This document shows positions 1-64,000 of a stretch of DNA of 64,000 nucleotides, piece by piece. Every line of letters begins with the position of its first letter. Position 1 is the stretch's first letter. The DNA is from Sporomusa sphaeroides DSM 2875 (GTDB taxonomy: Bacteria; Bacillota; Negativicutes; Sporomusales; Sporomusaceae). The notes under the pieces are model-generated. The model worked only from the letters and a program-made list of their open reading frames with translations, did no database searches and was not told the origin of the DNA. The stretch is taken from assembly GCF_001941975.2 (NCBI RefSeq), contig NZ_CP146991.1, positions 931,501 to 995,500 of the forward strand. The letters are read 5' to 3'. Position numbers and translations under genes: made by a program.

Positions 1-231
1 GATGATCTGACCGAACTGATGATTGCCAAAGTGCGGCCCGGCGATGTGGCGGTATTGACCTTTGACGGCATATCCGACCTGGAGATTCCCGGCCGGGTCA
101 AGTTTATCCGCCCCTATGGGGAGAAAAAGCGGGGGGATATTACTTATACGGTGACCATTGACCCGGACCGCTGGGATGACCGTCTGCGCTGGAATATGAC
201 GGCCCAGATCGCCATTGCGCCGGTAAAGTAA
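1..231 (+). CDS. Efflux periplasmic adaptor (HlyD/RND family), C-terminal fragment
   Basis: The reading frame is open from the first base and stops at 229-231, so only about the last 76 residues are visible. The fragment has the beta-rich end of a membrane-fusion/HlyD-type adaptor: a hydrophobic beta segment (VAVLTFDG), a G-R-V-x-F-I strand and a closing stretch ending in TAQIAIAPVK. Such adaptors link an inner-membrane pump to the outer membrane. A hairpin terminator follows, so this is probably the last gene of an operon lying to the left. The family call is moderate because the diagnostic lipoyl and hairpin domains are outside the window. Confidence 0.6.
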   Translation, partial: DDLTELMIAKVRPGDVAVLTFDGISDLEIPGRVKFIRPYGEKKRGDITYTVTIDPDRWDDRLRWNMTAQIAIAPVK

Positions 232-248
232 TATATTATGAACAGTAG

Positions 249-284
249 AAACGCTATTGATCTGCGGGTCAATAGCGTTTTTAG
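249..284 (+). terminator. Rho-independent terminator after the adaptor gene
   Basis: A 12-bp perfect stem (249-260 with 269-280), an 8-base loop and a T-rich 3' side. It separates the adaptor operon from the iron-regulated block. Confidence 0.85.
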
Positions 285-346
285 ATTTATATATGGAAGG
301 CCTTGCCAATAGGGTCAATATCCGGTATAATAAGTGCCGAGTAAAT

Positions 347-365
347 GAAAATGATTATCAATAAC
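347..365 (+). promoter_or_regulatory. Candidate Fur box upstream of the AraC regulator
   Basis: The 19 bases starting GAAAATGATTATCA match most positions of the Fur consensus (GATAATGATTATCATTATC). It lies 34 bases before the AraC start codon, a normal place for iron repression. A much better copy stands before the next operon. Confidence 0.65.
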
Positions 366-398
366 ATTTTGCACCATCAATAATCCGGGGGTGATGCT

Positions 399-1385
399 AT
401 GATGGAAGGTGCTGTGTCCAAATACCAGATATTTAATCCGCAAGATGAAAATTGCTCTGTTTGTGCCGGACTCGAGCGTATCTTCCGAACTGGTTCGTTT
501 CAAAGCGAACTGGAAATACCGGCGGCAATCGGCAAGGGTTATTGCCGCCGGATTGTTGTCAGGCCCTCCATGGCCATCACAATAAGCGATATGACGTTTT
601 ATCGAAAGATGACCATGGGCGGCAGGCACGATCACTCCCTGTGCAAGCTTGCGTTTTGCCTGGGGGACGGCTTCCTGTGCCGGGTAGGGAATAAAGAGGA
701 GTATGAGGTCGCCGGCGGGGCAAGCTATATGTTCAGCCAGGACCGGGGAACCGGCGTTAGCAGTTATCATTCGCCCGGGCAGCGGGTTGTGGGACTTAAT
801 ATTGATATAGCTTCAGAAGTGATAACCGATTTTCTGGAGCAGCGGGGCGGGGAACTGGCTCACACTGGTATCAGGGACGGGTTTTATAACAGAACAATTT
901 CACCTGCCGTCAGATTGATTCTCAGCGAGATTATGAACTGCCGCTATCGCGATCATGTAAAAAAAATCTATCTTGAAGGGAAAATCCTGGAGCTTACCGC
1001 CATATGTCTGGATGAAACCCTGTGTGCGGCGCTGGAGCCGTATCCTGTGACCGGATTGTCTGCTTATGATATAGAGGCCCTGCAGAAAGCCAGAAGGATT
1101 CTTGACGACAATATAGCCGCGCCGCTGACTATCGGCAAACTGGCAAGACTGATTTGCCTCAATGAGTACAAGCTGAAAACCGGCTTTAAACAATTATTCG
1201 GGCTGCCGGTTCATGCCTATATCATTGATAAAAGACTGGAAACCGCACGACTGTTAATGCGGGAAAAAAAGCTGAGCATCACCGAAGCGGCTTTGATGGT
1301 TGGCTATAGTGACATCGGCCGTTTTGCCGAAAAGTTTAGGCAGAAATATGGCGTTAACCCATCCGAATACCTGAAACAGTTATAA
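399..1385 (+). CDS. AraC-family regulator, siderophore/iron-uptake type
   Basis: A 328-residue protein with an unrecognised N-terminal sensor domain and a C-terminal AraC DNA-binding region (about residues 230-328) containing two helix-turn-helix units; the second holds the family signature ITEAALMVGYSDIGRFAEKF and ends with NPSEYL. The size and architecture resemble PchR/YbtA-type regulators, which sense a ferric siderophore and activate its uptake genes. It stands directly before two ABC half transporters and a TonB receptor, which fits that role. A Fur box precedes it and a strong terminator follows, so it is transcribed alone. A GGGGGTG ribosome site precedes the ATG at 399; a second ATG follows immediately. 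The ligand is unknown. Confidence 0.85.
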   Translation: MMEGAVSKYQIFNPQDENCSVCAGLERIFRTGSFQSELEIPAAIGKGYCRRIVVRPSMAITISDMTFYRKMTMGGRHDHSLCKLAFCLGDGFLCRVGNKEEYEVAGGASYMFSQDRGTGVSSYHSPGQRVVGLNIDIASEVITDFLEQRGGELAHTGIRDGFYNRTISPAVRLILSEIMNCRYRDHVKKIYLEGKILELTAICLDETLCAALEPYPVTGLSAYDIEALQKARRILDDNIAAPLTIGKLARLICLNEYKLKTGFKQLFGLPVHAYIIDKRLETARLLMREKKLSITEAALMVGYSDIGRFAEKFRQKYGVNPSEYLKQL

Positions 1386-1444
1386 AGAATTACGCTCACA
1401 GCCGGGCGAAAATGTTACTGTCTGCCCAACAGAATACCGGTGTC

Positions 1445-1500
1445 AAAAGGATTATAGGAACAGGGAAGCACAGGCTTTTTTGTTCCTATAATCCTTTTTT
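1445..1500 (+). terminator. Rho-independent terminator after the AraC gene
   Basis: An 18-bp stem (1445-1462 with 1481-1498) with an 18-base loop and a run of T. It isolates the regulator from the ABC operon. Confidence 0.85.
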
Positions 1501-1559
1501 ACGTAGTACTTATCCTGTTTTACGTAGAAGGAAGCGATAAATTACGATATTCTATTCTT

Positions 1560-1584
1560 GATAATGATTATGATAATCATTATC
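1560..1584 (+). promoter_or_regulatory. Fur box, perfect 25-base palindrome
   Basis: Two perfectly complementary 12-base arms (GATAATGATTAT and ATAATCATTATC) surround one central base. The arms contain the full Fur hexamer array, with overlapping copies of the 19-bp consensus. It ends 35 bases before the first ABC transporter start, so Fe(II)-Fur should repress the ABC-ABC-TonB operon strongly. Confidence 0.9.
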
Positions 1585-1619
1585 TATGATAAAACGGTTT
1601 ACAAAGAGGTGAGTGATAA

Positions 1620-3368
1620 ATGCGCGACATTAAGAAAATTTTACAGTATGCCCGGGAACACAGAAAAAAAACATATTGGGCATTTTTTTTGATTCTTGGC
1701 AGTGTCATGGCCGGCATAGCGCCGTATGTAATCACTTATGATGTGATTACCCGGTTTGCAGAGCGATCCGGTATTACTCCGGGGTATTTACTGCTCGCGA
1801 GCGGCGGCGTTACCGCTGTTTTATTACTCCAGTCGCTGCTGTTCTACAAAGGGCTGGCCGCATCTCATCAGGCGGCGTTTGACACGCTGATGGGGATGAG
1901 GAGCCGGTTTGCCGACAAGCTGACCCGGCTGCCTCTGGGAGATATCCAGGCTAAAGGTGTGGGCAGCTATAAGAAAAATCTTGTTGACGACATTGAAAGC
2001 GTGGAACTGCTGCTGGCCCATATGCTGCCGGAGGGCATTCCCTATATTCTCGCGCCGGTTATGGTTTACGGCATTTTGTTTATTGTGGACTGGCGACTGG
2101 CGCTGCTTTCCCTGGCAGCCTTCGGTATCGGCATGATTGCCGTGGTATTGCTGATGCGCACCGGCCTAAAAAAAATGGCTCCCTATTATGCGGCGGCGCG
2201 GAAAATGAATGCCACGATCGTAGAATATATTTCCGGTATGGAAGTGATTAAGGTTTTCAACCGGACAACCAGTTCGTACGAAAATTATACCGCAGCAGTT
2301 GAAAATTATAAAAAATATTCGTTGGCCTGGTGCAATGAATCCTGGACCTATATGGCCATTTACGGTTCGGTTCTGCCCTGCACCATCCTGTTTTTATTGC
2401 CGGTGGGCACTGTGTTTTATATCCAGGGAACGCTGACGCTGCCGACCTTCGTTTTTGCTTTGCTATTATCCATGAGCCTGGGGCAGCCGCTGGTCAGGCT
2501 GGTGGAATTTTTCCCCACGATTCCGGTGCTTAAGCATAAAATCGGCCAGCTTGAACAAACTTTTGCCGGCCGGGAACTGACTGTTGCCGAGCAGGGACTT
2601 GAGCCGGAAACCTATGATGTGGAATTTCATGAGGTTAGCTTTGCCTATGAGCATAAGGACGTGGTTTGCCGGGTGTCCTTCTGTGCCGGGGCGAATTCAG
2701 TCACTGCCATCGTTGGGGCCTCTGGCAGCGGTAAAAGCACTTTGGCCAAGCTTTTGGTGCATTTCTGGGATGTAAAAGACGGTCGAATCACCATCGGCGG
2801 CGTCGACATCAGGGCCATGTCCCTGGAAACATTAATGAGCCTGATCAGTTATGTCGCGCAGGATACCTTTCTCTTTAAGAGCTCCATCCGGGAGAATATC
2901 CGCATCGGCAAGCCCGGCGCCAGCGACGGCGAGGTCATCGCCGCGGCCAGGCTGGCCGGATGCCACGATTTTATTATGAAGCTGGAGCAGGGCTATGACA
3001 CCAATGCCGGCGAGGACGGGAACAAACTCTCCGGCGGCGAAAGGCAACGGATTACTATTGCCAGAGCACTCTTAAAAAACGCGCCAATTATAATTTTGGA
3101 TGAAGCGACCGCGTTCACCGATCCGGAAAATGAGGATAAGATCCAGACGGCGTTAAATCAGCTGATTGCCGGGAAAACCCTGATTGTCATCGCCCACCGG
3201 CTGTCGACCATTGTGGAGGCCGACAGCATTGTGGTGATGGAGAAAGGCAAACTGCTGATGCAGGGCAGCCATGCCGCCTTGCTGGCAGATTGCGGCACCT
3301 ATCAGACGCTCTGGGATGCTCATCAACAGGCCCTGCATTGGGGAGTTAGGGGAGACCAATATGTTTAG
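1620..3368 (+). CDS. ABC half transporter, YbtP/Irp6-like (siderophore operon)
   Basis: A 582-residue fused transporter: a six-helix exporter-type membrane domain (about 15-300) and a C-terminal nucleotide-binding domain with Walker A GASGSGKST (near 366), signature LSGGERQR (near 469) and Walker B IIILDEATA (near 490). In yersiniabactin systems, paired exporter-fold ABC proteins of this type act in ferric-siderophore import, and the context here (Fur box, AraC regulator, paired second half transporter, TonB receptor, no binding protein) matches that arrangement. An AAAGAGGTGAG ribosome site precedes the ATG. The gene overlaps the next by 8 bases, so the two are probably coupled and form a heterodimer. 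Direction of transport is inferred, not seen. Confidence 0.85.
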   Translation: MRDIKKILQYAREHRKKTYWAFFLILGSVMAGIAPYVITYDVITRFAERSGITPGYLLLASGGVTAVLLLQSLLFYKGLAASHQAAFDTLMGMRSRFADKLTRLPLGDIQAKGVGSYKKNLVDDIESVELLLAHMLPEGIPYILAPVMVYGILFIVDWRLALLSLAAFGIGMIAVVLLMRTGLKKMAPYYAAARKMNATIVEYISGMEVIKVFNRTTSSYENYTAAVENYKKYSLAWCNESWTYMAIYGSVLPCTILFLLPVGTVFYIQGTLTLPTFVFALLLSMSLGQPLVRLVEFFPTIPVLKHKIGQLEQTFAGRELTVAEQGLEPETYDVEFHEVSFAYEHKDVVCRVSFCAGANSVTAIVGASGSGKSTLAKLLVHFWDVKDGRITIGGVDIRAMSLETLMSLISYVAQDTFLFKSSIRENIRIGKPGASDGEVIAAARLAGCHDFIMKLEQGYDTNAGEDGNKLSGGERQRITIARALLKNAPIIILDEATAFTDPENEDKIQTALNQLIAGKTLIVIAHRLSTIVEADSIVVMEKGKLLMQGSHAALLADCGTYQTLWDAHQQALHWGVRGDQYV

Positions 3369-5103
3369 GATTATTAACCGGCTCTTGGTTCTGGCCGGGG
3401 AAAATGCAGGAAAAATTAAGCTGGCGTTTGTGTTCAGCATCATGGAAGCCATCTTTGCGCAGGTTCCCATTATTGCCGTTTTGTGGATCCTTGTCAAAAT
3501 CGTAGCCGGCAGTGTCGTCATTGAGGATGCCTGGCTTGTCGGTATTGCCGTTACGGCCAGTGTGGTGTTAAGGGCCTTGGCTAAGCGGCTGGTGGACGGC
3601 TGGCAAAGCGGGGCCGGCTATGAAATCTTTGCCAGAGAGAGAATGCGAATCGGCGACCGGCTAAAACGGCTGCCCATGGGATATTTCTCCGCAGGCAATA
3701 TCGGCAATATTACCGCGGTGGTTACCTCTGATCTGGTATTTGTCGAAGAACATTCCATGGCAACGCTGTCACACATCATTAGAGGGTATTTGAACACACT
3801 GATTGGTGTCGGCCTGCTAACTGTTCTGGATTACCGGATCGGTCTGATTTCGCTTGTTACCCTGCTGCTGGCGGTGGCGGCATTGAACAAAATACAAACC
3901 GTGGTCAAGCGGCAAGCAGTTGTCAGGCAGGAAACCCAGTCGCGGCTCGTGGGTGCCGTCCTTGAATATATAAAAGGAATCGCGGTGATTAAAGCCTTTA
4001 ACCTGACCGGTGACCGGGCTGAAAAGATAAAGCGGGAATTTAAAGCATACCGGGATGCCATGATTCAGTTTGAAGAAAAATTCATTCCCCCCAGTTTGTA
4101 TTTTGATCATTGCTTTACGCTGGGAATCGGTTTCACCGTATTGGCGTCGGCCTATTTTGCCTTTGCACAGACGATGGATTTATCGCTGGCACTTATGCTG
4201 CTAATCTTTATTTTTCAATTTTATCTTCCCTTCAAGGCGCTGGGGATCCTGAGTGTCAAGGTGCGGATTATCGAAGCTGCTCTCAACCGGTATGAGGCGA
4301 TTCAAAATGAGGCCATTATTGATGAAAAGGGCAAAGATATCATGTTATCGCAGTTTACTATCGAATTTGATGACGTCACCTTTGCTTATGACCGGGAACA
4401 AATCCTCAAGCAGGTGAGCTTTACTGTGCCGGAGCGCAGCATGACTGCCCTGGTCGGCCGGTCTGGCAGCGGCAAAACTACGATTGCCAGTCTGATTGCC
4501 CGGTTTTGGGATGTGCAGGCCGGCGCCGTGAAAATCGGTGGCGTGAATGTAAGGGAAATGACCTGCGACAGCCTGTTAAAGCATATTAGCATGGTATTTC
4601 AGCATGTCTATTTATTTAACGATACCATTCTGAATAATATTCGTTTCGGCCGGCCGGACGCCACGCGGGAAGAAGTGGTAATCGCCTGCAAAAAGGCGTG
4701 CTGCCATGATTTTATCATGGAGCTCGAACACGGCTATGACACCGTTGTGGGTGAGGGCGGTTCCTCGCTGTCGGGTGGTGAAAAGCAGCGGCTTTCCATT
4801 GCCCGGGCCATTCTTAAGGACGCGCCAATTATCCTGCTGGACGAGGCCACGGCCAGTATGGACCCGGAAAATGAGCGGCTTATTCAGCAGGCTATCAGTG
4901 CGCTTGTCAAGGATAAAACCCTGGTGGTAATTGCCCATCGTCTGGCGACGATAAAAGATGCCGATCAAATCCTGGTGATTGATGAAGGCAGGATTGTGCA
5001 AAGCGGTGGACATGAGGAGCTTATTGAGGCAAAAGGTCAGTATTATGATTTCTGGCAGCGGCGCATAAAGGCCGGCAGCTGGAAGATTAGCAAGGGTTCG
5101 TGA
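3361..5103 (+). CDS. ABC half transporter, YbtQ/Irp7-like (siderophore operon)
   Basis: A 580-residue partner of the preceding gene with the same layout: a membrane domain followed by an ATPase with Walker A GRSGSGKTT, signature LSGGEKQR, Walker B IILLDEATA and an H-loop IAHRLATI. The reading frame extends 30 codons upstream, but the ATG at 3361 is preferred because AGGGGAG stands just before it and it overlaps the upstream stop, the usual arrangement for coupled subunits. Conserved helices show it is an intact half transporter. With the preceding protein it probably forms the inner-membrane part of iron-siderophore uptake; export of a small molecule cannot be excluded. Confidence 0.85.
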   Translation: MFRIINRLLVLAGENAGKIKLAFVFSIMEAIFAQVPIIAVLWILVKIVAGSVVIEDAWLVGIAVTASVVLRALAKRLVDGWQSGAGYEIFARERMRIGDRLKRLPMGYFSAGNIGNITAVVTSDLVFVEEHSMATLSHIIRGYLNTLIGVGLLTVLDYRIGLISLVTLLLAVAALNKIQTVVKRQAVVRQETQSRLVGAVLEYIKGIAVIKAFNLTGDRAEKIKREFKAYRDAMIQFEEKFIPPSLYFDHCFTLGIGFTVLASAYFAFAQTMDLSLALMLLIFIFQFYLPFKALGILSVKVRIIEAALNRYEAIQNEAIIDEKGKDIMLSQFTIEFDDVTFAYDREQILKQVSFTVPERSMTALVGRSGSGKTTIASLIARFWDVQAGAVKIGGVNVREMTCDSLLKHISMVFQHVYLFNDTILNNIRFGRPDATREEVVIACKKACCHDFIMELEHGYDTVVGEGGSSLSGGEKQRLSIARAILKDAPIILLDEATASMDPENERLIQQAISALVKDKTLVVIAHRLATIKDADQILVIDEGRIVQSGGHEELIEAKGQYYDFWQRRIKAGSWKISKGS

Positions 5104-5122
5104 TTATAGAGGGGGAAAGACG

Positions 5123-7126
5123 ATGAGCAGGGGAAAAATGAGCAAACGACAAAAGCAATTATTGTGCCTGGTTCTGGGAGGAACGCTGATCTTTGGCGGG
5201 CCGGAACGGGCTGCAGCGGAGGAAGCGGAAGCGGCTGAGTTTAGCCTGGACGAATATGTGGTGACAGCCAACCGCATGCCGACCAAACGCACAGAAACCG
5301 CAGCCAATATTACGGTAGTAAGCCGTGAGGAGATGGAACAAAAAAATATCACCACGGTCAAAGAGGCCCTGAACCAGGCCGGCGTCCAGGTGGACGTGGA
5401 AGGTGGCGGCAACTCGGCGGATAACTCGTACGTCACACTCAATGGGGATAAGCGGGTGGTTATTTTGGTGGACGGCCGGCGGATTAACTGGGAACAGCAG
5501 GTGGATAACGCGCAGACCGGTTACAGTCTGGGTATGCTGCCTGATCTGAATAACGTGGAAAAAATTGAAGTGGTGCGAGGGGCCGCCTCGTCGCTGTACG
5601 GCAGTTCAGGGGTGGGCGGTGTAATTAATATCATTACCCGCAAGGGGACGGAAAACCGTACCACCGCTTTAACCGAATTCGGTAGTTGGGGGGCAAGGCG
5701 GTACAGCCTGCAAACCAGCGGTAAAAGCGGTGATACCGGTTATATGGTAACGGCTGAACGGCAAACACAGGATTATTATGAATATAAAGATCCGGCCACC
5801 GGCAAAGTCGTCACTATGCCTAACAGTGATTTTACCCGGGAAACTGCTTCGTTGCGAATAGACAAGGACCTCGGCAACGACCGGACATTGACCTTTTACT
5901 TTGATCATTTGAGTGAAGATTCCGGTTATCCGGTAGCCAAACCGGGATTTGCTTTCTACTGCCCGGACGCCTCCCGGCATACCATTCAGAATAATCTGTC
6001 CCTGGCTTATCGTTGGCAGCAGGGAGAAAATATAACGAATAACCTGCAAATCTACCGCAATCATTACAATGGCTTCTGGCATCGCTATAAATATAATATC
6101 AACAGCTCCCGTTATGAACTGGAGGCCGACGGCATTGAGTGGAATCAGACCCGGCGCTTGAGCGACCGTCATACCCTGCTCGGCGGTTTTGACTGGCGCA
6201 GTACGCGTATTGATTATATATCCTACCTGGGAGAGACGATTGATCCCTCCAACACCTACACCGGCCGGAACCTTCGCAATCTGGGGCTGTTTTTGGAAGA
6301 CCGCTGGACACTGGATTCCCGTTGGACATTCACTGCCGGTATGCGCTATGACGATCCCAATGAATATGCTGATAAATCAACCGCTCGGCTGAGCTTAAAC
6401 CGGAAAATAAATGATACTACCAACGCCTATTTGTCCTGGGGTCAGGTGTACCGGGGTCCCAACGCAGTTGACTTATTTATGCCGGAGGGGACGTATTACC
6501 GGAAAAATCCCAATCTCAGGCCGGAGAGAGGCCAGACTGCAACGCTGGGCATAAACACCAAGCTGCCCGGCGGCACAGCCATTCAGGCCAGTTTATTCAG
6601 CACACAGTTAAAAGATGCGTTTAAAGATTATTACGATATCGACCCTGTGAACTATACTTATACCCGGGAAGTTTTTAACATCGCGCAACAGAAAAAAAAG
6701 GGTTTTGACCTTATGGTGACACAGCCGTTTGCTGAGCACTGGAACCTGACCGCCGGTTACTCTTATCTGCAGGTAAAGGAAGATGACGGTGATCCTACGA
6801 ATGGCACCGGTTATCAATCGGACATTACCAACAGCAATCCCCATGCGTACCGCCTGGGAATCCATTATCACAACAATGCCTGGAATGTCAGCGCTGCGTT
6901 GCGCGGGGCCACCGGTCGCAGCCTGGAAGCTTTTACCTCCCGGCAGTATTGGGTAACCGACTTGGCGGCAAGTTATCAAGTGACCCCGGATGTTAAGGTG
7001 TATGCCAAAGTATATAACCTGACAAACCGTGCTTATGAAACGGCTTATATGACAGGATGGAATGCTGTTGGTGGTTTGCCCATGGCCTCCCGGCAAATTG
7101 TTTTCGGTGTGGAAGGCAGGCTGTAA
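5123..7126 (+). CDS. TonB-dependent outer-membrane receptor
   Basis: A 667-residue receptor. Residues 1-32 look like a signal peptide ending in alanines; the plug domain follows from about 43 (DEYVVTANR, a TonB-box-like and plug start) and carries VEVVRGAASSLYGS-type and GGVINIITR motifs. The rest is a 22-strand type barrel rich in alternating aromatic residues. It imports a ferric siderophore or other large metal complex across the outer membrane using TonB energy; the substrate cannot be read. It lies 19 bases after the second ABC gene behind an AGAGGGGG ribosome site, so it belongs to the Fur-controlled operon. Presence of this class is direct evidence for an outer membrane. Confidence 0.93.
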   Translation: MSRGKMSKRQKQLLCLVLGGTLIFGGPERAAAEEAEAAEFSLDEYVVTANRMPTKRTETAANITVVSREEMEQKNITTVKEALNQAGVQVDVEGGGNSADNSYVTLNGDKRVVILVDGRRINWEQQVDNAQTGYSLGMLPDLNNVEKIEVVRGAASSLYGSSGVGGVINIITRKGTENRTTALTEFGSWGARRYSLQTSGKSGDTGYMVTAERQTQDYYEYKDPATGKVVTMPNSDFTRETASLRIDKDLGNDRTLTFYFDHLSEDSGYPVAKPGFAFYCPDASRHTIQNNLSLAYRWQQGENITNNLQIYRNHYNGFWHRYKYNINSSRYELEADGIEWNQTRRLSDRHTLLGGFDWRSTRIDYISYLGETIDPSNTYTGRNLRNLGLFLEDRWTLDSRWTFTAGMRYDDPNEYADKSTARLSLNRKINDTTNAYLSWGQVYRGPNAVDLFMPEGTYYRKNPNLRPERGQTATLGINTKLPGGTAIQASLFSTQLKDAFKDYYDIDPVNYTYTREVFNIAQQKKKGFDLMVTQPFAEHWNLTAGYSYLQVKEDDGDPTNGTGYQSDITNSNPHAYRLGIHYHNNAWNVSAALRGATGRSLEAFTSRQYWVTDLAASYQVTPDVKVYAKVYNLTNRAYETAYMTGWNAVGGLPMASRQIVFGVEGRL

Positions 7127-7170
7127 GCAATACGTAATTACTGGGTAACTTCCCGTTAAAAGGATTGACG

Positions 7171-7213
7171 CCGGGCACAGTATAAAATGCTGCTGTGCCT
7201 GGTTTCATTTTTG
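7171..7213 (+). terminator. Terminator after the TonB receptor
   Basis: A 10-bp stem (7171-7180 with 7193-7202, one G-T pair) followed by a T-rich stretch. It ends the siderophore operon. Confidence 0.75.
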
Positions 7214-7337
7214 AACTTTTATAGCTGTAGCTGTTAGTAGTGGAAAATGTACACAGGTAAAATCCTTATCAGAATATAAAAAATCCTTTTTGCGGTAGAA
7301 TTTTGGCTGTTTTTTAAAGTAAAATTAATTAAGCATT

Positions 7338-7356
7338 GATAATAATTATTAATTTC
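7338..7356 (+). promoter_or_regulatory. Fur-like box before the adaptor-RND-MATE operon
   Basis: The 19-base stretch beginning GATAATAATTATTA matches 15 of 19 positions of the Fur consensus by eye. It is 106 bases before the adaptor start in an otherwise AT-rich 335-base gap (7127-7461), which otherwise holds only the terminator. The surrounding AT bias makes chance matches easier, so the call is moderate. Confidence 0.45.
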
Positions 7357-7461
7357 AATTGACTTTATGCAGGGAAAGAAAGAATGACGGAAAATCCCGG
7401 CAAGAGGTCGCCTATAATTTTTATTAGACAACTATATCACCGTTACAAGGAGTAGATCCAT

Positions 7462-8583
7462 ATGCTGTTTAAAAGACTGCAAGCAAACAGGAAGTATTAT
7501 GTTCTGGCCGTCGCCCTTGTTATTTGCGTCGCCGGCAGCCTGTTTTGGCGGGAAAGCCAGCAGACAGCCCAGCAGGCTGCCGGTAAAATCCCGCTGGTGC
7601 GTACCGCGACAGTCGGAACTGCCGGGATGTCGTCCCAGGCATTTACCTATGCCGGTGAAGTGCGCGGCCGGTATGAAAGCCAGTTGGCTTTCCGGGTTGG
7701 CGGCAAAATCGTCAAACGCTGCGTGGATCTGGGGGCAGCCGTGCAAGCGGGCGAGGTGCTTTTCGAGCTTGATTCCCAGGATCTCACGCAGGCAACTGCC
7801 GGTTATGGTGCCCAGTTAGCTGCCGCCCAGGCGCAATTGCAACTGGCTAAAAACAACTTGAACCGCTACCGGCAGTTATTTGCCGGGGCTGCTGTCAGCC
7901 GGGCCCAGCTGGATCAATACCAGAACGCCTATGATACCGCCCAGGCGGCGGTTCGTCAGGCAGCGGCCCAGTATGAACAGGGCTCCAACCAACTGGAATA
8001 TACCCGCCTGCTGGCCGATCAGCCCGGGGTAGTTGCGGCCGTTAACGCCGAAACCGGTCAGGTGGTCAGTGCCGGCCAAACGGTGCTGACCATCGTGCGG
8101 GACGGTGCGCGGGAAGTTGAAATCAGCGTTCCGGAAAATCGTCTGGAGGAACTTCGCCAGGTCAAGCGGTGCCGGGTGACCTTCTGGGCGCTGCCCGGCG
8201 TCGCTGTCGACGGCAATATCCGGGAAATTGCACCGATGGCCGACCAAATTACCCGGACCTATAAAATACGTATCACCCTCGTCAATCCGTCGCCACAGGT
8301 CAAACTGGGCATGACTGCCTCGGTGCAGGTAACGCCAAACCTTCCGCCAATGACCGCGGTGGCGGTCCCGGTAAGCGCTGTATATCAGACCGGCAGTTTC
8401 CCGGCCGTTTGGGTGGTCCGGGATCATAGCGTCAGTCTCCGCCCTATTACCATCGGTACCATGGCCAACAATACCATTGAGGTGCTGACCGGCCTGGAGC
8501 CGGGTGAAACGATTGTTACCGCCGGCGTGCATAAGCTGCAGGAAGGCCAGATGATTAATAGTATCGACGGTGAACTGCCATGA
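7462..8583 (+). CDS. RND efflux periplasmic adaptor (membrane fusion protein)
   Basis: A 373-residue adaptor. An N-terminal membrane anchor (about 13-30) is followed by a barrel-sandwich/lipoyl half motif (VGGKIVKRCVDLGAAVQAGEVLFELD is the first half, shown by its glycine pattern), a coiled-coil hairpin rich in Ala and Gln (about 110-175), the second lipoyl half and a beta-barrel. It bridges the RND pump to an outer-membrane channel. Its stop codon overlaps the pump's start in an ATGA arrangement, so the two are translationally coupled. No TolC-type channel gene is present, so the channel must come from elsewhere. Confidence 0.88.
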   Translation: MLFKRLQANRKYYVLAVALVICVAGSLFWRESQQTAQQAAGKIPLVRTATVGTAGMSSQAFTYAGEVRGRYESQLAFRVGGKIVKRCVDLGAAVQAGEVLFELDSQDLTQATAGYGAQLAAAQAQLQLAKNNLNRYRQLFAGAAVSRAQLDQYQNAYDTAQAAVRQAAAQYEQGSNQLEYTRLLADQPGVVAAVNAETGQVVSAGQTVLTIVRDGAREVEISVPENRLEELRQVKRCRVTFWALPGVAVDGNIREIAPMADQITRTYKIRITLVNPSPQVKLGMTASVQVTPNLPPMTAVAVPVSAVYQTGSFPAVWVVRDHSVSLRPITIGTMANNTIEVLTGLEPGETIVTAGVHKLQEGQMINSIDGELP

Positions 8584-11500
8584 AAAACTTTAACCTGACC
8601 GAATGGGCGCTCAACCATAAACAACTGGTTTACTACTTTGTCCTGCTGATGTTCCTGGCCGGCATTGTTTCTTATCAAAATCTGGGGCGCATGGAAGATC
8701 CCGACTTTACCGTCCGCCAGATGGTGGTGTCGGTCAACTGGCCCGGGGCGACTGCCCGTCAGGTCGAAGAGCAGGTAACCGATAAAATCGAGAGAAAACT
8801 TCAGGACACGCCCGGGCTGGACTATGTGCGGAGCTATTCCATACCCGGTCAGGCGGTCATCTACGTGGCGCTGAAGGATGATGCCGTAACGGCGAAGGAA
8901 GTCCGGCCCCTTTGGCTGGAAGTCCGCAATATGGTCAATGACATCAAAGCCACCTTGCCGCAGGGGGTGGACGGGCCTTATTTTAACGACCGGTTTGACG
9001 ACGTGTTTGGCTGCATTTACGCCCTTACCGGCGACGGCTACAGTTATGAAGATATGCGCCGGTATGCCATGCGCATCAGGCAGAATTTTGTGGCGGTTCC
9101 CGACGTCAAAAAGGTAGAACTGGTCGGTGTGCAGACCGAAAAGATTTTCGTTACACTGGACACCGGCAAGCTGGCCGAACTGGGCCTGACGCCGGCCGAC
9201 ATTACCAGCGCCATTCAGGGACAAAACTCCATGGCCCCGTCCGGTTTGATCGAAACGGCTGCCGATCGTGTATATTTCCGGGTTACCGGCATGTTTGAGC
9301 AGCTTGACGATCTCAAATCCCTGCCGCTCCGGGCCGGGGGGCACAGCCTGCGTCTGGGTGATATTGCCCGGATTGAGCGCGGTTACAGCGACCCGCCGGA
9401 TCCGAAAATGTTTTATAACGGCCGGCCGGCTGTCGGTGTGGCCTTGTCGATGAATCCGGGCGGCAATATTTTGAAGCTCGGAGCTAATCTGGAGCAGACG
9501 CTGGACCGGGTGAAACAAGAGCTGCCGCTGGGACTTGAGCTCAATAGCGTTGCCAACCAGCCGACCGTGGTCCGGCAATCCATCAACGATTTTCTCCGGT
9601 CGCTGGCCGAAGCGGTGACGATTGTCCTTATCGTCAGTTTCTTAAGTCTTGGTGTTCGTTCCGGCATTGTCGTGGCGCTGTGTATTCCCCTGGTAATTGC
9701 CGGCGCCTTTGTCATGATGAAACTGTATGGAGTTGATCTGCAGAAGATTTCCCTAGGGGCGTTGATTATTTCCCTGGGTCTCCTGGTTGACGATGCCATT
9801 ATTGCCATAGAAATGATGACAGTTAAGCTGCAGCAGGGCTGGAACCGCTTTGAGGCCGCCTGTTACGCCTACCGGGCCACATCTTTTCCCATGCTTACCG
9901 GCACCCTGATTACCTGCGCCGGTTTTATCCCCATCGGACTTTCCAAAGGCTCGGCATCAGAATTTGTCGGCAGTATCTTCTCAGTTATTACCATTTCCCT
10001 CTTGATTTCCTGGGTGGTCTCGGTTCTGGTCACCCCGCTTTTAGGCTATCATCTGGTGAAAGTAACTCCGTCCGCCGGTGTGGACAAAAAGGATATTTAT
10101 GACACGCGCTTTTACCGCTTGTTTAAAAAGCTTCTGGTTGGTTGTCTCGTACACCGTAAGCAGGTTCTGATCGCCACAGTGCTCGCTTTTATCGGTTCTA
10201 TTTTTCTGATGGGGCTGGTAAAACGGGAGTTTTTCCCCGAATCCACCCGGCCGGAAATCATTGTTGACATGCGGCTGCCGCAGGATGCTTCCCTGGCGGC
10301 CACCGAACAGGCAGCCGCCCGCTTTATTGAACGGTTTACCGTCGACGCTGAACTGGCGAGCTATTCCTACTATGTGGGTAAAGGCGCGCCACGCTTTGTG
10401 CTGACAGCTGACGCGGTGTTTCCTAATGCCAATTTTGCTCACTTTGTGCTGGTGGCTAAGGATGTGCATGAACGTGACAAGCTGGCTCAACAGGCGCGGA
10501 CTTTGCTGGAAACTGAGTTTCCGCAGGTACGGGGAAATGTTAAATTCTTAAAAACCGGTCCATCCCATCCGTATCCGGTAATGCTGCGCGTCAGCGGCTA
10601 TGACCATGATCAGGTCAAGCAAATTGCCGGGCGGGTGATGGCGCGTTTATCAACCCATCCGCTTATTACCGACGTAAACCTGGACTGGAATGAAACCAGC
10701 AAGGTACTTAGGATCGAGGTAGACCAGGATAAGGCGCGGCTTTTAGGCATTGATAGCCGGACTTTGGCCGCCAATCTGCAAGCTATGCTGTCCGGCACAA
10801 CAGTCAGTGAGTTCCGTGAAAAAGACAGGACCATAGCCATTGTCTTCCGGCTGGACCCGCAAAACCGCAGCGATCTTACCCAAATCAAAGATTTGAACAT
10901 CAACACCGGCGGCCGGTTTATTCCCCTGGATCAGATTGCCACCGTCCGCTACGCGGCAGAAGAGGGGCTGATCTGGCGGCGGGATTTGAAACCGACCATT
11001 ACCGTCCAGGCCAACACGGTTGGCGGTGTCTTGCCGAATGATGCCACCAAGACCGTATATCAGGACCTGGAGGATTTCCGGGCAGCTTTGCCACCCGGCT
11101 ACAGCGTGGATATCGGCGGCGGACTGGAAAGCAGTCAAAAAGCCAGCGGCTGGATTGCTCAGCCCATACCGCTGATGTTTATCGCTATCATTACGTTGCT
11201 GATGCTGCAACTCCAGAATATTCCCAAGATGGTGCTGACTCTCCTGACTGCGCCGCTGGGCCTGATCGGTGTCAGTGTCACCCTGCTGGTAACCGGACGA
11301 CCGATGGGGTTTGTCGTACAGCTTGGCATTCTGGCGTTAGCCGGTATTATTATGCGCAACTCGGTCATTCTCATTGACCAGATTGAACAGCATCTTACCG
11401 CCGGCGAATCCGCCTGGGAAGCGATTATTAATGCGGCGGTTACTCGTTTCCGGCCAATCATGCTTACTGCCGCGGCTGCTATCTTAGGCATGCTGCCTCT

Positions 11501-11669
11501 GATGTCCAATATATTCTGGGGGCCGATGGCGGTAGCGATTGCCGGCGGCCTGTTCGGCGCCACGGTCTTGACGCTGTTGGTGCTGCCTGCGATGTACGCT
11601 GCCTGGTATAAGGTGGAGCCGGACAGGAACCTGAATGTGGACGGACAGCAACCGGTAAATTTATTGTAA
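8580..11669 (+). CDS. RND-family efflux pump, inner-membrane subunit
   Basis: A 1029-residue AcrB-superfamily pump with the expected duplicated layout: a first membrane helix (about 14-32), a large periplasmic loop, a helix bundle (about 335-500), a second periplasmic loop and a final helix bundle (about 865-1010). The conserved charged segment LLVDDAIIAIEMM in the first bundle matches the proton-relay helix (paired Asp). The sequence is closer to the VexF/TriC-like branch than to AcrB itself; substrate is unknown. It starts inside the adaptor's stop codon and is followed 15 bases later by a MATE gene, making a three-gene export operon. Confidence 0.9.
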   Translation: MKNFNLTEWALNHKQLVYYFVLLMFLAGIVSYQNLGRMEDPDFTVRQMVVSVNWPGATARQVEEQVTDKIERKLQDTPGLDYVRSYSIPGQAVIYVALKDDAVTAKEVRPLWLEVRNMVNDIKATLPQGVDGPYFNDRFDDVFGCIYALTGDGYSYEDMRRYAMRIRQNFVAVPDVKKVELVGVQTEKIFVTLDTGKLAELGLTPADITSAIQGQNSMAPSGLIETAADRVYFRVTGMFEQLDDLKSLPLRAGGHSLRLGDIARIERGYSDPPDPKMFYNGRPAVGVALSMNPGGNILKLGANLEQTLDRVKQELPLGLELNSVANQPTVVRQSINDFLRSLAEAVTIVLIVSFLSLGVRSGIVVALCIPLVIAGAFVMMKLYGVDLQKISLGALIISLGLLVDDAIIAIEMMTVKLQQGWNRFEAACYAYRATSFPMLTGTLITCAGFIPIGLSKGSASEFVGSIFSVITISLLISWVVSVLVTPLLGYHLVKVTPSAGVDKKDIYDTRFYRLFKKLLVGCLVHRKQVLIATVLAFIGSIFLMGLVKREFFPESTRPEIIVDMRLPQDASLAATEQAAARFIERFTVDAELASYSYYVGKGAPRFVLTADAVFPNANFAHFVLVAKDVHERDKLAQQARTLLETEFPQVRGNVKFLKTGPSHPYPVMLRVSGYDHDQVKQIAGRVMARLSTHPLITDVNLDWNETSKVLRIEVDQDKARLLGIDSRTLAANLQAMLSGTTVSEFREKDRTIAIVFRLDPQNRSDLTQIKDLNINTGGRFIPLDQIATVRYAAEEGLIWRRDLKPTITVQANTVGGVLPNDATKTVYQDLEDFRAALPPGYSVDIGGGLESSQKASGWIAQPIPLMFIAIITLLMLQLQNIPKMVLTLLTAPLGLIGVSVTLLVTGRPMGFVVQLGILALAGIIMRNSVILIDQIEQHLTAGESAWEAIINAAVTRFRPIMLTAAAAILGMLPLMSNIFWGPMAVAIAGGLFGATVLTLLVLPAMYAAWYKVEPDRNLNVDGQQPVNLL

Positions 11670-11684
11670 AGTAAGGTGATTCTT

Positions 11685-13073
11685 ATGAGTCAGACAATGG
11701 AACCCGGCAAAGAAAAACAGAAACATTTTATTTTAAACGGAAATCTCTGGCAGGTGATGTCCGATTTATCCTGGCCGGCAATTACGGCCATGATTCTTTA
11801 TGGCTTGAATACCGTCATTTCCGCAATTTTTGTCGGCCGCTTTGTGGGCGAAACCGCGCTGGCGGGAGTTTCCGTAGCCTATCCGTTGACGCAGATCAGC
11901 GTCGGGATAGGTTCCCTGGTTGGTGTTGGTGCCGGCGCCGTACTGAGCATTGCCATCGGCCGCCAGGACAAAACCACCCAGGAGCACCTGCTGGGGACGG
12001 TCAACTATCTTTCCGTGCTGGTAACGGTGGTATATATGGTATTGGGATTGGCCTTTTCTGCACAACTGGTGAAAATGATGGGTGGAACCGGCGAAGTACT
12101 GGTTCTTGGCGATATCTATTTCCGGATTACAGTGATTGGTGCGTTCTTTTGGATCTACGGACTGGCGGCAAATATGATCGTCCGGGCCGAGGGCAAAATG
12201 AAGGCGGCGGCGGTGATGATGGGGATCGGTCTCTTAGCCGATGTTCTGGCGAACTACCTCTTAGTCGCTGTCCTCGGCCTGGGAGTGGAAGGTTCGGCCT
12301 GGGCGACCAACGCCGGTATGCTGGTGTACACGCTGCTGGGCTGGTTTTATTTCGGACGGGGGTTCGCGTCCTTCAGGACCAGGGTTTTCACCTTTAACTG
12401 GGATACAAATACGGTCAAGTCCATATTCAGCCTGGGCATGTCTTCGTTCATTATGGTGGCAATGAGCCTGGTGCAGGGGGTTGTGGTGTTTAACGCCCTG
12501 GCCCGCTACGGCACGGTGCTGGATATTGCCTTTTATGGCGTGGTTTACCGTATATTTATTTTCGCACTGCCCCCTATCCTTGGTTTAATGCGGGCACTGC
12601 AGCCGGTTACCGGCATAAATTACGGCGCCGGACAATATGAGCGGGTCATAAGCGCGTATAAAATATTTACGGTTGCATCCCTGGTGCTGACCCTGCCCTT
12701 CTGGCTTATCTCGATGGCGGCGCCGGCCTGGGTACTGAGCCTGATGCTGCCCGACCAGGCCTTTACCGGTACGGAACTGATGTATTTCCGGATCTATATG
12801 GTATTACTACCCTTATTGTCGGCCATCTTTATGGCGATGACCTTTTTCCCGTCCATTGACAAAGGGAAACCGGCGGCCATGATCGGGATTGCCCGGCAAC
12901 TGATTTTCTATATACCGGTCATGTGGATTCTGCCGCAGATAATGGGGGTTGCAGGAATTTATATCGGCTCGCTGGCCATCGATGCGGTGATTGTATTATG
13001 GACCGCCATCATGGTGAAAAAAGAATTTGCCGCTCTCCGCACCGCCGGTCAACCAACCACTTTAAGCACATAG
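11685..13073 (+). CDS. MATE-family efflux transporter
   Basis: About 462 residues with twelve predicted membrane helices in two halves and the MATE pattern of small-residue-rich helices (ISVGIGSLVGVGAGAVLS; NPIT-like and GINYGAG motifs). MATE proteins export organic cations or dyes using sodium or proton gradients. The frame can start at a GTG at 11676, but the ATG at 11685 has AAGGTG six bases upstream and is preferred. It is the third gene of the adaptor-RND-MATE operon; the two pumps sharing one transcript suggests a common export task, possibly tied to iron through the Fur-like box. Confidence 0.9.
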   Translation: MSQTMEPGKEKQKHFILNGNLWQVMSDLSWPAITAMILYGLNTVISAIFVGRFVGETALAGVSVAYPLTQISVGIGSLVGVGAGAVLSIAIGRQDKTTQEHLLGTVNYLSVLVTVVYMVLGLAFSAQLVKMMGGTGEVLVLGDIYFRITVIGAFFWIYGLAANMIVRAEGKMKAAAVMMGIGLLADVLANYLLVAVLGLGVEGSAWATNAGMLVYTLLGWFYFGRGFASFRTRVFTFNWDTNTVKSIFSLGMSSFIMVAMSLVQGVVVFNALARYGTVLDIAFYGVVYRIFIFALPPILGLMRALQPVTGINYGAGQYERVISAYKIFTVASLVLTLPFWLISMAAPAWVLSLMLPDQAFTGTELMYFRIYMVLLPLLSAIFMAMTFFPSIDKGKPAAMIGIARQLIFYIPVMWILPQIMGVAGIYIGSLAIDAVIVLWTAIMVKKEFAALRTAGQPTTLST

Positions 13074-13135
13074 CGCATCCGTAGCGCTGCTGCTTTAACG
13101 CCCAGCCACAGGAGGAACAGATCCTGCAAAGTACT

Positions 13136-13182
13136 AAGACCTCCGGGAATTTTGACATTTCCCGGAGGTCTTGCTGTATTTT
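13136..13182 (+). terminator. Terminator after the MATE gene
   Basis: A GC-rich 14-bp stem (13136-13149 with 13159-13172) with a 9-base loop and a T run near its 3' side. Confidence 0.85.
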
Positions 13183-13297
13183 TGCTGATAAAGGCCAAGA
13201 TTTATATAGCGAGTATTGTGTGGAATTTGTTTCTAATATATGTAATATCAGCTATAAATACATATTAAAAAAAATAATTATCGATTAAAAGATATCG

Positions 13298-14143
13298 TTA
13301 TTTCAGTTGTATTGAAATCCGGGTTTCACAGTACCCGGGATTTTCGGTGGCCGCCGTATCATCCAGGAGACTTTCCACATAGGTGTGCCCGACAAAGATA
13401 AGCTTATGCTTATCGGCATAGTCCACAAATTTTTGAAAAGCCTGGTTTATCTGCGGCCAATAGCCCTTATAATAGCCCACAAGGTAATGACCTGCCGGCT
13501 TATAGTCCTGTTTCATCGATGGGGGTGTTTTTTCGTCAACAGGGTAAAAGCAGTTGGTAAAATGATTAAAATTTCCCTGCTGCAGCTTTTCGGCGTCCAT
13601 CATAAAACCGTGGGGATAGCCGCTGTAGCTTTGGGTATGATAGCATTCCTGCATAAAGTTCAACATGGTTTTTATTCCCTTTTCAAGCGTCATCTCGGAA
13701 AGGGATTTGCTGACCAGCAGCGCCTGCGCATTTGCTTCAACAATTTCAATTTTATCAAAATCAATCTGCAGGCTGGTTTTCATGTTGCCGATTTTATTCT
13801 GTACAACTCTTTGCAGCCACATTAATTCGGCGATTTCCAGCTCAAGCATGTTGCTTTGGTTGTGGAGCAATTTCAGTAGGTTTTGTGAAGTGTAGCTTGC
13901 CAATTGCGTTTTGATTTCTTCCAATGGCACACGAAGCTTACGTAAAATCTGGATGGTTTCAAAGACGTCGGTTTGCTGAAAGGTATAATAGCGGTAGCCG
14001 TTCGCTTTTACCACAGCCGGCTTAAATAAATCAATGCTGTCATAGTACATCAGGGTGCGTTTGTTAATGCCGTACATAGCGGCAAACTGCCCTGTAGTAA
14101 ACTGTTTTTGCAAAAAATCATTCATTTCACTTAAGTCGGCCAT
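13298..14143 (-). CDS. MerR-family transcription regulator with effector-binding domain
   Basis: A 281-residue protein. Residues about 15-85 form the MerR winged helix (FTTGQFAAMYGINKRTLMYY, then YRYYTFQQTDVF), followed by a dimerising helix and a C-terminal GyrI-like effector domain (about 120-281), the layout of BmrR/TipA-type multidrug sensors. The start has AGGAG nine bases upstream. It is divergent from the second RND operon, and the intergenic region carries a perfect dyad inside a 19-bp spacer facing that operon, so it should activate the pump when it binds a toxic compound and also control itself. Confidence 0.9.
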   Translation of the reverse strand: MADLSEMNDFLQKQFTTGQFAAMYGINKRTLMYYDSIDLFKPAVVKANGYRYYTFQQTDVFETIQILRKLRVPLEEIKTQLASYTSQNLLKLLHNQSNMLELEIAELMWLQRVVQNKIGNMKTSLQIDFDKIEIVEANAQALLVSKSLSEMTLEKGIKTMLNFMQECYHTQSYSGYPHGFMMDAEKLQQGNFNHFTNCFYPVDEKTPPSMKQDYKPAGHYLVGYYKGYWPQINQAFQKFVDYADKHKLIFVGHTYVESLLDDTAATENPGYCETRISIQLK

Positions 14144-14159
14144 AATTCGATTTCTCCTC

Positions 14160-14190
14160 TTGACTATACAGTTACTGTATAGATTATTAT
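14160..14190 (+). promoter_or_regulatory. MerR-type activated promoter for the second RND operon
   Basis: -35 TTGACT, 19-bp spacer containing the dyad, -10 TATTAT. A 19-bp spacer is too long for unaided RNA polymerase and is the hallmark of promoters twisted into shape by an activated MerR dimer. Confidence 0.75.
14164..14182. promoter_or_regulatory. MerR operator, perfect 19-base dyad
   Basis: Two 9-base arms (CTATACAGT and ACTGTATAG) flank one central base. On the plus strand it fills the 19-bp spacer between TTGACT (14160-14165) and TATTAT (14185-14190), the classic over-long MerR promoter. On the minus strand it lies just downstream of the regulator's own -10. Confidence 0.85.
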
Positions 14191-14214
14191 AATTTAGTAC
14201 CTGGAAATAGTCAA
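14186..14214 (-). promoter_or_regulatory. Sigma-A promoter of the MerR gene
   Basis: On the minus strand TTGACT (14209-14214), a 17-base spacer and TATAAT (14186-14191), a near-consensus constitutive promoter. The operator lies at the expected transcription start, which suggests self-repression. Confidence 0.8.
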
Positions 14215-14304
14215 ATTAAGGAAACGCTGCCTTGAATTAATTTTTGATTGAAACAGTTATGCTTTAGACCATTTTAGCAGAAGCGAAAAGGGGTTTTACA
14301 TAAT

Positions 14305-14508
14305 ATGAATATTATCATTCACGGTGTTCCGGTAGCGGCTGATCCGGCGCTGCCACGGGAAAAAATTAATGCGCTTGCACTTGACGTTATTCAGTCCTGG
14401 AACTGGGAATGCAGGGAGCTCGGAAGGATTGAGTTGGTTAGAGATGCACAATCAATTCATGTATGCGTTTACGAAAAACCATCAATTCGAAGAATTCCCA
14501 ATAAATAA
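14305..14508 (+). CDS. Small protein of unknown function (67 residues)
   Basis: A short frame with an AAGGGGT ribosome site upstream, placed between the MerR-type promoter and the RND adaptor gene, so it is probably the first gene of the induced operon. The protein is soluble-looking, begins MNIIIHGVPVAADPALP and has no motif I recognise. About 120 bases separate it from the adaptor. It is kept as a gene because of position, ribosome site and normal codon use; function unknown. Confidence 0.55.
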   Translation: MNIIIHGVPVAADPALPREKINALALDVIQSWNWECRELGRIELVRDAQSIHVCVYEKPSIRRIPNK

Positions 14509-14628
14509 CCGGGGACGGAGAATTGATTTAATTTTTAGCCGATTCAATTTAAGCTAAGCAAACATGCTTGAGATAAATTGGCGGAACAGCAAGCAATATT
14601 GCAATATTTTTGGAGGAGGCTGTAAGCA

Positions 14629-15783
14629 TTGTTTTTAGCAAAAATAATGAAGAACTATTATGCGGGACTGAGTGTTATGGCGATTATCCTGCTCATTGCA
14701 GGGTGTGGCGGTAAGCAGACGGCGGTACCGCAAAAGGGAGCAGTGCCGGTTAAGGCTGTTAAGGTTATCCAGCAGGACATAACGCGGGCGAATGAATATG
14801 CAGGCCAGATACAAGGAAAAAATGAGGTGCGGGTACAGGCCCGTGTATCAGGCAATATTGTGGAAAAGATGGTTTCCGGCGGCGATATCGTAAAACGGGG
14901 GCAGCCGTTATTCCGTATTGATCCTATTCAATATGAAAGTACGCTTCTTTCCGCTGAAGCACAGTTGGCGCAAGCCGTGGCTAACTGGGAAAATTCGCGG
15001 ACCGATACGGAACGCTATCAAAGCCTGCTGAATGCCAGCGCGATTCCAGAGCAGCGGCTGACCACGCAGAAAGCGACCGAACGTCAGAATGAGGCGCTGG
15101 TGGCTTCCTATCGCGCATTAGTCAGAAAGGCGCAGGATGATTTAAACAGTACATTGGTTGTTTCGCCGGTGGACGGACGTCTTGATGTAAATGACGTCAG
15201 TGTTGGAACCTATGCTCAGGCAGGGAGTACCACACTAGTGTCGGTGGGTGCTCTTGATTCGGTATTTGTGCAATTTAACATTAGTGAGAATGAATACCTT
15301 GACCTGCGTCAGGCTTCACAACAAAATCTTGCCGGCTGGGGCGAGGATGTGATGATTACCTTAAGCAACGGAAGCGTATATCCGCTCAGAGGCAAAGTTA
15401 CACAGGTCGATAGAGGACTGGCCAATAATAGCGGCACTCTGACGGTAAAAGCGTCTATTGCCAATCCGGACGGAATTCTGATCCCCGGAATGTTTACCAG
15501 AGTTAAAATTGACGGCGCGCTGATTAAGGATGCGGTTTTGGTCCCACAGCGGGCTGTACAGCAGGTTTTGGATAAATCGCTGGTTATGGTGGTCAATGCG
15601 GAAAACCAGGCCGAGGTACGGTCTGTGATTCTCGGAGAAAAAGTAGGCAGCTTTTGGCTGATTAAAGAAGGCTTAACCAACAACGACGTAGTGATTGTAG
15701 AAGGACTGACGAAAGCACAGGAAGGAGCAGCGCTTGCTGTGACTGTTGTTGCTCCGGAAGAATTGGGGTTGTCGTTTAACTGA
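14629..15783 (+). CDS. RND efflux adaptor lipoprotein (AcrA/MexA type)
   Basis: A 384-residue adaptor. The N-terminus has a lipoprotein signal with lipobox LIAGC, then the lipoyl half VSGNIVEKMVSGGDIVKRG, an alpha-hairpin (about 100-165), the second lipoyl half and a beta-barrel ending with a membrane-proximal domain. The start is a TTG at 14629, chosen because AGGAGG lies nine bases upstream; an ATG at 14647 would also keep the signal peptide. It is followed 17 bases later by its pump gene. Together they form an AcrAB-type multidrug pump; no outer-membrane channel gene is present. Confidence 0.92.
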   Translation: MFLAKIMKNYYAGLSVMAIILLIAGCGGKQTAVPQKGAVPVKAVKVIQQDITRANEYAGQIQGKNEVRVQARVSGNIVEKMVSGGDIVKRGQPLFRIDPIQYESTLLSAEAQLAQAVANWENSRTDTERYQSLLNASAIPEQRLTTQKATERQNEALVASYRALVRKAQDDLNSTLVVSPVDGRLDVNDVSVGTYAQAGSTTLVSVGALDSVFVQFNISENEYLDLRQASQQNLAGWGEDVMITLSNGSVYPLRGKVTQVDRGLANNSGTLTVKASIANPDGILIPGMFTRVKIDGALIKDAVLVPQRAVQQVLDKSLVMVVNAENQAEVRSVILGEKVGSFWLIKEGLTNNDVVIVEGLTKAQEGAALAVTVVAPEELGLSFN

Positions 15784-15800
15784 CAGGAGGCTGATTCATT

Positions 15801-18800
15801 GTGGCTAAATTTTTCATAGACCATCCGGTTTTTGCCATTGTTCTCTCCATTATGATTGTATTAGCGGGGACAATTGCCGGATTGCAGCTTCCCATCGCCC
15901 AGTATCCGCAGATCCAGCCGCCGACGGTATCTGTATCGGCGGCCTATATCGGAGCGAATGCTGAAGTTGTCAATCAAACGGTAGCCCAGGTAATCGAGGA
16001 ACAAGTGAATGGTGTACAGGGCATGAACTATATGAGTTCAAATGCCGATGATTCAGGTGCTTATAGTCTGGAGGTCGTCTTTGATTTGGGGGTGGACGGT
16101 GATATTGCCGCTGTTAAGGTGCAAAACAGTGTGGCGCAGGCCAATGCGACTTTGCCGTCTGAGGTAACCGCATATGGTATCACAACCAAGAAAGCTTCCT
16201 CAGATATGGCGATGCTACTCAGCTTTTATTCGCCCAAGGGCACCTATGACAGTATGTTTTTAACCAATTATGTAAAAGTGTATCTGCTGGATATGCTTAA
16301 ACGGGTGAACGGTGTGGGAGATGTTACCGTTTTTGGGACGGAATTCTCCCGGCGGATATGGATTAATCCCGACCGTCTGGCGGAATTGGGATTAACGGTG
16401 GCTGACGTGGCTGCCGCTATTAAAGAGCAGAATGTGCAGGCGCCGGCCGGAACGATCGGCGGCATGCCGGTGCCGGACAGGCAGGAGTTTCAGTATACCG
16501 GCAAGGTGCAGGGCCGGTTGTCCAGTATTGCCGATTTTGAGAATATCATTGTAAAGGCGCAGCCTAATGGTTCCTTTATTTATCTTAAAGATATTGCCCG
16601 GGTTGAAAATGGCGGCAAGGAAATGAATTACAGCAGTAAGCAGGACGGGAAAAATGCGGTTGCCATCGGCATTCAGCTGACCAATGACGCCAATGCAATG
16701 AATACCATTGCGGGCGTGAAAAAAGCGGTGGCTGCTGCTGCGGAATCTTTTCCGCCCGATATGCACTATACCAATGTTTTCGATAATACGGACTATATTT
16801 CAGCGTCGATAACGGAAGTAATCAAAACGTTTACCGAAGCGCTGGTCCTGGTCATGATCATTGTATTTATTTTTCTGCAAAGCTGGCGGGCGACGCTGAT
16901 TCCACTGCTGGCGGTTCCGGTATCGCTGATCGGGACCTTCGGCGCTTTTATTATGCTTGGCTTTTCCATTAATACGCTGACGCTGTTTGCCATGGTGCTG
17001 GCGATCGGCCTGGTGGTCGACGATGCGATTGTTGTTATTGAAGCAGTTGAGCACCATATCCGCCACAGCAAAATGACGCCGGTGGAAGCCACGAGAAAAG
17101 CGATGGAGGAGGTATCGGGGCCGGTCATTGCCATTGCCTTTGTGCTTGCGGCTGTATTTATTCCGGTTGCCTTTATCGGCGGTATGGTCGGCGTTCTTTA
17201 CCGTCAGTTCGCCCTGACGATTGCCGTGTCAATGGCGCTGTCGGCCGTTGTCGCCTTATCCCTGACTCCGGCTTTGTGTGCTATGCTGTTGAAGCCCCAT
17301 GAAGAACAGACGCAAGGCGGTTTGCTGAACAAATTTTTTACCCGGTTTAACGACTGGTTTGACCGGACGACAAACGCTTACAGTGAAACGGTGAAATTGT
17401 TAATCAAAAAGGCAAAGTATTGTTGTATTTTTTTGATGGTAATCCTGGTGGGAACGGCGTATCTGTATAAGATCGTGCCGACAACCTTTATCCCGGATGA
17501 AGACCAGGGCTATTTTGCGATTTCCGTCAACTTGCCGGAAGGTGCAAGCTTGAACCGGACGCAGGAAGTCATTGACCGGCTATTGGCGGAAACCGGCCAA
17601 CAGCCGGGAATCAATCTGATGATGGGAATTGGCGGTTTTGATATTCTGTCTAATGCGGCTAAGTCCAACGCTGCTACAATCTTTGCAAGTCTTGATCCGT
17701 GGGATAAACGGAAAGATCCGGCCACGCAGATTGATGCCCTGATTGGTGACGTTATGCAAAAATCAGGGCAGTATCCTGAAGCTTCTGTTATGGCTTTTAA
17801 CATACCTGCATTGCCGGGGCTGGGTATGGTCGGCGGATTTACCATGGTGCTTCAGGATCTGACCGGACACAGCAAAGAAGAATTGGATGATATTACGAAA
17901 AAGTTTGTGCAGGCTGCCAATCAGCAGCCGGAAGTGACTGCGGTATACTCCACCTACAAAAGCGATTCTCCCGGATACGAATTTGAAATTGACCGGAAAA
18001 AAGTAAAAAATCTGGGGATTGCCTTAGACGATGTTTTTACGGCTTTACAGGTAAACTTTGGCGGTTATCAGGTAAACGACTTCAACATGTTTGGACGGAC
18101 CTACAAAGTTGTTATGCAGGCTGACCGGGTATTTCGCGGTGATGCGGATATGACCCGATTTATCTATGTACGTTCCTCAAACGGATCGATGGTTCCGCTG
18201 GATACATTGCTAAAACCTAAGCTGACGACGGGAACATCAAATATATCGCGCTTTAACGGCGCCCGCAGCATTCAAGTTAACGGCTCGGTGGCGGAAGGCT
18301 ACAGCTCCGGGCAGGCCATTGCGGCCATGGAAAGACTGGCTAAGGAAATACTGCCGTCCGGCTACAACGTTGAGTGGTCAGGACAAAGCCGGGAAGAAAA
18401 GAAGGCCGGCAGCACAACCATGCAGATTCTGGCGCTGGCGTTGATCTTTGTCTTTTTGTGCCTGGCGGCGCTGTATGAGAGCTGGAGTGTTCCGTATGCC
18501 GTCATGCTTTCGGTGCCAACCGGTATTTTTGGAGCGTTATTATCCCAGTATGTGATGAATCTGCAAAACAGTGTTTATATGCAGATCGGGGTAATCATGC
18601 TGATCGGTTTAGCCGCTAAAAATGCAATTCTCATTGTTGAGTTTGCCAAAGTCAGGGTGGATAAAGGAATGGATCCGGTCGCCGCTGCTGTTGAAGCTGC
18701 CGCTTTACGTCTCCGGCCGATACTAATGACTTCATTTGCCTTTATTATCGGCTGCCTGCCACTGGCTGTTGCCAGCGGAGCCGGAGCGGGGGCCAGACAG

Positions 18801-18941
18801 GCGATGGGAACTGCGGTAGTCGGCGGCATGACGGTTGCCACCGCTCTCGGTATTTTCCTTATTCCCGTATTGTTTGTGGTTGTGGAATGGATTGTGGCGA
18901 AACTGGGCTGGAAGAAAGGAAAGATTCACTCAGCACAATAA
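15801..18941 (+). CDS. RND multidrug efflux pump (AcrB/HAE1 family)
   Basis: A 1046-residue protein, the standard AcrB length. It begins AKFFIDHPVFAIVLSIMIVLAGTIAG-like with the FFIDRPIFA signature, has PIAQYPQIQPP in the first periplasmic loop, the proton-relay helix LVVDDAIVVIEAVE in the first bundle and GAAKNAILIVEFA-type LIGLAAKNAILIVEFAK in the second. It starts at GTG 15801 behind ACAGGAGG. This is the hydrophobic/amphiphilic drug exporter branch, driven by protons. Expression is probably controlled by the divergent MerR regulator. The stop codon is followed at once by an unrelated ABC-transporter tail. Confidence 0.95.
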   Translation: MAKFFIDHPVFAIVLSIMIVLAGTIAGLQLPIAQYPQIQPPTVSVSAAYIGANAEVVNQTVAQVIEEQVNGVQGMNYMSSNADDSGAYSLEVVFDLGVDGDIAAVKVQNSVAQANATLPSEVTAYGITTKKASSDMAMLLSFYSPKGTYDSMFLTNYVKVYLLDMLKRVNGVGDVTVFGTEFSRRIWINPDRLAELGLTVADVAAAIKEQNVQAPAGTIGGMPVPDRQEFQYTGKVQGRLSSIADFENIIVKAQPNGSFIYLKDIARVENGGKEMNYSSKQDGKNAVAIGIQLTNDANAMNTIAGVKKAVAAAAESFPPDMHYTNVFDNTDYISASITEVIKTFTEALVLVMIIVFIFLQSWRATLIPLLAVPVSLIGTFGAFIMLGFSINTLTLFAMVLAIGLVVDDAIVVIEAVEHHIRHSKMTPVEATRKAMEEVSGPVIAIAFVLAAVFIPVAFIGGMVGVLYRQFALTIAVSMALSAVVALSLTPALCAMLLKPHEEQTQGGLLNKFFTRFNDWFDRTTNAYSETVKLLIKKAKYCCIFLMVILVGTAYLYKIVPTTFIPDEDQGYFAISVNLPEGASLNRTQEVIDRLLAETGQQPGINLMMGIGGFDILSNAAKSNAATIFASLDPWDKRKDPATQIDALIGDVMQKSGQYPEASVMAFNIPALPGLGMVGGFTMVLQDLTGHSKEELDDITKKFVQAANQQPEVTAVYSTYKSDSPGYEFEIDRKKVKNLGIALDDVFTALQVNFGGYQVNDFNMFGRTYKVVMQADRVFRGDADMTRFIYVRSSNGSMVPLDTLLKPKLTTGTSNISRFNGARSIQVNGSVAEGYSSGQAIAAMERLAKEILPSGYNVEWSGQSREEKKAGSTTMQILALALIFVFLCLAALYESWSVPYAVMLSVPTGIFGALLSQYVMNLQNSVYMQIGVIMLIGLAAKNAILIVEFAKVRVDKGMDPVAAAVEAAALRLRPILMTSFAFIIGCLPLAVASGAGAGARQAMGTAVVGGMTVATALGIFLIPVLFVVVEWIVAKLGWKKGKIHSAQ

Positions 18942-18942
18942 A

Positions 18943-19074
18943 ATCCAAAACGCCGATCAGATTCTGGTTCTTGCCCAAGGGAAAATTGCCGAACAGGGCA
19001 CTCATCAAGAATTGCTGCAGCAGCGTGGCAAGTATTACGCCATGTGGCAGGCTCAGCTTGAAGCATCAGTGTGA
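18943..19074 (+). pseudogene. C-terminal remnant of an ABC transporter ATPase
   Basis: Immediately after the RND stop codon a 43-codon stretch reads IQNADQILVLAQGKIAEQGT and ends in GKYYAMWQAQLEASV. This is the characteristic tail of an exporter-type ABC ATPase beyond the H-loop, and resembles the same region of the two ABC genes at 1620-5103. No start codon, Walker or signature motifs are present, so it is a decapitated remnant, probably left when the RND cassette replaced the rest of an ABC gene. Confidence 0.8.
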
Positions 19075-19085
19075 AATAGCTGAGT

Positions 19086-19121
19086 AAACCTCCGAAGCTT
19101 GAAAATGAGCTTCGGAGGTTT
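19086..19121 (+). terminator. Terminator hairpin behind the ABC remnant, target of the group II intron
   Basis: A GC-rich stem of about 14 bp (19086-19099 with 19108-19121). The T run that should follow is cut short, and intron sequence seems to begin at once. Confidence 0.75.
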
Positions 19122-21025
19122 GTGTTAGTTTGCCTCGAATGGGTGATAACTTGGTGGTGAAAGTCCACTACAGGCTTGGCAGTAGGAACTGTTAGCAGAG
19201 GGCAAGGGTGTCCGCCGTGAGGCGGAATCTGAAGTAAGCCTAATGCAAACCCTTGGTCTGACGAATAGAAACTACATATAAGGCATATGCAGGGAGGACG
19301 AGTTTGCTAACTAAAACAAAGTCCAATACTGCCCGAACCCTGTGGTGTAAATGTAGCAGATATATGAGGGGAAGGTTATCGCTCTTAACGGGGGAGGTCT
19401 CGCAAGGCTCCGAAAGACATAGGCAACCCCATGACACCCGGAGAACCCATGCAGTGATGTATGGCTAAATTGCAAGAAGTCAGCAGAGGTCATAGTACCG
19501 GATTTTTTTTCCGGGAAGGACCGAACAATAGTAGTCTTTGAACGAGAGGACGGTGAAGCAATGCAAAGAGAGCAGAAAACGACGAAAGTCGGCTACCGGT
19601 GTGAGGGTATGTTGGAAACAGAGAGTAATAGCGGAGCGCGGAGCATTGTTACGCCTGAAACCGCAGAGAAAGACGGTGCAAGTCGTTTGCTCGAAGCCAT
19701 ATTACACAGGGACAACCTCAATGCAGCCTACCTACGAGTAAAGCGAAACGGCGGCGCTCCGGGAGTTGACGGAATGGCAGTAGAAGAAATGCTGCCCTAT
19801 CTAAAGGACCATAAAGAGGAACTGTTGGCAAGTATTCGTGCCGGATGGTACAACCCCAAACCGGTCAGACGAGTAGAAATACCAAAGCCAGACGGGGGAA
19901 AGAGAAACCTTGGAGTACCAACGGTCATAGACCGTATGGTACAACAAGCCGTAGTACAGGTAATGCAACCCATGTTTGAGCCCCATTTCTCCGAAAACAG
20001 CTACGGTTTCCGACCGGGGCGCAGCGCCCATCAAGCCATGAAGAAGGCCGAAGAATATTATAAGCAGGGTTATATCAGAGTCGTAGACATAGACCTCGCT
20101 AAATATTTTGATACAGTCAATCATGACATTCTCATAGATAGGATAAGAGAAGTAATTAAGGATGAGCACGTCATCAAGCTGATACGTAAGTTCTTAAAGA
20201 GCGGCGTTATGGCAAACGGCTTAGTCAGTCCGACAACGGAGGGAACGCCACAAGGAGGCAACCTTTCACCACTTCTCAGCAACATATACCTTACGGCTTT
20301 CGACCGAATGCTGGAAAGCAGAGGTCATAAGTTTGTAAGGTATGCGGACGACTGCAATATTTACGTCAAAAGTCAAAGAGCGGCCGAGCGGGTAATGACC
20401 AGCAGCACGAAATATCTTGAGAACAAATTAAAACTTAAGGTAAACCAGGAAAAGAGCAAGGCGGGGAGCCCATTAAAACTTAAATTCCTAGGTTTTTCCC
20501 TATTTAAGACAGGGAAAAGAATGGGTATACGGCCACATGCCAAGTCGATGGAGAAATTCAAGAACAAAATCAGGCAATTAACAAGCAGAAAGCAAGCCAA
20601 GCCTATCCCGGCAATTCTAAACAATATCAGGAAATATACAACCGGATGGTTAGGCTATTATGCAATAGCTGAAATGAGTTCCAAGATAAAATCTCTTAAC
20701 GAATGGATACGCCGAAGAATAAGGCAAATCTTTTGGAAACAGTGGAAGAAACCCTCCGCAAAATTTAAGAACCTCATGCTCCACGGTATACCAAAGCAGA
20801 AGGCTAGAGAATGGTCTTATTCCCGACTAGGATATTGGCGTATTGCAGGTAGCTGGATTTTATGCAGGTCATTAACGAACGAATACCTCGCATCCATCGG
20901 CTATGATGATATAGCCAAAAGATACGAGGTATTGCACTTAAGCTATTGAACCGCCGTATACGGATCCGTACGTACGGTGGTGTGAGAAGTCGGCTACTCA
21001 ACTAATGCGTAGCCTCTTACTCGAT
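19122..21025 (+). mobile_element. Group II intron with encoded maturase
   Basis: About 1.9 kb. The 5' region (to 19560) is non-coding and highly structured, with the GTGAAAGTCCAC-type segment of domain I. The maturase follows. Behind it, 20948-20985 folds as domain V (an 8-bp outer stem ACCGCCGT/ACGGTGGT and an inner TACGGA/TCCGTA), then a domain VI hairpin with an unpaired A, and an end resembling ACTCGAT at 21025. The 3' edge is fairly sure; the 5' edge at 19122 is an estimate based on the end of the terminator stem. It lies in the same direction as the RND operon. Confidence 0.8.
19561..20949 (+). CDS. ltrA: Group II intron reverse transcriptase/maturase
   Basis: A 462-residue intron-encoded protein. 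The reverse transcriptase fingers-palm shows NSYGFRPGRSAHQAM, the TPQGGNLSPLLSNIYL block and the catalytic FVRYADDCNIYV. The maturase (X) domain follows at about 330-440 with IFWKQWKKP and YSRLGYWRIAGS. The protein ends without an HNH endonuclease domain, so it belongs to the endonuclease-less classes (C/D/E-like), which insert at hairpins or at replication forks. That agrees with its position behind a terminator stem. The frame is intact, so the element may still be active. Confidence 0.93.
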   Translation: MQREQKTTKVGYRCEGMLETESNSGARSIVTPETAEKDGASRLLEAILHRDNLNAAYLRVKRNGGAPGVDGMAVEEMLPYLKDHKEELLASIRAGWYNPKPVRRVEIPKPDGGKRNLGVPTVIDRMVQQAVVQVMQPMFEPHFSENSYGFRPGRSAHQAMKKAEEYYKQGYIRVVDIDLAKYFDTVNHDILIDRIREVIKDEHVIKLIRKFLKSGVMANGLVSPTTEGTPQGGNLSPLLSNIYLTAFDRMLESRGHKFVRYADDCNIYVKSQRAAERVMTSSTKYLENKLKLKVNQEKSKAGSPLKLKFLGFSLFKTGKRMGIRPHAKSMEKFKNKIRQLTSRKQAKPIPAILNNIRKYTTGWLGYYAIAEMSSKIKSLNEWIRRRIRQIFWKQWKKPSAKFKNLMLHGIPKQKAREWSYSRLGYWRIAGSWILCRSLTNEYLASIGYDDIAKRYEVLHLSY

Positions 21026-21119
21026 TACGGAGCGGAGTAGGATATTGGCAGTACTACTTAATTTTCTCAGTAAATTGTCGATATAATAAGTAGTAAGAAG
21101 TACGGATGGAGTGGGAAAT

Positions 21120-21722
21120 ATGGCTATCGATCAAGCCGGCTTAAACAGTTTGCTGGCTACCTTTATGCCAAAAAATAATATGGCGGCTTTACAGGAGCAG
21201 CGTGCGAATCTTCTCCAGAAACTGCAGCAGAGCGATACCGGTAACAAAGATGGTGACCGGCAGCAGCCGGGAAATATAAAACAACAGCTCCGAGAATTGG
21301 TTGCCGTCGATCAAGAGATTGCCCAGAAACTGTATGATGAAATATCTAAAAAGCTGGAGGAGAAAAGACTGGAGCGGGAGGCTGCTATTGCTAAAAAGGA
21401 GCGGGCCAGGGAACGGGCGCTGGCCAAGCATGAGCGTCTGTTAGTAAATAGAAGCCTGAGTAAGCTCTTGTCTGCTGCCGGTAAGGCCGGTCATCCGGGA
21501 CAAGCTTGTATCGGTGCCTTTAGTGGCGGCAGCCAGGAGGATAAAACCTATATTTCTGAGGTTGACCGTGACCTCCGGGAATCGGTGCAATACGGGATTG
21601 CTGCGGCGGAAGTGGCTGTGCGCCGAAAAAATGCGGAAGCCAAAGCACAAATTGAGGAAAACGCCGAAAGGAAACAGGCAGCTCACAAGAAAAAGAGTAA
21701 GCGTGTCAATATAATGGTTTGA
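21120..21722 (+). CDS. Coiled-coil protein of unknown function
   Basis: About 200 residues, very rich in Gln, Lys, Glu and Ala. Residues about 55-110 form a long charged coiled coil (KKLEEKRLEREAAIAKKER), a second helical stretch lies near the C-terminus and ends in KKKSKRVNIMV. No signal peptide, membrane segment or known domain. The ATG at 21120 has GGAG eight bases upstream and is preferred over the GTG at 21111. It stands alone between the intron and the ankyrin gene. I do not recognise the family. Confidence 0.7.
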   Translation: MAIDQAGLNSLLATFMPKNNMAALQEQRANLLQKLQQSDTGNKDGDRQQPGNIKQQLRELVAVDQEIAQKLYDEISKKLEEKRLEREAAIAKKERARERALAKHERLLVNRSLSKLLSAAGKAGHPGQACIGAFSGGSQEDKTYISEVDRDLRESVQYGIAAAEVAVRRKNAEAKAQIEENAERKQAAHKKKSKRVNIMV

Positions 21723-21895
21723 AGAAGCGCTGCTGCTGCTCTTCTTCTCCTGGTTTTGATAAAGTAGCTCTCTCCTTTCTATTAACAAATCATTAAGTTT
21801 TTCCTCATTAATTAGCTAATAAAAGGGAAAATGACCTTTTTCGACGAATATAGTACTGGTGTTAGTTAATTTTACCTACGGAGTGTTATTAGATT

Positions 21896-23197
21896 ATGTG
21901 GGCAAACTTCACAGCTAAAATAAAAGCATTCATAGGACAACTAAAAACGATAAAGCCGCCGGCAGTTGCAAAACCTGATTTCTCCGGAGCTTATGCAAGC
22001 GCTAAGACAACACTGGATGGGGTGGCTAAGCGAATTGAGCCTAAGCACCTTGTGTATTTTGCCTTAATTCTTTTGCCTGCTATTGTTGGGTTAGGGGCCT
22101 ATTATGGCATTGTAGACAGCCAGGTCAAGCTGGAAGCTGCTCAATTGCCGGAAAACCGCCTTGCCCGTATGAGCATAAGTTTTACTGCCGATAATTTTGT
22201 CAAGTATGCCGGCAGAGGCAATAAAGAGGTTACGGCTTTGTTTATTGAGGCCGGTATGTCTCCCGACGCTTACCGGAAAAATGACGGATTTACACCATTG
22301 CACGCAGCGGCGGCTTATGGCCAGACCGCGGTGGTGCGGCAATTGCTGGATAAAGGCGCGGATATAAATGTGCGTGACAAGGATGGCCAGACCGCGCTGA
22401 TGAAAGCAGTTTGGAACAGTCATGCCAAAGTGGTAACTGCTCTGCTGCAAAATGGCGCTAATGTCACTGTCAATGACAGTAACGGCGATAATGTTGTCAA
22501 TATGGCCAGGGCCAGGAATGACCGCCGCGTGCTTACTGCGCTGGTAGCTGCCGGTATTACTGAACTCAAAGACGCCTTAGAGAAGGTGGACTCGGTTCCC
22601 AAAGCAAATGAAAAAATGCCTGGTGACAATGAAACCAAGCAGCAGGTCGTCAGAACAATTCCGAAACATACTCAACCTCCTGCTTTTAACAGGCCGTCTG
22701 CCACCGTCAGCCAGCCGGCAGGTCAATTCACATTAGCTACCGGTTATGCCGGAGCCATTGGTGTGGGGACATCGGTTGACCATCTCTACCAGCAGTTTGG
22801 CAAGCAGGCCGTCAGTGCGGGAGAAGAGTTTTTTGCCGGACGGGCTTATCCGGTATTAAGGGCCTATGACGGGCAGGAAAAAGTACCGGCACTAACCGTT
22901 TATTTTGCTCTTAACAAACAAACCGAGGATAAAGTTATCACAGCCATTCGTGTTTTTGATGATCGTTACAAGACCACTCAGGGTATCGGGGTAGGAACCA
23001 CCTTGGGAGAATTGCGGCAAACCGGCACCCTCGGCTCGATCCAGTATACCGATACATTGTACGCCATTGCGCGGGATAGCAAGATTCGCTATGAACTTGA
23101 TTTCAGTACCGACAATATGCCCGTTGCCTGGCTAAACGGCGGCGACACTAATACGCTGCCTGACAATATGAAAATCAAGAGCATTTTTATATTTTAA
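21896..23197 (+). CDS. Membrane-anchored ankyrin-repeat protein
   Basis: A 433-residue protein. A lysine-rich cytoplasmic N-terminus is followed by one membrane helix (about 51-71, YFALILLPAIVGLGAYYGIV) and then, probably outside the membrane, two to three ankyrin repeats at about 122-225 (DGFTPLHAAAAYGQTAVVRQ; DGQTALMKAV). A Pro/Gln-rich linker and an unrecognised C-terminal beta-rich domain (about 280-433) follow. Ankyrin repeats bind proteins; the partner is unknown. The ribosome site (GGAGTG) is 10-12 bases from the ATG. No clear operon partner. Confidence 0.75.
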   Translation: MWANFTAKIKAFIGQLKTIKPPAVAKPDFSGAYASAKTTLDGVAKRIEPKHLVYFALILLPAIVGLGAYYGIVDSQVKLEAAQLPENRLARMSISFTADNFVKYAGRGNKEVTALFIEAGMSPDAYRKNDGFTPLHAAAAYGQTAVVRQLLDKGADINVRDKDGQTALMKAVWNSHAKVVTALLQNGANVTVNDSNGDNVVNMARARNDRRVLTALVAAGITELKDALEKVDSVPKANEKMPGDNETKQQVVRTIPKHTQPPAFNRPSATVSQPAGQFTLATGYAGAIGVGTSVDHLYQQFGKQAVSAGEEFFAGRAYPVLRAYDGQEKVPALTVYFALNKQTEDKVITAIRVFDDRYKTTQGIGVGTTLGELRQTGTLGSIQYTDTLYAIARDSKIRYELDFSTDNMPVAWLNGGDTNTLPDNMKIKSIFIF

Positions 23198-23210
23198 CGA
23201 TAATTACTTG

Positions 23211-23240
23211 TTGACAATAGACGAACTGCTATGCTATTCT
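23211..23240 (+). promoter_or_regulatory. Sigma-A promoter of the cooS leader
   Basis: TTGACA (23211-23216), an 18-base spacer and TATTCT (23235-23240), starting right after the ankyrin stop. Transcription would begin near 23247, leaving a leader of about 200 bases before cooS. Confidence 0.65.
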
Positions 23241-23246
23241 CGTTTT

Positions 23247-23435
23247 ATACTACTATATAGATTATATATACCTCAGCTGATTAGACAGACTAAAGGCTTG
23301 GGAATTGCCCTAATACGGGTGATTCTTTGGCCTTTTATTTTTTTGCCTGAAATGCCCGCACCGTTTCTAAGCCTGAGACTAACCTTCCGATGGGGCGAAG
23401 CTCCCACCTGAAGCTAACCGTCTGCTTTATCACAC
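23247..23435 (+). ncRNA. Structured leader or small RNA upstream of cooS (family not recognised)
   Basis: About 190 transcribed bases without a convincing gene. Distal pairing is visible: CAGAC at 23286 with GTCTG at 23420, GGCTT at 23295 with AAGCT at 23411, and GGGTG at 23317-23321 with CACCT at 23405-23409; a small hairpin GGGGC-GAA-GCTCCC lies inside. GGCTT could instead pair with AAGCC at 23369, a possible switch. It could be a riboswitch-like leader of cooS or an independent RNA such as 6S; neither is shown. Confidence 0.4.
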
Positions 23436-23451
23436 CTTATAGGAGGCAACC

Positions 23452-25383
23452 ATGAACTTTGAAGCCATTAATGAGCACCGGAAAACCTTTCCGTCTAAAG
23501 AGCAAGTGATTAAACAAACACCTGACCCCGGTGTCAGACAGATGCTTACCCACCTGGATAAAGCCGGGATAGCTACTGCCTTTGACCGCTTTGATGCGCA
23601 AAAACCACATTGTGCTTTCGGATTGGCTGGAACCTGCTGCCGGATTTGTAATATGGGGCCATGTAAGATTACTGAGAAAAGCCCTAAAGGCGTCTGTGGC
23701 GCCGACGCCCATGTCATCGTTGCCCGTAATATTCTTCGCTGGGTGGCCGCCGGGGTAGCTTCTCATGGTTCCCGGGGGCGGGAAGTACTGCTGACTCTTA
23801 AAAAGGCGGCCAGCGGCGAATTGCCCTTACCGCTCTTAGGACAGGAAAAAATTGTGGCCACCGCTAAAGCCTTTGGCATTTATCGGGAAGATAAAACGGT
23901 GGCGCAATTGGCTGAGCAGCTTGCCGACCTGCTGCTGGAAGATATGTCCCGTGCCGTGCCGGCCACACACCGGACAATTGCTGCCATGGCACCTCCCGAA
24001 CGGGTGGAAACCTGGTCTGAGCTTGATATTATCCCCCTGGGTTCCTATCACGAAGTCTTTGAAGCCCTGCACCGTACCGGAACAGGGACCGACGGCGACT
24101 GGGAAAATCTCATGAAACAGCTCTTGCGCTGCGGCTTGGCATTCTCCTGGAACAGTGTACTGGGATCGTCGATTGCTGCCGACTGTCTGTATGGGCCGCC
24201 CAAACGCAGTTATATCGAAACTAATTTTGCTTCTATTAAAGCAGAATATGTCAATATTGCGCTGCATGGACATTCACCGGTTATGCCTTCGGCGTTAGTA
24301 CAGGCCAGCAGGGAGCCGGAACTTATCGAGTTAGCCAAGGCGCAAGGAGCTGCAGGCATTCGTTTGTATGGTATTTGCTGTTCAGGCTTGTCTTCGTTAT
24401 ATCGCTATGGCGAGGTTCATCCCTTAAGCAACGCGCTGGGAGCTGAGTTGATTATGGGAACAGGGGCACTGGATGCCTGGGTAGCCGATTTGCAGGATAT
24501 TTTCCCAGGCATTATGGATGTGGCCGCCTGCTTCCACACCAAGGTGATCACTACCAGTGATTCCTGCCGTCTGCCTGGTGCTATCCATATTGCTTTTGAT
24601 CACCATCATGCCAATATGGAGCAGATACTGGACAAAGCCAAAGACATTGTCAAACTGGCAATAACCAATTATCCTGCACGGCAGCAAGGCAATGTATATA
24701 TCCCGGAGGTTAGCCTGGAGGCCGAGGTTGGTTTCTCGGTGGAGAATATTACCCAGGCTTTTGGCAGCCTGGATGAACTGGCAGCCTTAATTAAAGCCGG
24801 CAAAATAAAGGGCATTGTTAACCTTGTCGGCTGCAATAACCCCAAGGTTGTTTATGAACAAGCCGTTGTCCAGGTAGCCGATACCTTGCTTGCCAATGAT
24901 ATTCTTGTTCTTACTAACGGTTGTGCCTCTTTCCCGCTCTTAAAACTTGGCTATTGTACGCAAAAAGCGCTGACGAAGGCAGGTCCCGGCCTTAAGGAAG
25001 TGCTGGGAGCCAGAAAGCTGCCGCCGGTGTGGCATATGGGAGAATGTCTGGATAATGCACGGGCATCCGGCCTATTCCGGGCATTGGCCGATAAATGCGG
25101 TCAGCCTTTGACACAGATGCCGTTTGCCTTTGCCAGTCCTGAATGGTCAAATGAAAAAGGTGTCGGCGCGGCGCTGAGCTTTAGGCTGATGGGTCTTAAT
25201 TCCTATCACTGTATTCCGGCACCTGTACTGGGTTCTGATAAAGTGGCCGGCTTCTTTGCTCATGGCACCCAGGAACTGCTGGGTTCTGTCATGGTGGTTG
25301 TACCTGAGCCGACGGCCTTAGGCCAGAGAATTTCCGCAGATTTTGAGCAAAGAAGAAATCATGCAGCTTGGAACAGCAAGTAA
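23452..25383 (+). CDS. cooS: Ni-dependent CO dehydrogenase, catalytic subunit
   Basis: A 643-residue anaerobic CO dehydrogenase, which interconverts CO and CO2 at a Ni-Fe-S cluster in the cytoplasm. All cluster ligands can be placed: C54 and C62 (cluster D), C63, C66, C71, C82 (cluster B, CCRICNMGPC), and for cluster C a His in LHGHSP (272/274), C310, C360, C461 (VGCNNPK), C491 and C532 (HMGECLDN); the catalytic Lys is K569 in PEWSNEKG. Several motifs depart from the usual form (CCSGLSS in place of CCTGNE; TNGCASFPLL), so it is a divergent clade. It is not with acs genes but leads an ABC importer and larE. ATG has AGGAGG upstream. Confidence 0.95.
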   Translation: MNFEAINEHRKTFPSKEQVIKQTPDPGVRQMLTHLDKAGIATAFDRFDAQKPHCAFGLAGTCCRICNMGPCKITEKSPKGVCGADAHVIVARNILRWVAAGVASHGSRGREVLLTLKKAASGELPLPLLGQEKIVATAKAFGIYREDKTVAQLAEQLADLLLEDMSRAVPATHRTIAAMAPPERVETWSELDIIPLGSYHEVFEALHRTGTGTDGDWENLMKQLLRCGLAFSWNSVLGSSIAADCLYGPPKRSYIETNFASIKAEYVNIALHGHSPVMPSALVQASREPELIELAKAQGAAGIRLYGICCSGLSSLYRYGEVHPLSNALGAELIMGTGALDAWVADLQDIFPGIMDVAACFHTKVITTSDSCRLPGAIHIAFDHHHANMEQILDKAKDIVKLAITNYPARQQGNVYIPEVSLEAEVGFSVENITQAFGSLDELAALIKAGKIKGIVNLVGCNNPKVVYEQAVVQVADTLLANDILVLTNGCASFPLLKLGYCTQKALTKAGPGLKEVLGARKLPPVWHMGECLDNARASGLFRALADKCGQPLTQMPFAFASPEWSNEKGVGAALSFRLMGLNSYHCIPAPVLGSDKVAGFFAHGTQELLGSVMVVVPEPTALGQRISADFEQRRNHAAWNSK

Positions 25384-25444
25384 TAGAGAGGCTCCGCTTA
25401 TAACGATGGGAGTTATCGAATCAAAATAGAGCAGGAGGTAGAGT

Positions 25445-26449
25445 ATGAATCGAAGAGAGTTTATTAAGAAAAGTGTATTTATGACAGTGGGCCTTGTCGG
25501 CGGATTAACCCTGGCCGGATGTGGCAGCACCACCGAAACAGGCAGAGCCTCCAATCAAGGCAAGAATAAACCGACAATAAAAATTGGCTATTTGCCCATC
25601 ACCGACCATCTCACCATGATTGCCCATGGGCAGATGGAGTTCCGGCAATTTACGCTTGAACCTGTTAAATTTTCCGGTTGGGCAGAATTAGCCGAGGCGC
25701 TTAAGGGCAATGCCATTCAAGGAGCGTTTGCACTGACGCCGATCGGTATGAGCTTAAAACAAAAAGGCGTGCCGGTTAAGGCTGTATTTTTAGGGCATCG
25801 CAACGGCTCGGTGCTGACGGCTAAAAATATTCCGGAGCTTAACAAAATTGAAGATTTGCGCGGCAAGACTATTGCGATTCCCAGCCGGTTTTCCACCCAT
25901 AATGTACTTATCCACAAAGTGCTGACCGAAAAAGGCATTAATCCTAATTCTGAAGTAAAGTTTATAGATATGTCGCCGCCGGAGATGGTTAATGCACTCT
26001 CAACAGGCAAAATAGATGCGTTCATTGTAGCTGAACCATTTGGCGGGCAGGCTGAGATGCAAAAGGTAGGCAAAGTACTGGTCTTAAGCAAAGATATCTG
26101 GCATGATCATATCTGCTGCGTGCTTAATATGCAGGAAGAAGTAGTACAAAAGCAGCCAGAGGCTGTTGAGGAACTGGTGGGAGGCTTGGCTAAAGCGGCT
26201 GCCTTTATTGACAACAATCCGCAAGAAGCAGCGAAATTGTCACTTAAATATCTGGGACAAAAGCAGGAAGTCGTGGAACATGTACTGACAAATCCTAAAG
26301 GCAGGATCACTTTCAATAATCTTGTGCCTGATATCAGGGATTTTGCCGCAACAGAGGAGTATCTCCTCCAATTTGGGATCACTAAAGATAAAATAGACCT
26401 GGCTCAATATATCGACGACCGGTTTGCTAAAAAAGCCTTTGGGGTGTAA
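25445..26449 (+). CDS. ABC transporter substrate-binding lipoprotein, nitrate/sulfonate/taurine type
   Basis: A 334-residue NMT1/SsuA-like binding protein. The N-terminus MNRREFIKKS carries a twin-arginine motif and a lipobox LAGC, so it is probably folded before export and then lipidated. The mature part has the two-lobed periplasmic fold (IKIGYLPITDHLTMIAHG; GKTIAIPSRFSTHN). It starts 61 bases after cooS behind CAGGAGG and is followed by permease and ATPase genes. Substrate is not evident from the sequence; its position with two nickel-linked genes makes a cofactor precursor, metal complex or sulfur compound possible. Confidence 0.85.
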   Translation: MNRREFIKKSVFMTVGLVGGLTLAGCGSTTETGRASNQGKNKPTIKIGYLPITDHLTMIAHGQMEFRQFTLEPVKFSGWAELAEALKGNAIQGAFALTPIGMSLKQKGVPVKAVFLGHRNGSVLTAKNIPELNKIEDLRGKTIAIPSRFSTHNVLIHKVLTEKGINPNSEVKFIDMSPPEMVNALSTGKIDAFIVAEPFGGQAEMQKVGKVLVLSKDIWHDHICCVLNMQEEVVQKQPEAVEELVGGLAKAAAFIDNNPQEAAKLSLKYLGQKQEVVEHVLTNPKGRITFNNLVPDIRDFAATEEYLLQFGITKDKIDLAQYIDDRFAKKAFGV

Positions 26450-26456
26450 GCCGGTT

Positions 26457-27218
26457 ATGCAGAAAAAACAGTTAACAACTAAGATTATTTTACCCTGGCT
26501 GGCGATTATCGCCTTTCTGGGAGTGTGGCAGGCGGCAGCCGGGTTTTATACTCCCGAGCAGCTGCCGGGGCCGTCTGCGGTGCTTGCAGGCTTAGGAGAA
26601 TTGGCGGAAACCGGTTTGTTATGGGAGCACATTGAAGTAAGCCTTGTCCGTTTTGCCATCTCCTACAGCCTGGCGCTCATTGCCGCTGTTCCCTTAGGGC
26701 TGGTCCTGGGATGGCATACCTATTCGCTGGCGGCAGTGGGACCGCTGCTCCAGATATTGCGGCCCATTTCGCCGATTGCCTGGTTTCCGCTGGCGGTGCT
26801 GTGGTTTGGTGTGGGGAATGCTCCGGCGATATTTATCATTTTCCTGTCGGCCTTTTTCCCGATATTGTTATCCACAATTAGTGCTGTTAGAAAAATCGAT
26901 CCCGTTTACTTGAAAGTTGCGCAAAACTTTGGTGTAGGCAAAGGTATGCTGTTTGCTAAAATCGTTATTCCGGCCGCCTTTCCGTACATTATGATTGGTC
27001 TTAATCTTGCAATAGGCATAGCCTGGATTCATTTGGTGGCCGGCGAAATGCTGGGAGCGCAATCCGGTCTTGGTTATTTAATTGTAGATTCCCGCAACTT
27101 CTTGCGGACAGACTGGATTATGGGCGGCATGCTGGTTGTCGGCCTGCTGGGGCTTGCCGTAAACACGGTGATGGACTGGGCGGAAAAAGGAATTAACCGT
27201 AAATGGGGAATGGGTTAA
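26457..27218 (+). CDS. ABC transporter permease, SsuC/TauC type
   Basis: About 253 residues with six membrane helices and the ABC importer permease loop near the end (PAAFPYIMIGLNLAIGIAWI, matching the EAA motif with following Gly). The frame opens at 26424 inside the binding-protein gene, but the ATG at 26457 is chosen because GGGGTG is at the right distance and it avoids overlap. It would form the membrane channel with the ATPase encoded next. Confidence 0.88.
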   Translation: MQKKQLTTKIILPWLAIIAFLGVWQAAAGFYTPEQLPGPSAVLAGLGELAETGLLWEHIEVSLVRFAISYSLALIAAVPLGLVLGWHTYSLAAVGPLLQILRPISPIAWFPLAVLWFGVGNAPAIFIIFLSAFFPILLSTISAVRKIDPVYLKVAQNFGVGKGMLFAKIVIPAAFPYIMIGLNLAIGIAWIHLVAGEMLGAQSGLGYLIVDSRNFLRTDWIMGGMLVVGLLGLAVNTVMDWAEKGINRKWGMG

Positions 27219-27234
27219 ACTATGAGGTGGTAAT

Positions 27235-28011
27235 TTGGCAAAAATAGAGATAAACAATATATACAAAAGTTTTCCGGGAGTTAAGGGCAAACAGCTTGAT
27301 GTTCTTGTGGATATCAATCTACAGATTGAGTCTGGCGAGTTTCTGTGCCTGCTCGGCCCAAGCGGCTGCGGCAAGACAACACTGATGAATTTGATGGCCG
27401 GATTTGAACAGCCGACAGGCGGAACACTAACCATTGACGGATTGCCTGTCACCCGCCCAAATCCCAAACATATCACCATATTTCAGGACTATGGCCTGTT
27501 TCCCTGGCGGAATGTATTGGGTAATGTTATCTTTGGTCTTGAGGCCAAGGGGATAAAGGGCGCAGCCGCCCGGGAAAGGGCGGAAGCGTACTTGGAACTG
27601 GTGGGCTTGACCGAATTTGCCGGAAGTTTTCCCAGACAGCTTTCGGGCGGGATGAAGCAGCGCGTAGCTATTGCCAGAGCGTTGGCAGTCGAACCTGACA
27701 TTCTGTTTATGGATGAGCCTTTTGCTGCCTTAGATGCGTTTACCCGCTACCGGCTGCAGGATGAAGTACTAAGAATTTGGCAGGAAAAGCAGCCGACGAT
27801 TATATTTGTTACCCATGATATTGACGAGGCGGTGTATTTGGCGCAGCGGGTTGCTATTATGTCACCTAACCCCGGACGGATCAAACAGATGATTGATATA
27901 CAGTTGCCAAGACCCTGTGATCGGGGGGATGCCGGTCTGATCACTTACCGGCAGAAAGTTTTTCAGGAATTCGAACTGGTCCAGGACATCAATCAGGATT
28001 ATATTATTTAA
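27235..28011 (+). CDS. ABC transporter ATPase, SsuB/TauB type
   Basis: A 258-residue ATPase with Walker A GPSGCGKTT, Q-loop ITIFQDYGLFPW, signature LSGGMKQR, Walker B ILFMDEPFAALD and H-loop VTHDIDEA. This matches the nitrate/sulfonate importer ATPases. The start is TTG at 27235 with GAGGTGG four bases upstream; no better start is available. It completes the importer operon behind cooS; larE begins 26 bases later. Confidence 0.9.
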   Translation: MAKIEINNIYKSFPGVKGKQLDVLVDINLQIESGEFLCLLGPSGCGKTTLMNLMAGFEQPTGGTLTIDGLPVTRPNPKHITIFQDYGLFPWRNVLGNVIFGLEAKGIKGAAARERAEAYLELVGLTEFAGSFPRQLSGGMKQRVAIARALAVEPDILFMDEPFAALDAFTRYRLQDEVLRIWQEKQPTIIFVTHDIDEAVYLAQRVAIMSPNPGRIKQMIDIQLPRPCDRGDAGLITYRQKVFQEFELVQDINQDYII

Positions 28012-28037
28012 GACATCAAGATGCAGGAGGAGCTAGC

Positions 28038-28862
28038 ATGCAAATCACTGAGAAATTAGAAAAGCTGACACAATTACTGAGGGAAATGGGAGCAGTAGCA
28101 GTGGCTTTCTCCGGAGGGGTTGACAGCAGTTTTTTGGCGGCAGCGGCCCAGCGGGCGTTGGGTGATCAGGCTGTCGCTGTCACTGCCTATTCAGAAACGC
28201 TGCCTGAGTCGGAACGGCAGGAGGCTATTGCCATTGCGCAAAAAATTGGTATCAGGCATGTCCTTTTACACATCAGCGAACTTGCCAGCGAAGAGTTTGT
28301 CGCCAATACGCCGGATCGCTGCTACTTCTGCAAAAAAGAACGTTTTGACGCGCTAAGACAATGGGCAGATGCTGAGCAGATAGCTTGGGTACTGGAAGGC
28401 TCGAATGCGGATGATAAGTCGGATTACCGTCCGGGTATGAGGGCTATTGACGAGTTGACAGGAGTTCGCAGCCCCTTGCTGGAAGCCGGACTGACTAAGG
28501 CGGAAATACGCACTCTATCTAAGGAGTGGGGTGTGCCTACCTGGAACAAGCCCAGTGCAGCCTGTCTGTCTTCGCGGGTAGCTTACGGCTTGCCGGTTAC
28601 AGCCGGGAGGCTGAAGCAAATTGAGCTTGCCGAGGGGTTTATTAAGCAATTTTGCCAGGGTCAGATCAGGGTTAGACACCATGATAATCTGGCCCGTATT
28701 GAGGTAGCTCAGGCAGATATCCCGGTATTGGCTCAAGCAGATACAGCAGATCTGATTACTAAAGAGCTCCGGAAATTAGGGTTTACTTATGTTACACTGG
28801 ATTTGGCCGGATATCGTACCGGTAGTATGAATGCTGTTTTAGATATTAATGGCAACCTGTAA
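28038..28862 (+). CDS. larE: ATP-dependent sulfur transferase LarE
   Basis: A 274-residue PP-loop enzyme (AFSGGVDSSFL near residue 24) of the LarE family, which adds sulfur to pyridinium biscarboxylate in the making of the nickel-pincer nucleotide cofactor. Three cysteines stand at C95 and C98 (DRCYFCKKE) and C176 (SAACLSSR); the last corresponds to the sacrificial cysteine of the Lactobacillus enzyme, and the trio corresponds to the type that holds a [4Fe-4S] cluster and can act catalytically. larA, larB and larC are not in the window. It is the last gene of the cooS-importer series (AGGAGG ribosome site), and an inverted repeat follows. Confidence 0.88.
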   Translation: MQITEKLEKLTQLLREMGAVAVAFSGGVDSSFLAAAAQRALGDQAVAVTAYSETLPESERQEAIAIAQKIGIRHVLLHISELASEEFVANTPDRCYFCKKERFDALRQWADAEQIAWVLEGSNADDKSDYRPGMRAIDELTGVRSPLLEAGLTKAEIRTLSKEWGVPTWNKPSAACLSSRVAYGLPVTAGRLKQIELAEGFIKQFCQGQIRVRHHDNLARIEVAQADIPVLAQADTADLITKELRKLGFTYVTLDLAGYRTGSMNAVLDINGNL

Positions 28863-28881
28863 AAGCCAGGGGCAAACAAGT

Positions 28882-28923
28882 AACAAGCACGGGATTTCCT
28901 GCAGCGGAAATTCCGTGCTTGTT
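28882..28923 (+). terminator. Inverted repeat, probable end of the cooS-larE operon
   Basis: A 13-bp stem (28882-28894 with 28911-28923, one mismatch or wobble) without a clear T run. Probably a terminator or RNA-end structure. Confidence 0.5.
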
Positions 28924-29078
28924 GCATAATTATTCCTGTTGGCAACTGTTTTAGGTAAAGGTTTTGTTCCCGCAAGCCTGCTTGCTGATTCCAGGAATGA
29001 ATTTATTTTACATGGTTTGCAGGAATATAAAAACTTTTATGGAAATAAGAGGTAATAAATAAAGAGAGGGGTGTCACT

Positions 29079-29252
29079 ACGAATAATCAAACGCAGCCGT
29101 TATTAGTTGCTTTTACGTGTGAAACATGCGGAAGAATACTGGCTTGGGCATTACCTGAAGCGACAGTTCGCTGTAAGCACTGCGGGAAGTGGATTGTAAA
29201 CTCTAATGTAAAAGCGGTAGATAAGGAAATTCCAGCATACCATACGGTATAG
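29079..29252 (+). CDS. Small zinc-ribbon protein, non-standard (ACG) start
   Basis: A 57-codon frame with two CxxC knuckles, C14-x2-C17 (TCETCGRIL) and C32-x2-C35 (CKHCGKW), the pattern of a zinc ribbon. An AGAGGGG ribosome site lies seven bases before the codon ACG at 29079, but no ATG, GTG or TTG exists in frame between the upstream stop and the ribbon. Either ACG is used as start, or the ATG was lost by mutation or sequencing error. The coding pattern and ribosome site argue that it is or was a real gene. Function unknown. Confidence 0.55.
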   Translation, partial: TNNQTQPLLVAFTCETCGRILAWALPEATVRCKHCGKWIVNSNVKAVDKEIPAYHTV

Positions 29253-29259
29253 AATAAAT

Positions 29260-29288
29260 TTGACAAAATAATAGAAAATATATATAAT
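29260..29288 (+). promoter_or_regulatory. Sigma-A promoter of the tRNA pair
   Basis: TTGACA (29260-29265), a 17-base spacer and TATAAT (29283-29288): a perfect consensus promoter 34 bases before tRNA-Gln. Confidence 0.9.
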
Positions 29289-29322
29289 AGTTTTTGTGAC
29301 AAAAAACATGAACTAAAGTTTT

Positions 29323-29398
29323 TGGGGCGTCGCCAAGTTGGTAAGGCACGGGACTCTGACTCCCGCATTCCTAGGTTCGAGTCCTAGCGCCCCAGCCA
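29323..29398 (+). tRNA. tRNA-Gln (anticodon CTG)
   Basis: Folds as a complete tRNA: acceptor TGGGGCG/CGCCCCA, D arm GCC/GGC, anticodon stem CGGGA/TCCCG with loop CTCTGAC (anticodon CTG), T arm with GGTTCGAGTCC, and an encoded CCA. CTG is the less usual glutamine anticodon; the TTG species must be elsewhere. Confidence 0.95.
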
Positions 29399-29404
29399 TA
29401 ACAT

Positions 29405-29480
<76 letters not shown>

Positions 29481-29489
29481 ATGAATTCA

Positions 29490-29517
29490 AGGCTTCCGAG
29501 GATTCGGAAGTCTTTTG
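29490..29517 (+). terminator. Terminator of the tRNA operon
   Basis: A 10-bp stem (29490-29499 with 29504-29513) followed by T residues. A close copy follows the tRNA-Lys remnant at 41873. Confidence 0.8.
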
Positions 29518-29643
29518 TTTATAGTAACTGCGCCAAACCACAGGGGAAATGTAAGCAGACGTGTTTGGCCTGTTTTGGTTTTATTGGCGGCAGGTATGGC
29601 AATGGGTATAGTCTTGGTACGCGAGAAGCAAAATGAGCGTCCC
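29515..29643 (+). pseudogene. Unknown reading frame cut by the second group II intron
   Basis: An open frame from a TTG at 29515 runs into the intron boundary. Its end, VWPVLVLLAAGMAMGIVL followed by REKQNERP, looks like a membrane anchor, so this may be the start of a membrane protein. No proper start codon or ribosome site is visible in frame. It does not match the protein fragment on the other side of the intron. Confidence 0.3.
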
Positions 29644-31520
29644 GTGCGCCAAGAAGCGCACGGAGTAAAGCGGGTGGAAATCCCGTCTGGGAAGGTCTAG
29701 CCAACCACCCAGTATCCAGCCTTGGGACTGAAGCGGTAACGCCAGGTCTAAGCGTAGGCAGGAAAGGTAGTAGGCCGAAAGCACAAGCTGAAGATGTAGA
29801 ATCCCGAAATCATCAATGGTCAAGGTCGATGCATGGGACGAGCAGAAGACAACACCGCAGTTAGCGATACAGGCGAGCTAATCGCGGCAGCCCGGGATCG
29901 TAGGTCTTGGCATGCTACACACTGTTACTCCGTGTGAACTTGGGAGACCCTGCCGCTCTCAAAGGAGTATGGCGGACAAGTCGAAGATGAGGAAGCCAAA
30001 TAAGCGACAGGGAGTCGGATTACGTCGTAGTACCGAAGAAGCCGGGTAATGCCAGCGGAGGGAAGGACGTAACATAGTAGTGGCCTTGGAAAAAGAAACA
30101 ATGCTGCACTGGAGGCAGAGAACCCATTGGAAACAAAGCTGACAAGGATAGCTGAATTAGCCAAACAAAGACCGAGAGTCAAGTTGCAAACCCTTATCCA
30201 TGCTATTGACGAGGAAAGCCTGAACGCGGCCCATAGTATTCTGTCAGCAGACAAGGCAGTAGGCGTTGATGGTGTAACCAAAGAAGAATACGGTGAAAAG
30301 CTACAGGAAAACATCAAGAATCTCCTGGAAAGAATGAAGCGGCAAGCGTACAAGCCGCAGCCAGTAAAGAGAGTCTACATCCCCAAAACGGATAAGAAGA
30401 AACGCCCACTAGGGATACCTGCCTATGAGGACAAACTGGTGCAGAAAGTACTTAATGAAGTCCTGACAGCCATCTACGAACCGGAATTTCTGGACTGCTC
30501 CTACGGTTTCAGACCAGAGAGAAATTGCCATGAAGCGCTGAAGGAAATCACCAAGATTCTCGAAAGCAAGAAGGTCAGCTATGTAGTGGATGCGGACATT
30601 AAAGGATTCTTTGACAACGTAGAACACGGGTGGATGGTGAAGTTTCTACAAGAACGAATCCAAGACCCGAATCTATTGAGACTGATAGTACGATTTCTTA
30701 AAGCAGGTGTCATGGAACAGGGGAAACTAGAAGAGGCGGACACCGGAACGCCGCAAGGGGGAATCATATCCCCAACCCTGGCGAACATATACCTGCACTA
30801 TGTGCTCGACCTGTGGTTTATGGTAAAGATAAAGCGGGAATGCAGAGGCGAGGCCTATTTAATTCGGTACTGTGACGACTTTGTATGCTTCTTTCAATAC
30901 CAAGAAGATGCCGAAGATTTCTACGGTAAGTTGATAGAACGATTGAGGAAATTCAACCTAGAAATAGCAGAGGAGAAAACAAAGACTATCGAATTCGGGC
31001 GCTTTGCTGAGGAAAGACGGAATAACCAAGGGGCCAGCAAACCGGAGACATTCGACTTTCTTGGGTTCACGCACTACTGTAGCAAGAGCAAGAAGGGAAA
31101 ATTCCGCGTCAAAAGGAAAACCAGCCGGAAGAAATTGAGAGCAAAGCTAAAACATTTCGCTGGATGGCTCTATCAAAATATGCATACAGAGATAGGAAAA
31201 TTGATTAAGCAGATAAACATCAAGCTGGTTGGTCACTTCCGCTACTATGGAGTAACCGACAACAGCAGCGCTATCAATACATTTGGATACTATATACGGC
31301 GTAAATTGTTTGAAGTACTTAATCGAAGAAGCCAAAAGAAGAGCTTGACCTGGGAAGGATTTGCAAAACTCAAAGATAGATTCCCGCTAGCTAAAGCGAG
31401 GATCTATGTAAATATCTATGGCTAAACGTAAGTAAATGCTGCTATGAAGAGCCGGATGCCTTAATAGGGCACGTCCGGTTCTGTGAGGGGGGCGTGCCGC
31501 GAGGCGCGCTTCTACTCGAC
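29644..31520 (+). mobile_element. Second group II intron with encoded maturase
   Basis: The 5' end reads GTGCGCCAAGAAGCGCACGG with the usual GTGCG start; about 480 bases of structured non-coding RNA follow, then the maturase. Domain V is clear (GAGCCGGATGCC ... GTCCGGTTC at about 31450-31482), domain VI follows and the element ends CTACTCGAC at 31520. The flanking exons do not belong to one gene: an unknown membrane-anchor frame on the left and a CorC-like tail on the right. It differs clearly from the intron at 19122. Confidence 0.9.
30127..31425 (+). CDS. ltrA: Group II intron reverse transcriptase/maturase (YCDD variant)
   Basis: A 432-residue intron protein. Reverse transcriptase blocks: RPLGIPAYEDKLVQKVLNEV, CSYGFRPERNCHEAL, GTPQGGIISPTLANIYLHYV and the catalytic LIRYCDDFVCFF, in which the usual YADD is YCDD; both catalytic aspartates are kept. 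A shortened maturase region follows and the protein ends without an endonuclease domain. The start is TTG at 30127 with GGAGG about 11 bases upstream. It is only distantly similar to the maturase at 19561, so the two introns arrived separately. Confidence 0.92.
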   Translation: METKLTRIAELAKQRPRVKLQTLIHAIDEESLNAAHSILSADKAVGVDGVTKEEYGEKLQENIKNLLERMKRQAYKPQPVKRVYIPKTDKKKRPLGIPAYEDKLVQKVLNEVLTAIYEPEFLDCSYGFRPERNCHEALKEITKILESKKVSYVVDADIKGFFDNVEHGWMVKFLQERIQDPNLLRLIVRFLKAGVMEQGKLEEADTGTPQGGIISPTLANIYLHYVLDLWFMVKIKRECRGEAYLIRYCDDFVCFFQYQEDAEDFYGKLIERLRKFNLEIAEEKTKTIEFGRFAEERRNNQGASKPETFDFLGFTHYCSKSKKGKFRVKRKTSRKKLRAKLKHFAGWLYQNMHTEIGKLIKQINIKLVGHFRYYGVTDNSSAINTFGYYIRRKLFEVLNRRSQKKSLTWEGFAKLKDRFPLAKARIYVNIYG

Positions 31521-31522
31521 CG

Positions 31523-31681
31523 CGCTTCTCCGAAGATATTTTAAAAGAAATCGTCGGCGAAATCCAAGATGAGTTTGACGAAGAGCGGCCTGTTGTTGAA
31601 ATGCGGGCCGATAATGCCCGTTCGGTTGATGGACGCCTGCTGTTAGGGGAAATCAACGAAGTTTTGGGGCTGGATTATTAA
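31523..31681 (+). pseudogene. C-terminal remnant of a CorC/TlyC-type (hemolysin-family) protein
   Basis: Directly behind the intron, 52 codons read FSEDILKEIVGEIQDEFD, then a stretch with RSVDGRLLLGEINEVLGLDY and a stop. EDILEEIVGEIQDE is the junction of the second CBS domain and the CorC_HlyC domain of CNNM/CorC-type transporters. The membrane and CBS parts are absent, so the gene is broken. A good terminator follows. Confidence 0.75.
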
Positions 31682-31686
31682 TATTC

Positions 31687-31733
31687 AAAGCATCACCTCC
31701 TGTTTTTTACAAACAGGAGGTGATGCTTTTTAA
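31687..31733 (+). terminator. Terminator after the CorC-like remnant
   Basis: A 19-bp nearly perfect stem (31687-31705 with 31711-31729) and a short T tail. Confidence 0.85.
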
Positions 31734-31756
31734 TTAACATGAATTTGAACAAAATC

Positions 31757-31822
31757 TTTACATTTTTTTTACATGAATGAGTTATTTCTTAACGACATCT
31801 TTACAGCATTTAAGGGTAAAAT
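31757..31822 (+). promoter_or_regulatory. KdpE/PhoB-type promoter of the lytic transglycosylase
   Basis: TTTACA at 31757-31762, again at 31768-31773 (11-base spacing) and at 31800-31805, then a -10 TAAAAT at 31817-31822. No normal -35 exists, so an activator is expected. The whole geometry is repeated before kdpFABC at 36545. Confidence 0.65.
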
Positions 31823-31963
31823 AGTAGCGTTATTCAAACTTGTTGCTTTGAGATCCTGTAAACGATTGTTTGATGCGGGGGAGTTCGCTATTTGACAGTC
31901 TTTTCACAGATATGCTAGGAGCTTAGGGTTATTTAGAAATCTTAACAACGGAGTGATCCTATA

Positions 31964-32527
31964 GTGAATTATACCTGGATGAAAGTCCTGGTAGTCGGGG
32001 TGTTTCTTGTAGTCGGGGCAAGTTGTATATATACTAGCGATTGGTTTCAAAAAAAATATGCCTATCCTTTTCTCTATAATGAACTCGTATGTCAATATGC
32101 CGCAAAACATGAGCTGGACCCGTGGCTGGTAACCGGAGTCATCAAGGCAGAAAGTAAGTTTGTGTTAGAAGCCAAGTCGCCTGTAGGGGCAGTAGGCTTA
32201 ATGCAGTTAATGCCTGAAACCGCACAGTGGATTGCCGTGCAGAGCGAAGATCCTGGTTTTCAGCTGCAGGATTTAGCATCGCCGGAAGTTAATATTCGGT
32301 TCGGTACGTGGTATCTGGCATCACTAAAGTATGAATTTAATGGGAATGAAGTGCTGATATTGGCTGCTTATAATGCTGGTAGAGGTAACGTAAAAGAATG
32401 GATGGAACAATATGGGTGGAATATGGAATTTCGTGATATAGAGCAAATTCCGTTTCCGGAAACCAGAGAGTTTATCCGTGAAGTGCTTTGGAATAAGAAG
32501 AGATATCAGGAATTATACAATCGATAA
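31964..32527 (+). CDS. Membrane-anchored lytic transglycosylase (SLT domain)
   Basis: A 187-residue murein-cleaving enzyme. One N-terminal membrane helix (about 7-24) anchors it; the SLT/goose-lysozyme-like domain follows, with catalytic Glu63 in IKAESKF, then GAVGLMQLMPETAQWIA and AAYNAGRGNVKEW. It cuts peptidoglycan between MurNAc and GlcNAc, forming anhydro ends. Start GTG at 31964 behind GGAGTG. Its promoter has the same activator boxes as kdpFABC, tying wall remodelling to the potassium/turgor response. Confidence 0.92.
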   Translation: MNYTWMKVLVVGVFLVVGASCIYTSDWFQKKYAYPFLYNELVCQYAAKHELDPWLVTGVIKAESKFVLEAKSPVGAVGLMQLMPETAQWIAVQSEDPGFQLQDLASPEVNIRFGTWYLASLKYEFNGNEVLILAAYNAGRGNVKEWMEQYGWNMEFRDIEQIPFPETREFIREVLWNKKRYQELYNR

Positions 32528-32585
32528 AACCCACGTCTCAGCTTAGTCACGGCAACTTATTCGTAAAATACAGGAAGCATAGCAG

Positions 32586-32821
32586 GCGGTAATCACTGGC
32601 CCGCCGGGAGTTGGAGTGGATGATAATGGCGTTGGTGCTGCGCGCTTTTGCTAATGGCTGCAACTGCCATGATGATTATCCTTAAAAAAATAAAAAGGCA
32701 TTATTTAGATATGGCGGAACAGTTGTATTTGCCGCTGGAAGAGTTGCTACGCTTTCCTTTCACTTGCAGAAATAGATGGGTTAGAGTACCGTGTCCGCTG
32801 AAGGCACGGTACTTCTTATAA
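32586..32821 (+). pseudogene. Degenerate fragments of an APC-type permease (possibly K+ transporter KimA-like)
   Basis: In the 518-base gap before kdpD, three frames each hold a piece that reads like one permease: GPPGVGVDDNGVGAA, MALVLRAFANGC (compare LRAFANGC-type helices of APC permeases) and, one frame over, IILKKIKRHYLDMAEQLYLP, which resembles the cytoplasmic HYxxVAEQL region of KimA/YdaO-type transporters. Frameshifts and stops separate them. It is interpreted as a decayed gene; the exact family is uncertain. The rest of the gap (32822-33045) is AT-rich leader sequence. Confidence 0.45.
32785..32813 (+). terminator. Hairpin at the end of the permease remnant
   Basis: A perfect 9-bp stem AGTACCGTG/CACGGTACT with an 11-base loop and TTCTTAT after it; a weak terminator. 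Confidence 0.5.
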
Positions 32822-33045
32822 AATATGGTTTTATGATTCGTAGTACAGATAAATGCTTGCTAAAATGATTTGTTGAAGACATGTAGGTGAAATGGTATTC
32901 AAGCAGAAAACAATAGTTGTAGACGTAATAAAAACTACTTGACATTACTTTTTAAAATCGGATGCTGTTTCTTACTAGTGTGGACCCATTGCCTCAATAC
33001 TTAGAATAAGATAAACGTTTGCTTAATAAGGAGTTGATATAGCGC

Positions 33046-35805
33046 ATGAAAAAAGAGGAGGAACGCCGGCCTGACCCTGAAGAGTTGCTGCAACGAATTC
33101 ATAAAGAGCATCAGGGGAAGTTAACGATTTTTTTGGGAGCGGCTGCCGGTGTTGGTAAAACATATACCATGCTGGAAGCCGCGCATGACCGGTTGGCAGA
33201 AGGTGTGCGGGTGGCAATTGGCTGGGTGGAAACGCATGGCCGGGCAGAGACGGAGAAATTAGTGATAGGCTTACCACGCATTGCTCCTACCGTATTAGAA
33301 TACCGAGGCAAGAAGCTGACGGAAATGGGGATTGACGCGATTCTGGAGCAAAAGCCGGAACTGGTATTGGTGGATGAACTAGCACATACCAACGTGAAGG
33401 GCTCCCGGCACGTCCGGCGCTTTCAGGATGTAGAGGAGTTATTAAATGCCGGAATCGATGTTTATACAACGCTGAATATTCAACATATCGAAAGCCTTAA
33501 CGATGTGGTTGCCCAGATTACTGGTATCATTGTCCGGGAAACAGTACCGGACTCGTTTGTGGAGCAGGCCGACAATATCCAGTTGATTGATATACCGCCG
33601 GAAGATCTGATTAAACGGTTAAAGGACGGCAAGGTCTATATTTCCGGTCAGGCGCAGCAGGCGTTAAAAAGTTTTTTCCGTCCGGGAAATATTAATGCCT
33701 TGCGGGAGCTTGCCCTGCGCTTTACCGCCTCCCGGGTCGATCAGGATATGGCAGAATACATGCGGAAAAATCATATCGACGGGCCATGGCCGGCAGCCGG
33801 CCGGGTAATGGTTTGTGTCAGTGCCAGCCCTTTTTCGGCCCAGCTTATCCGGGCTGCTCAGCGTTTGGCAAAAGGATTACGGGCGGATTTTCTGGCTGTC
33901 TATGTCGACACCCCATCCCGCCGCTTTCCCATGGGGGAAAAGGAACGGGACCGGGTGTGGCGCAATTTGAACCTGGCAGAGGAATTGGGTGGCAAAATTG
34001 TTACGGTGGCTGGCAACGACATTGTTGAGGAAATGATGAACGTTGCCCGTAACGAAAATGTAACGGCTGTTGTGATCGGCAAACCGCGCCATAGCCGTCT
34101 GCGGGAATTTTGGCATGGGTCACTGGTGGACAAGTTGCTTCGAAAGAGTGAGGGCATTAACGTGTATGTCATTCAAAGTAAAGCAGAGGCGGAAACGCAT
34201 TCTGCTATCAGCACCGCCCGGAATGACGTGCCGGCAATCGCCTGGTTGCCGATTACCGGAGGGCTGGTGATGACGTCAGTGGTTACGGCTATTAGCTGGG
34301 TGGGCAGAGAACAATTAGAGCAGGTCAATATTGCCCTGTTGTATTTATTGCCGATTTTATTTACCGCTGTTCGCTGGGGCCGTTGGCCGTCCTATATTAC
34401 AGCGCTGGCCAGTGTCCTGGCGTTTGACTTTTTATTTACTCCGCCTCTGTTAACATTTAATGTGAGTGATATTCGCTATTTATGGAGTTTTACTATTTTC
34501 CTGGTCATTTCCTTTGTAGTTGGCGGTCGGACGGAAATGCTAAAAAAAGAAGTGCGTTTAACAAGGCAGCGGGAAACCAGTGTCCGTACCTTATATGATT
34601 TTAGCAGCCAGATTGCGGCGATTATTGATGTAAACCAGATTGCCTGGACCTTTGTCAGACACACAGGTGTAGCGCTTGGACGAAATACGGTACTGCTCTT
34701 GCCGGAAGAACAGGGAAGTTTGAAGGTAGAAGCACAATATGAGGCTAATATGCCGGAGGGCAGAGGAGGCCAAGCGGAATTGCCTGCCGCAGAACATGCA
34801 GTGGCGAATTGGGTTTGGGTTAATGGGCAGGTAGCAGGACGATCTACGGAGACGCTGCCTGGTGCTGAATTTTTATTCGTGCCGCTGACTGTTGACCGAC
34901 GGACGGTAGGGGTATTTGGTATCGAATTGGGGCAGCAGAAAATGACGCAGGAAGAGCGGCAGCTAATTTATGCCTGGGCAGGCTTGGCAGCCATTGCCGT
35001 GGAACGGGGTAAGCTAACGGAGGCTGCCCGGCAGGCGGCATTATTAAAAGAGTCTGATCAGTTGCGCACGGCATTATTTAATTCAGTCTCTCACGAACTA
35101 AGGACGCCGCTGGCTGAAATTAGCGCGGCTATTGCCACTTTACTGGATAGCTCGACGCAATATAGCGCTGAAATCCGCCAGGAACTGCTGGAAACGGTGA
35201 AAAGTAGTGCTACCCGCATGGAGCGCGTAGTGGCAAATTTACTGAACACTGCTCGGCTGGAAAGCGGGATGCTGCAATTAAAGATAGACTGGTGTGATGT
35301 AGAAGATATTGTGGGCACAGCAATTCGCCGCATGGGTGAAACAACGCACAATCATATCCTCAGGACCCGGATCGCTCCTGATTTGCCGCTGCTTCGGGCC
35401 GATTGCGTCTTACTGGAGCATGTTGTAGTGAATTTACTGGATAACGCCATTAAATACTCGCCTCCTGGCACAGAACTCACCATTGCCGCTGAGCAAAGCG
35501 GGTCGGAAATTTTTGTTTCCGTAGAAGATAATGGCTGTGGCATTTCCCTGCAGGATTTAGCTAAAATATTTGATAAATTTTACCGGGCATCGCAGCAGGC
35601 CGTACAGGTTGCCGGCACAGGCTTGGGTTTATCCATTTGCAAAAGTATCATAGAAGCTCATCAGGGGCGAATTTGGGCTAAGAATAACCCGGGTGGAGGA
35701 GCAATTTTTGTTTTTGCTGTACCTGTACCTGCTAATGGTAGTCGGAGTGTGATTAAGGAGAGTGAGTGGGATGACAGAAAAGGGACTCCGAATTTTGGTG
35801 GTTGA
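33046..35805 (+). CDS. kdpD: Sensor histidine kinase KdpD
   Basis: A 919-residue full-length KdpD. N-terminal KdpD ATP-binding domain with GAAAGVGKT (31-39) and LVLVDELAHTN (106-116); a universal-stress-protein domain (about 252-378); four short membrane helices (DUF4118, about 400-495); a GAF-like region (about 515-655); histidine kinase with phospho-acceptor H683 in SVSHELRTPL; and the ATPase domain with N and G boxes (LLDNAIKYSPPG, GLGLSICKSI). It senses low potassium or turgor and phosphorylates KdpE. ATG has AAGGAG upstream. The gene overlaps kdpE by 35 bases. Confidence 0.97.
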   Translation: MKKEEERRPDPEELLQRIHKEHQGKLTIFLGAAAGVGKTYTMLEAAHDRLAEGVRVAIGWVETHGRAETEKLVIGLPRIAPTVLEYRGKKLTEMGIDAILEQKPELVLVDELAHTNVKGSRHVRRFQDVEELLNAGIDVYTTLNIQHIESLNDVVAQITGIIVRETVPDSFVEQADNIQLIDIPPEDLIKRLKDGKVYISGQAQQALKSFFRPGNINALRELALRFTASRVDQDMAEYMRKNHIDGPWPAAGRVMVCVSASPFSAQLIRAAQRLAKGLRADFLAVYVDTPSRRFPMGEKERDRVWRNLNLAEELGGKIVTVAGNDIVEEMMNVARNENVTAVVIGKPRHSRLREFWHGSLVDKLLRKSEGINVYVIQSKAEAETHSAISTARNDVPAIAWLPITGGLVMTSVVTAISWVGREQLEQVNIALLYLLPILFTAVRWGRWPSYITALASVLAFDFLFTPPLLTFNVSDIRYLWSFTIFLVISFVVGGRTEMLKKEVRLTRQRETSVRTLYDFSSQIAAIIDVNQIAWTFVRHTGVALGRNTVLLLPEEQGSLKVEAQYEANMPEGRGGQAELPAAEHAVANWVWVNGQVAGRSTETLPGAEFLFVPLTVDRRTVGVFGIELGQQKMTQEERQLIYAWAGLAAIAVERGKLTEAARQAALLKESDQLRTALFNSVSHELRTPLAEISAAIATLLDSSTQYSAEIRQELLETVKSSATRMERVVANLLNTARLESGMLQLKIDWCDVEDIVGTAIRRMGETTHNHILRTRIAPDLPLLRADCVLLEHVVVNLLDNAIKYSPPGTELTIAAEQSGSEIFVSVEDNGCGISLQDLAKIFDKFYRASQQAVQVAGTGLGLSICKSIIEAHQGRIWAKNNPGGGAIFVFAVPVPANGSRSVIKESEWDDRKGTPNFGG

Positions 35806-36460
35806 TGATGAGCCGCAAATGCGAAAATTACTCCATGTTTCTCTGCTTGCGCATGGTTATCAATTATGCGAGACGGCAAATGGGCTGGAAGGCATTCAGC
35901 AGGCGGCGGCCTTTAAACCTGATCTGGTCATTGTGGACCTGGGATTGCCGGATATGGACGGCAAACAGGTTATTCAGCAGATTCGCGAGTGGTCAGCGGT
36001 ACCCATGATTATTTTGACAGCCCGTGAGCAGGAAGAGGAAAAGATTGCTGCGCTGGACGCCGGTGCAGATGACTATATTACCAAGCCATTCGGGATAGGT
36101 GAGCTTATGGCACGTATACGGGTCTGCCTGCGCCGGGTAGGAAGCAGTGACAACGAACCGATCCGGCGCTGCGGTGGTTTGGCTGTCGATCTGCTGCAAC
36201 GGCGGGTCACTGTGGATGAACGGGAGATCAAACTGACGCCAACGGAGTATGAATTGATCAAATTCATGATGCTCCATGCTGGGCGGGTGTTGACGCACAA
36301 GCAATTGTTAAAGGCGGGGTGGGGCAATGCTTGCGGGGAGGATACCCACTATATTCGCATCTACATTGGCCAGCTGCGACGCAAGATTGAGCAGGACCCG
36401 GCTCAGCCCCGTTATATTGTCACCGAATCGGGCGTTGGCTATCGGCTGATGGGACGTTAG
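35771..36460 (+). CDS. kdpE: Response regulator KdpE
   Basis: A 229-residue OmpR/PhoB-family regulator: receiver domain with acidic pocket D12/D13, phospho-acceptor D56 (VIVDLGLPD) and Lys in YITKPFG; then a winged-helix DNA-binding domain (about 130-229, LTPTEYELIKF and YIGQLRRKIEQ). A GTG at 35762 opens the frame, but ATG 35771 has AAGGAG at a better distance. It lies inside the end of kdpD, so the pair is coupled. It should bind the TTTACA-type repeats before kdpFABC and, by inference, before the transglycosylase. Confidence 0.96.
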   Translation: MTEKGLRILVVDDEPQMRKLLHVSLLAHGYQLCETANGLEGIQQAAAFKPDLVIVDLGLPDMDGKQVIQQIREWSAVPMIILTAREQEEEKIAALDAGADDYITKPFGIGELMARIRVCLRRVGSSDNEPIRRCGGLAVDLLQRRVTVDEREIKLTPTEYELIKFMMLHAGRVLTHKQLLKAGWGNACGEDTHYIRIYIGQLRRKIEQDPAQPRYIVTESGVGYRLMGR

Positions 36461-36474
36461 ACGCCTGTCATTTA

Positions 36475-36517
36475 AAAAGAAACAGACTGCTTATGACAAG
36501 CGGTCTGTTTCTTTTTT
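36475..36517 (+). terminator. Terminator after kdpE
   Basis: A stem of about 15 bp (AAAGAAACAGACTGC with GCGGTCTGTTTCTTT) and a T run. It separates kdpDE from the structural genes, so kdpFABC has its own promoter. Confidence 0.85.
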
Positions 36518-36544
36518 GCCGTAAAGGGCAGAGGGAGCGAAATC

Positions 36545-36610
36545 TTTACATATTTTTTATGCCTTAAGCTAATCTTTTATCAGCATCTTTATCTCCACCG
36601 GAGGTACAAT
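36545..36610 (+). promoter_or_regulatory. KdpE-type promoter of kdpFABC
   Basis: TTTACA (36545-36550), TTTATG (36556-36561, 11-base spacing), TTTATC (36588-36593) and -10 TACAAT (36605-36610). The first pair resembles the E. coli KdpE site (TTTATA-N5-TTTACA). The third repeat replaces a normal -35 and lies 11 bases from the -10, exactly as in the transglycosylase promoter. Confidence 0.7.
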
Positions 36611-36644
36611 AAATTTGAAGTTCAAAGGCGGTAGGAGGGAAACT

Positions 36645-36731
36645 ATGGCTGACTTATGGTTGGCAGGAATTGGGGCTGTCTTGTTACTGGTGTACTTACT
36701 TTACGCTTTATGGAAACCGGAGGAATTTTAA
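36645..36731 (+). CDS. kdpF: KdpF, small stabilising subunit of the K+ ATPase
   Basis: Only 28 residues, one membrane helix (ADLWLAGIGAVLLLVYLLYA) and a short KPEEF tail, the normal KdpF size and form. GTAGGAGGG lies just before the ATG. It ends two bases before kdpA, and its last codons contain the kdpA ribosome site. KdpF stabilises the KdpABC complex. Confidence 0.9.
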   Translation: MADLWLAGIGAVLLLVYLLYALWKPEEF

Positions 36732-36732
36732 C

Positions 36733-38439
36733 ATGATGACAGATATGATAATGTTTGGGCTGTTTCTCATTGTGGTACTGCTGCTGGCTTGGCCTTTGAG
36801 CAAGTATATGGCTAAAGTGTTTACGATAGAAAAGACATTCCTTGATCCAGTGCTTCAGCCGTTGGAGCGGCTGCTCTACCGATTGGCAGGGATCAAGCCG
36901 GAACAGGAGATGAATTGGCGACAGTATGCCGGAGCACTACTGCTGTTTAACGTGTTAGGTGCAACCGTTGTTTTTCTCATTCAAATTCTGCAAGGTGCAC
37001 TCATTTGGAATCCAGCCGATCTCAGCGGCGTCTCTCCCTGGCATTTGGCGTTCAATACAGCGGTCAGCTTTATGACCAATACGAACTGGCAATCCTACGG
37101 CGGGGAATCGACCATGAGCTATTTCACCCAGATGACGGCGCTAACTGTGCAGAACTTTGTTTCAGCAGCCGTGGGGTTGGCAGTAGCGGTGGCCTTGATC
37201 CGGGGATTAACCCGTAAGTCGGTTTCAACTATCGGCAATTTCTGGGTCGATCTGGTGCGGGGTACACTCCGCGTGTTGTTACCTTTAGCGATTGTGTTTA
37301 CCTTACTGTTGGTGCAGCAAGGGGCGATACAGAATTTATCCGCTTACCTGACAGTACAAACGCTGGAGGGCGCGGAACAAATCCTGGCAATGGGGCCGGT
37401 GGCTTCCCAGGAAGCCATTAAAATGTTAGGAACGAATGGCGGCGGTTTCTTTAACGCCAACTCGGCCCATCCCTTTGAAAACCCTACACCGTTGACTAGC
37501 TTTTTGCAAGCGGTCAGTATTTTTCTCATTCCCACAGCGCTGGTGCTGGCTTTCGGACGGATGGCCCGGGACCGGCGGCAGGGATACGCTGTATTGGCGA
37601 CAATGGCGTTGTTGTTTGTTCTGATGCTGACAGGGACTTACCTCAGTGAGTTGCATGGAAATCCGAACTTGGCCGGTTGGGGTGTGGACGGTCCTACGGC
37701 TATGGAAGGCAAGGAAGTACGGTTTGGTATCGCCGGTTCAGCCTTGTTCGCTACGGTCACGACAGCGGCTTCCTGCGGTGCGGTGAATGCTATGCATGAC
37801 AGCTTTACACCGCTGGGCGGCCTCTTTCCTTTATTGCAGATGCAGCTGGGAGAAGTCATTATCGGCGGGGTTGGCGCCGGGTTTTACGGGATGATGCTGT
37901 TTGTTATTTTGACGGTATTTATTGTAGGGCTGATGGTTGGCAGAACGCCGGAATATCTCGGGAAAAAAATTGAAGCCCGGGAGACCAAAATGGCAACACT
38001 GGGGATATTATTCCCCTCGGTTACAATCCTGACCAGCAGTGCTATTGCCGCAGTCACGGGACCCGGCACATCCTCTGTTTTTAATCCCGGGCCGCATGGC
38101 CTGAGTGAGGTCATGTATGCGTTCGCTTCTGCCGTAGGTAATAACGGCAGTGCCTTTGGCGGCTTAAGTGCGAACACCCCTTTTTATAATGTAATGCTGG
38201 CAATGGGAATGCTGATTGGTCGTTTTAGTGTCATTCTGTCCATTCTGGCGATTGCCGGCGGCATGGCGGAAAAGAAGGTTTCCCCTCCCGGACCCGGCAC
38301 ATTCTCGACAACCGGTTGGCTGTTTGTGATGCTCTTAGCTGGTATTGTCCTGATCATCGGTGCCTTAACATTCTTACCAATGCTGACGTTGGGACCGATC
38401 GTCGAACAGTTGCTGATGCTGCAAGGGACTACGTTTTAA
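36733..38439 (+). CDS. kdpA: Potassium-transporting ATPase subunit KdpA
   Basis: A 568-residue potassium channel-like subunit with ten membrane helices and the four selectivity-filter-type loops, seen as TNTNWQSYGGE, GTNGGGFFNANSAHP, SCGAVNAM and NNGSAFGG. The frame opens further upstream at 36670, but the ATG at 36733 with GGAGG in kdpF is the right start and gives the usual length. It binds and passes K+ in the high-affinity KdpFABC pump. Confidence 0.97.
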   Translation: MMTDMIMFGLFLIVVLLLAWPLSKYMAKVFTIEKTFLDPVLQPLERLLYRLAGIKPEQEMNWRQYAGALLLFNVLGATVVFLIQILQGALIWNPADLSGVSPWHLAFNTAVSFMTNTNWQSYGGESTMSYFTQMTALTVQNFVSAAVGLAVAVALIRGLTRKSVSTIGNFWVDLVRGTLRVLLPLAIVFTLLLVQQGAIQNLSAYLTVQTLEGAEQILAMGPVASQEAIKMLGTNGGGFFNANSAHPFENPTPLTSFLQAVSIFLIPTALVLAFGRMARDRRQGYAVLATMALLFVLMLTGTYLSELHGNPNLAGWGVDGPTAMEGKEVRFGIAGSALFATVTTAASCGAVNAMHDSFTPLGGLFPLLQMQLGEVIIGGVGAGFYGMMLFVILTVFIVGLMVGRTPEYLGKKIEARETKMATLGILFPSVTILTSSAIAAVTGPGTSSVFNPGPHGLSEVMYAFASAVGNNGSAFGGLSANTPFYNVMLAMGMLIGRFSVILSILAIAGGMAEKKVSPPGPGTFSTTGWLFVMLLAGIVLIIGALTFLPMLTLGPIVEQLLMLQGTTF

Positions 38440-38454
38440 AAGGAGCGAATGGGA

Positions 38455-40488
38455 ATGAATACTACTCGAGGCAGCTTTAATAAAGAAATCTTAGGAACTG
38501 CAGTGCGCGATGCATTTCGTAAGTTAAGCCCGCGCACACAAATGCGGAATCCGGTCATGCTGATCGTGTATATCGGGGCGATTATCACCACATGGTTTAC
38601 GGTACGTGATTTTATGCAGGGAGACGGTCAGTCGACCTTCTTTACCTTGCAAATCACACTGTGGTTATGGTTTACAGTTTTGTTTGCTAATTTCGCCGAA
38701 GCGGTTGCCGAAGGACGGGGAAAGGCGCAGGCTAATGCCTTGCGCAGCAGCCGTCGCCGGACGAAGGCCAAGAAAGTCAACGGCAGCGAGAAGATCTTGG
38801 TAGATGCGGTCGAACTGCGTAAGGGGGACATTGTGCTTGTGGAAGCCGGGGATTTCATTCCCGGCGACGGCGAAATCATCGAAGGGATGGCATCGGTCGA
38901 TGAAAGCGCTGTAACTGGAGAATCGGCGCCGGTCATTCGTGAATCAGGCGGCGATAAATCTTCGGTCACTGGCGGAACCCGGGTGTTGTCTGACTGGATT
39001 AAAATCCAGATTACGGCCAATCCCGGCGAAACATTTCTTGATAGGATGATTTCCCTGGTAGAAGGGGCGAAACGGCAAAAAACACCTAACGAGATTGCCC
39101 TGACAATTTTGCTGATTGGCTTGACCATTATCTTTCTGTTTGCCGTAGCTACGCTGGCACCCTTTGGCATATATTCCGAGATCAATATACCGGTGGCAGT
39201 CTTAATTGCCTTGCTGGTCTGCTTGATTCCCACAACCATTGGTGGGTTGCTTTCGGCCATTGGCATTGCCGGTATGGACCGGCTGCTAAAACGGAACGTG
39301 CTGGCCATGTCCGGTCGGGCTGTAGAGGCAGCAGGTGATGTGGATGCACTGCTGCTGGATAAAACCGGCACCATTACGCTTGGTAACCGGATGGCGACTG
39401 AGTTTATCCCGGTTCCCGGCATTAGTCCGGAACAACTGGCCGATGCGGCGCAACTGGCCTCGTTGGCTGATGAAACACCGGAAGGCCGGAGCATCGTTAT
39501 CTTGGCTAAAGAAAAGTACAATCTGCGGGAACGGAACTTAACGGCGATGGAAGCCGAGTTTGTTCCCTTCACGGCGCAGACCCGGATGAGCGGTGTGAAC
39601 GTAACTGGCCGGGAAATCCGCAAAGGTGCGGTGGATGCCATCAAAAAATATACGCAAGGGCAGGAGGGAGCATTCCCTGATGCGGTTGAAAAAGCTTGTG
39701 AGACAATTGCCAAGAGCGGCGGGACACCTCTTGTCGTGGCGGAAGGCGCACACGTGCTTGGTGCCATTCACCTGAAAGATATTGTGAAAGGCGGTATTAA
39801 GGAACGATTTCGCGATCTCAGGCAGATGGGAATCAAAACCATCATGATTACCGGTGATAATCCGCTGACTGCTGCCGCGATTGCTGCCGAGGCCGGAGTG
39901 GATGATTTCCTGGCTGAAGCAACGCCGGAAGATAAATTACGGTTAATACGCCAGTATCAAGAACAGGGGATGCTGGTTGCCATGACCGGTGACGGCACCA
40001 ACGATGCACCGGCATTGGCCCAGGCTGATGTGGGGGTAGCCATGAACAGCGGCACGCAGGCCGCCAAAGAAGCTGGTAATATGGTTGATCTTGATAGTAA
40101 TCCCACCAAGCTGATTGAAGTGGTGGAAATCGGCAAGCAGCTTTTAATTACCCGTGGCTCCCTGACCACATTCAGTGTGGCCAATGATATCGCCAAATAT
40201 TTTGCGATCATTCCGGCTATGTTTACCGGAGCGTTTCCGGTGCTAAACGTCTTCAATGTCATGGCCCTGTCTACTCCGGAAAGTGCAATTCTAAGTGCCG
40301 TTATCTTTAACGCCTTAGTTATCATCACCTTGATCCCGCTGGCTTTGCGGGGAGTACAATACCGGCCGGTAGGAGCCGAAATCCTGCTCAGACGTAACCT
40401 GCTGATTTATGGTGTAGGAGGAATCTTGGCTCCCTTTATTGGGATTAAGCTGATCGACTTGATTATTGTAGCACTTGGACTGGTTTAG
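38455..40488 (+). CDS. kdpB: Potassium-transporting P-type ATPase subunit KdpB
   Basis: A 677-residue catalytic subunit. The actuator loop TGESAPV, phosphorylated D302 in [10 protein letters not shown], the nucleotide-binding domain and the hinge [19 protein letters not shown] are all present, along with seven membrane helices. It drives K+ uptake by ATP. Two ATGs are possible; the second (38455) is chosen since AAGGAG is nine bases from it and only three from the first (38449). Confidence 0.97.
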
Positions 40489-40547
40489 CAATGACGGCAA
40501 GGTAAAGAGAATGGTTCCAGAATGAAAGGAAAGGGTGGTGAACAAAA

Positions 40548-41138
40548 ATGTTTCGACAAATTATCAGTGCGGCAGTCCTCTTTGTCGCGCTAACCATGAT
40601 AACCGGTTTTGTTTATCCTCTAGTGATGACGGGCTTGTCACAGGTAGTTTTTCCTGATCAAGCTAACGGGTCGATGATCGTTCGTGACGGAGTACCGATC
40701 GGTTCCAGATTAATTGGTCAAATTTTTACCAGTCCCGGCTATTTCCATAGCCGGCCATCGGCGGCTGGCAAGGATGGCTATGACGGGGCCAGTTCCTCCG
40801 GTTCCAACCTGGGGCCAACCAATCAGAAACTGGCGGATACGGTGAAGGGTAATGTGCAAAAAGTACGGGAAGAAAACGACTTGCCTGCAGGGACTGCGGT
40901 ACCTTCTGACTTAGTGCTGGCCTCGGGGAGCGGCCTTGATCCCCACATCACACCTGATGCTGCTTATGCCCAGGCGCAGCGGGTTGCCAGGGAGCGTGGG
41001 CTAAGTCCTGATGTGGTGCGACAACTGGTGAAGCAGCATGTGGAAGGAAGGCAATGGGGCATTTTGGGCGAACCCCGTGTCAATGTGCTGGAATTGAATT
41101 TGGCACTTGATGCCTGGCAAGTATCCCATTCTCGTTAA
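40548..41138 (+). CDS. kdpC: Potassium-transporting ATPase subunit KdpC
   Basis: A 196-residue KdpC: one N-terminal membrane helix, then a soluble part with [33 protein letters not shown] and [15 protein letters not shown], all family hallmarks. It raises the nucleotide affinity of KdpB. It follows kdpB after 59 bases and completes the kdpFABC set. Confidence 0.97.
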
Positions 41139-41181
41139 AATTAATCGAAATGATAGAGAATAAATGGAGTGTAGTGTTTAC

Positions 41182-41607
41182 GTGGATAAAGGAAAAAACA
41201 TTCTCTTCTTATTAACACCGAAAGCCATGGTTGCATTTCTTTACGATCACTGTTCCCTGCGGCAAGGACTGGAAAAAATGAGGTTTCATGGCTATACGGC
41301 CATACCTGTTATATCAAAGGATGGAACTTATATCGGAACCGTCAGTGAAGGCAATTTCTTATGGCATCTAGTGGATAGTGGTGTGTATACCATGAAATTA
41401 CAGGAAGAGTATTCGATTCTGGATATAATTCGAAGCGGTTGGAATCCTGCGATTAAGATTGATACTACCATGGATGAATTACTTCTGCGCGTTATGGATC
41501 AAAATTTTGTTCCGGTAGTTGATGACCGGGAAAAATTTATGGGGATTATAACGCGTAAAGATGTAATTAAGTATTATCACAGTGCACTGGGACCCAATAC
41601 GCCTTGA
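41182..41607 (+). CDS. CBS-domain protein downstream of kdpC
   Basis: About 141 residues made of a CBS pair: first module near 15-60 (SLRQGLEKMRFHGYTAIPVI), second near 85-140 (MDELLLRVMDQNFVPVVDD). Such small proteins usually sense adenine nucleotides or cyclic di-AMP. Position right behind kdpC suggests a link to potassium control. The frame opens with ATG 41164, but GTG 41182 fits the family's usual beginning and has GGAG 11 bases upstream; either is possible. Confidence 0.8.
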   Translation: MDKGKNILFLLTPKAMVAFLYDHCSLRQGLEKMRFHGYTAIPVISKDGTYIGTVSEGNFLWHLVDSGVYTMKLQEEYSILDIIRSGWNPAIKIDTTMDELLLRVMDQNFVPVVDDREKFMGIITRKDVIKYYHSALGPNTP

Positions 41608-41640
41608 TTTTAAGTAACAGTTCAACCATCTCTGGTTGGG

Positions 41641-41676
41641 ATAACAAAACGTACCTTTAGGGCGCGTTTTTGTTAT
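41641..41676 (+). terminator. Hairpin after the CBS gene
   Basis: ATAACAAAACG pairs with CGTTTTTGTTAT (one bulged T) around a 12-base loop; probable terminator of the kdp operon. Confidence 0.6.
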
Positions 41677-41822
41677 TTGGATACAGCAGGTCGCCTTCAA
41701 TTAATCGTAGTTGTACTACCAACCGTACAACTACGCGGCGAAAAAGCTCTGTGACGGTCTGTAATGAAATCCAGTATTATCAAGCAGTCATGAGGTTTTG
41801 AAAACGAAGAATGACACTAAAA

Positions 41823-41862
41823 ATTGACTCTCAATTAGTAGGTTCGATTCCTACGTGGGTCA
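41823..41862 (+). pseudogene. Degenerate 3' half of tRNA-Lys (island edge)
   Basis: Bases 41838-41862 repeat exactly 25 bases of the tRNA-Lys T arm and acceptor (29453-29477). Upstream, the anticodon arm is recognisable with changes and a 7-base deletion; CCA is replaced by TTA. The following terminator is also a copy of the one behind the real tRNA. It cannot fold as a tRNA. Confidence 0.85.
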
Positions 41863-41872
41863 TTAATGAATC

Positions 41873-41900
41873 AAGGCTTCCGAGCAATCGGAAGCCTTTT
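41873..41900. terminator. Terminator copy behind the tRNA-Lys remnant
   Basis: An 11-bp perfect stem (41873-41883 with 41888-41898) with T on both sides; nearly the same as 29490-29517. It can serve the dioxygenase gene that ends 16 bases away on the other strand. Confidence 0.8.
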
Positions 41901-41915
41901 CAACAGAAATCACAA

Positions 41916-42692
41916 TTATTCAAATAAATAACTGGTCATTGATAAACCTCCCAAAGTACAGGACTCGTTGTAAATGGAGAGCCTGTCCGTGGCTTCCGAC
42001 GCGCCCAACACATAAAGCAACGGGTAAAAGTGATCGGGGTAGTAAAACGCCAGTTCGGCTGATTTACCGGCAGATGTATAATTAATTACGTCCTGATATT
42101 CTCTGGCAAGTATTTTATCCCTGATATATCCATCAAATTCGACTGCCCAGGAGTACCCGCCATCCATTTTCCAGTCCACTTTAGAAAGATTATGCACAAC
42201 ATTGCCGCTGGCGAAGAGTAATACCCCTTTTTCTCTCAGATCCCGTAAGTTCCGGCCAATCTGAAAATGAACTTCCGCACTTGCATTGCCGTCTATGCTT
42301 AGCTGATAAACGGGAATATCCGCCTCCGGATACATTTTACAAAGTACTGACCAGGTACCATGATCAATTCCCCAGCTATTGTCAAACTCAACTTTACCTT
42401 GGATTAATTGTTTCGTAATCTTCGCCAGTTCCGGTGCACCCGGAACATTATACGAAACTTTATATAATTCGTCAGGAAAGCCGTACATATCATATACGGT
42501 TCTTGGCTTTTCCGCGTCATTAACTTTACTGCCTTGCGTATACCAATGGGCGGAGATTGACAAAATTGCTGATGGTCTCGGTATTTTACCGGCGATTTCC
42601 TGCCAGCCTTTTGTATATTTATTGTCTTCAATCGCATTTAGCGGCGATCCATGCCCGACAAACAGCAAGGGAAACTTGGTTACATTTGTCAT
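41916..42692 (-). CDS. DODA-type extradiol ring-cleavage dioxygenase (YgiD-like)
   Basis: A 258-residue member of the LigB/DODA family. The N-terminal LFVGHGSPLNAIEDN and SISAHWYTQG carry the metal-binding histidines, and INYTSAGKSAELAFYYPDHFYPLLYVLGA supplies the later His pair of the family. Known members open catechol rings such as L-DOPA; the physiological substrate in bacteria is usually unclear, and an oxygen-using enzyme in an anaerobe is odd. It has a good GGAGAGGAG ribosome site and stands alone. Confidence 0.88.
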   Translation of the reverse strand: MTNVTKFPLLFVGHGSPLNAIEDNKYTKGWQEIAGKIPRPSAILSISAHWYTQGSKVNDAEKPRTVYDMYGFPDELYKVSYNVPGAPELAKITKQLIQGKVEFDNSWGIDHGTWSVLCKMYPEADIPVYQLSIDGNASAEVHFQIGRNLRDLREKGVLLFASGNVVHNLSKVDWKMDGGYSWAVEFDGYIRDKILAREYQDVINYTSAGKSAELAFYYPDHFYPLLYVLGASEATDRLSIYNESCTLGGLSMTSYLFE

Positions 42693-42848
42693 AATGTATA
42701 TCTCCTCTCCAGAAAACGGTTTTATTAAATCATGTCAATAATATATCATCATCCTGCAATTATTGATATTTTCATTATATTCTCTGCAATTCATCTTGTC
42801 CATTGTGATTTGGCAATAACGTTAACCATGGCTTTCTACCTGGTGACT

Positions 42849-43730
42849 TTAACTCTGCTTTGCATTCGCGCGGCGGAGATTGCTGCTGGCAATTCCTCCT
42901 AATATGATGGCAACTCCCAGCCACTGCGGCCAGCTTACCTGTTCTGCCAGCACGAGCGAAGACATCATAACGGCCACAGGCAGTTCAGAGGCCGTCAGGA
43001 TGGTACCGAGTCCTGAGCCAACATGGGGCATGCCAATAGAGAACAACAGCGGCGGCAGAACAACCCCAAACACGCCAAGTAACAATCCATAAGGAATCAA
43101 GCCTGTTAACACCGTAACATCAAACAAAAATGTTGGGGGAAATACGATAAAGACAGTTATGGCAGCCCCTGTAGCAAGCAGCGCGCTTTTTAACATCGGG
43201 GGAGTTTTCTTTTCAACAGAGCCGCTCAGGAAAATGAACGCGGCAAAGGTTAATGCGGCCAACATGCCCCATAGGGTGCCTTGCCAGGAGAGAGCCGCGC
43301 GTTCCTGAAACAGAATATTGGCGGCTAAAACAGAACCAATCAGCAGGATTGCAATGGAAATGAGCTTTATGAGTGCTGGCCGTTTTTTCTGCAACACCCA
43401 CTCAAACAATGTACCGATCCACACAAATTGAAACAAAAAAATAATAGCCAGCGAGGCATCCAGGGTTTGCAGAGACTGGAAATAAAATATGCCTGTTAAG
43501 CCGGAGGGAATTCCTGATAACAGCAGCTTTACCGTTTGCTTGCCTGTTAACTTTTGCTTTTTCGTAAATAAAACAACCAGCCACGCCAGCACCGTCCCGA
43601 AAAAATACTGTCCCCCGGTTACTGCATTCACGGTGAACCCTGTAGCATAGGCCAGCTTAACAAAGGTCGATAATATCCCATAACAGCAGCCTCCCAGGAA
43701 AACAATGAGAGCATAATGCCAGAATTTCAT
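42849..43730 (-). CDS. EamA-family (DMT) transporter
   Basis: About 293 residues with ten membrane helices in two EamA repeats (first helix ALIVFLGGCCYGILSTFVKL; second repeat GTLWGMLAALTFAAFIFLSG), the layout of metabolite exporters of the drug/metabolite superfamily. The frame opens 13 codons upstream, but the ATG at 43730 has AAGGAGG at the right distance and gives the usual N-terminus. Substrate unknown. A hairpin followed by six T lies in its leader, so expression may be controlled by attenuation. Confidence 0.88.
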   Translation of the reverse strand: MKFWHYALIVFLGGCCYGILSTFVKLAYATGFTVNAVTGGQYFFGTVLAWLVVLFTKKQKLTGKQTVKLLLSGIPSGLTGIFYFQSLQTLDASLAIIFLFQFVWIGTLFEWVLQKKRPALIKLISIAILLIGSVLAANILFQERAALSWQGTLWGMLAALTFAAFIFLSGSVEKKTPPMLKSALLATGAAITVFIVFPPTFLFDVTVLTGLIPYGLLLGVFGVVLPPLLFSIGMPHVGSGLGTILTASELPVAVMMSSLVLAEQVSWPQWLGVAIILGGIASSNLRRANAKQS

Positions 43731-43754
43731 AACAAAGCCTCCTTTTTTGTATGC

Positions 43755-43795
43755 AAAAAAGCCACACAAATAGCCAATAAGGCATTTGTGTGGCG
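43755..43795 (-). terminator. Terminator-like hairpin in the leader of the EamA gene
   Basis: On the minus strand a stem of at least 11 bp (GCCACACAAAT with ATTTGTGTGGC) is followed at once by TTTTTT, only 25 bases before the start codon. A second small palindrome (AGAGAACTTCTCT) lies about 15 bases upstream of it. This looks like an attenuator; I do not recognise a riboswitch class. Confidence 0.6.
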
Positions 43796-43902
43796 AAAAT
43801 AGAGAAGTTCTCTAGAAAAATCCACATACTGAATCAGTTTTAGTATTCCGTTTCAGGATTAGTATAAAGTCTGTTTTGCCAGTTGTCAATAACTGCTAGT
43901 AC

Positions 43903-44118
43903 CTAAGCTTTATAATCGACGCGATGGCCGATGCCGGCTTCATTGGCAGGCTGCTGCTGGTTAGATTCCGGCTTGGAGTTGTTTTTCAGGGACTTTTTTG
44001 TTTTTACCTGCCGTTTTTGCCTGCTTTGATGCTGCATTTCCAAGTCAAAATAATCGGGCAGGGCTTTCCGGATAGGTAACACCCGCCTTATCGGCTGGAT
44101 AGGTTCGACTCTTTCCAC
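43903..44118 (-). CDS. Small basic protein of unknown function (71 residues)
   Basis: GTG start at 44118 with GAGGTGG four bases upstream. The protein is very basic in the middle (RQKRQVKTKKSLKNN) and rich in Gln/Asn, without cysteines or a membrane helix. Similar short basic proteins often bind nucleic acids or are disordered, but nothing firm can be said. It is divergent from the next small gene. Confidence 0.5.
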   Translation of the reverse strand: MERVEPIQPIRRVLPIRKALPDYFDLEMQHQSRQKRQVKTKKSLKNNSKPESNQQQPANEAGIGHRVDYKA

Positions 44119-44312
44119 AGTACCACCTCGCCTTCAAAAAAATTCCCTCTATTCTTTATGCTTTCACATCGACGGCTCACTGGTCTTATTGGTTTTCTAA
44201 GTTTTGTCATAGTTTTGTCACAGCTCCGTATTACTCTTAAGTTAGTGATCAGGGAAGATATTTCCTGCACAGCTGGATTAATTTTCCCACAAACTAGCGA
44301 GGAGGAGGAAGA

Positions 44313-44501
44313 ATGACCGAAGATGAAATCTGCGATCGAATCAGGAAAATTTGTGATGCGTTACGATTACCCCAGGAAGGGATTGCGGGGGAGGAGCTTA
44401 TGCAAGAACTGGAGCTGCTTTGCGGCCTGATGCTGAAAAGGCATAACAGTATTGTTCGCACCGCTCCCTGGCTTTCTGACAGGCCAACTCACAGACTTTG
44501 A
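44313..44501 (+). CDS. Small acidic protein of unknown function (62 residues)
   Basis: A strong GAGGAGGAGGAAG ribosome site precedes the ATG. The protein is helical, begins MTEDEICDRIRKICDALRLP and contains three cysteines without a metal-binding spacing. No family recognised. It ends ten bases before a consensus promoter for the next unit. Confidence 0.55.
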   Translation: MTEDEICDRIRKICDALRLPQEGIAGEELMQELELLCGLMLKRHNSIVRTAPWLSDRPTHRL

Positions 44502-44510
44502 AAAAAGTTC

Positions 44511-44539
44511 TTGACTATACAGGCTGCACCAGCTATAAT
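44511..44539 (+). promoter_or_regulatory. Sigma-A promoter upstream of the sulfate operon
   Basis: TTGACT (44511-44516), a 17-base spacer and TATAAT (44534-44539). Transcription should start near 44546. Confidence 0.8.
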
Positions 44540-44545
44540 GATGAA

Positions 44546-44612
44546 AAAATTAAATATGAACGGCTCACCAGAAAACTGGAGGCTAACTACTAACAAGTAG
44601 TTAGCCATTTTT
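44546..44612 (+). ncRNA. Short leader transcript ending in a terminator
   Basis: From the promoter only about 65 bases run to a strong hairpin (GGCTAACTAC with GTAGTTAGCC, 44581-44606) and a T-rich tail. A small CCAG-AAAA-CTGG hairpin precedes it. It may be an attenuator for the sulfate genes 230 bases on, or a small RNA. It matches no riboswitch consensus I can recall. Confidence 0.5.
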
Positions 44613-44679
44613 ATTTTCCGCGGTTATATGTTCAGGTAATACTGGTAGTCCACCAAGCCTAAATCTATGGTGTTCTTGT

Positions 44680-44769
44680 CGCGAGATTTTCCGCCCAACT
44701 TCGTTGTCGTCACCTTACATATGTCCGATATGCGCGGTTCCTCCGCCTTGCTGGACAAAAAATCTCGCG
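44680..44769. repeat. 90-base element with 11-bp inverted ends
   Basis: CGCGAGATTTT at 44680-44690 is exactly inverted at 44759-44769. The inside can be read as an open frame but has no ribosome site. It may be a small palindromic or MITE-like repeat; copies elsewhere would be needed to confirm. It lies in the 338-base gap (44502-44839) together with the leader transcript. Confidence 0.4.
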
Positions 44770-44839
44770 CAATTCATCCTATAGCTTTAGACTTGGCAGA
44801 CTACTGGGCTGAAATAATAATTTATAAGGGGAGATTGTC

Positions 44840-45919
44840 ATGTTTCAATTAGGTGCAAAACCAAGGCCAAAATCTGTGAAAATCTATCTTCTCATTGCTG
44901 CTTTGTCGCTTATGGTAGCCAGCCTGGCAGGCTGCGGCAAGCAAGAGGCCGCAGCCGATAAAGGGAAGCCGGCTGCTCAGCCGGTTACGCTGCTCAACGT
45001 TTCTTATGACCCAACCCGCGAATTATACAAGGATTTTAATGAATCCTTCGCCAGCCAATGGAAAGCCAAAACCGGCCAAACTGTTACCATTCAGCAGTCT
45101 CATGGTGGTTCGGGCGCTCAGGCGCGTGCGGTGCGTGAAGGTATTGAAGCCGATGTTGTGACATTAGCTTTAGCGCCAGACATCGATGCGGTAGCGCAAA
45201 CCGGAATTATTTCAGCCGATTGGCAAAAACGCCTGGCACAGAACTCTACTCCTTATACATCCACCATCGTCTTTTTGGTGCGCAAGGGAAATCCCAAGAA
45301 TATCAAAGACTGGGATGATTTGGTTAAACCAGGGATAGCCGTTATTACTCCCAACCCGAAAACCTCCGGCGGAGCCCGCTGGAACCATCTGGCAGCCTGG
45401 GGATACTCGTTGAAGCAAAATAATAATGATGAAACTAAGGCCAAAGAATTTTTAACCAAACTATATCAAAATGTACCGGTGCTTGATACCGGAGCCCGGG
45501 GCTCAACCACCACTTTTGTGGAACGCGGCATAGGTGATGTCCTGCTGGCATGGGAAAATGAAGCCTTACTGGCAGAAAAGGAATTAGGTAAAGACAAATT
45601 TGAAATCATAGCGCCTTCCTTAAGTATTCTGGCTGAACCGCCTGTCGCAGTGGTCGATAAAGTAGTCGATAAAAAGGGAACCCGGCAGATAGCTGAGGCG
45701 TATCTCCAATATCTCTATACCGACCAGGGACAGGAGCTTGCTGCTAAACATTACTACCGACCGCGGGCAGAGGCTGTTGCTGCCAAATATGCTAACCAGT
45801 TCCCTAAGCTCAGCCTGTTTACGATAGCTGAACTTGGTGGCTGGACAGAGGCTCATAACAAGCACTTTAAAGATGGCGGCATTTTTGATCAAATTTATGA
45901 ACCAAAAGCCAAACAATAA
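44840..45919 (+). CDS. sbp: Sulfate-binding lipoprotein (Sbp/CysP type)
   Basis: A 359-residue binding protein. A signal sequence ends in the lipobox SLAGC; the mature protein begins [19 protein letters not shown] and contains [14 protein letters not shown] and [20 protein letters not shown], hallmarks of sulfate/thiosulfate-binding proteins (the TSGGARW loop lies in the ligand site). It captures sulfate outside the inner membrane for CysTWA. AAGGGGAG precedes the ATG. First gene of an eight-gene sulfate operon. Confidence 0.95.
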
Positions 45920-45936
45920 CGAAGTGGGGAATAATC

Positions 45937-46776
45937 ATGAGTCTTAAATCCCTTACTATAACGAAACATAGCATCCTGCCGGGTTTTGGACTCACTATGG
46001 GCTTTACCATGTTATATATTGGGCTCCTAGTATTGATTCCGTTATCTACCATTATTCTTACGGCAGCTGGAATAGGGTGGGCAGAGTTTTGGGAAATAGT
46101 CACAGCTCCGAGACTGGTGGCATCCTATAAACTCAGTTTTGGCGCATCCCTGATTGCCGCCTCCATAAACGCCATATTTGGCTTATTGGTAGCCTGGGTA
46201 CTGGTACGCTATTCGTTTCCCGGCAAACGAATTATCGATGGACTTGTTGACCTGCCATTTGCTCTTCCTACCGCCGTTGCCGGTATTACATTAACCACGC
46301 TGTATGCTCCAAACGGCTGGATTGGCAGCCATTTGGCCTTACTTGGCATCAAAGGCGCCTACTCGCCTCTGGGGGTTGTCATAGCCCTTACCTTTATTGG
46401 ATTGCCGTTTGTGGTGCGCATGGTTCAACCTGTCCTGCAAACATTAGACAAAGAAGTAGAAGAAGCGGCGGCCAGCTTGGGGGCTGGTCGCCTGCAAACT
46501 TTTACCAGGATTATCTTGCCGGAGATATTCCCAGCCCTCTTGACCGGGTTTGCGCTGGCGTTTGCCCGGGCTTTGGGGGAATATGGATCAGTTGTGTTTA
46601 TCTCAGGCAATATGCCGATGAAAACCGAGATTACGCCGCTGCTGATTATGACTAAGCTTGAGCAATATGACTACAGCGGTGCCAGTGCCATAGCGGCGGT
46701 TATGCTGTTTGTTTCATTTATCCTGCTGTTCGTAATTAACCTTTTGCAGTGGTGGCAGGGGAGACGGCATGGCTGA
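45937..46776 (+). CDS. cysT: Sulfate ABC transporter permease CysT
   Basis: A 279-residue permease with six membrane helices, the family segment DLPFALPTAVAGITL and the EAA loop EEAAASLGAGRLQTFTRIILP. It pairs with CysW to form the sulfate channel. It begins 17 bases after sbp. A 168-base structured gap separates it from cysW. Confidence 0.95.
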   Translation: MSLKSLTITKHSILPGFGLTMGFTMLYIGLLVLIPLSTIILTAAGIGWAEFWEIVTAPRLVASYKLSFGASLIAASINAIFGLLVAWVLVRYSFPGKRIIDGLVDLPFALPTAVAGITLTTLYAPNGWIGSHLALLGIKGAYSPLGVVIALTFIGLPFVVRMVQPVLQTLDKEVEEAAASLGAGRLQTFTRIILPEIFPALLTGFALAFARALGEYGSVVFISGNMPMKTEITPLLIMTKLEQYDYSGASAIAAVMLFVSFILLFVINLLQWWQGRRHG

Positions 46777-46792
46777 TTATAAATGTAGACTT

Positions 46793-46912
46793 GATTCAGG
46801 TGGAGTTTTACTCCAGCTGAATCCTAGTCGGAATTATCCAGGGGCTTACTCGCTCGCCTGTGCCCGTAGGGGTATAAATCACGCTTATAGAAGCGGGAGT
46901 CTTAGAGCGAGT
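46793..46912. repeat. Structured intergenic element between cysT and cysW
   Basis: Two nested dyads: GATTCAG (46793) with CTGAATC (46817), with TGGAG/CTCCA inside; and ACTCGCTC (46848) with GAGCGAGT (46905). No gene fits here, and the other genes of this operon are packed within about 50 bases of each other. It resembles a repeated palindromic element inserted in the operon. Confidence 0.5.
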
Positions 46913-46944
46913 TGGCCATCGGATAGAAGGAGGCGCGACACCTT

Positions 46945-47823
46945 ATGGCCAGTAATATAGCACTGCGGTCAAAAACTATACGGCAAACTCCCGGCTCAAC
47001 AACCGAACTGCCATTGGTTCGCTGGCTGCTTATTGCCCTTGCCCTCGCATTTCTGGGGTTAATGCTGATTGTTCCTGTCATTGCCGTATTTGTAAAAGCA
47101 TTTGAACAAGGCTTGGCATTGTATGTTAAAGCCATTACAGAACCGGATGCGTTGGCTGCTATTAAGCTTACGCTGCTGACAGTAAGCATTGCTGTACCGC
47201 TTAATACACTGTTTGGGCTGACGGCGGCCTGGGCAATAGCCAAATTTGAGTTCAGAGGCAGAAACTTTCTAATCACACTGATTGACCTGCCGTTTGCTGT
47301 TTCGCCGGTTATTGCCGGACTGATTTTTGTATTCTTGTTTGGCAAACCGGGTATCTTCGGCCCGTGGCTGGCTGCCCACGATATCAAGATTATTTTTGCT
47401 GTGCCGGGGATTGTTTTGGCCACAGTTTTTGTTACTTTCCCTTTTATTGCCCGCGAACTAATACCACTGATGCAGGCTCAGGGAACAGCCGAGGAAGAGG
47501 CGGCATTAACTTTAGGCGCGAACGGCTGGAAAACTTTTTGGCATGTTACCTTACCCAATATCAAATGGGGGCTGATTTACGGCGTTATTCTTACAAGTGC
47601 GAGGGCAGTGGGTGAATTCGGTGCGGTATCGGTTGTTTCAGGACATATTCGCGGCCTTACCAACACCATGCCGCTGCATGTTGAAATTTTATATAATGAA
47701 TACCAGTTTGTTGCGGCATTTGCCGTGGCTTCCCTGATGACGCTGCTGGCCATCATAACCTTAGTTGTAAAAAACATTGCCGAATGGGAAGTGCAGCAGC
47801 AAAGCCAGGAGTTAGCTGAGTAG
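46945..47823 (+). CDS. cysW: Sulfate ABC transporter permease CysW
   Basis: A 292-residue permease with six membrane helices, [20 protein letters not shown] and the EAA loop [22 protein letters not shown]. It is the CysT partner. AGAAGGAGG lies about 11 bases before the ATG, inside the end of the structured element. It is followed by cysA after 21 bases. Confidence 0.95.
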
Positions 47824-47844
47824 TGTGTACGGGGAGGTAAAGTA

Positions 47845-48918
47845 ATGAGTATTGAGATCATTAATATACATAAGCAGTTTGGTTCGTTTACAGCCTTGAA
47901 AGATATCAATCTGACAATTCCAACAGGCGAACTTGTGGCCCTTTTAGGGCCGTCCGGTTCAGGCAAAACGACGTTGCTGCGAATCATCGCCGGTTTAGAG
48001 CTGGCCGATCAGGGTTCAATCCTCTTCAATGGTGAAGATACCGCCCAAAGAAATGTCCAACAACGGCAGGTAGGGTTTGTTTTTCAGCATTATGCATTAT
48101 TCCGCCATATGACTGTTTTTGATAATATTGCTTTTGGCTTACATGTCCGCCCAAGCAAATTGCGTCCTGCAAAAACCGAGATTCAGGCAAAGGTACAAAA
48201 ACTATTGAGTCTGGTTAAGCTCGAGGGTATGGCTCACCGTTACCCAACCCAGTTGTCCGGCGGGCAGCGGCAGCGGGTGGCACTGGCCAGAGCGCTTGCC
48301 GTTGAACCGCAGGTGCTGCTTTTAGATGAACCGTTTGGCGCTTTGGATGCCAAAGTGCGGAAAGAATTACGGCGCTGGCTTAGACAATTGCATGACGAAC
48401 TTCATGTTACCAGTGTGTTTGTTACCCATGATCAGGAAGAGGCGCTGGATGTAGCAGACCGCATCGTAATCCTTAACAATGGCCGGATTGAACAACTGGG
48501 GACACCTGAGGAAGTGTATGAACACCCGAACAGTCCGTTTGTATACGACTTTTTAGGAAACGTAAATTTATTCCGCGGGCGCATTCATCGAGGCCGGATC
48601 AGTCTTGGCTCAATTGAACTGGCAGCACCTGATCATATTGATACGCTGGATACACAGGCCGTAAGCTTTGTGCGTCCTTATAACATTGAAGTGGAACGGG
48701 AAGGCAAGGGGCAGGAGTTTATTCCGGCACGTATTCTGTATATTCGGGCCGTAGGGCCGACTGTCCATCTGGAATTAAAAAGGGAAGATACCGGCGATTT
48801 CGTGGAAGTAGAATTAAGTAAAGAACGATTCCGGGAACTCAATATAAAGTTAGGTGAGCAAGTATTTGTCAAACCTAAAGATCTTCGAATATTTATCCCT
48901 GAAGATTATGTTATCTAA
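47845..48918 (+). CDS. cysA: Sulfate ABC transporter ATPase CysA
   Basis: A 357-residue ATPase: Walker [11 protein letters not shown]-loop [18 protein letters not shown], signature LSGGQRQR, Walker [21 protein letters not shown]-loop [14 protein letters not shown], and a C-terminal regulatory beta domain (about 240-357) of the CysA/MalK kind. It powers sulfate import. GGGGAGG precedes the ATG. Confidence 0.96.
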
Positions 48919-48965
48919 TGTCAACCGTTCTTCCGGCATTGATTTGGGGGAGATGAATTCAGCGA

Positions 48966-50672
48966 ATGGGAAAGCAGTGTGAAGGTATGAATGTAGCGGA
49001 AAAACGTCTGGAAACAGATATTCTCATTATTGGCGGCGGGACGGCAGGCTGTTTTGCTGCCATAACTATTGCCGGGAAGGCTGCGGCAAAAGTCATTATT
49101 GCCGAAAAGGCCAATATCAAGCGCAGCGGTTGTCTGGCAGCCGGTGTTAATGCCCTGAACGCTTATATTGTCAAAGGTCAAACACCGGAAACCTACCTTA
49201 ATTATGTCAAAAATGATGCTGCCGGTGTGGTCAGAGAAGATCTTGTCTATACGGCGGCAGAGCGGTTTAATCAAGTCACCCGTAAAATGGAAGGTCTTGG
49301 GCTGGTGATACAAAAAGATGAGCACGGCGAGTATGCTGCCCGGGGAACCAGAAATATCAAAATCAATGGTGAGAATATAAAACCGCTGCTGGCGGAAGCC
49401 GTGCTGAACAGTCCGCGCGTTACCGTAATAAACCGGATTAATATTGTTGATTACATTATCAAGGATGGCGCAGTAGCAGGCGCGTACGGGTTTTCCCTGG
49501 ATTCTCCCACTTTTTACGTTATCTCGGCAAAGGCTGTAATCTGTGCCACCGGCGGAGCCGCCGGGCTTTATCGGCCTAATAATCCCGGTTTTTCCCGGCA
49601 TAAAATGTGGTACAGTCCATTTAATACCGGCGCAGGTTATGCCATGGGAATCAGGGCAGGTGCGGAAATGACCACCTTTGAAATGCGTTTTATTGCTTTG
49701 CGGTGTAAGGACACCATCGCCCCCACCGGCACGATTGCCCAGGGTGTTGGCGCACCGCAGGTAAACAGCCAAGGGGAAGAATATGAACAGCAATATGGCA
49801 ATATGAGCACTGCCAACCGCCTGTATTCTACCGTCATGGAAAATAGAAACGGCAGAGGGCCCTGCTTTTTGCAAACGAAAGCCATTTCTCCGAAACAGGA
49901 GGACGAATTATATAAAGCCTATCTGAATATGGCTCCGTCCCAGACGCTGCGATGGCTTGAGCGGCAGGGACCTGCTTCAGAAAATGTAGAGATTGAGGGA
50001 ACCGAGCCTTACATTGTGGGTGGACATACGGCCAGCGGGTACTGGGTGGACACCAAACGGGCAACCACCATTAACGGACTCTACGCAGCCGGCGACGTAG
50101 CCGGCGGCTGCCCGCAAAAGTATGTGACAGGCTGTTTTGCCGAGGGCGAAATTGCTGCTTTGGCAAGCTTAGAATATATCCGGGATAAACATAACCGGTG
50201 GCCCGGACAAAACGAAATAGACAATAAAATTGCGGCATTGCAACAACTGCTGCAGGCAGAGCCGGCACTTCATACTGCCGAAAGCATCGAAGAAGCCATG
50301 CAGAAAACCATGGATGATTATGCAGGAGGCATTTCATCAGGCTACATCTTTAATTACCAGAAACTACAGGTGGCCAAACAGCGCATTGAAGAGCTGCTGG
50401 AAATGTGCGGCCAGTTAAGAGCCAGCGACATGTACCAGCTGCTAAGCATCCAGGAGGTTATTGACAGGCTGTTTGTCTGCAAGGTCCTTATCCGGCATCT
50501 GGAAGCCAGGCAGGAGACCCGCTGGCATGCCTTTCAGGAAAATGCCGACTATCCGGAAAAAAATGATAATAACTGGTTGAAATATGTTAATTCCAGACTA
50601 AGTAACGGCGAGATCAGGCTTGTGTTCAGAGACTTGGTAAAGAGGGATGAAATTTATGAGCATCAGGATTGA
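48966..50672 (+). CDS. aprA: Adenylylsulfate (APS) reductase alpha subunit-like flavoprotein
   Basis: A 568-residue FAD enzyme of the AprA/fumarate-reductase family. The FAD-binding start is TDILIIGGGTAGCFAAITIA; SGCLAAGVNALNAYI, GGAAGLYRPNN and GLYAAGDVAGGCPQKYVTG are the AprA-like flavin and substrate regions. AprA with AprB reduces APS to sulfite and AMP. It is shorter than dissimilatory AprA (above 600 residues) and sits between sulfate uptake and CysDN, so an assimilatory role is likely. The start is uncertain: ATG 48966 has a distant GGGGGAG; ATG 48987 is the alternative. It overlaps the ferredoxin gene by 17 bases. Confidence 0.85.
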   Translation: MGKQCEGMNVAEKRLETDILIIGGGTAGCFAAITIAGKAAAKVIIAEKANIKRSGCLAAGVNALNAYIVKGQTPETYLNYVKNDAAGVVREDLVYTAAERFNQVTRKMEGLGLVIQKDEHGEYAARGTRNIKINGENIKPLLAEAVLNSPRVTVINRINIVDYIIKDGAVAGAYGFSLDSPTFYVISAKAVICATGGAAGLYRPNNPGFSRHKMWYSPFNTGAGYAMGIRAGAEMTTFEMRFIALRCKDTIAPTGTIAQGVGAPQVNSQGEEYEQQYGNMSTANRLYSTVMENRNGRGPCFLQTKAISPKQEDELYKAYLNMAPSQTLRWLERQGPASENVEIEGTEPYIVGGHTASGYWVDTKRATTINGLYAAGDVAGGCPQKYVTGCFAEGEIAALASLEYIRDKHNRWPGQNEIDNKIAALQQLLQAEPALHTAESIEEAMQKTMDDYAGGISSGYIFNYQKLQVAKQRIEELLEMCGQLRASDMYQLLSIQEVIDRLFVCKVLIRHLEARQETRWHAFQENADYPEKNDNNWLKYVNSRLSNGEIRLVFRDLVKRDEIYEHQD

Positions 50673-50970
50673 CAGCCATAAGTGCAGCGGGTGTGGCAAA
50701 TGCCGGGAGGTATGTCCCGGGAGTTTGCTCCGGGCGACAGACTCTGGTCGGACAGATATCAGGGAGCCTAAAGATTGTTGGGGATGTACTTCCTGTCTCA
50801 AAGAATGCAGCTGCAATGCCATTACATACTATCTCGGGGCCGACATGGGGGGGCGGGGCAGCCTGCTCCACACCCGGCAGGAGGGAAATCTGCTGCACTG
50901 GATTGTCACAGAGCCAAACGGCCGGGAAAAAACCATCACTGTAGATAAGAAACAAGCCAATGCATACTAA
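50656..50970 (+). CDS. aprB: APS reductase beta subunit-like ferredoxin
   Basis: About 104 residues with two [4Fe-4S] motifs: CSGCGKCREVC and CWGCTSCLKEC followed by SCNAI, then a short beta tail. This is the AprB pattern and carries electrons to the AprA flavin. The frame has an earlier ATG (50647), but AGAGGG is placed correctly only for 50656. The start lies inside aprA, so the two subunits are coupled. The tail is shorter than in dissimilatory AprB. Confidence 0.88.
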   Translation: MSIRIDSHKCSGCGKCREVCPGSLLRATDSGRTDIREPKDCWGCTSCLKECSCNAITYYLGADMGGRGSLLHTRQEGNLLHWIVTEPNGREKTITVDKKQANAY

Positions 50971-50985
50971 GGAGGAGTCGCTATT

Positions 50986-51786
50986 ATGGATCATTTAGAT
51001 CGTTTGGAAGCGCAAAGTATATTCATACTGAGAGAGGCATATAAGAAGTTCGGTAAGCTAGGTATGCTATGGTCAATTGGTAAAGACTCCACTGTTTTAT
51101 TGTGGCTGGCCAAAAAAGCTTTTTTCGGACATTGTCCGTTCCCGTTCATCCATGTCGATACTGCCTATAAAATCCCTGAGATGATTGAGTTCAGAGACCA
51201 AATAGCCAAACAATACAATATTGAACTAATTGTTCACAGCAATGAAGAGGCTTTGCAGGCAGGGATGGGACCGGATAAAGGACGTCTGGTGTGCTGCAGG
51301 GCCTTAAAAACCGACGGACTGCAGCAAGTGGTCACCAAATATGAGTTTGAAGGACTGATATTGGGGATACGCCGTGATGAAGAAGGCTCACGCTCCAAAG
51401 AACGGGTTTTCAGTGAAAGAAATAAAGATTCGGAGTGGGATTACACCAACCAGCCGCCTGAACTCTGGAACCAATTTAAGACCGATTTCCCCAAAGGGAA
51501 TCACATCCGGGTACATCCGATTTTGCATTGGAATGAAATTGATATCTGGTCATATATCGCCAGAGAGAAGATCCCGCTTGTGGATCTCTATTTTGCCAAA
51601 AACGGCAAAAGATACCGCAGTCTTGGCTGTGCTCCCTGCACCGGGCAGATTGACTCTAATGCAACTACGGTTGCGGAAATTATCGAGGAGCTTAAAAACA
51701 CCAAACAAGGTGAACGGGCCGGGCGCGCCCAGGATCAGGAGGATTCATACGCCATGCAAAAACTACGCAAAGATGGATATATGTAA
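50986..51786 (+). CDS. cysD: Sulfate adenylyltransferase small subunit CysD
   Basis: A 266-residue ATP-sulfurylase subunit with the PP-loop [33 protein letters not shown] and the CysD end [15 protein letters not shown]. It makes APS from sulfate and ATP together with the GTPase CysN. AAGGAGGAG precedes the ATG. It comes after aprAB and before cysN. Confidence 0.95.
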
Positions 51787-51822
51787 TAAGCAGAATACAT
51801 CGGGAGACGGGGAGGCCGCTAC

Positions 51823-53550
51823 ATGGACATTGAGAGAGAAGTACTTAATATAGTTGTTGTCGGGCATGTCGATCATGGCAAATCCACAGTGATTGGCAGG
51901 CTGCTGTATGACACCAAATCTTTGCCCGAAGGTGCCATCGACCGGGTAAAGCGAATTGCCAAAGAAAAGGGTAAACCCTTTGAATATGCTTATCTGCTGG
52001 ATGCTTTTGAGGAAGAGCAGAAGCAAGGCATTACCATCGACACTACCCAACTGCAATTTCGTACCGAAAAAAGAGATTATGTAATTATTGATGCCCCCGG
52101 ACATAAGGAGTTTCTAAAAAACATGATTTCCGGAGCTGCCAGTGCCGAGGCTGCGCTTTTAATTATTGACGCTAATGAAGGGATTCAGGAACAATCCAAA
52201 CGGCATGGCTATATATTGTCATTGCTGGGGATACAAAAAGCCTATGTACTTATTAATAAGATGGATTTAATTGATTATTCAGAAGCCAAATTTAATGAGA
52301 TTAAGCAGGAAATAAACGAGTTTTTGCACAATCTCCACGTGTTTCCTTTAAAATACATCCCGATTTCAGCCTTTTTTGGCGAGAATATGATTACCCGTTC
52401 AGAAAAAATGCCCTGGTATAAAGGCGAGCCGATCCTTACGGCAATTGACTTGTTTGAAAAAGACAAAGGGCTGGAGACAAAAGCGCTGCGGTTCCCCATT
52501 CAGGATGTCTATAAATTTGATAACCGGCGCATTATTGCCGGTCGGATCGAATCAGGGACGCTGCATGTCGGCGATGAAGTTTTACTATCGCCCGCTAATA
52601 AGCTGACAAAAGTTAAGACAATCGAGTACTGGACTGACAAGGATAAAACTGACAGCGTCTATGCCGGAATGTCGGTGGGCATAACGGTTGAAGATGAGTT
52701 TTTTAACCAGCGGGGCGAATTTATTGTTCATCCTGACCAGGCACCGCTAGTTTCCGACACATTCAAAGCCAACATCTTTTGGATGGGGAAAAAGCCTTTG
52801 GTGAAAGCTGCAGACTATAAGCTCAAACTGGCGACCCAGGAACTGGAGTGTGAGATATACTCGATCGTCAAGGTCATTGATGCCACTACGCTGGCGACAA
52901 TAGAAGATGCCGGACAAGTTAAAACCAATGACGTAGCCGAAGTCATTATCAGGACCAAAAAGCAGCTCTGTTTTGATGAATTTAAGAACAATCAATTGAC
53001 AGGCCGATTCGTTATTGTTGACGGCTATGATGTAAGTGGCGGCGGGATTGTCTCAGGCCTTGTGACCCAGTGGCAGACTGTGAGCAAATTTACGGCAAAC
53101 GGATTGGAACTGGTGGTAAATTGTTTTGATGACTATATCTATGTACTTGCCGAAGGGGCTGTAAGAAGGTTTGATGCCAGGCCCCATACCTTTGCTGCCG
53201 GTGATGTAGTTGCGATAACCGGAAAAACCTATGAATATCCTGCCGATTTCGACATAATCGATATTCAGACAAAAGTAGCCGCCAAAGTGAGGAAAGCCAG
53301 AATGGCAGGAGTGATACCCCTGGCTGAGTACACCTATAGTGGTATGCCGGTAATTGAAGCTAGAGGAGCCGGCCTTAAGCTGGCAACTGAGGAAGATTTT
53401 ACTCAGTTTTACAGTGAGCTTGAGACCATAGTTAGCTGGCAGACGAAGGCGGCGTCAAGCTTTACTGCTAAGTGGCTTGAATTTACCAGATACCGGGGTA
53501 TTCCGGTTGTAGCGGCAGTTGGTGAAGCAGGTGCAGATTATCAGATTTAA
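51823..53550 (+). CDS. cysN: Sulfate adenylyltransferase large subunit CysN, with extra C-terminal domain
   Basis: A 575-residue GTPase: G1 GHVDHGKST, G2 region QGITIDTTQ, G3 DAPGHKEF, G4 NKMD, then the two EF-Tu-like beta domains (to about 430). CysN couples GTP hydrolysis to APS formation by CysD. E. coli CysN has 475 residues; here about 110-130 more follow (PLAEYTYSGMPVIEARGAGL and onward). This is not an APS kinase as in CysNC fusions, since no second P-loop is present. The DAPGH form is closer to elongation-factor-like CysN than to the proteobacterial DTPGH form. GGGGAGG lies before the ATG. Confidence 0.92.
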   Translation: MDIEREVLNIVVVGHVDHGKSTVIGRLLYDTKSLPEGAIDRVKRIAKEKGKPFEYAYLLDAFEEEQKQGITIDTTQLQFRTEKRDYVIIDAPGHKEFLKNMISGAASAEAALLIIDANEGIQEQSKRHGYILSLLGIQKAYVLINKMDLIDYSEAKFNEIKQEINEFLHNLHVFPLKYIPISAFFGENMITRSEKMPWYKGEPILTAIDLFEKDKGLETKALRFPIQDVYKFDNRRIIAGRIESGTLHVGDEVLLSPANKLTKVKTIEYWTDKDKTDSVYAGMSVGITVEDEFFNQRGEFIVHPDQAPLVSDTFKANIFWMGKKPLVKAADYKLKLATQELECEIYSIVKVIDATTLATIEDAGQVKTNDVAEVIIRTKKQLCFDEFKNNQLTGRFVIVDGYDVSGGGIVSGLVTQWQTVSKFTANGLELVVNCFDDYIYVLAEGAVRRFDARPHTFAAGDVVAITGKTYEYPADFDIIDIQTKVAAKVRKARMAGVIPLAEYTYSGMPVIEARGAGLKLATEEDFTQFYSELETIVSWQTKAASSFTAKWLEFTRYRGIPVVAAVGEAGADYQI

Positions 53551-53578
53551 TAAAAAATCATGCGTTTTCCAGAGGGCC

Positions 53579-53610
53579 TTCACAAGTTCTTCACAATCTC
53601 CTGCTACAAT
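53579..53610 (+). promoter_or_regulatory. Activator-type promoter with TTCACA repeats
   Basis: TTCACA at 53579-53584 and 53590-53595 (11-base spacing), then TACAAT at 53605-53610 and no -35. The spacing is that of an OmpR/PhoB-family site. The unit drives the membrane protein gene that follows. Confidence 0.5.
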
Positions 53611-53654
53611 TAGCGTAGTTAACAACCCGGTTGCGGGAGGAGGAGAATGAACTT

Positions 53655-54158
53655 ATGAATATGACCCATTATATGGAACTGTTGGCTGTGAATCAGCCAT
53701 GGAATCTCATTATCTATATGGTGATTCCGGTTGCGCTGGCCGAAGCGCTGGTAGCTACTGAGTTTTTTGTGGTATTCAATCGGGGTAAGGCGGGCGGTGT
53801 GCTGCGCACCATCAATAAGTACATTGGGATTGTGCTTGGCTTCTATTTCCTGGGGATTTTTCTTAACCTGATGATTACGGCAGTGCCGGGAATGCCCTGG
53901 CGGGGTCCGGCCGATATCCTGGCAGTTGGCGCGTATCTGAGCGGTGTCGTTCCGCTTATGGGGATTGCGCTCTTAGAGCTTGGCGTTATTTTCAAGGGCA
54001 AAACCGAGAGCGAAAAACTGAAACTGCACTTTATTTTGCTTACAGTATTTTTGGTAGTTGCTCACATTGCCATGATATTTGGTATGGTCGATCCGACTGT
54101 TATGGGCTGGAATCCTGACGGAGCGCCGCCCATGCAGCATAATATGCATAACCATTAA
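53655..54158 (+). CDS. Four-helix membrane protein with His/Met-rich tail
   Basis: A 167-residue integral membrane protein with about four helices (LIIYMVIPVALAEALVATEF first) and the tail PPMQHNMHNH, rich in residues that bind copper or similar metals. I do not know its function; a permease-like DUF family is likely. The frame opens at a TTG upstream, but ATG 53655 with GGGAGGAGGAG is the clear start. Promoter form and tail suggest it is induced by metal or envelope stress (inference). Confidence 0.75.
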   Translation: MNMTHYMELLAVNQPWNLIIYMVIPVALAEALVATEFFVVFNRGKAGGVLRTINKYIGIVLGFYFLGIFLNLMITAVPGMPWRGPADILAVGAYLSGVVPLMGIALLELGVIFKGKTESEKLKLHFILLTVFLVVAHIAMIFGMVDPTVMGWNPDGAPPMQHNMHNH

Positions 54159-54167
54159 AAAAATAGG

Positions 54168-54222
54168 AATCTGCCTAATCCCTTGTCAGCCCTTGGCTTT
54201 CAATGGGTAGGCAGATTTTTCT
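54168..54222 (+). terminator. Terminator after the membrane protein gene
   Basis: AATCTGCCT pairs with AGGCAGATT (the stem extends through TAATCCC/GGGTA imperfectly) and is followed by a T run. Confidence 0.8.
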
Positions 54223-54312
54223 ATTAATTTCTAATTTTTGCAGGATTAGATAGAGGCAGCTAGAATAGTAAGTATGTAAAAAGAATAACATACTCCTGAA
54301 GGAGGCTTGCTA

Positions 54313-56448
54313 ATGTCTAAACAAATTTGTGAATTGGCTTATCAGGGGGCATCAACAGCTGTAGGTCTTGCGGAAAAACTCCTTACGGAAGCCATTGAAA
54401 AACATGGTGCAGAAGCACCGGTGAAGTATCCTGATACGGCATATAAGCTGCCGATTGTTACCGCCTTAAGCGGCGAAGACATAACAACATTAGGTGAGAT
54501 TGTTCCTGTTTTACAGAGGATTAAAGCAAATAACCTGCGGCCGGAGCCGGAATTGGGCAATGCCTTACTATCCGGTGAAGCCACCCTGTATGCCGGTGAA
54601 ATTATCGAGGCATTACGTTATGTCGGCAATGATCAACCGGATGAAGCCCCATATACCGGCTTTTTGCCTGACCGTATTTTGCGTAAATGCGGCGTGCCGC
54701 TGGTGGATGGCACTATTCCCGGTGTTGCCGTCATTACCGGCAAGGCCAAAGATGCCAAAGCGGGTGCCGCGCTGGTAAAGGACCTGCAGTCTAAAGGCAT
54801 TCTGGTTATGCTGGTTAATGATATCATTGAACAATGTATTGCGGAAAATATCAAAGTAGGTTTGGATTATCTGACACTTCCGTTAGGGAAATTTACGCAG
54901 ATTGTGCATGCCGTTAACTTTGCTGCCCGTGCCGGTTTGGCCTTTGGCGGTGTTCCCAAAGGTGAGCGTGAGCGGATGCTGGAATATCAAAAGAACCGTG
55001 TTCCCGCTTTTGTTATTGCCTTGGGCGAGCTGGATGCCGTTACTGTGGCAATTGGCGCCGGCGCGCTATTTATGGGTTTCCCCATTGTTACCGACCAGGC
55101 ACTGCCGCCGGAACTGCAAATCCCGGGACTCTTAGAACCTCAGCCTGATTATGATAAAATTGTCAAACTGGCTTTGGAGCTTCGCAACATAAAACTTAAA
55201 ATTGTGGATATCCCGGTTCCGATTACTGTCGGGCCGGCATTTGAGGGTGAAACCATCCGTAAGAAAGAAGCCTGGGTGGAGTTTGGCGGCGGTCGCTCAC
55301 CCGGCTTTGAGCTTGTTCGCATGGCTGACGCCGACCATGTGGAAGATGGCAAAATTGAAGTTGTCGGACCGGAAATTGATGAAATGCCTGAAGGTAGTGT
55401 ATTCCCGATGGGGATTATCGTTGATATTTATGGACGTAAAATGCAGGAAGACTTTGAAGGCGTGCTGGAGCGCCGTATCCATTACTTTATTAATTATGGC
55501 GAAGGGTTATGGCATGTTGCCCAGCGTGACTTGTGCTGGCTCAGAATTAGCAAAGGAGCTAAAGAGGCCGGATTTAAGATCCGCCATTTCGGCGAACTCT
55601 TAATTGCCAAGTTCAAATCCGACTATCCGGCCATTGTCGACAGGGTGCAGGTAACACTTATTACCGATGCCCAGGTTATTGATGAAAAAATTAAGATTGC
55701 CCGTGAAAAATACCAGGCGCGTGATGCCAGGCTGAAAGGTCTTACCGACGAATCGGTCGATACCTTCTACTCTTGTACCTTGTGCCAGTCCTTTGCCCCT
55801 AACCATGTCTGTATTGTTTCGCCGGAACGGGTTGGCTTGTGCGGCGCAGTAAGCTGGCTTGATGCGAAAGCCTCCAATGAAATTACACCCACCGGACCTA
55901 ATCAGCCGATCACCAAAGGCGAGTGTCTTGACGAAGCAAAGGGTATGTGGAAGAATCTGAACGATTTCCTCTACACTTCGTCCAACCGCACTCTGGAAGA
56001 GGTCAATCTATATACCTTGATGGACAAACCGATGACTTCCTGCGGCTGCTTTGAGGCTATCATGGCGGTATTGCCGCTGACCAACGGCGTTATGATTACT
56101 ACCCGTGAACACTCCGGCGATACGCCTTGCGGTATGTCCTTCTCCACCCTGGCCGGCACTTGCGGCGGCGGGGTGCAGACACCCGGTTTTATGGGGATTG
56201 GCCGCCGTTATGTTGTAAGCTCTAAGTTTATTCCGGCAGACGGTGGTTTGGGCAGGATTGTCTGGATGCCGAAAGAATTAAAAGAGTATTTAAAAGACGA
56301 ACTGGCCGAACGGGCTGTTCAACTCGGCTTGGGAGCCGACTTTGTTGATAAAATTGCCGATGAGACGGTGGGCATAACCGAAGAGGAGATATTGCCTTTC
56401 CTGGAAGAGCGGCAGCACCCGGCCTTAAAAATGGACCCGCTGATGTAA
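54313..56448 (+). CDS. acsB: Acetyl-CoA synthase (CODH/ACS beta subunit)
   Basis: A 711-residue bacterial AcsB, which joins a methyl group, CO and CoA to acetyl-CoA in the Wood-Ljungdahl pathway. The A cluster is complete: C488, C491, C500 and C510 for the [4Fe-4S] cube (CTLCQSFAPNHVC ... LCG), with C491 bridging to the proximal nickel, and C577-Gly-C579 (SCGCFEA) holding the distal nickel. A TTG opens the frame at 54307, but ATG 54313 has AGGAGG eight bases upstream. No other acs genes are next to it, and it has its own terminator. Confidence 0.97.
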   Translation: MSKQICELAYQGASTAVGLAEKLLTEAIEKHGAEAPVKYPDTAYKLPIVTALSGEDITTLGEIVPVLQRIKANNLRPEPELGNALLSGEATLYAGEIIEALRYVGNDQPDEAPYTGFLPDRILRKCGVPLVDGTIPGVAVITGKAKDAKAGAALVKDLQSKGILVMLVNDIIEQCIAENIKVGLDYLTLPLGKFTQIVHAVNFAARAGLAFGGVPKGERERMLEYQKNRVPAFVIALGELDAVTVAIGAGALFMGFPIVTDQALPPELQIPGLLEPQPDYDKIVKLALELRNIKLKIVDIPVPITVGPAFEGETIRKKEAWVEFGGGRSPGFELVRMADADHVEDGKIEVVGPEIDEMPEGSVFPMGIIVDIYGRKMQEDFEGVLERRIHYFINYGEGLWHVAQRDLCWLRISKGAKEAGFKIRHFGELLIAKFKSDYPAIVDRVQVTLITDAQVIDEKIKIAREKYQARDARLKGLTDESVDTFYSCTLCQSFAPNHVCIVSPERVGLCGAVSWLDAKASNEITPTGPNQPITKGECLDEAKGMWKNLNDFLYTSSNRTLEEVNLYTLMDKPMTSCGCFEAIMAVLPLTNGVMITTREHSGDTPCGMSFSTLAGTCGGGVQTPGFMGIGRRYVVSSKFIPADGGLGRIVWMPKELKEYLKDELAERAVQLGLGADFVDKIADETVGITEEEILPFLEERQHPALKMDPLM

Positions 56449-56464
56449 CAGTAGCGCAAATGAA

Positions 56465-56506
56465 AAGATAACCCTGGGGCATTGCTGCCAGGGTTATCTT
56501 TTTTTG
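56465..56506 (+). terminator. Terminator after acsB
   Basis: A 13-bp stem (AAGATAACCCTGG with CCAGGGTTATCTT) and a long T run. Confidence 0.9.
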
Positions 56507-57021
56507 GAGCTATTTACCAATAATTTAAACTTTATTTTAGCAGGAGTTTGATTATTGAAATAGAAAAAATAGATTAGTTAAATTAATTTTTTTTATAAGT
56601 ATCGATAGTGCAGGCGCGATTAGGCTTGCCGCAGCCACTGCCGGTCCAGATACCACAGGCCTGACTGCATATCCGGGTGGGGGGAGAGACTGTCTTACAA
56701 TGAATGAAATGAGAGTGTCGATTTTTATAGATTATTTCAATAAAGCAGTGCAAGAAGACCAAAGGCGGCAGCCGGGGTGTTAGAGAAAGTGTTTCACACA
56801 GGTATGTATTATGATTATAGAAATTATCAATAGGTATTGGGTTTGGTGATTGAAAAACACGATTAGAGCATTTTACTTATCTGTGTTAGGATAACACAGT
56901 AAAAACTCATCTTTCATCAATAAATAGCAGCCAAGCTGTGAAAAAAATGGCTGTTGGTTCTCTGCCTGCAGGCAGCAGCAGCTAATTTATAATTTGAAGC
57001 AAAAGAAAAAGGAGATAAGCA
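56507..57021. other. 515-base gap before the selenium-linked operon
   Basis: Mostly AT-rich. On the minus strand 56583-56721 reads as a Cys-rich peptide (RICSQACGIWTGSGCGKPNR) without a clear start, perhaps a gene remnant. A perfect small hairpin CTGTGTT/AACACAG lies at 56881-56899, and CAGCCA/TGGCTG around an A-rich loop near 56931-56956. The operon promoter should be here but I cannot choose one with confidence. Confidence 0.4.
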
Positions 57022-57612
57022 ATGCGACAGATTAATGCAATCGGGGATGCCTGTCCACTACCTGTTATCAAAACCAAAAAAGGTCTTGATGCCATCGAGA
57101 GCGGCCAACTGGTGGTGCTGGTGGATAATGAGATAGCTGTCCAAAATATCCGCCGGTTAGCTGAGGCAACAGGCTGTCAATTTGACGTAGTGCAGCAAGA
57201 GGGTATTTTTCATATTTCGCTGATAAAAACTGCAGCCCAGCCGGATAGTTCTGCCGCCCGCAGTGCGGCAGTGGCCGGTAAAACAGTTGTCGTCCTGTCT
57301 GCCGATACCATGGGAAACGGCGACGACGAGCTGGGGCGTATCTTAATGAAGGGATTTATTTTTGCTCTTACCCAGTTGGATACACTGCCTGATACTATCC
57401 TGCTCTATAACACGGGTGCAAAACTGGCAGTACATAGTTCAAGCTCCCTGGAAGATTTACTTGCTTTGGAAAAGGCCGGGGCTGCCGTCCTGACCTGCGG
57501 CACCTGCCTAAATCACCTGGGGATTGCAAAGCAGCTCGGGGTAGGGGAAGTAACCAATATGTACCGTATTGTGGAAGAGATGCGTGAGGCCGGACGCATC
57601 CTGCGCCCTTGA
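57022..57612 (+). CDS. yedF: Selenium metabolism protein YedF (TusA domain plus DsrE-like domain)
   Basis: A 196-residue fusion. Residues 1-70 are a TusA/SirA-type sulfur-carrier domain with the catalytic motif CPLPVIKTKKGLD (Cys at 10); the C-terminal part (about 95-196) is DsrE-like with GNGDDELGRILMKGFIFAL and Cys residues in LTCGTCLNHL. Members of this family go with selenium use genes and are believed to carry reduced selenium or sulfur as persulfide/selenide. It starts the operon behind AAAGGAGA and overlaps the next gene (TGATG). Confidence 0.9.
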   Translation: MRQINAIGDACPLPVIKTKKGLDAIESGQLVVLVDNEIAVQNIRRLAEATGCQFDVVQQEGIFHISLIKTAAQPDSSAARSAAVAGKTVVVLSADTMGNGDDELGRILMKGFIFALTQLDTLPDTILLYNTGAKLAVHSSSSLEDLLALEKAGAAVLTCGTCLNHLGIAKQLGVGEVTNMYRIVEEMREAGRILRP

Positions 57613-58760
57613 TGGCTATGATTTATTTTGACAATGCAGCAACCAGCCTGCCCAAGCCGCCGGCGGTGGGACAGGCGGTGCTGGCGGCCATAAATACTTT
57701 TGGCGGGGCCGGGAGGGGAGGGCATCCTGCTGCTCTGGCGGCATCCCGCTGCCTGTTTCAGGCTCGCAAAGCCGTAGCCGGGTTATTGGGGTCTGCTGCT
57801 GACCGGACGGTTTTTACCGCCAATGCGACAGACAGTCTGAATATTGCCATTGCCGGTCTGCTGACCCGGGAAGACCATGTTATTACCACTGCCCTGGAGC
57901 ATAATTCTGTGCTGCGGCCGTTATATAAACTCCGCTCCCAGGGGATGGGGTTATCGATTGTTGACATTGACCAACAAGGGAATCTGGATTGCGACGGGTT
58001 TCGCCGTTTGCTGCGTCCCAATAGCAAAGCGGTAGTCTGTACCCACGCCTCCAACCTGACCGGTACGCTTACCGATTTGGCGTTCCTGGCCGATTTCTGC
58101 CGGGAAAACGGCCTGCTGCTGATTGTGGATGCAGCGCAAACCGCCGGTGTATTTCCCCTTGACATGGACAAATTGGGGATTGATGTTCTCTGCTTTACCG
58201 GTCACAAAGGACTGTTGGGACCGCAGGGGACCGGCGGGCTTTGCATCCGGCAAGGGCTTGCCGTGCAGCCGCTTAAAGTAGGCGGCAGCGGACTTCACAG
58301 CTATAGTGAAACCCATCCGGCAGATCTGCCAGAGGCCCTGGAAGCCGGTACGGCCAACGCCCATGGCATCGCCGGCTTGCTGGCCGGTGTTGAGTACATT
58401 CAGGCAACAGGTATGGATACTATCCGCGACAGGGAGCTGGAGCTGGCAACACTCTTTCGCCAGGGGATTGCCGCAATTCCCGGGGTTCGCATTTACGGAG
58501 ATCCGGCCAGGCCACACGCTCCCCTTGTAACGCTGAATATCGGTTCCCTGGATTCAGGCGAGGTAGGGGACCGTCTGGCAACCCTTTACGATATTTGTGT
58601 ACGGAGCGGTGCCCATTGCGCCCCGCTGGCGCATTTGGCGTTAGGAACCCGGAGCCAAGGTGCGGTGCGGTTTAGCTTCTCCTCGTTCAATACGGAAGAA
58701 GAAATCCAAAGAGGAATTCGGGCGATTGCGGCGATTGCCGCAGAGGAGGAGCAGGGATAA
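57612..58760 (+). CDS. Selenocysteine lyase/cysteine desulfurase-like PLP enzyme
   Basis: A 382-residue class V aminotransferase fold. It opens with MIYFDNAATSLPKP; the PLP lysine is in FTGHKGLLGPQG and the reactive cysteine in VRSGAHCAPLAH, with the shorter loop typical of CsdB/SufS-type enzymes able to act on selenocysteine. It would release selenium or sulfur from the amino acid to YedF or the DUF3343 protein. It starts at ATG 57612 inside the yedF stop (or ATG 57618), with no ribosome site of its own, so coupling is expected. Confidence 0.88.
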   Translation: MAMIYFDNAATSLPKPPAVGQAVLAAINTFGGAGRGGHPAALAASRCLFQARKAVAGLLGSAADRTVFTANATDSLNIAIAGLLTREDHVITTALEHNSVLRPLYKLRSQGMGLSIVDIDQQGNLDCDGFRRLLRPNSKAVVCTHASNLTGTLTDLAFLADFCRENGLLLIVDAAQTAGVFPLDMDKLGIDVLCFTGHKGLLGPQGTGGLCIRQGLAVQPLKVGGSGLHSYSETHPADLPEALEAGTANAHGIAGLLAGVEYIQATGMDTIRDRELELATLFRQGIAAIPGVRIYGDPARPHAPLVTLNIGSLDSGEVGDRLATLYDICVRSGAHCAPLAHLALGTRSQGAVRFSFSSFNTEEEIQRGIRAIAAIAAEEEQG

Positions 58761-58997
58761 ATGGAGAGAAAGAAACAGCCCAAATTAGTGATTACCTTTC
58801 CCACCACCACGGCCGCGATGGCAATGGAGGCTGCCTGCGCAGCCGGGCAAGGACGCTTAATACCTATTCCCCGGGAAATCAGTGGCGGCTGCGGCCTGGC
58901 TTGGTGTGCAGAGCCGCAACTGGAGGATAGGCTGCTCCGGGTGATGGCTGAAAACAGTATTGTCTATCAGGAGAAACGGGTTCTTCCGCTATATTAA
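58761..58997 (+). CDS. DUF3343 protein, putative selenium/sulfur carrier
   Basis: A 78-residue protein of the DUF3343 type (about residues 8-70: KLVITFPTTTAAMAMEAACA, then GGCGLAWCAEP with two cysteines). Members occur beside YedF and the PLP enzyme above and are suggested to carry selenium or sulfur. It follows the PLP gene with no gap and has GAGGAGGAG before the ATG. Its exact activity is not known. Confidence 0.85.
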   Translation: MERKKQPKLVITFPTTTAAMAMEAACAAGQGRLIPIPREISGGCGLAWCAEPQLEDRLLRVMAENSIVYQEKRVLPLY

Positions 58998-59012
58998 CAA
59001 GGAGGGTAAGTA

Positions 59013-59663
59013 TTGCAAAGTCGCAGAAACTTATTGAAGCAAGGCATTATGGCGGTAACTGCCGCTATGCTGCCAATCAAGGCAATGGCCGGACAAGAAA
59101 GCACAGTCCGGTATCAAATGATTGTTGATCAGAACCGCTGCATGGGTTGTCAGACCTGTGTTCTAGCCTGCAAAGCCCAGAATGATATTGCGCCCAGCCA
59201 ATTCCTGACCCGGGTTCTGATCCGGGAAGAAAAAAAAGGAGCAGTTGCCAGGCAGGTATTCAAACCTGTGGGCTGTAACCAGTGTGAGAGTCCACGGTGT
59301 CTCACCGCTTGCCCGTATAAAGCCATCAGCAAGCTGGACAACGGCATCGTGGTGACCGACTGGACTTTATGCCGGGGCGTGAAGGCCTGTAATAATGCCT
59401 GCGGTAATGCCTGTCCCTTCCATGCCCGGATTGCTGATCCGCGTTTTGCCGGCAAATCGGACAAATGCGATTATTGTGCAGACCGGCTGGAAACAGAATT
59501 GCAGCCTGCCTGTGTCGAGGCTTGTCCGGCACGGGCCCGGATTTTTGGCAACAGCCGGCAGGCCAACGGTGAATTTGCAAAATATCTTCAGCATCCCGCG
59601 CTGAGTTCTTCCCGTGCGGAACAATCAATTGAAACAAATACAAAATATATTCCGCTGCGATAA
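59013..59663 (+). CDS. Iron-sulfur subunit of a tetrathionate/selenate-reductase-like complex (TtrB/SrdB type)
   Basis: A 216-residue electron-transfer protein. N-terminal SRRNLLKQG is a twin-arginine signal followed by a hydrophobic stretch ending AMA. Four [4Fe-4S] motifs follow: CMGCQTCVLAC, CNQCESPRCLTACP, CRGVKACNNACGNACP and CDYCADRL with ACVEACP. It passes electrons to the molybdenum subunit encoded next. The start is TTG 59013 with AAGGAGG upstream. It lies 15 bases after the DUF3343 gene in the same operon. Export by Tat places the complex outside the cytoplasm. Confidence 0.9.
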   Translation: MQSRRNLLKQGIMAVTAAMLPIKAMAGQESTVRYQMIVDQNRCMGCQTCVLACKAQNDIAPSQFLTRVLIREEKKGAVARQVFKPVGCNQCESPRCLTACPYKAISKLDNGIVVTDWTLCRGVKACNNACGNACPFHARIADPRFAGKSDKCDYCADRLETELQPACVEACPARARIFGNSRQANGEFAKYLQHPALSSSRAEQSIETNTKYIPLR

Positions 59664-59672
59664 GGAGGAGCT

Positions 59673-62600
59673 ATGGAAAAAGACTGGACTCAATTAATAC
59701 ATGAAAAAGTAAAGCGGCGGGAGTTTCTAAAATTATCGGCAGCGGCCATTGCCGCCGCAGGTATCCCGCTGGCAGGCGCCGGAGCAGCTGAGGCGACCGG
59801 GGTGTCAAGTCCGCGGCGGTTCAAGAAAATCGCACCAACCGTAAAAAGTAAAAATCGTAATATTGTTCACTCTGTATGTCTGGGCTGCAATGCCCGCTGC
59901 GGCGTACGCGCCATAGTTCAAGGCGGCAAGCTTGTCAAACATGCCGGTAATCCCTATCACCCTTATAACACTCAGTTTCAGCCGATTGACTATAATACCC
60001 CGGTGGCTGAATCTCTGGCCGCGACGGGAACCATCTGCGGCAAAGCCGAGGAAGGCGCCAACTATCTTTACAATCCCTATCGGCTGCTGAAGCCGTTAAA
60101 GCGCTCCGGCAAAAGAGGGTCCGGTAAGTTTGAACCCATTGAATGGGAACAGTTGATTGACGAGGTTGCCAAAGGCGGGAAGCTGTTTGCCAGGCTTGGC
60201 GATATGACCGAGTACCCCGGTCTGGCTTCGCTGGACAGTGATCAGCCGATCAATCCCGATGCGCCGGAATTAGGCTCTGTCCGGAACGGTTTTATTTTCC
60301 TATCCGGCCGGGACCAAACCGGCCGCAAAGAATTTGCCGACCGGTTTGTGCGTGACGCCTTTGGTTCCATTAACCGGGTCGGCCATACCGATATTTGCGG
60401 TATTGGATTTCGCATGGGGAATTGGGCGCTGACAGAAAAAAAAGAGGTTGAGTTTAAGGCCGACCCGCTGAATGCTGAATTCATGCTGGTGTTAGGTGCG
60501 AATATCTACGAAGCAACTCAGCCGGGAGTCAATACCTATGGCGCAATGGTTGCGAGACGAAACTCCGAAGGAGAGCTCAGTTTCGTAGTTGTCGATCCCC
60601 GGGCCACCAATGCTTCTGTTCATGCAAAAAATTGGATAGCGATTAAGCCCGGGCAGGACGGTGCGCTGGCGATGGGCATGATTCGCTGGATAATAGAAAA
60701 TGAACGCTATAACCGCGGGTTTTTGCTTTCACCTAATGCCAATTCCGCCGCCGCGCAGGGTTATGCCTGTCACTCCAACGCAACCCATTTGGTCATAACT
60801 GACCCCAGCCATTCCAATCACCGCAAACTATTGCGGGCTGCCGACATCGACCCCGGTGTTCCGCAAGATCAGGCGAATGCTTTTATGGTGCTGGTTGACG
60901 GCAACAGACCGGTGCCTTTCGACAAGGCGGGCACTGCTCTCCTGGACTTTGCCGGTGAAGTGGTCACTGCGGCGGGGGCATCCATCAAAGTTAAGACTTC
61001 CTTCCGCCTGCTTGCCGAAGCCGCGCAGCTTCATAGCCTGGAGGAGTACGCTGGCTTAGCGGGAGTGCCTGTCAGCCAAATCATTGATATTGCCAAAGAA
61101 TTTACTTCCCATGGAACGCGCGCTGCTGTTACCCAATACCACGGCGTGGGCAACTATCTGGGCGGTACTCATGCTGCCTATGCTGTTGCGGTACTGAACG
61201 CACTTGTGGGCAGTGTGGATCGCAAGGGCGGCTATTTGAAGGGCGGCGGCGGAGCGGCTGCCTGGAACAAGGGCCTTTATGATTTGACGGATTTCCCGGG
61301 TAAGCGTAAGCCTGCCGGGGTCATGATCTCGCGTGAGCAGGCTGCTTATGAAAAAACCACAGAATTTAAGCGGCATGGCTATCCGTCCAAACGTCCCTGG
61401 TTTCCCTTTACTGTCGGCGGGCTCTGCGTTGAGGCCATGAGCGGCATTGATGAACAGTACCCCTATCCTTGCAAGATACTGTTTACCTATTTCTTCAATC
61501 CGGTGTATTCCATACCTGGCGGCAACCGTTATGAAGCAACGCTGGCTGACCATAAAAAAGTTCCCCTGCATGTTTCCATTGATGTTACGGTCAATGAGAG
61601 CAATTTGTATGCTGATTACATCGTACCTGATCTAACTTATCCTGAGGGGCATTATGGCTTTTTGACCCCGCATGCCCCGGCTCTCCGCTTTACTGCCGTC
61701 CGGGTTCCCACGGTTGAGCCGTTGACGGCCAAAACCGCTGACGGGCAGGCTTACTCTCTGGAAGCCTTTTTGATTGACCTGGCCAAGGCGGCCGGTCTGC
61801 CGGGCTTTGGCGCCGGCACAGTGCCTGGCGCGCAGGCTGCCTATGGGCTGGATAGCGGCGAGGATTACTATTTGCGGGGAATTGCCAATTTGGCGGCAAA
61901 TGCCAAGGTGCCTGCAGCCAGCCAGGATGAAATTGCCTTTGTGGAGGCCAATTATCCAACTGCCCGGTATAAGCATCTGCTTAAACCGGAGGAATGGGCA
62001 AAATGCTGCTATCTGCTTGCCCGCGGCGGTGTATTTCAGCAGTCCTATGAAGATGTTTTTGCCGGTGAGAACCATCGCTTTGGTGTGAAAAAAGTCGTTC
62101 TTTACAACGAGGAACTGGCAACGCAGCGTAATTCGCTCACAGGCGAATATTGCAGCGGTGTAGCCGCTTATACTGTGGCGACCACTCCGACAGGTGAGGT
62201 ACTGGCCGAAGAAGATGCTGAATATGGCTATAATATGGTTACTTATAAAATGAACGTACATGCCCAGGCCCGTACCGTCTGGCATAAATGGGCCATGGAA
62301 ATCTTTCCCGAGAACTATATACTTATGAACGAGCAGGATGCCGTCCGGGAGAAATTGTCAACCGGAAACAGGGTTCGCCTCATTTCCCGCAGCAACTCTC
62401 AAGGTATTACCGGTGAAATAAAGGTCACCAAGCTGGTCCGGACAGGGTGTCTGGCTATTGCCCATCATTATGGACATACCATGATGGGAGCGGCTCCCCT
62501 TAGCGTTACCAACGCCAACCAGGTATTTTTCGGCGGCAACGCAGTTGCCGATAAGAAAAAATTAAAGCCTGATATGACAATCGGCAGGGGAATCAACGCC

Positions 62601-62723
62601 AACAACATCAGTCGTCTTGACCGGAGGCTTAATAATACCCCGCTTACCGATGCTGTCGGTGGTATTCCGGACTTCAGCAGTACCAAAGTCAAAATTGAAG
62701 TAGTTAGCCGGACGGCAGACTAG
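59673..62723 (+). CDS. Molybdopterin oxidoreductase, tetrathionate/selenate-reductase-like (TtrA/SrdA type)
   Basis: A 1016-residue molybdoenzyme. KRREFLKLSAAAIAAAG is a Tat signal with an Ala-rich end (GAGAAEA). The [4Fe-4S] ligands are C69, C72, C76 and C122; the likely molybdenum ligand is C242 in GHTDICGIGFRMGNWAL. The blocks LSGRDQTGRKEFADRFV, VVDPRATNASVHA and IKPGQDGALAMGM are those of the TtrA/SrdA branch, which reduces tetrathionate or selenate. The selenium genes upstream favour a selenium oxyanion, but sequence cannot decide. No membrane anchor (TtrC-like) gene follows; a binding protein does. Confidence 0.9.
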   Translation: MEKDWTQLIHEKVKRREFLKLSAAAIAAAGIPLAGAGAAEATGVSSPRRFKKIAPTVKSKNRNIVHSVCLGCNARCGVRAIVQGGKLVKHAGNPYHPYNTQFQPIDYNTPVAESLAATGTICGKAEEGANYLYNPYRLLKPLKRSGKRGSGKFEPIEWEQLIDEVAKGGKLFARLGDMTEYPGLASLDSDQPINPDAPELGSVRNGFIFLSGRDQTGRKEFADRFVRDAFGSINRVGHTDICGIGFRMGNWALTEKKEVEFKADPLNAEFMLVLGANIYEATQPGVNTYGAMVARRNSEGELSFVVVDPRATNASVHAKNWIAIKPGQDGALAMGMIRWIIENERYNRGFLLSPNANSAAAQGYACHSNATHLVITDPSHSNHRKLLRAADIDPGVPQDQANAFMVLVDGNRPVPFDKAGTALLDFAGEVVTAAGASIKVKTSFRLLAEAAQLHSLEEYAGLAGVPVSQIIDIAKEFTSHGTRAAVTQYHGVGNYLGGTHAAYAVAVLNALVGSVDRKGGYLKGGGGAAAWNKGLYDLTDFPGKRKPAGVMISREQAAYEKTTEFKRHGYPSKRPWFPFTVGGLCVEAMSGIDEQYPYPCKILFTYFFNPVYSIPGGNRYEATLADHKKVPLHVSIDVTVNESNLYADYIVPDLTYPEGHYGFLTPHAPALRFTAVRVPTVEPLTAKTADGQAYSLEAFLIDLAKAAGLPGFGAGTVPGAQAAYGLDSGEDYYLRGIANLAANAKVPAASQDEIAFVEANYPTARYKHLLKPEEWAKCCYLLARGGVFQQSYEDVFAGENHRFGVKKVVLYNEELATQRNSLTGEYCSGVAAYTVATTPTGEVLAEEDAEYGYNMVTYKMNVHAQARTVWHKWAMEIFPENYILMNEQDAVREKLSTGNRVRLISRSNSQGITGEIKVTKLVRTGCLAIAHHYGHTMMGAAPLSVTNANQVFFGGNAVADKKKLKPDMTIGRGINANNISRLDRRLNNTPLTDAVGGIPDFSSTKVKIEVVSRTAD

Positions 62724-62770
62724 ATCTTCGATGCAGCAATTATCAAAACAAAAATTAAGGAGTGGCAGTA

Positions 62771-63661
62771 ATGAGAAAGTTAGTTATCCTGATGTTATGC
62801 ATGTTTTTGATGGTAGTGGCCGCAGGCTGCGGCAAGAGTGAGGTTGCTAAACCTGCGGCAAATGAAAACTCCAAGCCGGCAACTCTGCGGGTAGGTGTTA
62901 TTCCTAATCAGGCTCCTGATAAAATTAAAGCGCAATACGAACCTTTCCGCAAATATCTTCAGGAAACACTGAATATGCCTGTGGAATTGTTTGTGGCGAC
63001 CGATTATGCCGGCGTGGTTGAGGCGATGGCCAATGACAAGCTGGATCTGGCGTACTTTGGCGGATTAACGTATGTGCAGGCCAAGCAAAAAGCCAAGATC
63101 CATCCCATTGTCACAGAAGTTGATCAGGAAACCGGTACAACCGAGTATTACAGCCTGATTATTGCTCCCAGCGACAGCGAGCTAAAAGAAGTAAAAGACA
63201 TTAAAGGCAAGGTTTTTGCGTTTGGTGATATCAGTTCCACCTCCGGATCGCTTTATCCGCGATTTATGTTGGACAAAGCAGGCATTAAAGTGCCGGATGA
63301 TCTGAAAAATGTAGTGTATTCCGGTGGCCATGACGCAACGGCACAGGCTGTTCAAAATGGCACCGTGGATGCAGGCGGTATTGAAGGCAGAATACTGGCA
63401 AAGCTGATTGCTAAAGGCACTGTCGACGGAAGTAAAATTAAAGTGTTGGAAAAACACCTGGTTGAGGGCTATCCCTGGGTAGTACGGGATGCACTGGATA
63501 AAGATCTTGAAGGTAAAATCGTTCAGGCGTTCCTTGGCATGAAGGATCCCGTACTGCTTGACCTTATGCGGGCCAAAGCTTTTGCCAAAGTGTCTGCGGA
63601 AAACTATGTGGAAGCCGACCGGGAAGCCCACAGGCTGGGTTTGGTAAATCCGAAAAAATAA
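62771..63661 (+). CDS. PhnD-family ABC substrate-binding lipoprotein (putative selenium-oxyanion binder)
   Basis: A 296-residue binding protein with lipobox VVAAGC and the PhnD fold: LRVGVIPNQAPDKIKAQYEP, DLAYFGGLTYVQAK, FGDISSTSGSLYPRFML and SGGHDATAQAVQNGTVDAG. PhnD-like proteins bind phosphonate, phosphite or phosphate; a related subfamily found with selenium genes has been proposed to bind selenate. Here it follows a selenate-reductase-like enzyme, so that reading is favoured (inference). GTG 62762 opens the frame; ATG 62771 with AAGGAG eight bases away is chosen. Confidence 0.85.
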   Translation: MRKLVILMLCMFLMVVAAGCGKSEVAKPAANENSKPATLRVGVIPNQAPDKIKAQYEPFRKYLQETLNMPVELFVATDYAGVVEAMANDKLDLAYFGGLTYVQAKQKAKIHPIVTEVDQETGTTEYYSLIIAPSDSELKEVKDIKGKVFAFGDISSTSGSLYPRFMLDKAGIKVPDDLKNVVYSGGHDATAQAVQNGTVDAGGIEGRILAKLIAKGTVDGSKIKVLEKHLVEGYPWVVRDALDKDLEGKIVQAFLGMKDPVLLDLMRAKAFAKVSAENYVEADREAHRLGLVNPKK

Positions 63662-63685
63662 TTATTATTAACACAACAGGGTGAG

Positions 63686-63712
63686 AAAACAGGGGCACAG
63701 CCCCTGTTTTTC
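63686..63712 (+). terminator. Hairpin between binding-protein and ATPase genes
   Basis: AAAACAGGGGC pairs with GCCCCTGTTTT around a 3-base loop, with T residues on the 3' side. It may let most transcripts stop after the binding protein, giving more of it than of the ATPase. Confidence 0.65.
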
Positions 63713-63732
63713 CGGAAATAAGAGGAGTACAA

Positions 63733-64000
63733 GTGATAGCAGCACAAGGTCTTCAGAAATTATATGCCAGCGGCCAGGGACTGAAAATGGTGAGCTTTTC
63801 CATTCGACCGGGAGAATTTGTCGGTATTTTAGGCCATAGCGGTGCCGGTAAAACAACATTGATGCGGCTCCTGGCCGGTTCTATTTTTCCTACCGGCGGC
63901 AGGCTGGAAGTGCTTGGGTGTAACCTGGCCGCTGCCAGACGCAAGGATTTGCTGGATATGCGACGGCGTATCGCTACTGTTTATCAGAACTTTAATGTGG
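63733..64000 (+). CDS. PhnC-type ABC transporter ATPase (partial, runs off the window)
   Basis: GTG start at 63733 with AGAGGAG five bases upstream; 89 codons are visible. The Walker A motif GHSGAGKTTLMRLLAG and the Q-loop start YQNFNV are those of phosphonate-type importer ATPases. It belongs with the PhnD-like binding protein; a permease should follow outside the window. Confidence 0.9.
   Translation, partial: MIAAQGLQKLYASGQGLKMVSFSIRPGEFVGILGHSGAGKTTLMRLLAGSIFPTGGRLEVLGCNLAAARRKDLLDMRRRIATVYQNFNV

Follow-up and report, generated by a model that had tools for sequence, protein, structure and literature searches.

Introduction

In Escherichia coli, a single pair of half-sites, TTTATA and TTTACA, is described as the site of the response regulator KdpE before kdpFABC, with a footprint from −72 to −50, and residues R193, R200 and T215 of KdpE are important for DNA binding, according to the accessible part of the report (PMC3264566). 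The accessible part of a further paper indicates that KdpE has targets besides kdpFABC and describes its site diffusely (PMC3610689). Genes under the c-di-AMP (ydaO/kimA) riboswitch form another related system. Like the arrangement examined here, they bring potassium import and wall hydrolysis together under a single level of control; the system differs in being an RNA switch, in the types of hydrolase controlled and in not involving KdpE. In literature drawn mostly from outside subscription journals, we found no link between KdpE and a transglycosylase, no KdpE box before kimA and no second KdpE box.

Here we analyse a stretch of 64,000 nucleotides (the window) of the Sporomusa sphaeroides DSM 2875 genome, in which one promoter, site A, precedes a lytic transglycosylase gene and another, site B, precedes kdpFABC. 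With a probability of about 0.85, we hold that the transglycosylase at site A lies behind an intact KdpE promoter captured from kimA, and that site B is a promoter of the same type.

Results

Site A carries TTTACA at 31757-31762, 31768-31773 (+11) and 31800-31805 (+43) on the + strand, and its −10 element, TAAAAT (31817-31822), lies 11 bases past the last of these; no sigma-70-type −35 was found for it. Site B, also on the + strand, is spaced identically, with TTTACA at 36545, TTTATG at 36556, TTTATC at 36588 and the −10 TACAAT at 36605-36610. Both sites thus place their hexamers at 0, +11 and +43, with the −10 following at +60. A further hexamer stands at +32 in both, TTAACG (31789-31794) in site A and TTATCA (36577-36582) in site B. 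Numbered by position as boxes 1 to 4, the hexamers form a first pair, the predicted KdpE box (TTTACA-N5-TTTACA at 31757-31773; TTTACA-N5-TTTATG at 36545-36561), and a second pair (TTAACG and TTTACA at 31789-31805, a putative second KdpE dimer site; TTATCA-N5-TTTATC at 36577-36593). The geometry claimed in the original prediction, hexamers 11 apart, a third at 43 and a −10 11 bases beyond, was found to be exact at both promoters. Its remark that the other bases differ understates the likeness, as 53 of 91 ungapped positions are identical, including AAATCTTTACAT, CATCTTTA and GGTAnAAT.

The first pair had also been likened to the E. coli KdpE site, and the kdpF promoter of E. coli K-12 bears this out with TTTATA-N5-TTTACA at the same offset. 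Its full arrangement, TTTATA-N5-TTTACA-N15-TTTGCG-N5-TTTGCA-N10-TACCCT, resembles sites A and B in the half-sites at 0/11 and in further hexamers at +32 (TTTGCG) and +43 (TTTGCA), and differs in its −10, which is at +59 rather than +60. Reckoned from the −10, boxes 1-2 of sites A and B occupy the position of the E. coli footprint. The regulator encoded in the window (kdpE, 35774-36460, + strand) is identical to E. coli KdpE at 110 of 224 residues and keeps R193, R200 and T215; the NCBIfam KdpE model is its best match, under the cut-off (263 of 325 bits).

A genome scan with the spaced motif, proposed together with the original prediction, returned sites A and B as the sole places at ≤1 mismatch in the 5.0-Mb genome, and the pattern read backwards as a control gave 0. 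Within the window, no other match to any of five tried patterns was found. In 20 Mb simulated with a first-order Markov model of the window and searched on both strands, three TTTA at 0/11/43 occurred in 11 places, equal to 2.75 per 5-Mb genome, and no such triple was accompanied by the −10. Because the genome holds no other match and no simulated triple had a −10, we consider that the full geometry is not due to chance. Its parts are less telling. The pair TTTAYA-N5-TTTAYA alone is uninformative here (8 genome places versus 10 in the control), and the four boxes without the −10, at ≤3 mismatches, matched 80 places versus 102 in the control; among these, site A alone has 0 mismatches, and site B and C1:3206654 have one. 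As the four-box scan stays at control level, no further KdpE target can be named in this genome.

We then searched for the pattern in 12 genomes of the family (≤2 mismatches) and 300 of the class (≤1 mismatch). The class scan gave 74 places versus 26 in the backwards control, with the caution that near kin share history, so that neither these counts nor those of the logo below are independent. Among 21 exact class matches, 18 precede kdpA, kdpD or kimA (site B included; in G020 an HTH gene intervenes, and in G006 the kdpD is cut to 140 aa); the others are site A, one before an unrelated gene (G284) and one in G076. The gene in G284 (L163) is not K+-like in look, and the match is probably due to chance. 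In G006 (L008), the KdpE-type site and 140-aa kdpD frame are followed by an unrelated gene, and this kdpD has apparently decayed. Sites with one mismatch were found before more kdpA, kdpD and kimA genes, before TrkH-type uptake genes (PF02386) and before a CBS protein akin to the c-di-AMP-binding CbpB, under that model's cut-off; others precede unrelated genes and are chance-like. The four-box promoter before TrkH-type genes of G021, G024 and G025 (L176, L178, L179; Pfam on the first two) suggests that these genes are KdpE targets there. The kdpDE/kimA/kdpFABC clusters of G017, G012, G003, G005, G006, G007 and G009 likewise bear the same boxes before kimA, kdpD or kdpA; they differ from the window in that kimA is present and no transglycosylase is among the genes read. 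No transglycosylase lay downstream of the pattern at any of the 53 other places where downstream genes were read.

A logo of 43 sites selected as K+ promoters reads T(38) T(41) G(27)/A(8)/T(8) A(37) C(35) in columns 32-36, which lie outside the search pattern and are the only columns to offer a fair test. Rows whose next gene is not K+-related were left out of it, namely 10 of 38 class rows (G203, G116, G104, G236, G053, G064, one of two from G028, G284, G118 and G154) and 3 of 16 family rows (L030, L005, L028), and the logo is also without several class places at one mismatch and most other family places at two. One of L166-L171 (G269), which precedes kdpA, is likewise absent, and the E. coli row has its −10 one base out of register.

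The second pair was also examined with a free offset in 18 Bacillota kdpA upstream regions, drawn phylum-wide by a KdpA protein model and not by the pattern (four of 22 KdpA matches, one fragment and three under cut-off, were left out). The best box pair at offsets 20 to 45 was compared with 20 shuffles. Ten regions scored clearly above the shuffles, nine at an offset of 31-33 and one at 22, site B being one of the ten and also part of the training set; one more, with its best pair at offset 45, exceeded them by 0.1, and the remaining 7 did not exceed them. Among ten plasmid kdp loci, those of Pluralibacter, Ideonella and Phenylobacterium scored above 40 shuffles at 32-33, as did the E. coli kdp promoter in the same box-pair test. 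In Pluralibacter, offset 22 scores almost as high, and in Phenylobacterium the third hexamer is poor. Judged from the logo and these scores, two KdpE dimer sites, three helical turns apart and with the second at the −35 position, are probable.

Next, site A was compared with relatives. In G017, a genome of the same order and another family, an ortholog of site A precedes an intact 605-aa KimA, whose only solved-structure match is KimA 6s3k (E 1.4e-158), followed by kdpDE, site B and kdpFABC. Site A agrees with this ortholog at 57 of 66 bases, 28 of 30 within the boxes and 29 of 36 outside. The window aligns with the G017 locus from 31732 to 31879, breaks, and resumes at 32536-32596 within the kimA leader. 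The first half of a kimA leader remnant is thus at 31823-31879 (+ strand) and the second at 32536-32596 (+ strand; 55 of 61 bases as in G017). Between them lies an insert of ~655 bp (31880-32535, + strand, edges good to a few bases), absent from G017, with the transglycosylase gene. Past 32596, the alignment to G017 continues through three kimA scraps and a hairpin to kdpD. The scraps (32593-32809, + strand; tblastn, blastn 85-89%) correspond to G017 residues 198-222, 430-484 and 596-605. The hairpin behind them (32784-32814, + strand; fold −19.1) is conserved with G017 and is a likely terminator, as is a strong one between the end of the upstream gene and site A (31687-31729, + strand; −31.0 kcal/mol for 31685-31737); both terminator calls rest on folds and conservation, and the consensus scan lists neither hairpin. 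Promoter, leader, coding remnants and terminator of an orphaned KimA unit are all present in order. By alignment, site A formerly served a kimA that has since been lost, and the transglycosylase gene is inserted in the leader of that kimA.

DNA identity to G017 is 88% for kdpDE, 90% for kdpA and 83-90% for the kimA leader and scraps. Since leader and scraps are no more decayed than the intact kdpDE, the insertion looks young. The conservation of the site A boxes is therefore weak evidence of selection for the transglycosylase, because the insert could be young and neutral. For the 5′ flank of the insert, we found no kin; the only matches were one of 9 bases at the ribosome-binding site and short ones attributable to chance. 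An inverted match of 7 bases close to the insert edges probably also arose by chance.

The inserted gene (31964-32527, + strand) encodes an extra paralog of 187 aa with a PF01464 match (E 5e-29), and its ES..F catalytic motif aligns with a solved Slt enzyme; by sequence it is an SLT-type lytic transglycosylase with the catalytic Glu motif, and its activity is predicted. Another copy, the regular one, sits in the mutM-coaE neighbourhood of the same genome; it shares 63% identity with the window enzyme and lacks the box. A search of 380 class genomes gave a match at E ≤ 1e-40 in 336, and two copies were found only in the window genome and in G552, where one match is at a contig end and the other is not among the matches listed. 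The mutM-coaE-linked transglycosylases of Negativicutes belong to the same family as the window enzyme and differ in the absence of an upstream KdpE box: no paired box was found within 500 bp upstream of any of 27 regular copies (28 order genomes, G016 being without a copy; the own copy is included). At 80 further transglycosylase loci, only a two-box match was found, in two of them (L108, L112). In a tree without four long rows (L082, L058, L070, L072), the window copy falls outside the Sporomusa group, and a forced single clade, chosen for testing after the first tree, was just rejected (p-AU 0.048). Transfer of the gene from another Negativicute is the favoured interpretation of this placement. 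The transglycosylases of G003 and G004, which belong to the genus of the window genome, are identical to those of S. acidovorans and S. malonica, and the assignment of the genus to Sporomusa rests on this. Its GC content is 0.42, compared with 0.41 for the regular copy and 0.50-0.53 for the kdp genes.

The rest of the cluster, all on the + strand, comprises a degenerate KdpE-type site before kdpD (32942-33006, ends approximate), intact in G002; the sensor kinase gene kdpD (33046-35805; PF02702, KdpD as the best NCBIfam match under cut-off); kdpE, placed above; and kdpFABC (36645-41138; kdpA, kdpB and kdpC by Pfam, kdpF by reading). A CBS-domain gene (41164-41607) directly follows kdpC, and in G003 a CBS gene that resembles it and is CbpB-like comes with a KdpE-type site of its own. 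The cluster (31732-41138; kdpDE and kdpA compared) has 88-90% DNA identity to that of G017, a member of another family (L172), and several members of the genus have a different order, kdpE and then kimA. Judged by these comparisons, the cluster has probably moved between lineages.

Elsewhere in the genome, four c-di-AMP riboswitches are found (contig C1, 2277297, 1730016, 2125729 and 4612824). Three of the four precede likely wall-hydrolase genes and one a KimA-like gene, as judged by reading the proteins. Given these four riboswitches, a tie between K+ and wall hydrolases would not be out of place in this genome.

Discussion

Sites A and B share the geometry of a KdpE-type promoter without a usable −35, so control by KdpE is what we would predict first for the gene behind site A, and it is likely. 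In the model we propose, KdpD would phosphorylate KdpE at low K+, and phosphorylated KdpE would bind sites A and B, on boxes 1-2, as shown in E. coli, and probably also on boxes 3-4. The second KdpE dimer would take the place of a −35 and recruit RNA polymerase when potassium is short. Both promoters would then fire, site B driving kdpFABC and site A giving a transcript that would run from the leader remnant through the transglycosylase gene to the inherited kimA hairpin. The lineage would have gained the transglycosylase paralog by insertion into the leader of kimA and lost the greater part of kimA by deletion. The sequences themselves show the geometry, its recurrence before K+ genes, the kimA remnants, the insert and the paralogy; KdpE binding, induction when K+ is low, a second dimer and an advantage to the cell, if there is one, are inferred.

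The original prediction held that KdpE controls a wall enzyme together with K+ uptake. The KdpE-type promoter geometry makes the regulatory half of this likely, and the kimA history and the boxless regular copies limit what it means. The further claim of a link between turgor and wall growth was not supported: the regular copies lack the box, and the functional conclusion goes too far, since the arrangement is accounted for by its history, an insertion into the leader of kimA. The connection of potassium with wall cutting is plausible, but it looks like the outcome of promoter capture in a single lineage and does not look general.

It is nevertheless possible, if doubtful, that the transglycosylase belongs to the KdpE regulon by selection, and that low K+ raises wall cutting so as to keep turgor and growth in balance. 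Its promoter boxes are intact, as are its reading frame and catalytic motif, K+ and wall enzymes are already under one c-di-AMP riboswitch layer in this genome, and the accessible part of a published study describes a riboswitch-controlled wall peptidase in C. glutamicum (PMC9960051). Set against this, a second copy occurs here and otherwise in G552 alone among the 380 class genomes, the regular copies have no box, and insertion in the kimA unit explains the arrangement. A wider reading, in which tandem KdpE boxes extend from E. coli to Bacillota and the capture is combined with low-K+ induction and a selected turgor-wall effect, is less probable still, and we regard it as rather unlikely. It is more unlikely again that the insert carries a promoter of its own from which the transglycosylase is expressed independently of site A. 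The start codon lies about 85 bp into the insert, and a TTGACA (31892-31897) lies before it without a good −10 at 16-18 bases; the consensus scan leaves room for a promoter within the insert. In that scan, nevertheless, 31640-33060 showed no + strand promoter of sigma-70-like type, and the interval from site A to the transglycosylase showed no terminator-like site, the one weak terminator-like site (31985-32001) being inside the gene.

The identity of the regulator and the role of boxes 3-4 must also be weighed. WalR controls wall hydrolases, and its box is TGTWAH-N5-TGTWAH. Boxes 1-2 of site A (TTTACA-N5-TTTACA) fit this consensus on the minus strand and those of site B do not, and the pair is unspecific by itself, as the scan with TTTAYA-N5-TTTAYA showed. 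We consider it very improbable, all the same, that a different member of the OmpR family, such as WalR or PhoB, acts at site A: K+ genes are preceded again and again by the longer geometry, many such sites have TTTATA or TTTATG, outside the minus-strand WalR form, and site A is an orthologous kimA promoter. It is possible, though less likely than not, that boxes 3-4 are a stretched −35 (TTGACR, 22 bases from the −10) that works with an activator and are not a KdpE site. The box 3 consensus TTGACR does resemble a −35, and the E. coli footprint, in the accessible part of its report, ends at −50, short of boxes 3-4 (PMC3264566); this end either speaks against KdpE on the second pair or reflects low affinity. 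However, a spacing of 22 bases is longer than the usual 16-18, box 4 follows box 3 as a repeat 11 bases on, just as box 2 follows box 1, and the boxes co-drift in some loci, with boxes 1, 2 and 4 of Ideonella all TTGATG. An intact KdpE promoter captured from kimA remains our preferred reading of site A. Counting against this reading, 8 of the 18 Bacillota kdpA upstream regions and 7 of the 10 plasmid kdp loci are without clear tandem boxes, and the kdpD-proximal KdpE-type site has decayed.

These comparisons provide a precise, searchable description of the KdpE promoter as four half-sites and a −10, by which genes for KimA, TrkH-type and CBS proteins and kdpDE stand out in Negativicutes as likely targets of KdpE. 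The locus is also a readable case of promoter capture, in which the output of a regulon would have been changed by a gene insertion in a leader and the loss of the old gene. It carries a warning, too, that a common box alone does not show an old functional link.

A 49-aa frame (31532-31678) is, by eye, similar to the terminal part of a CorC-like protein, has no Pfam match, and follows a group II intron (29640-31520) that lies just upstream of site A, with RF02005 and RF00029 matches and an intron reverse transcriptase (PF00078) at 30127-31425. A second intron is present at 19211-21025.
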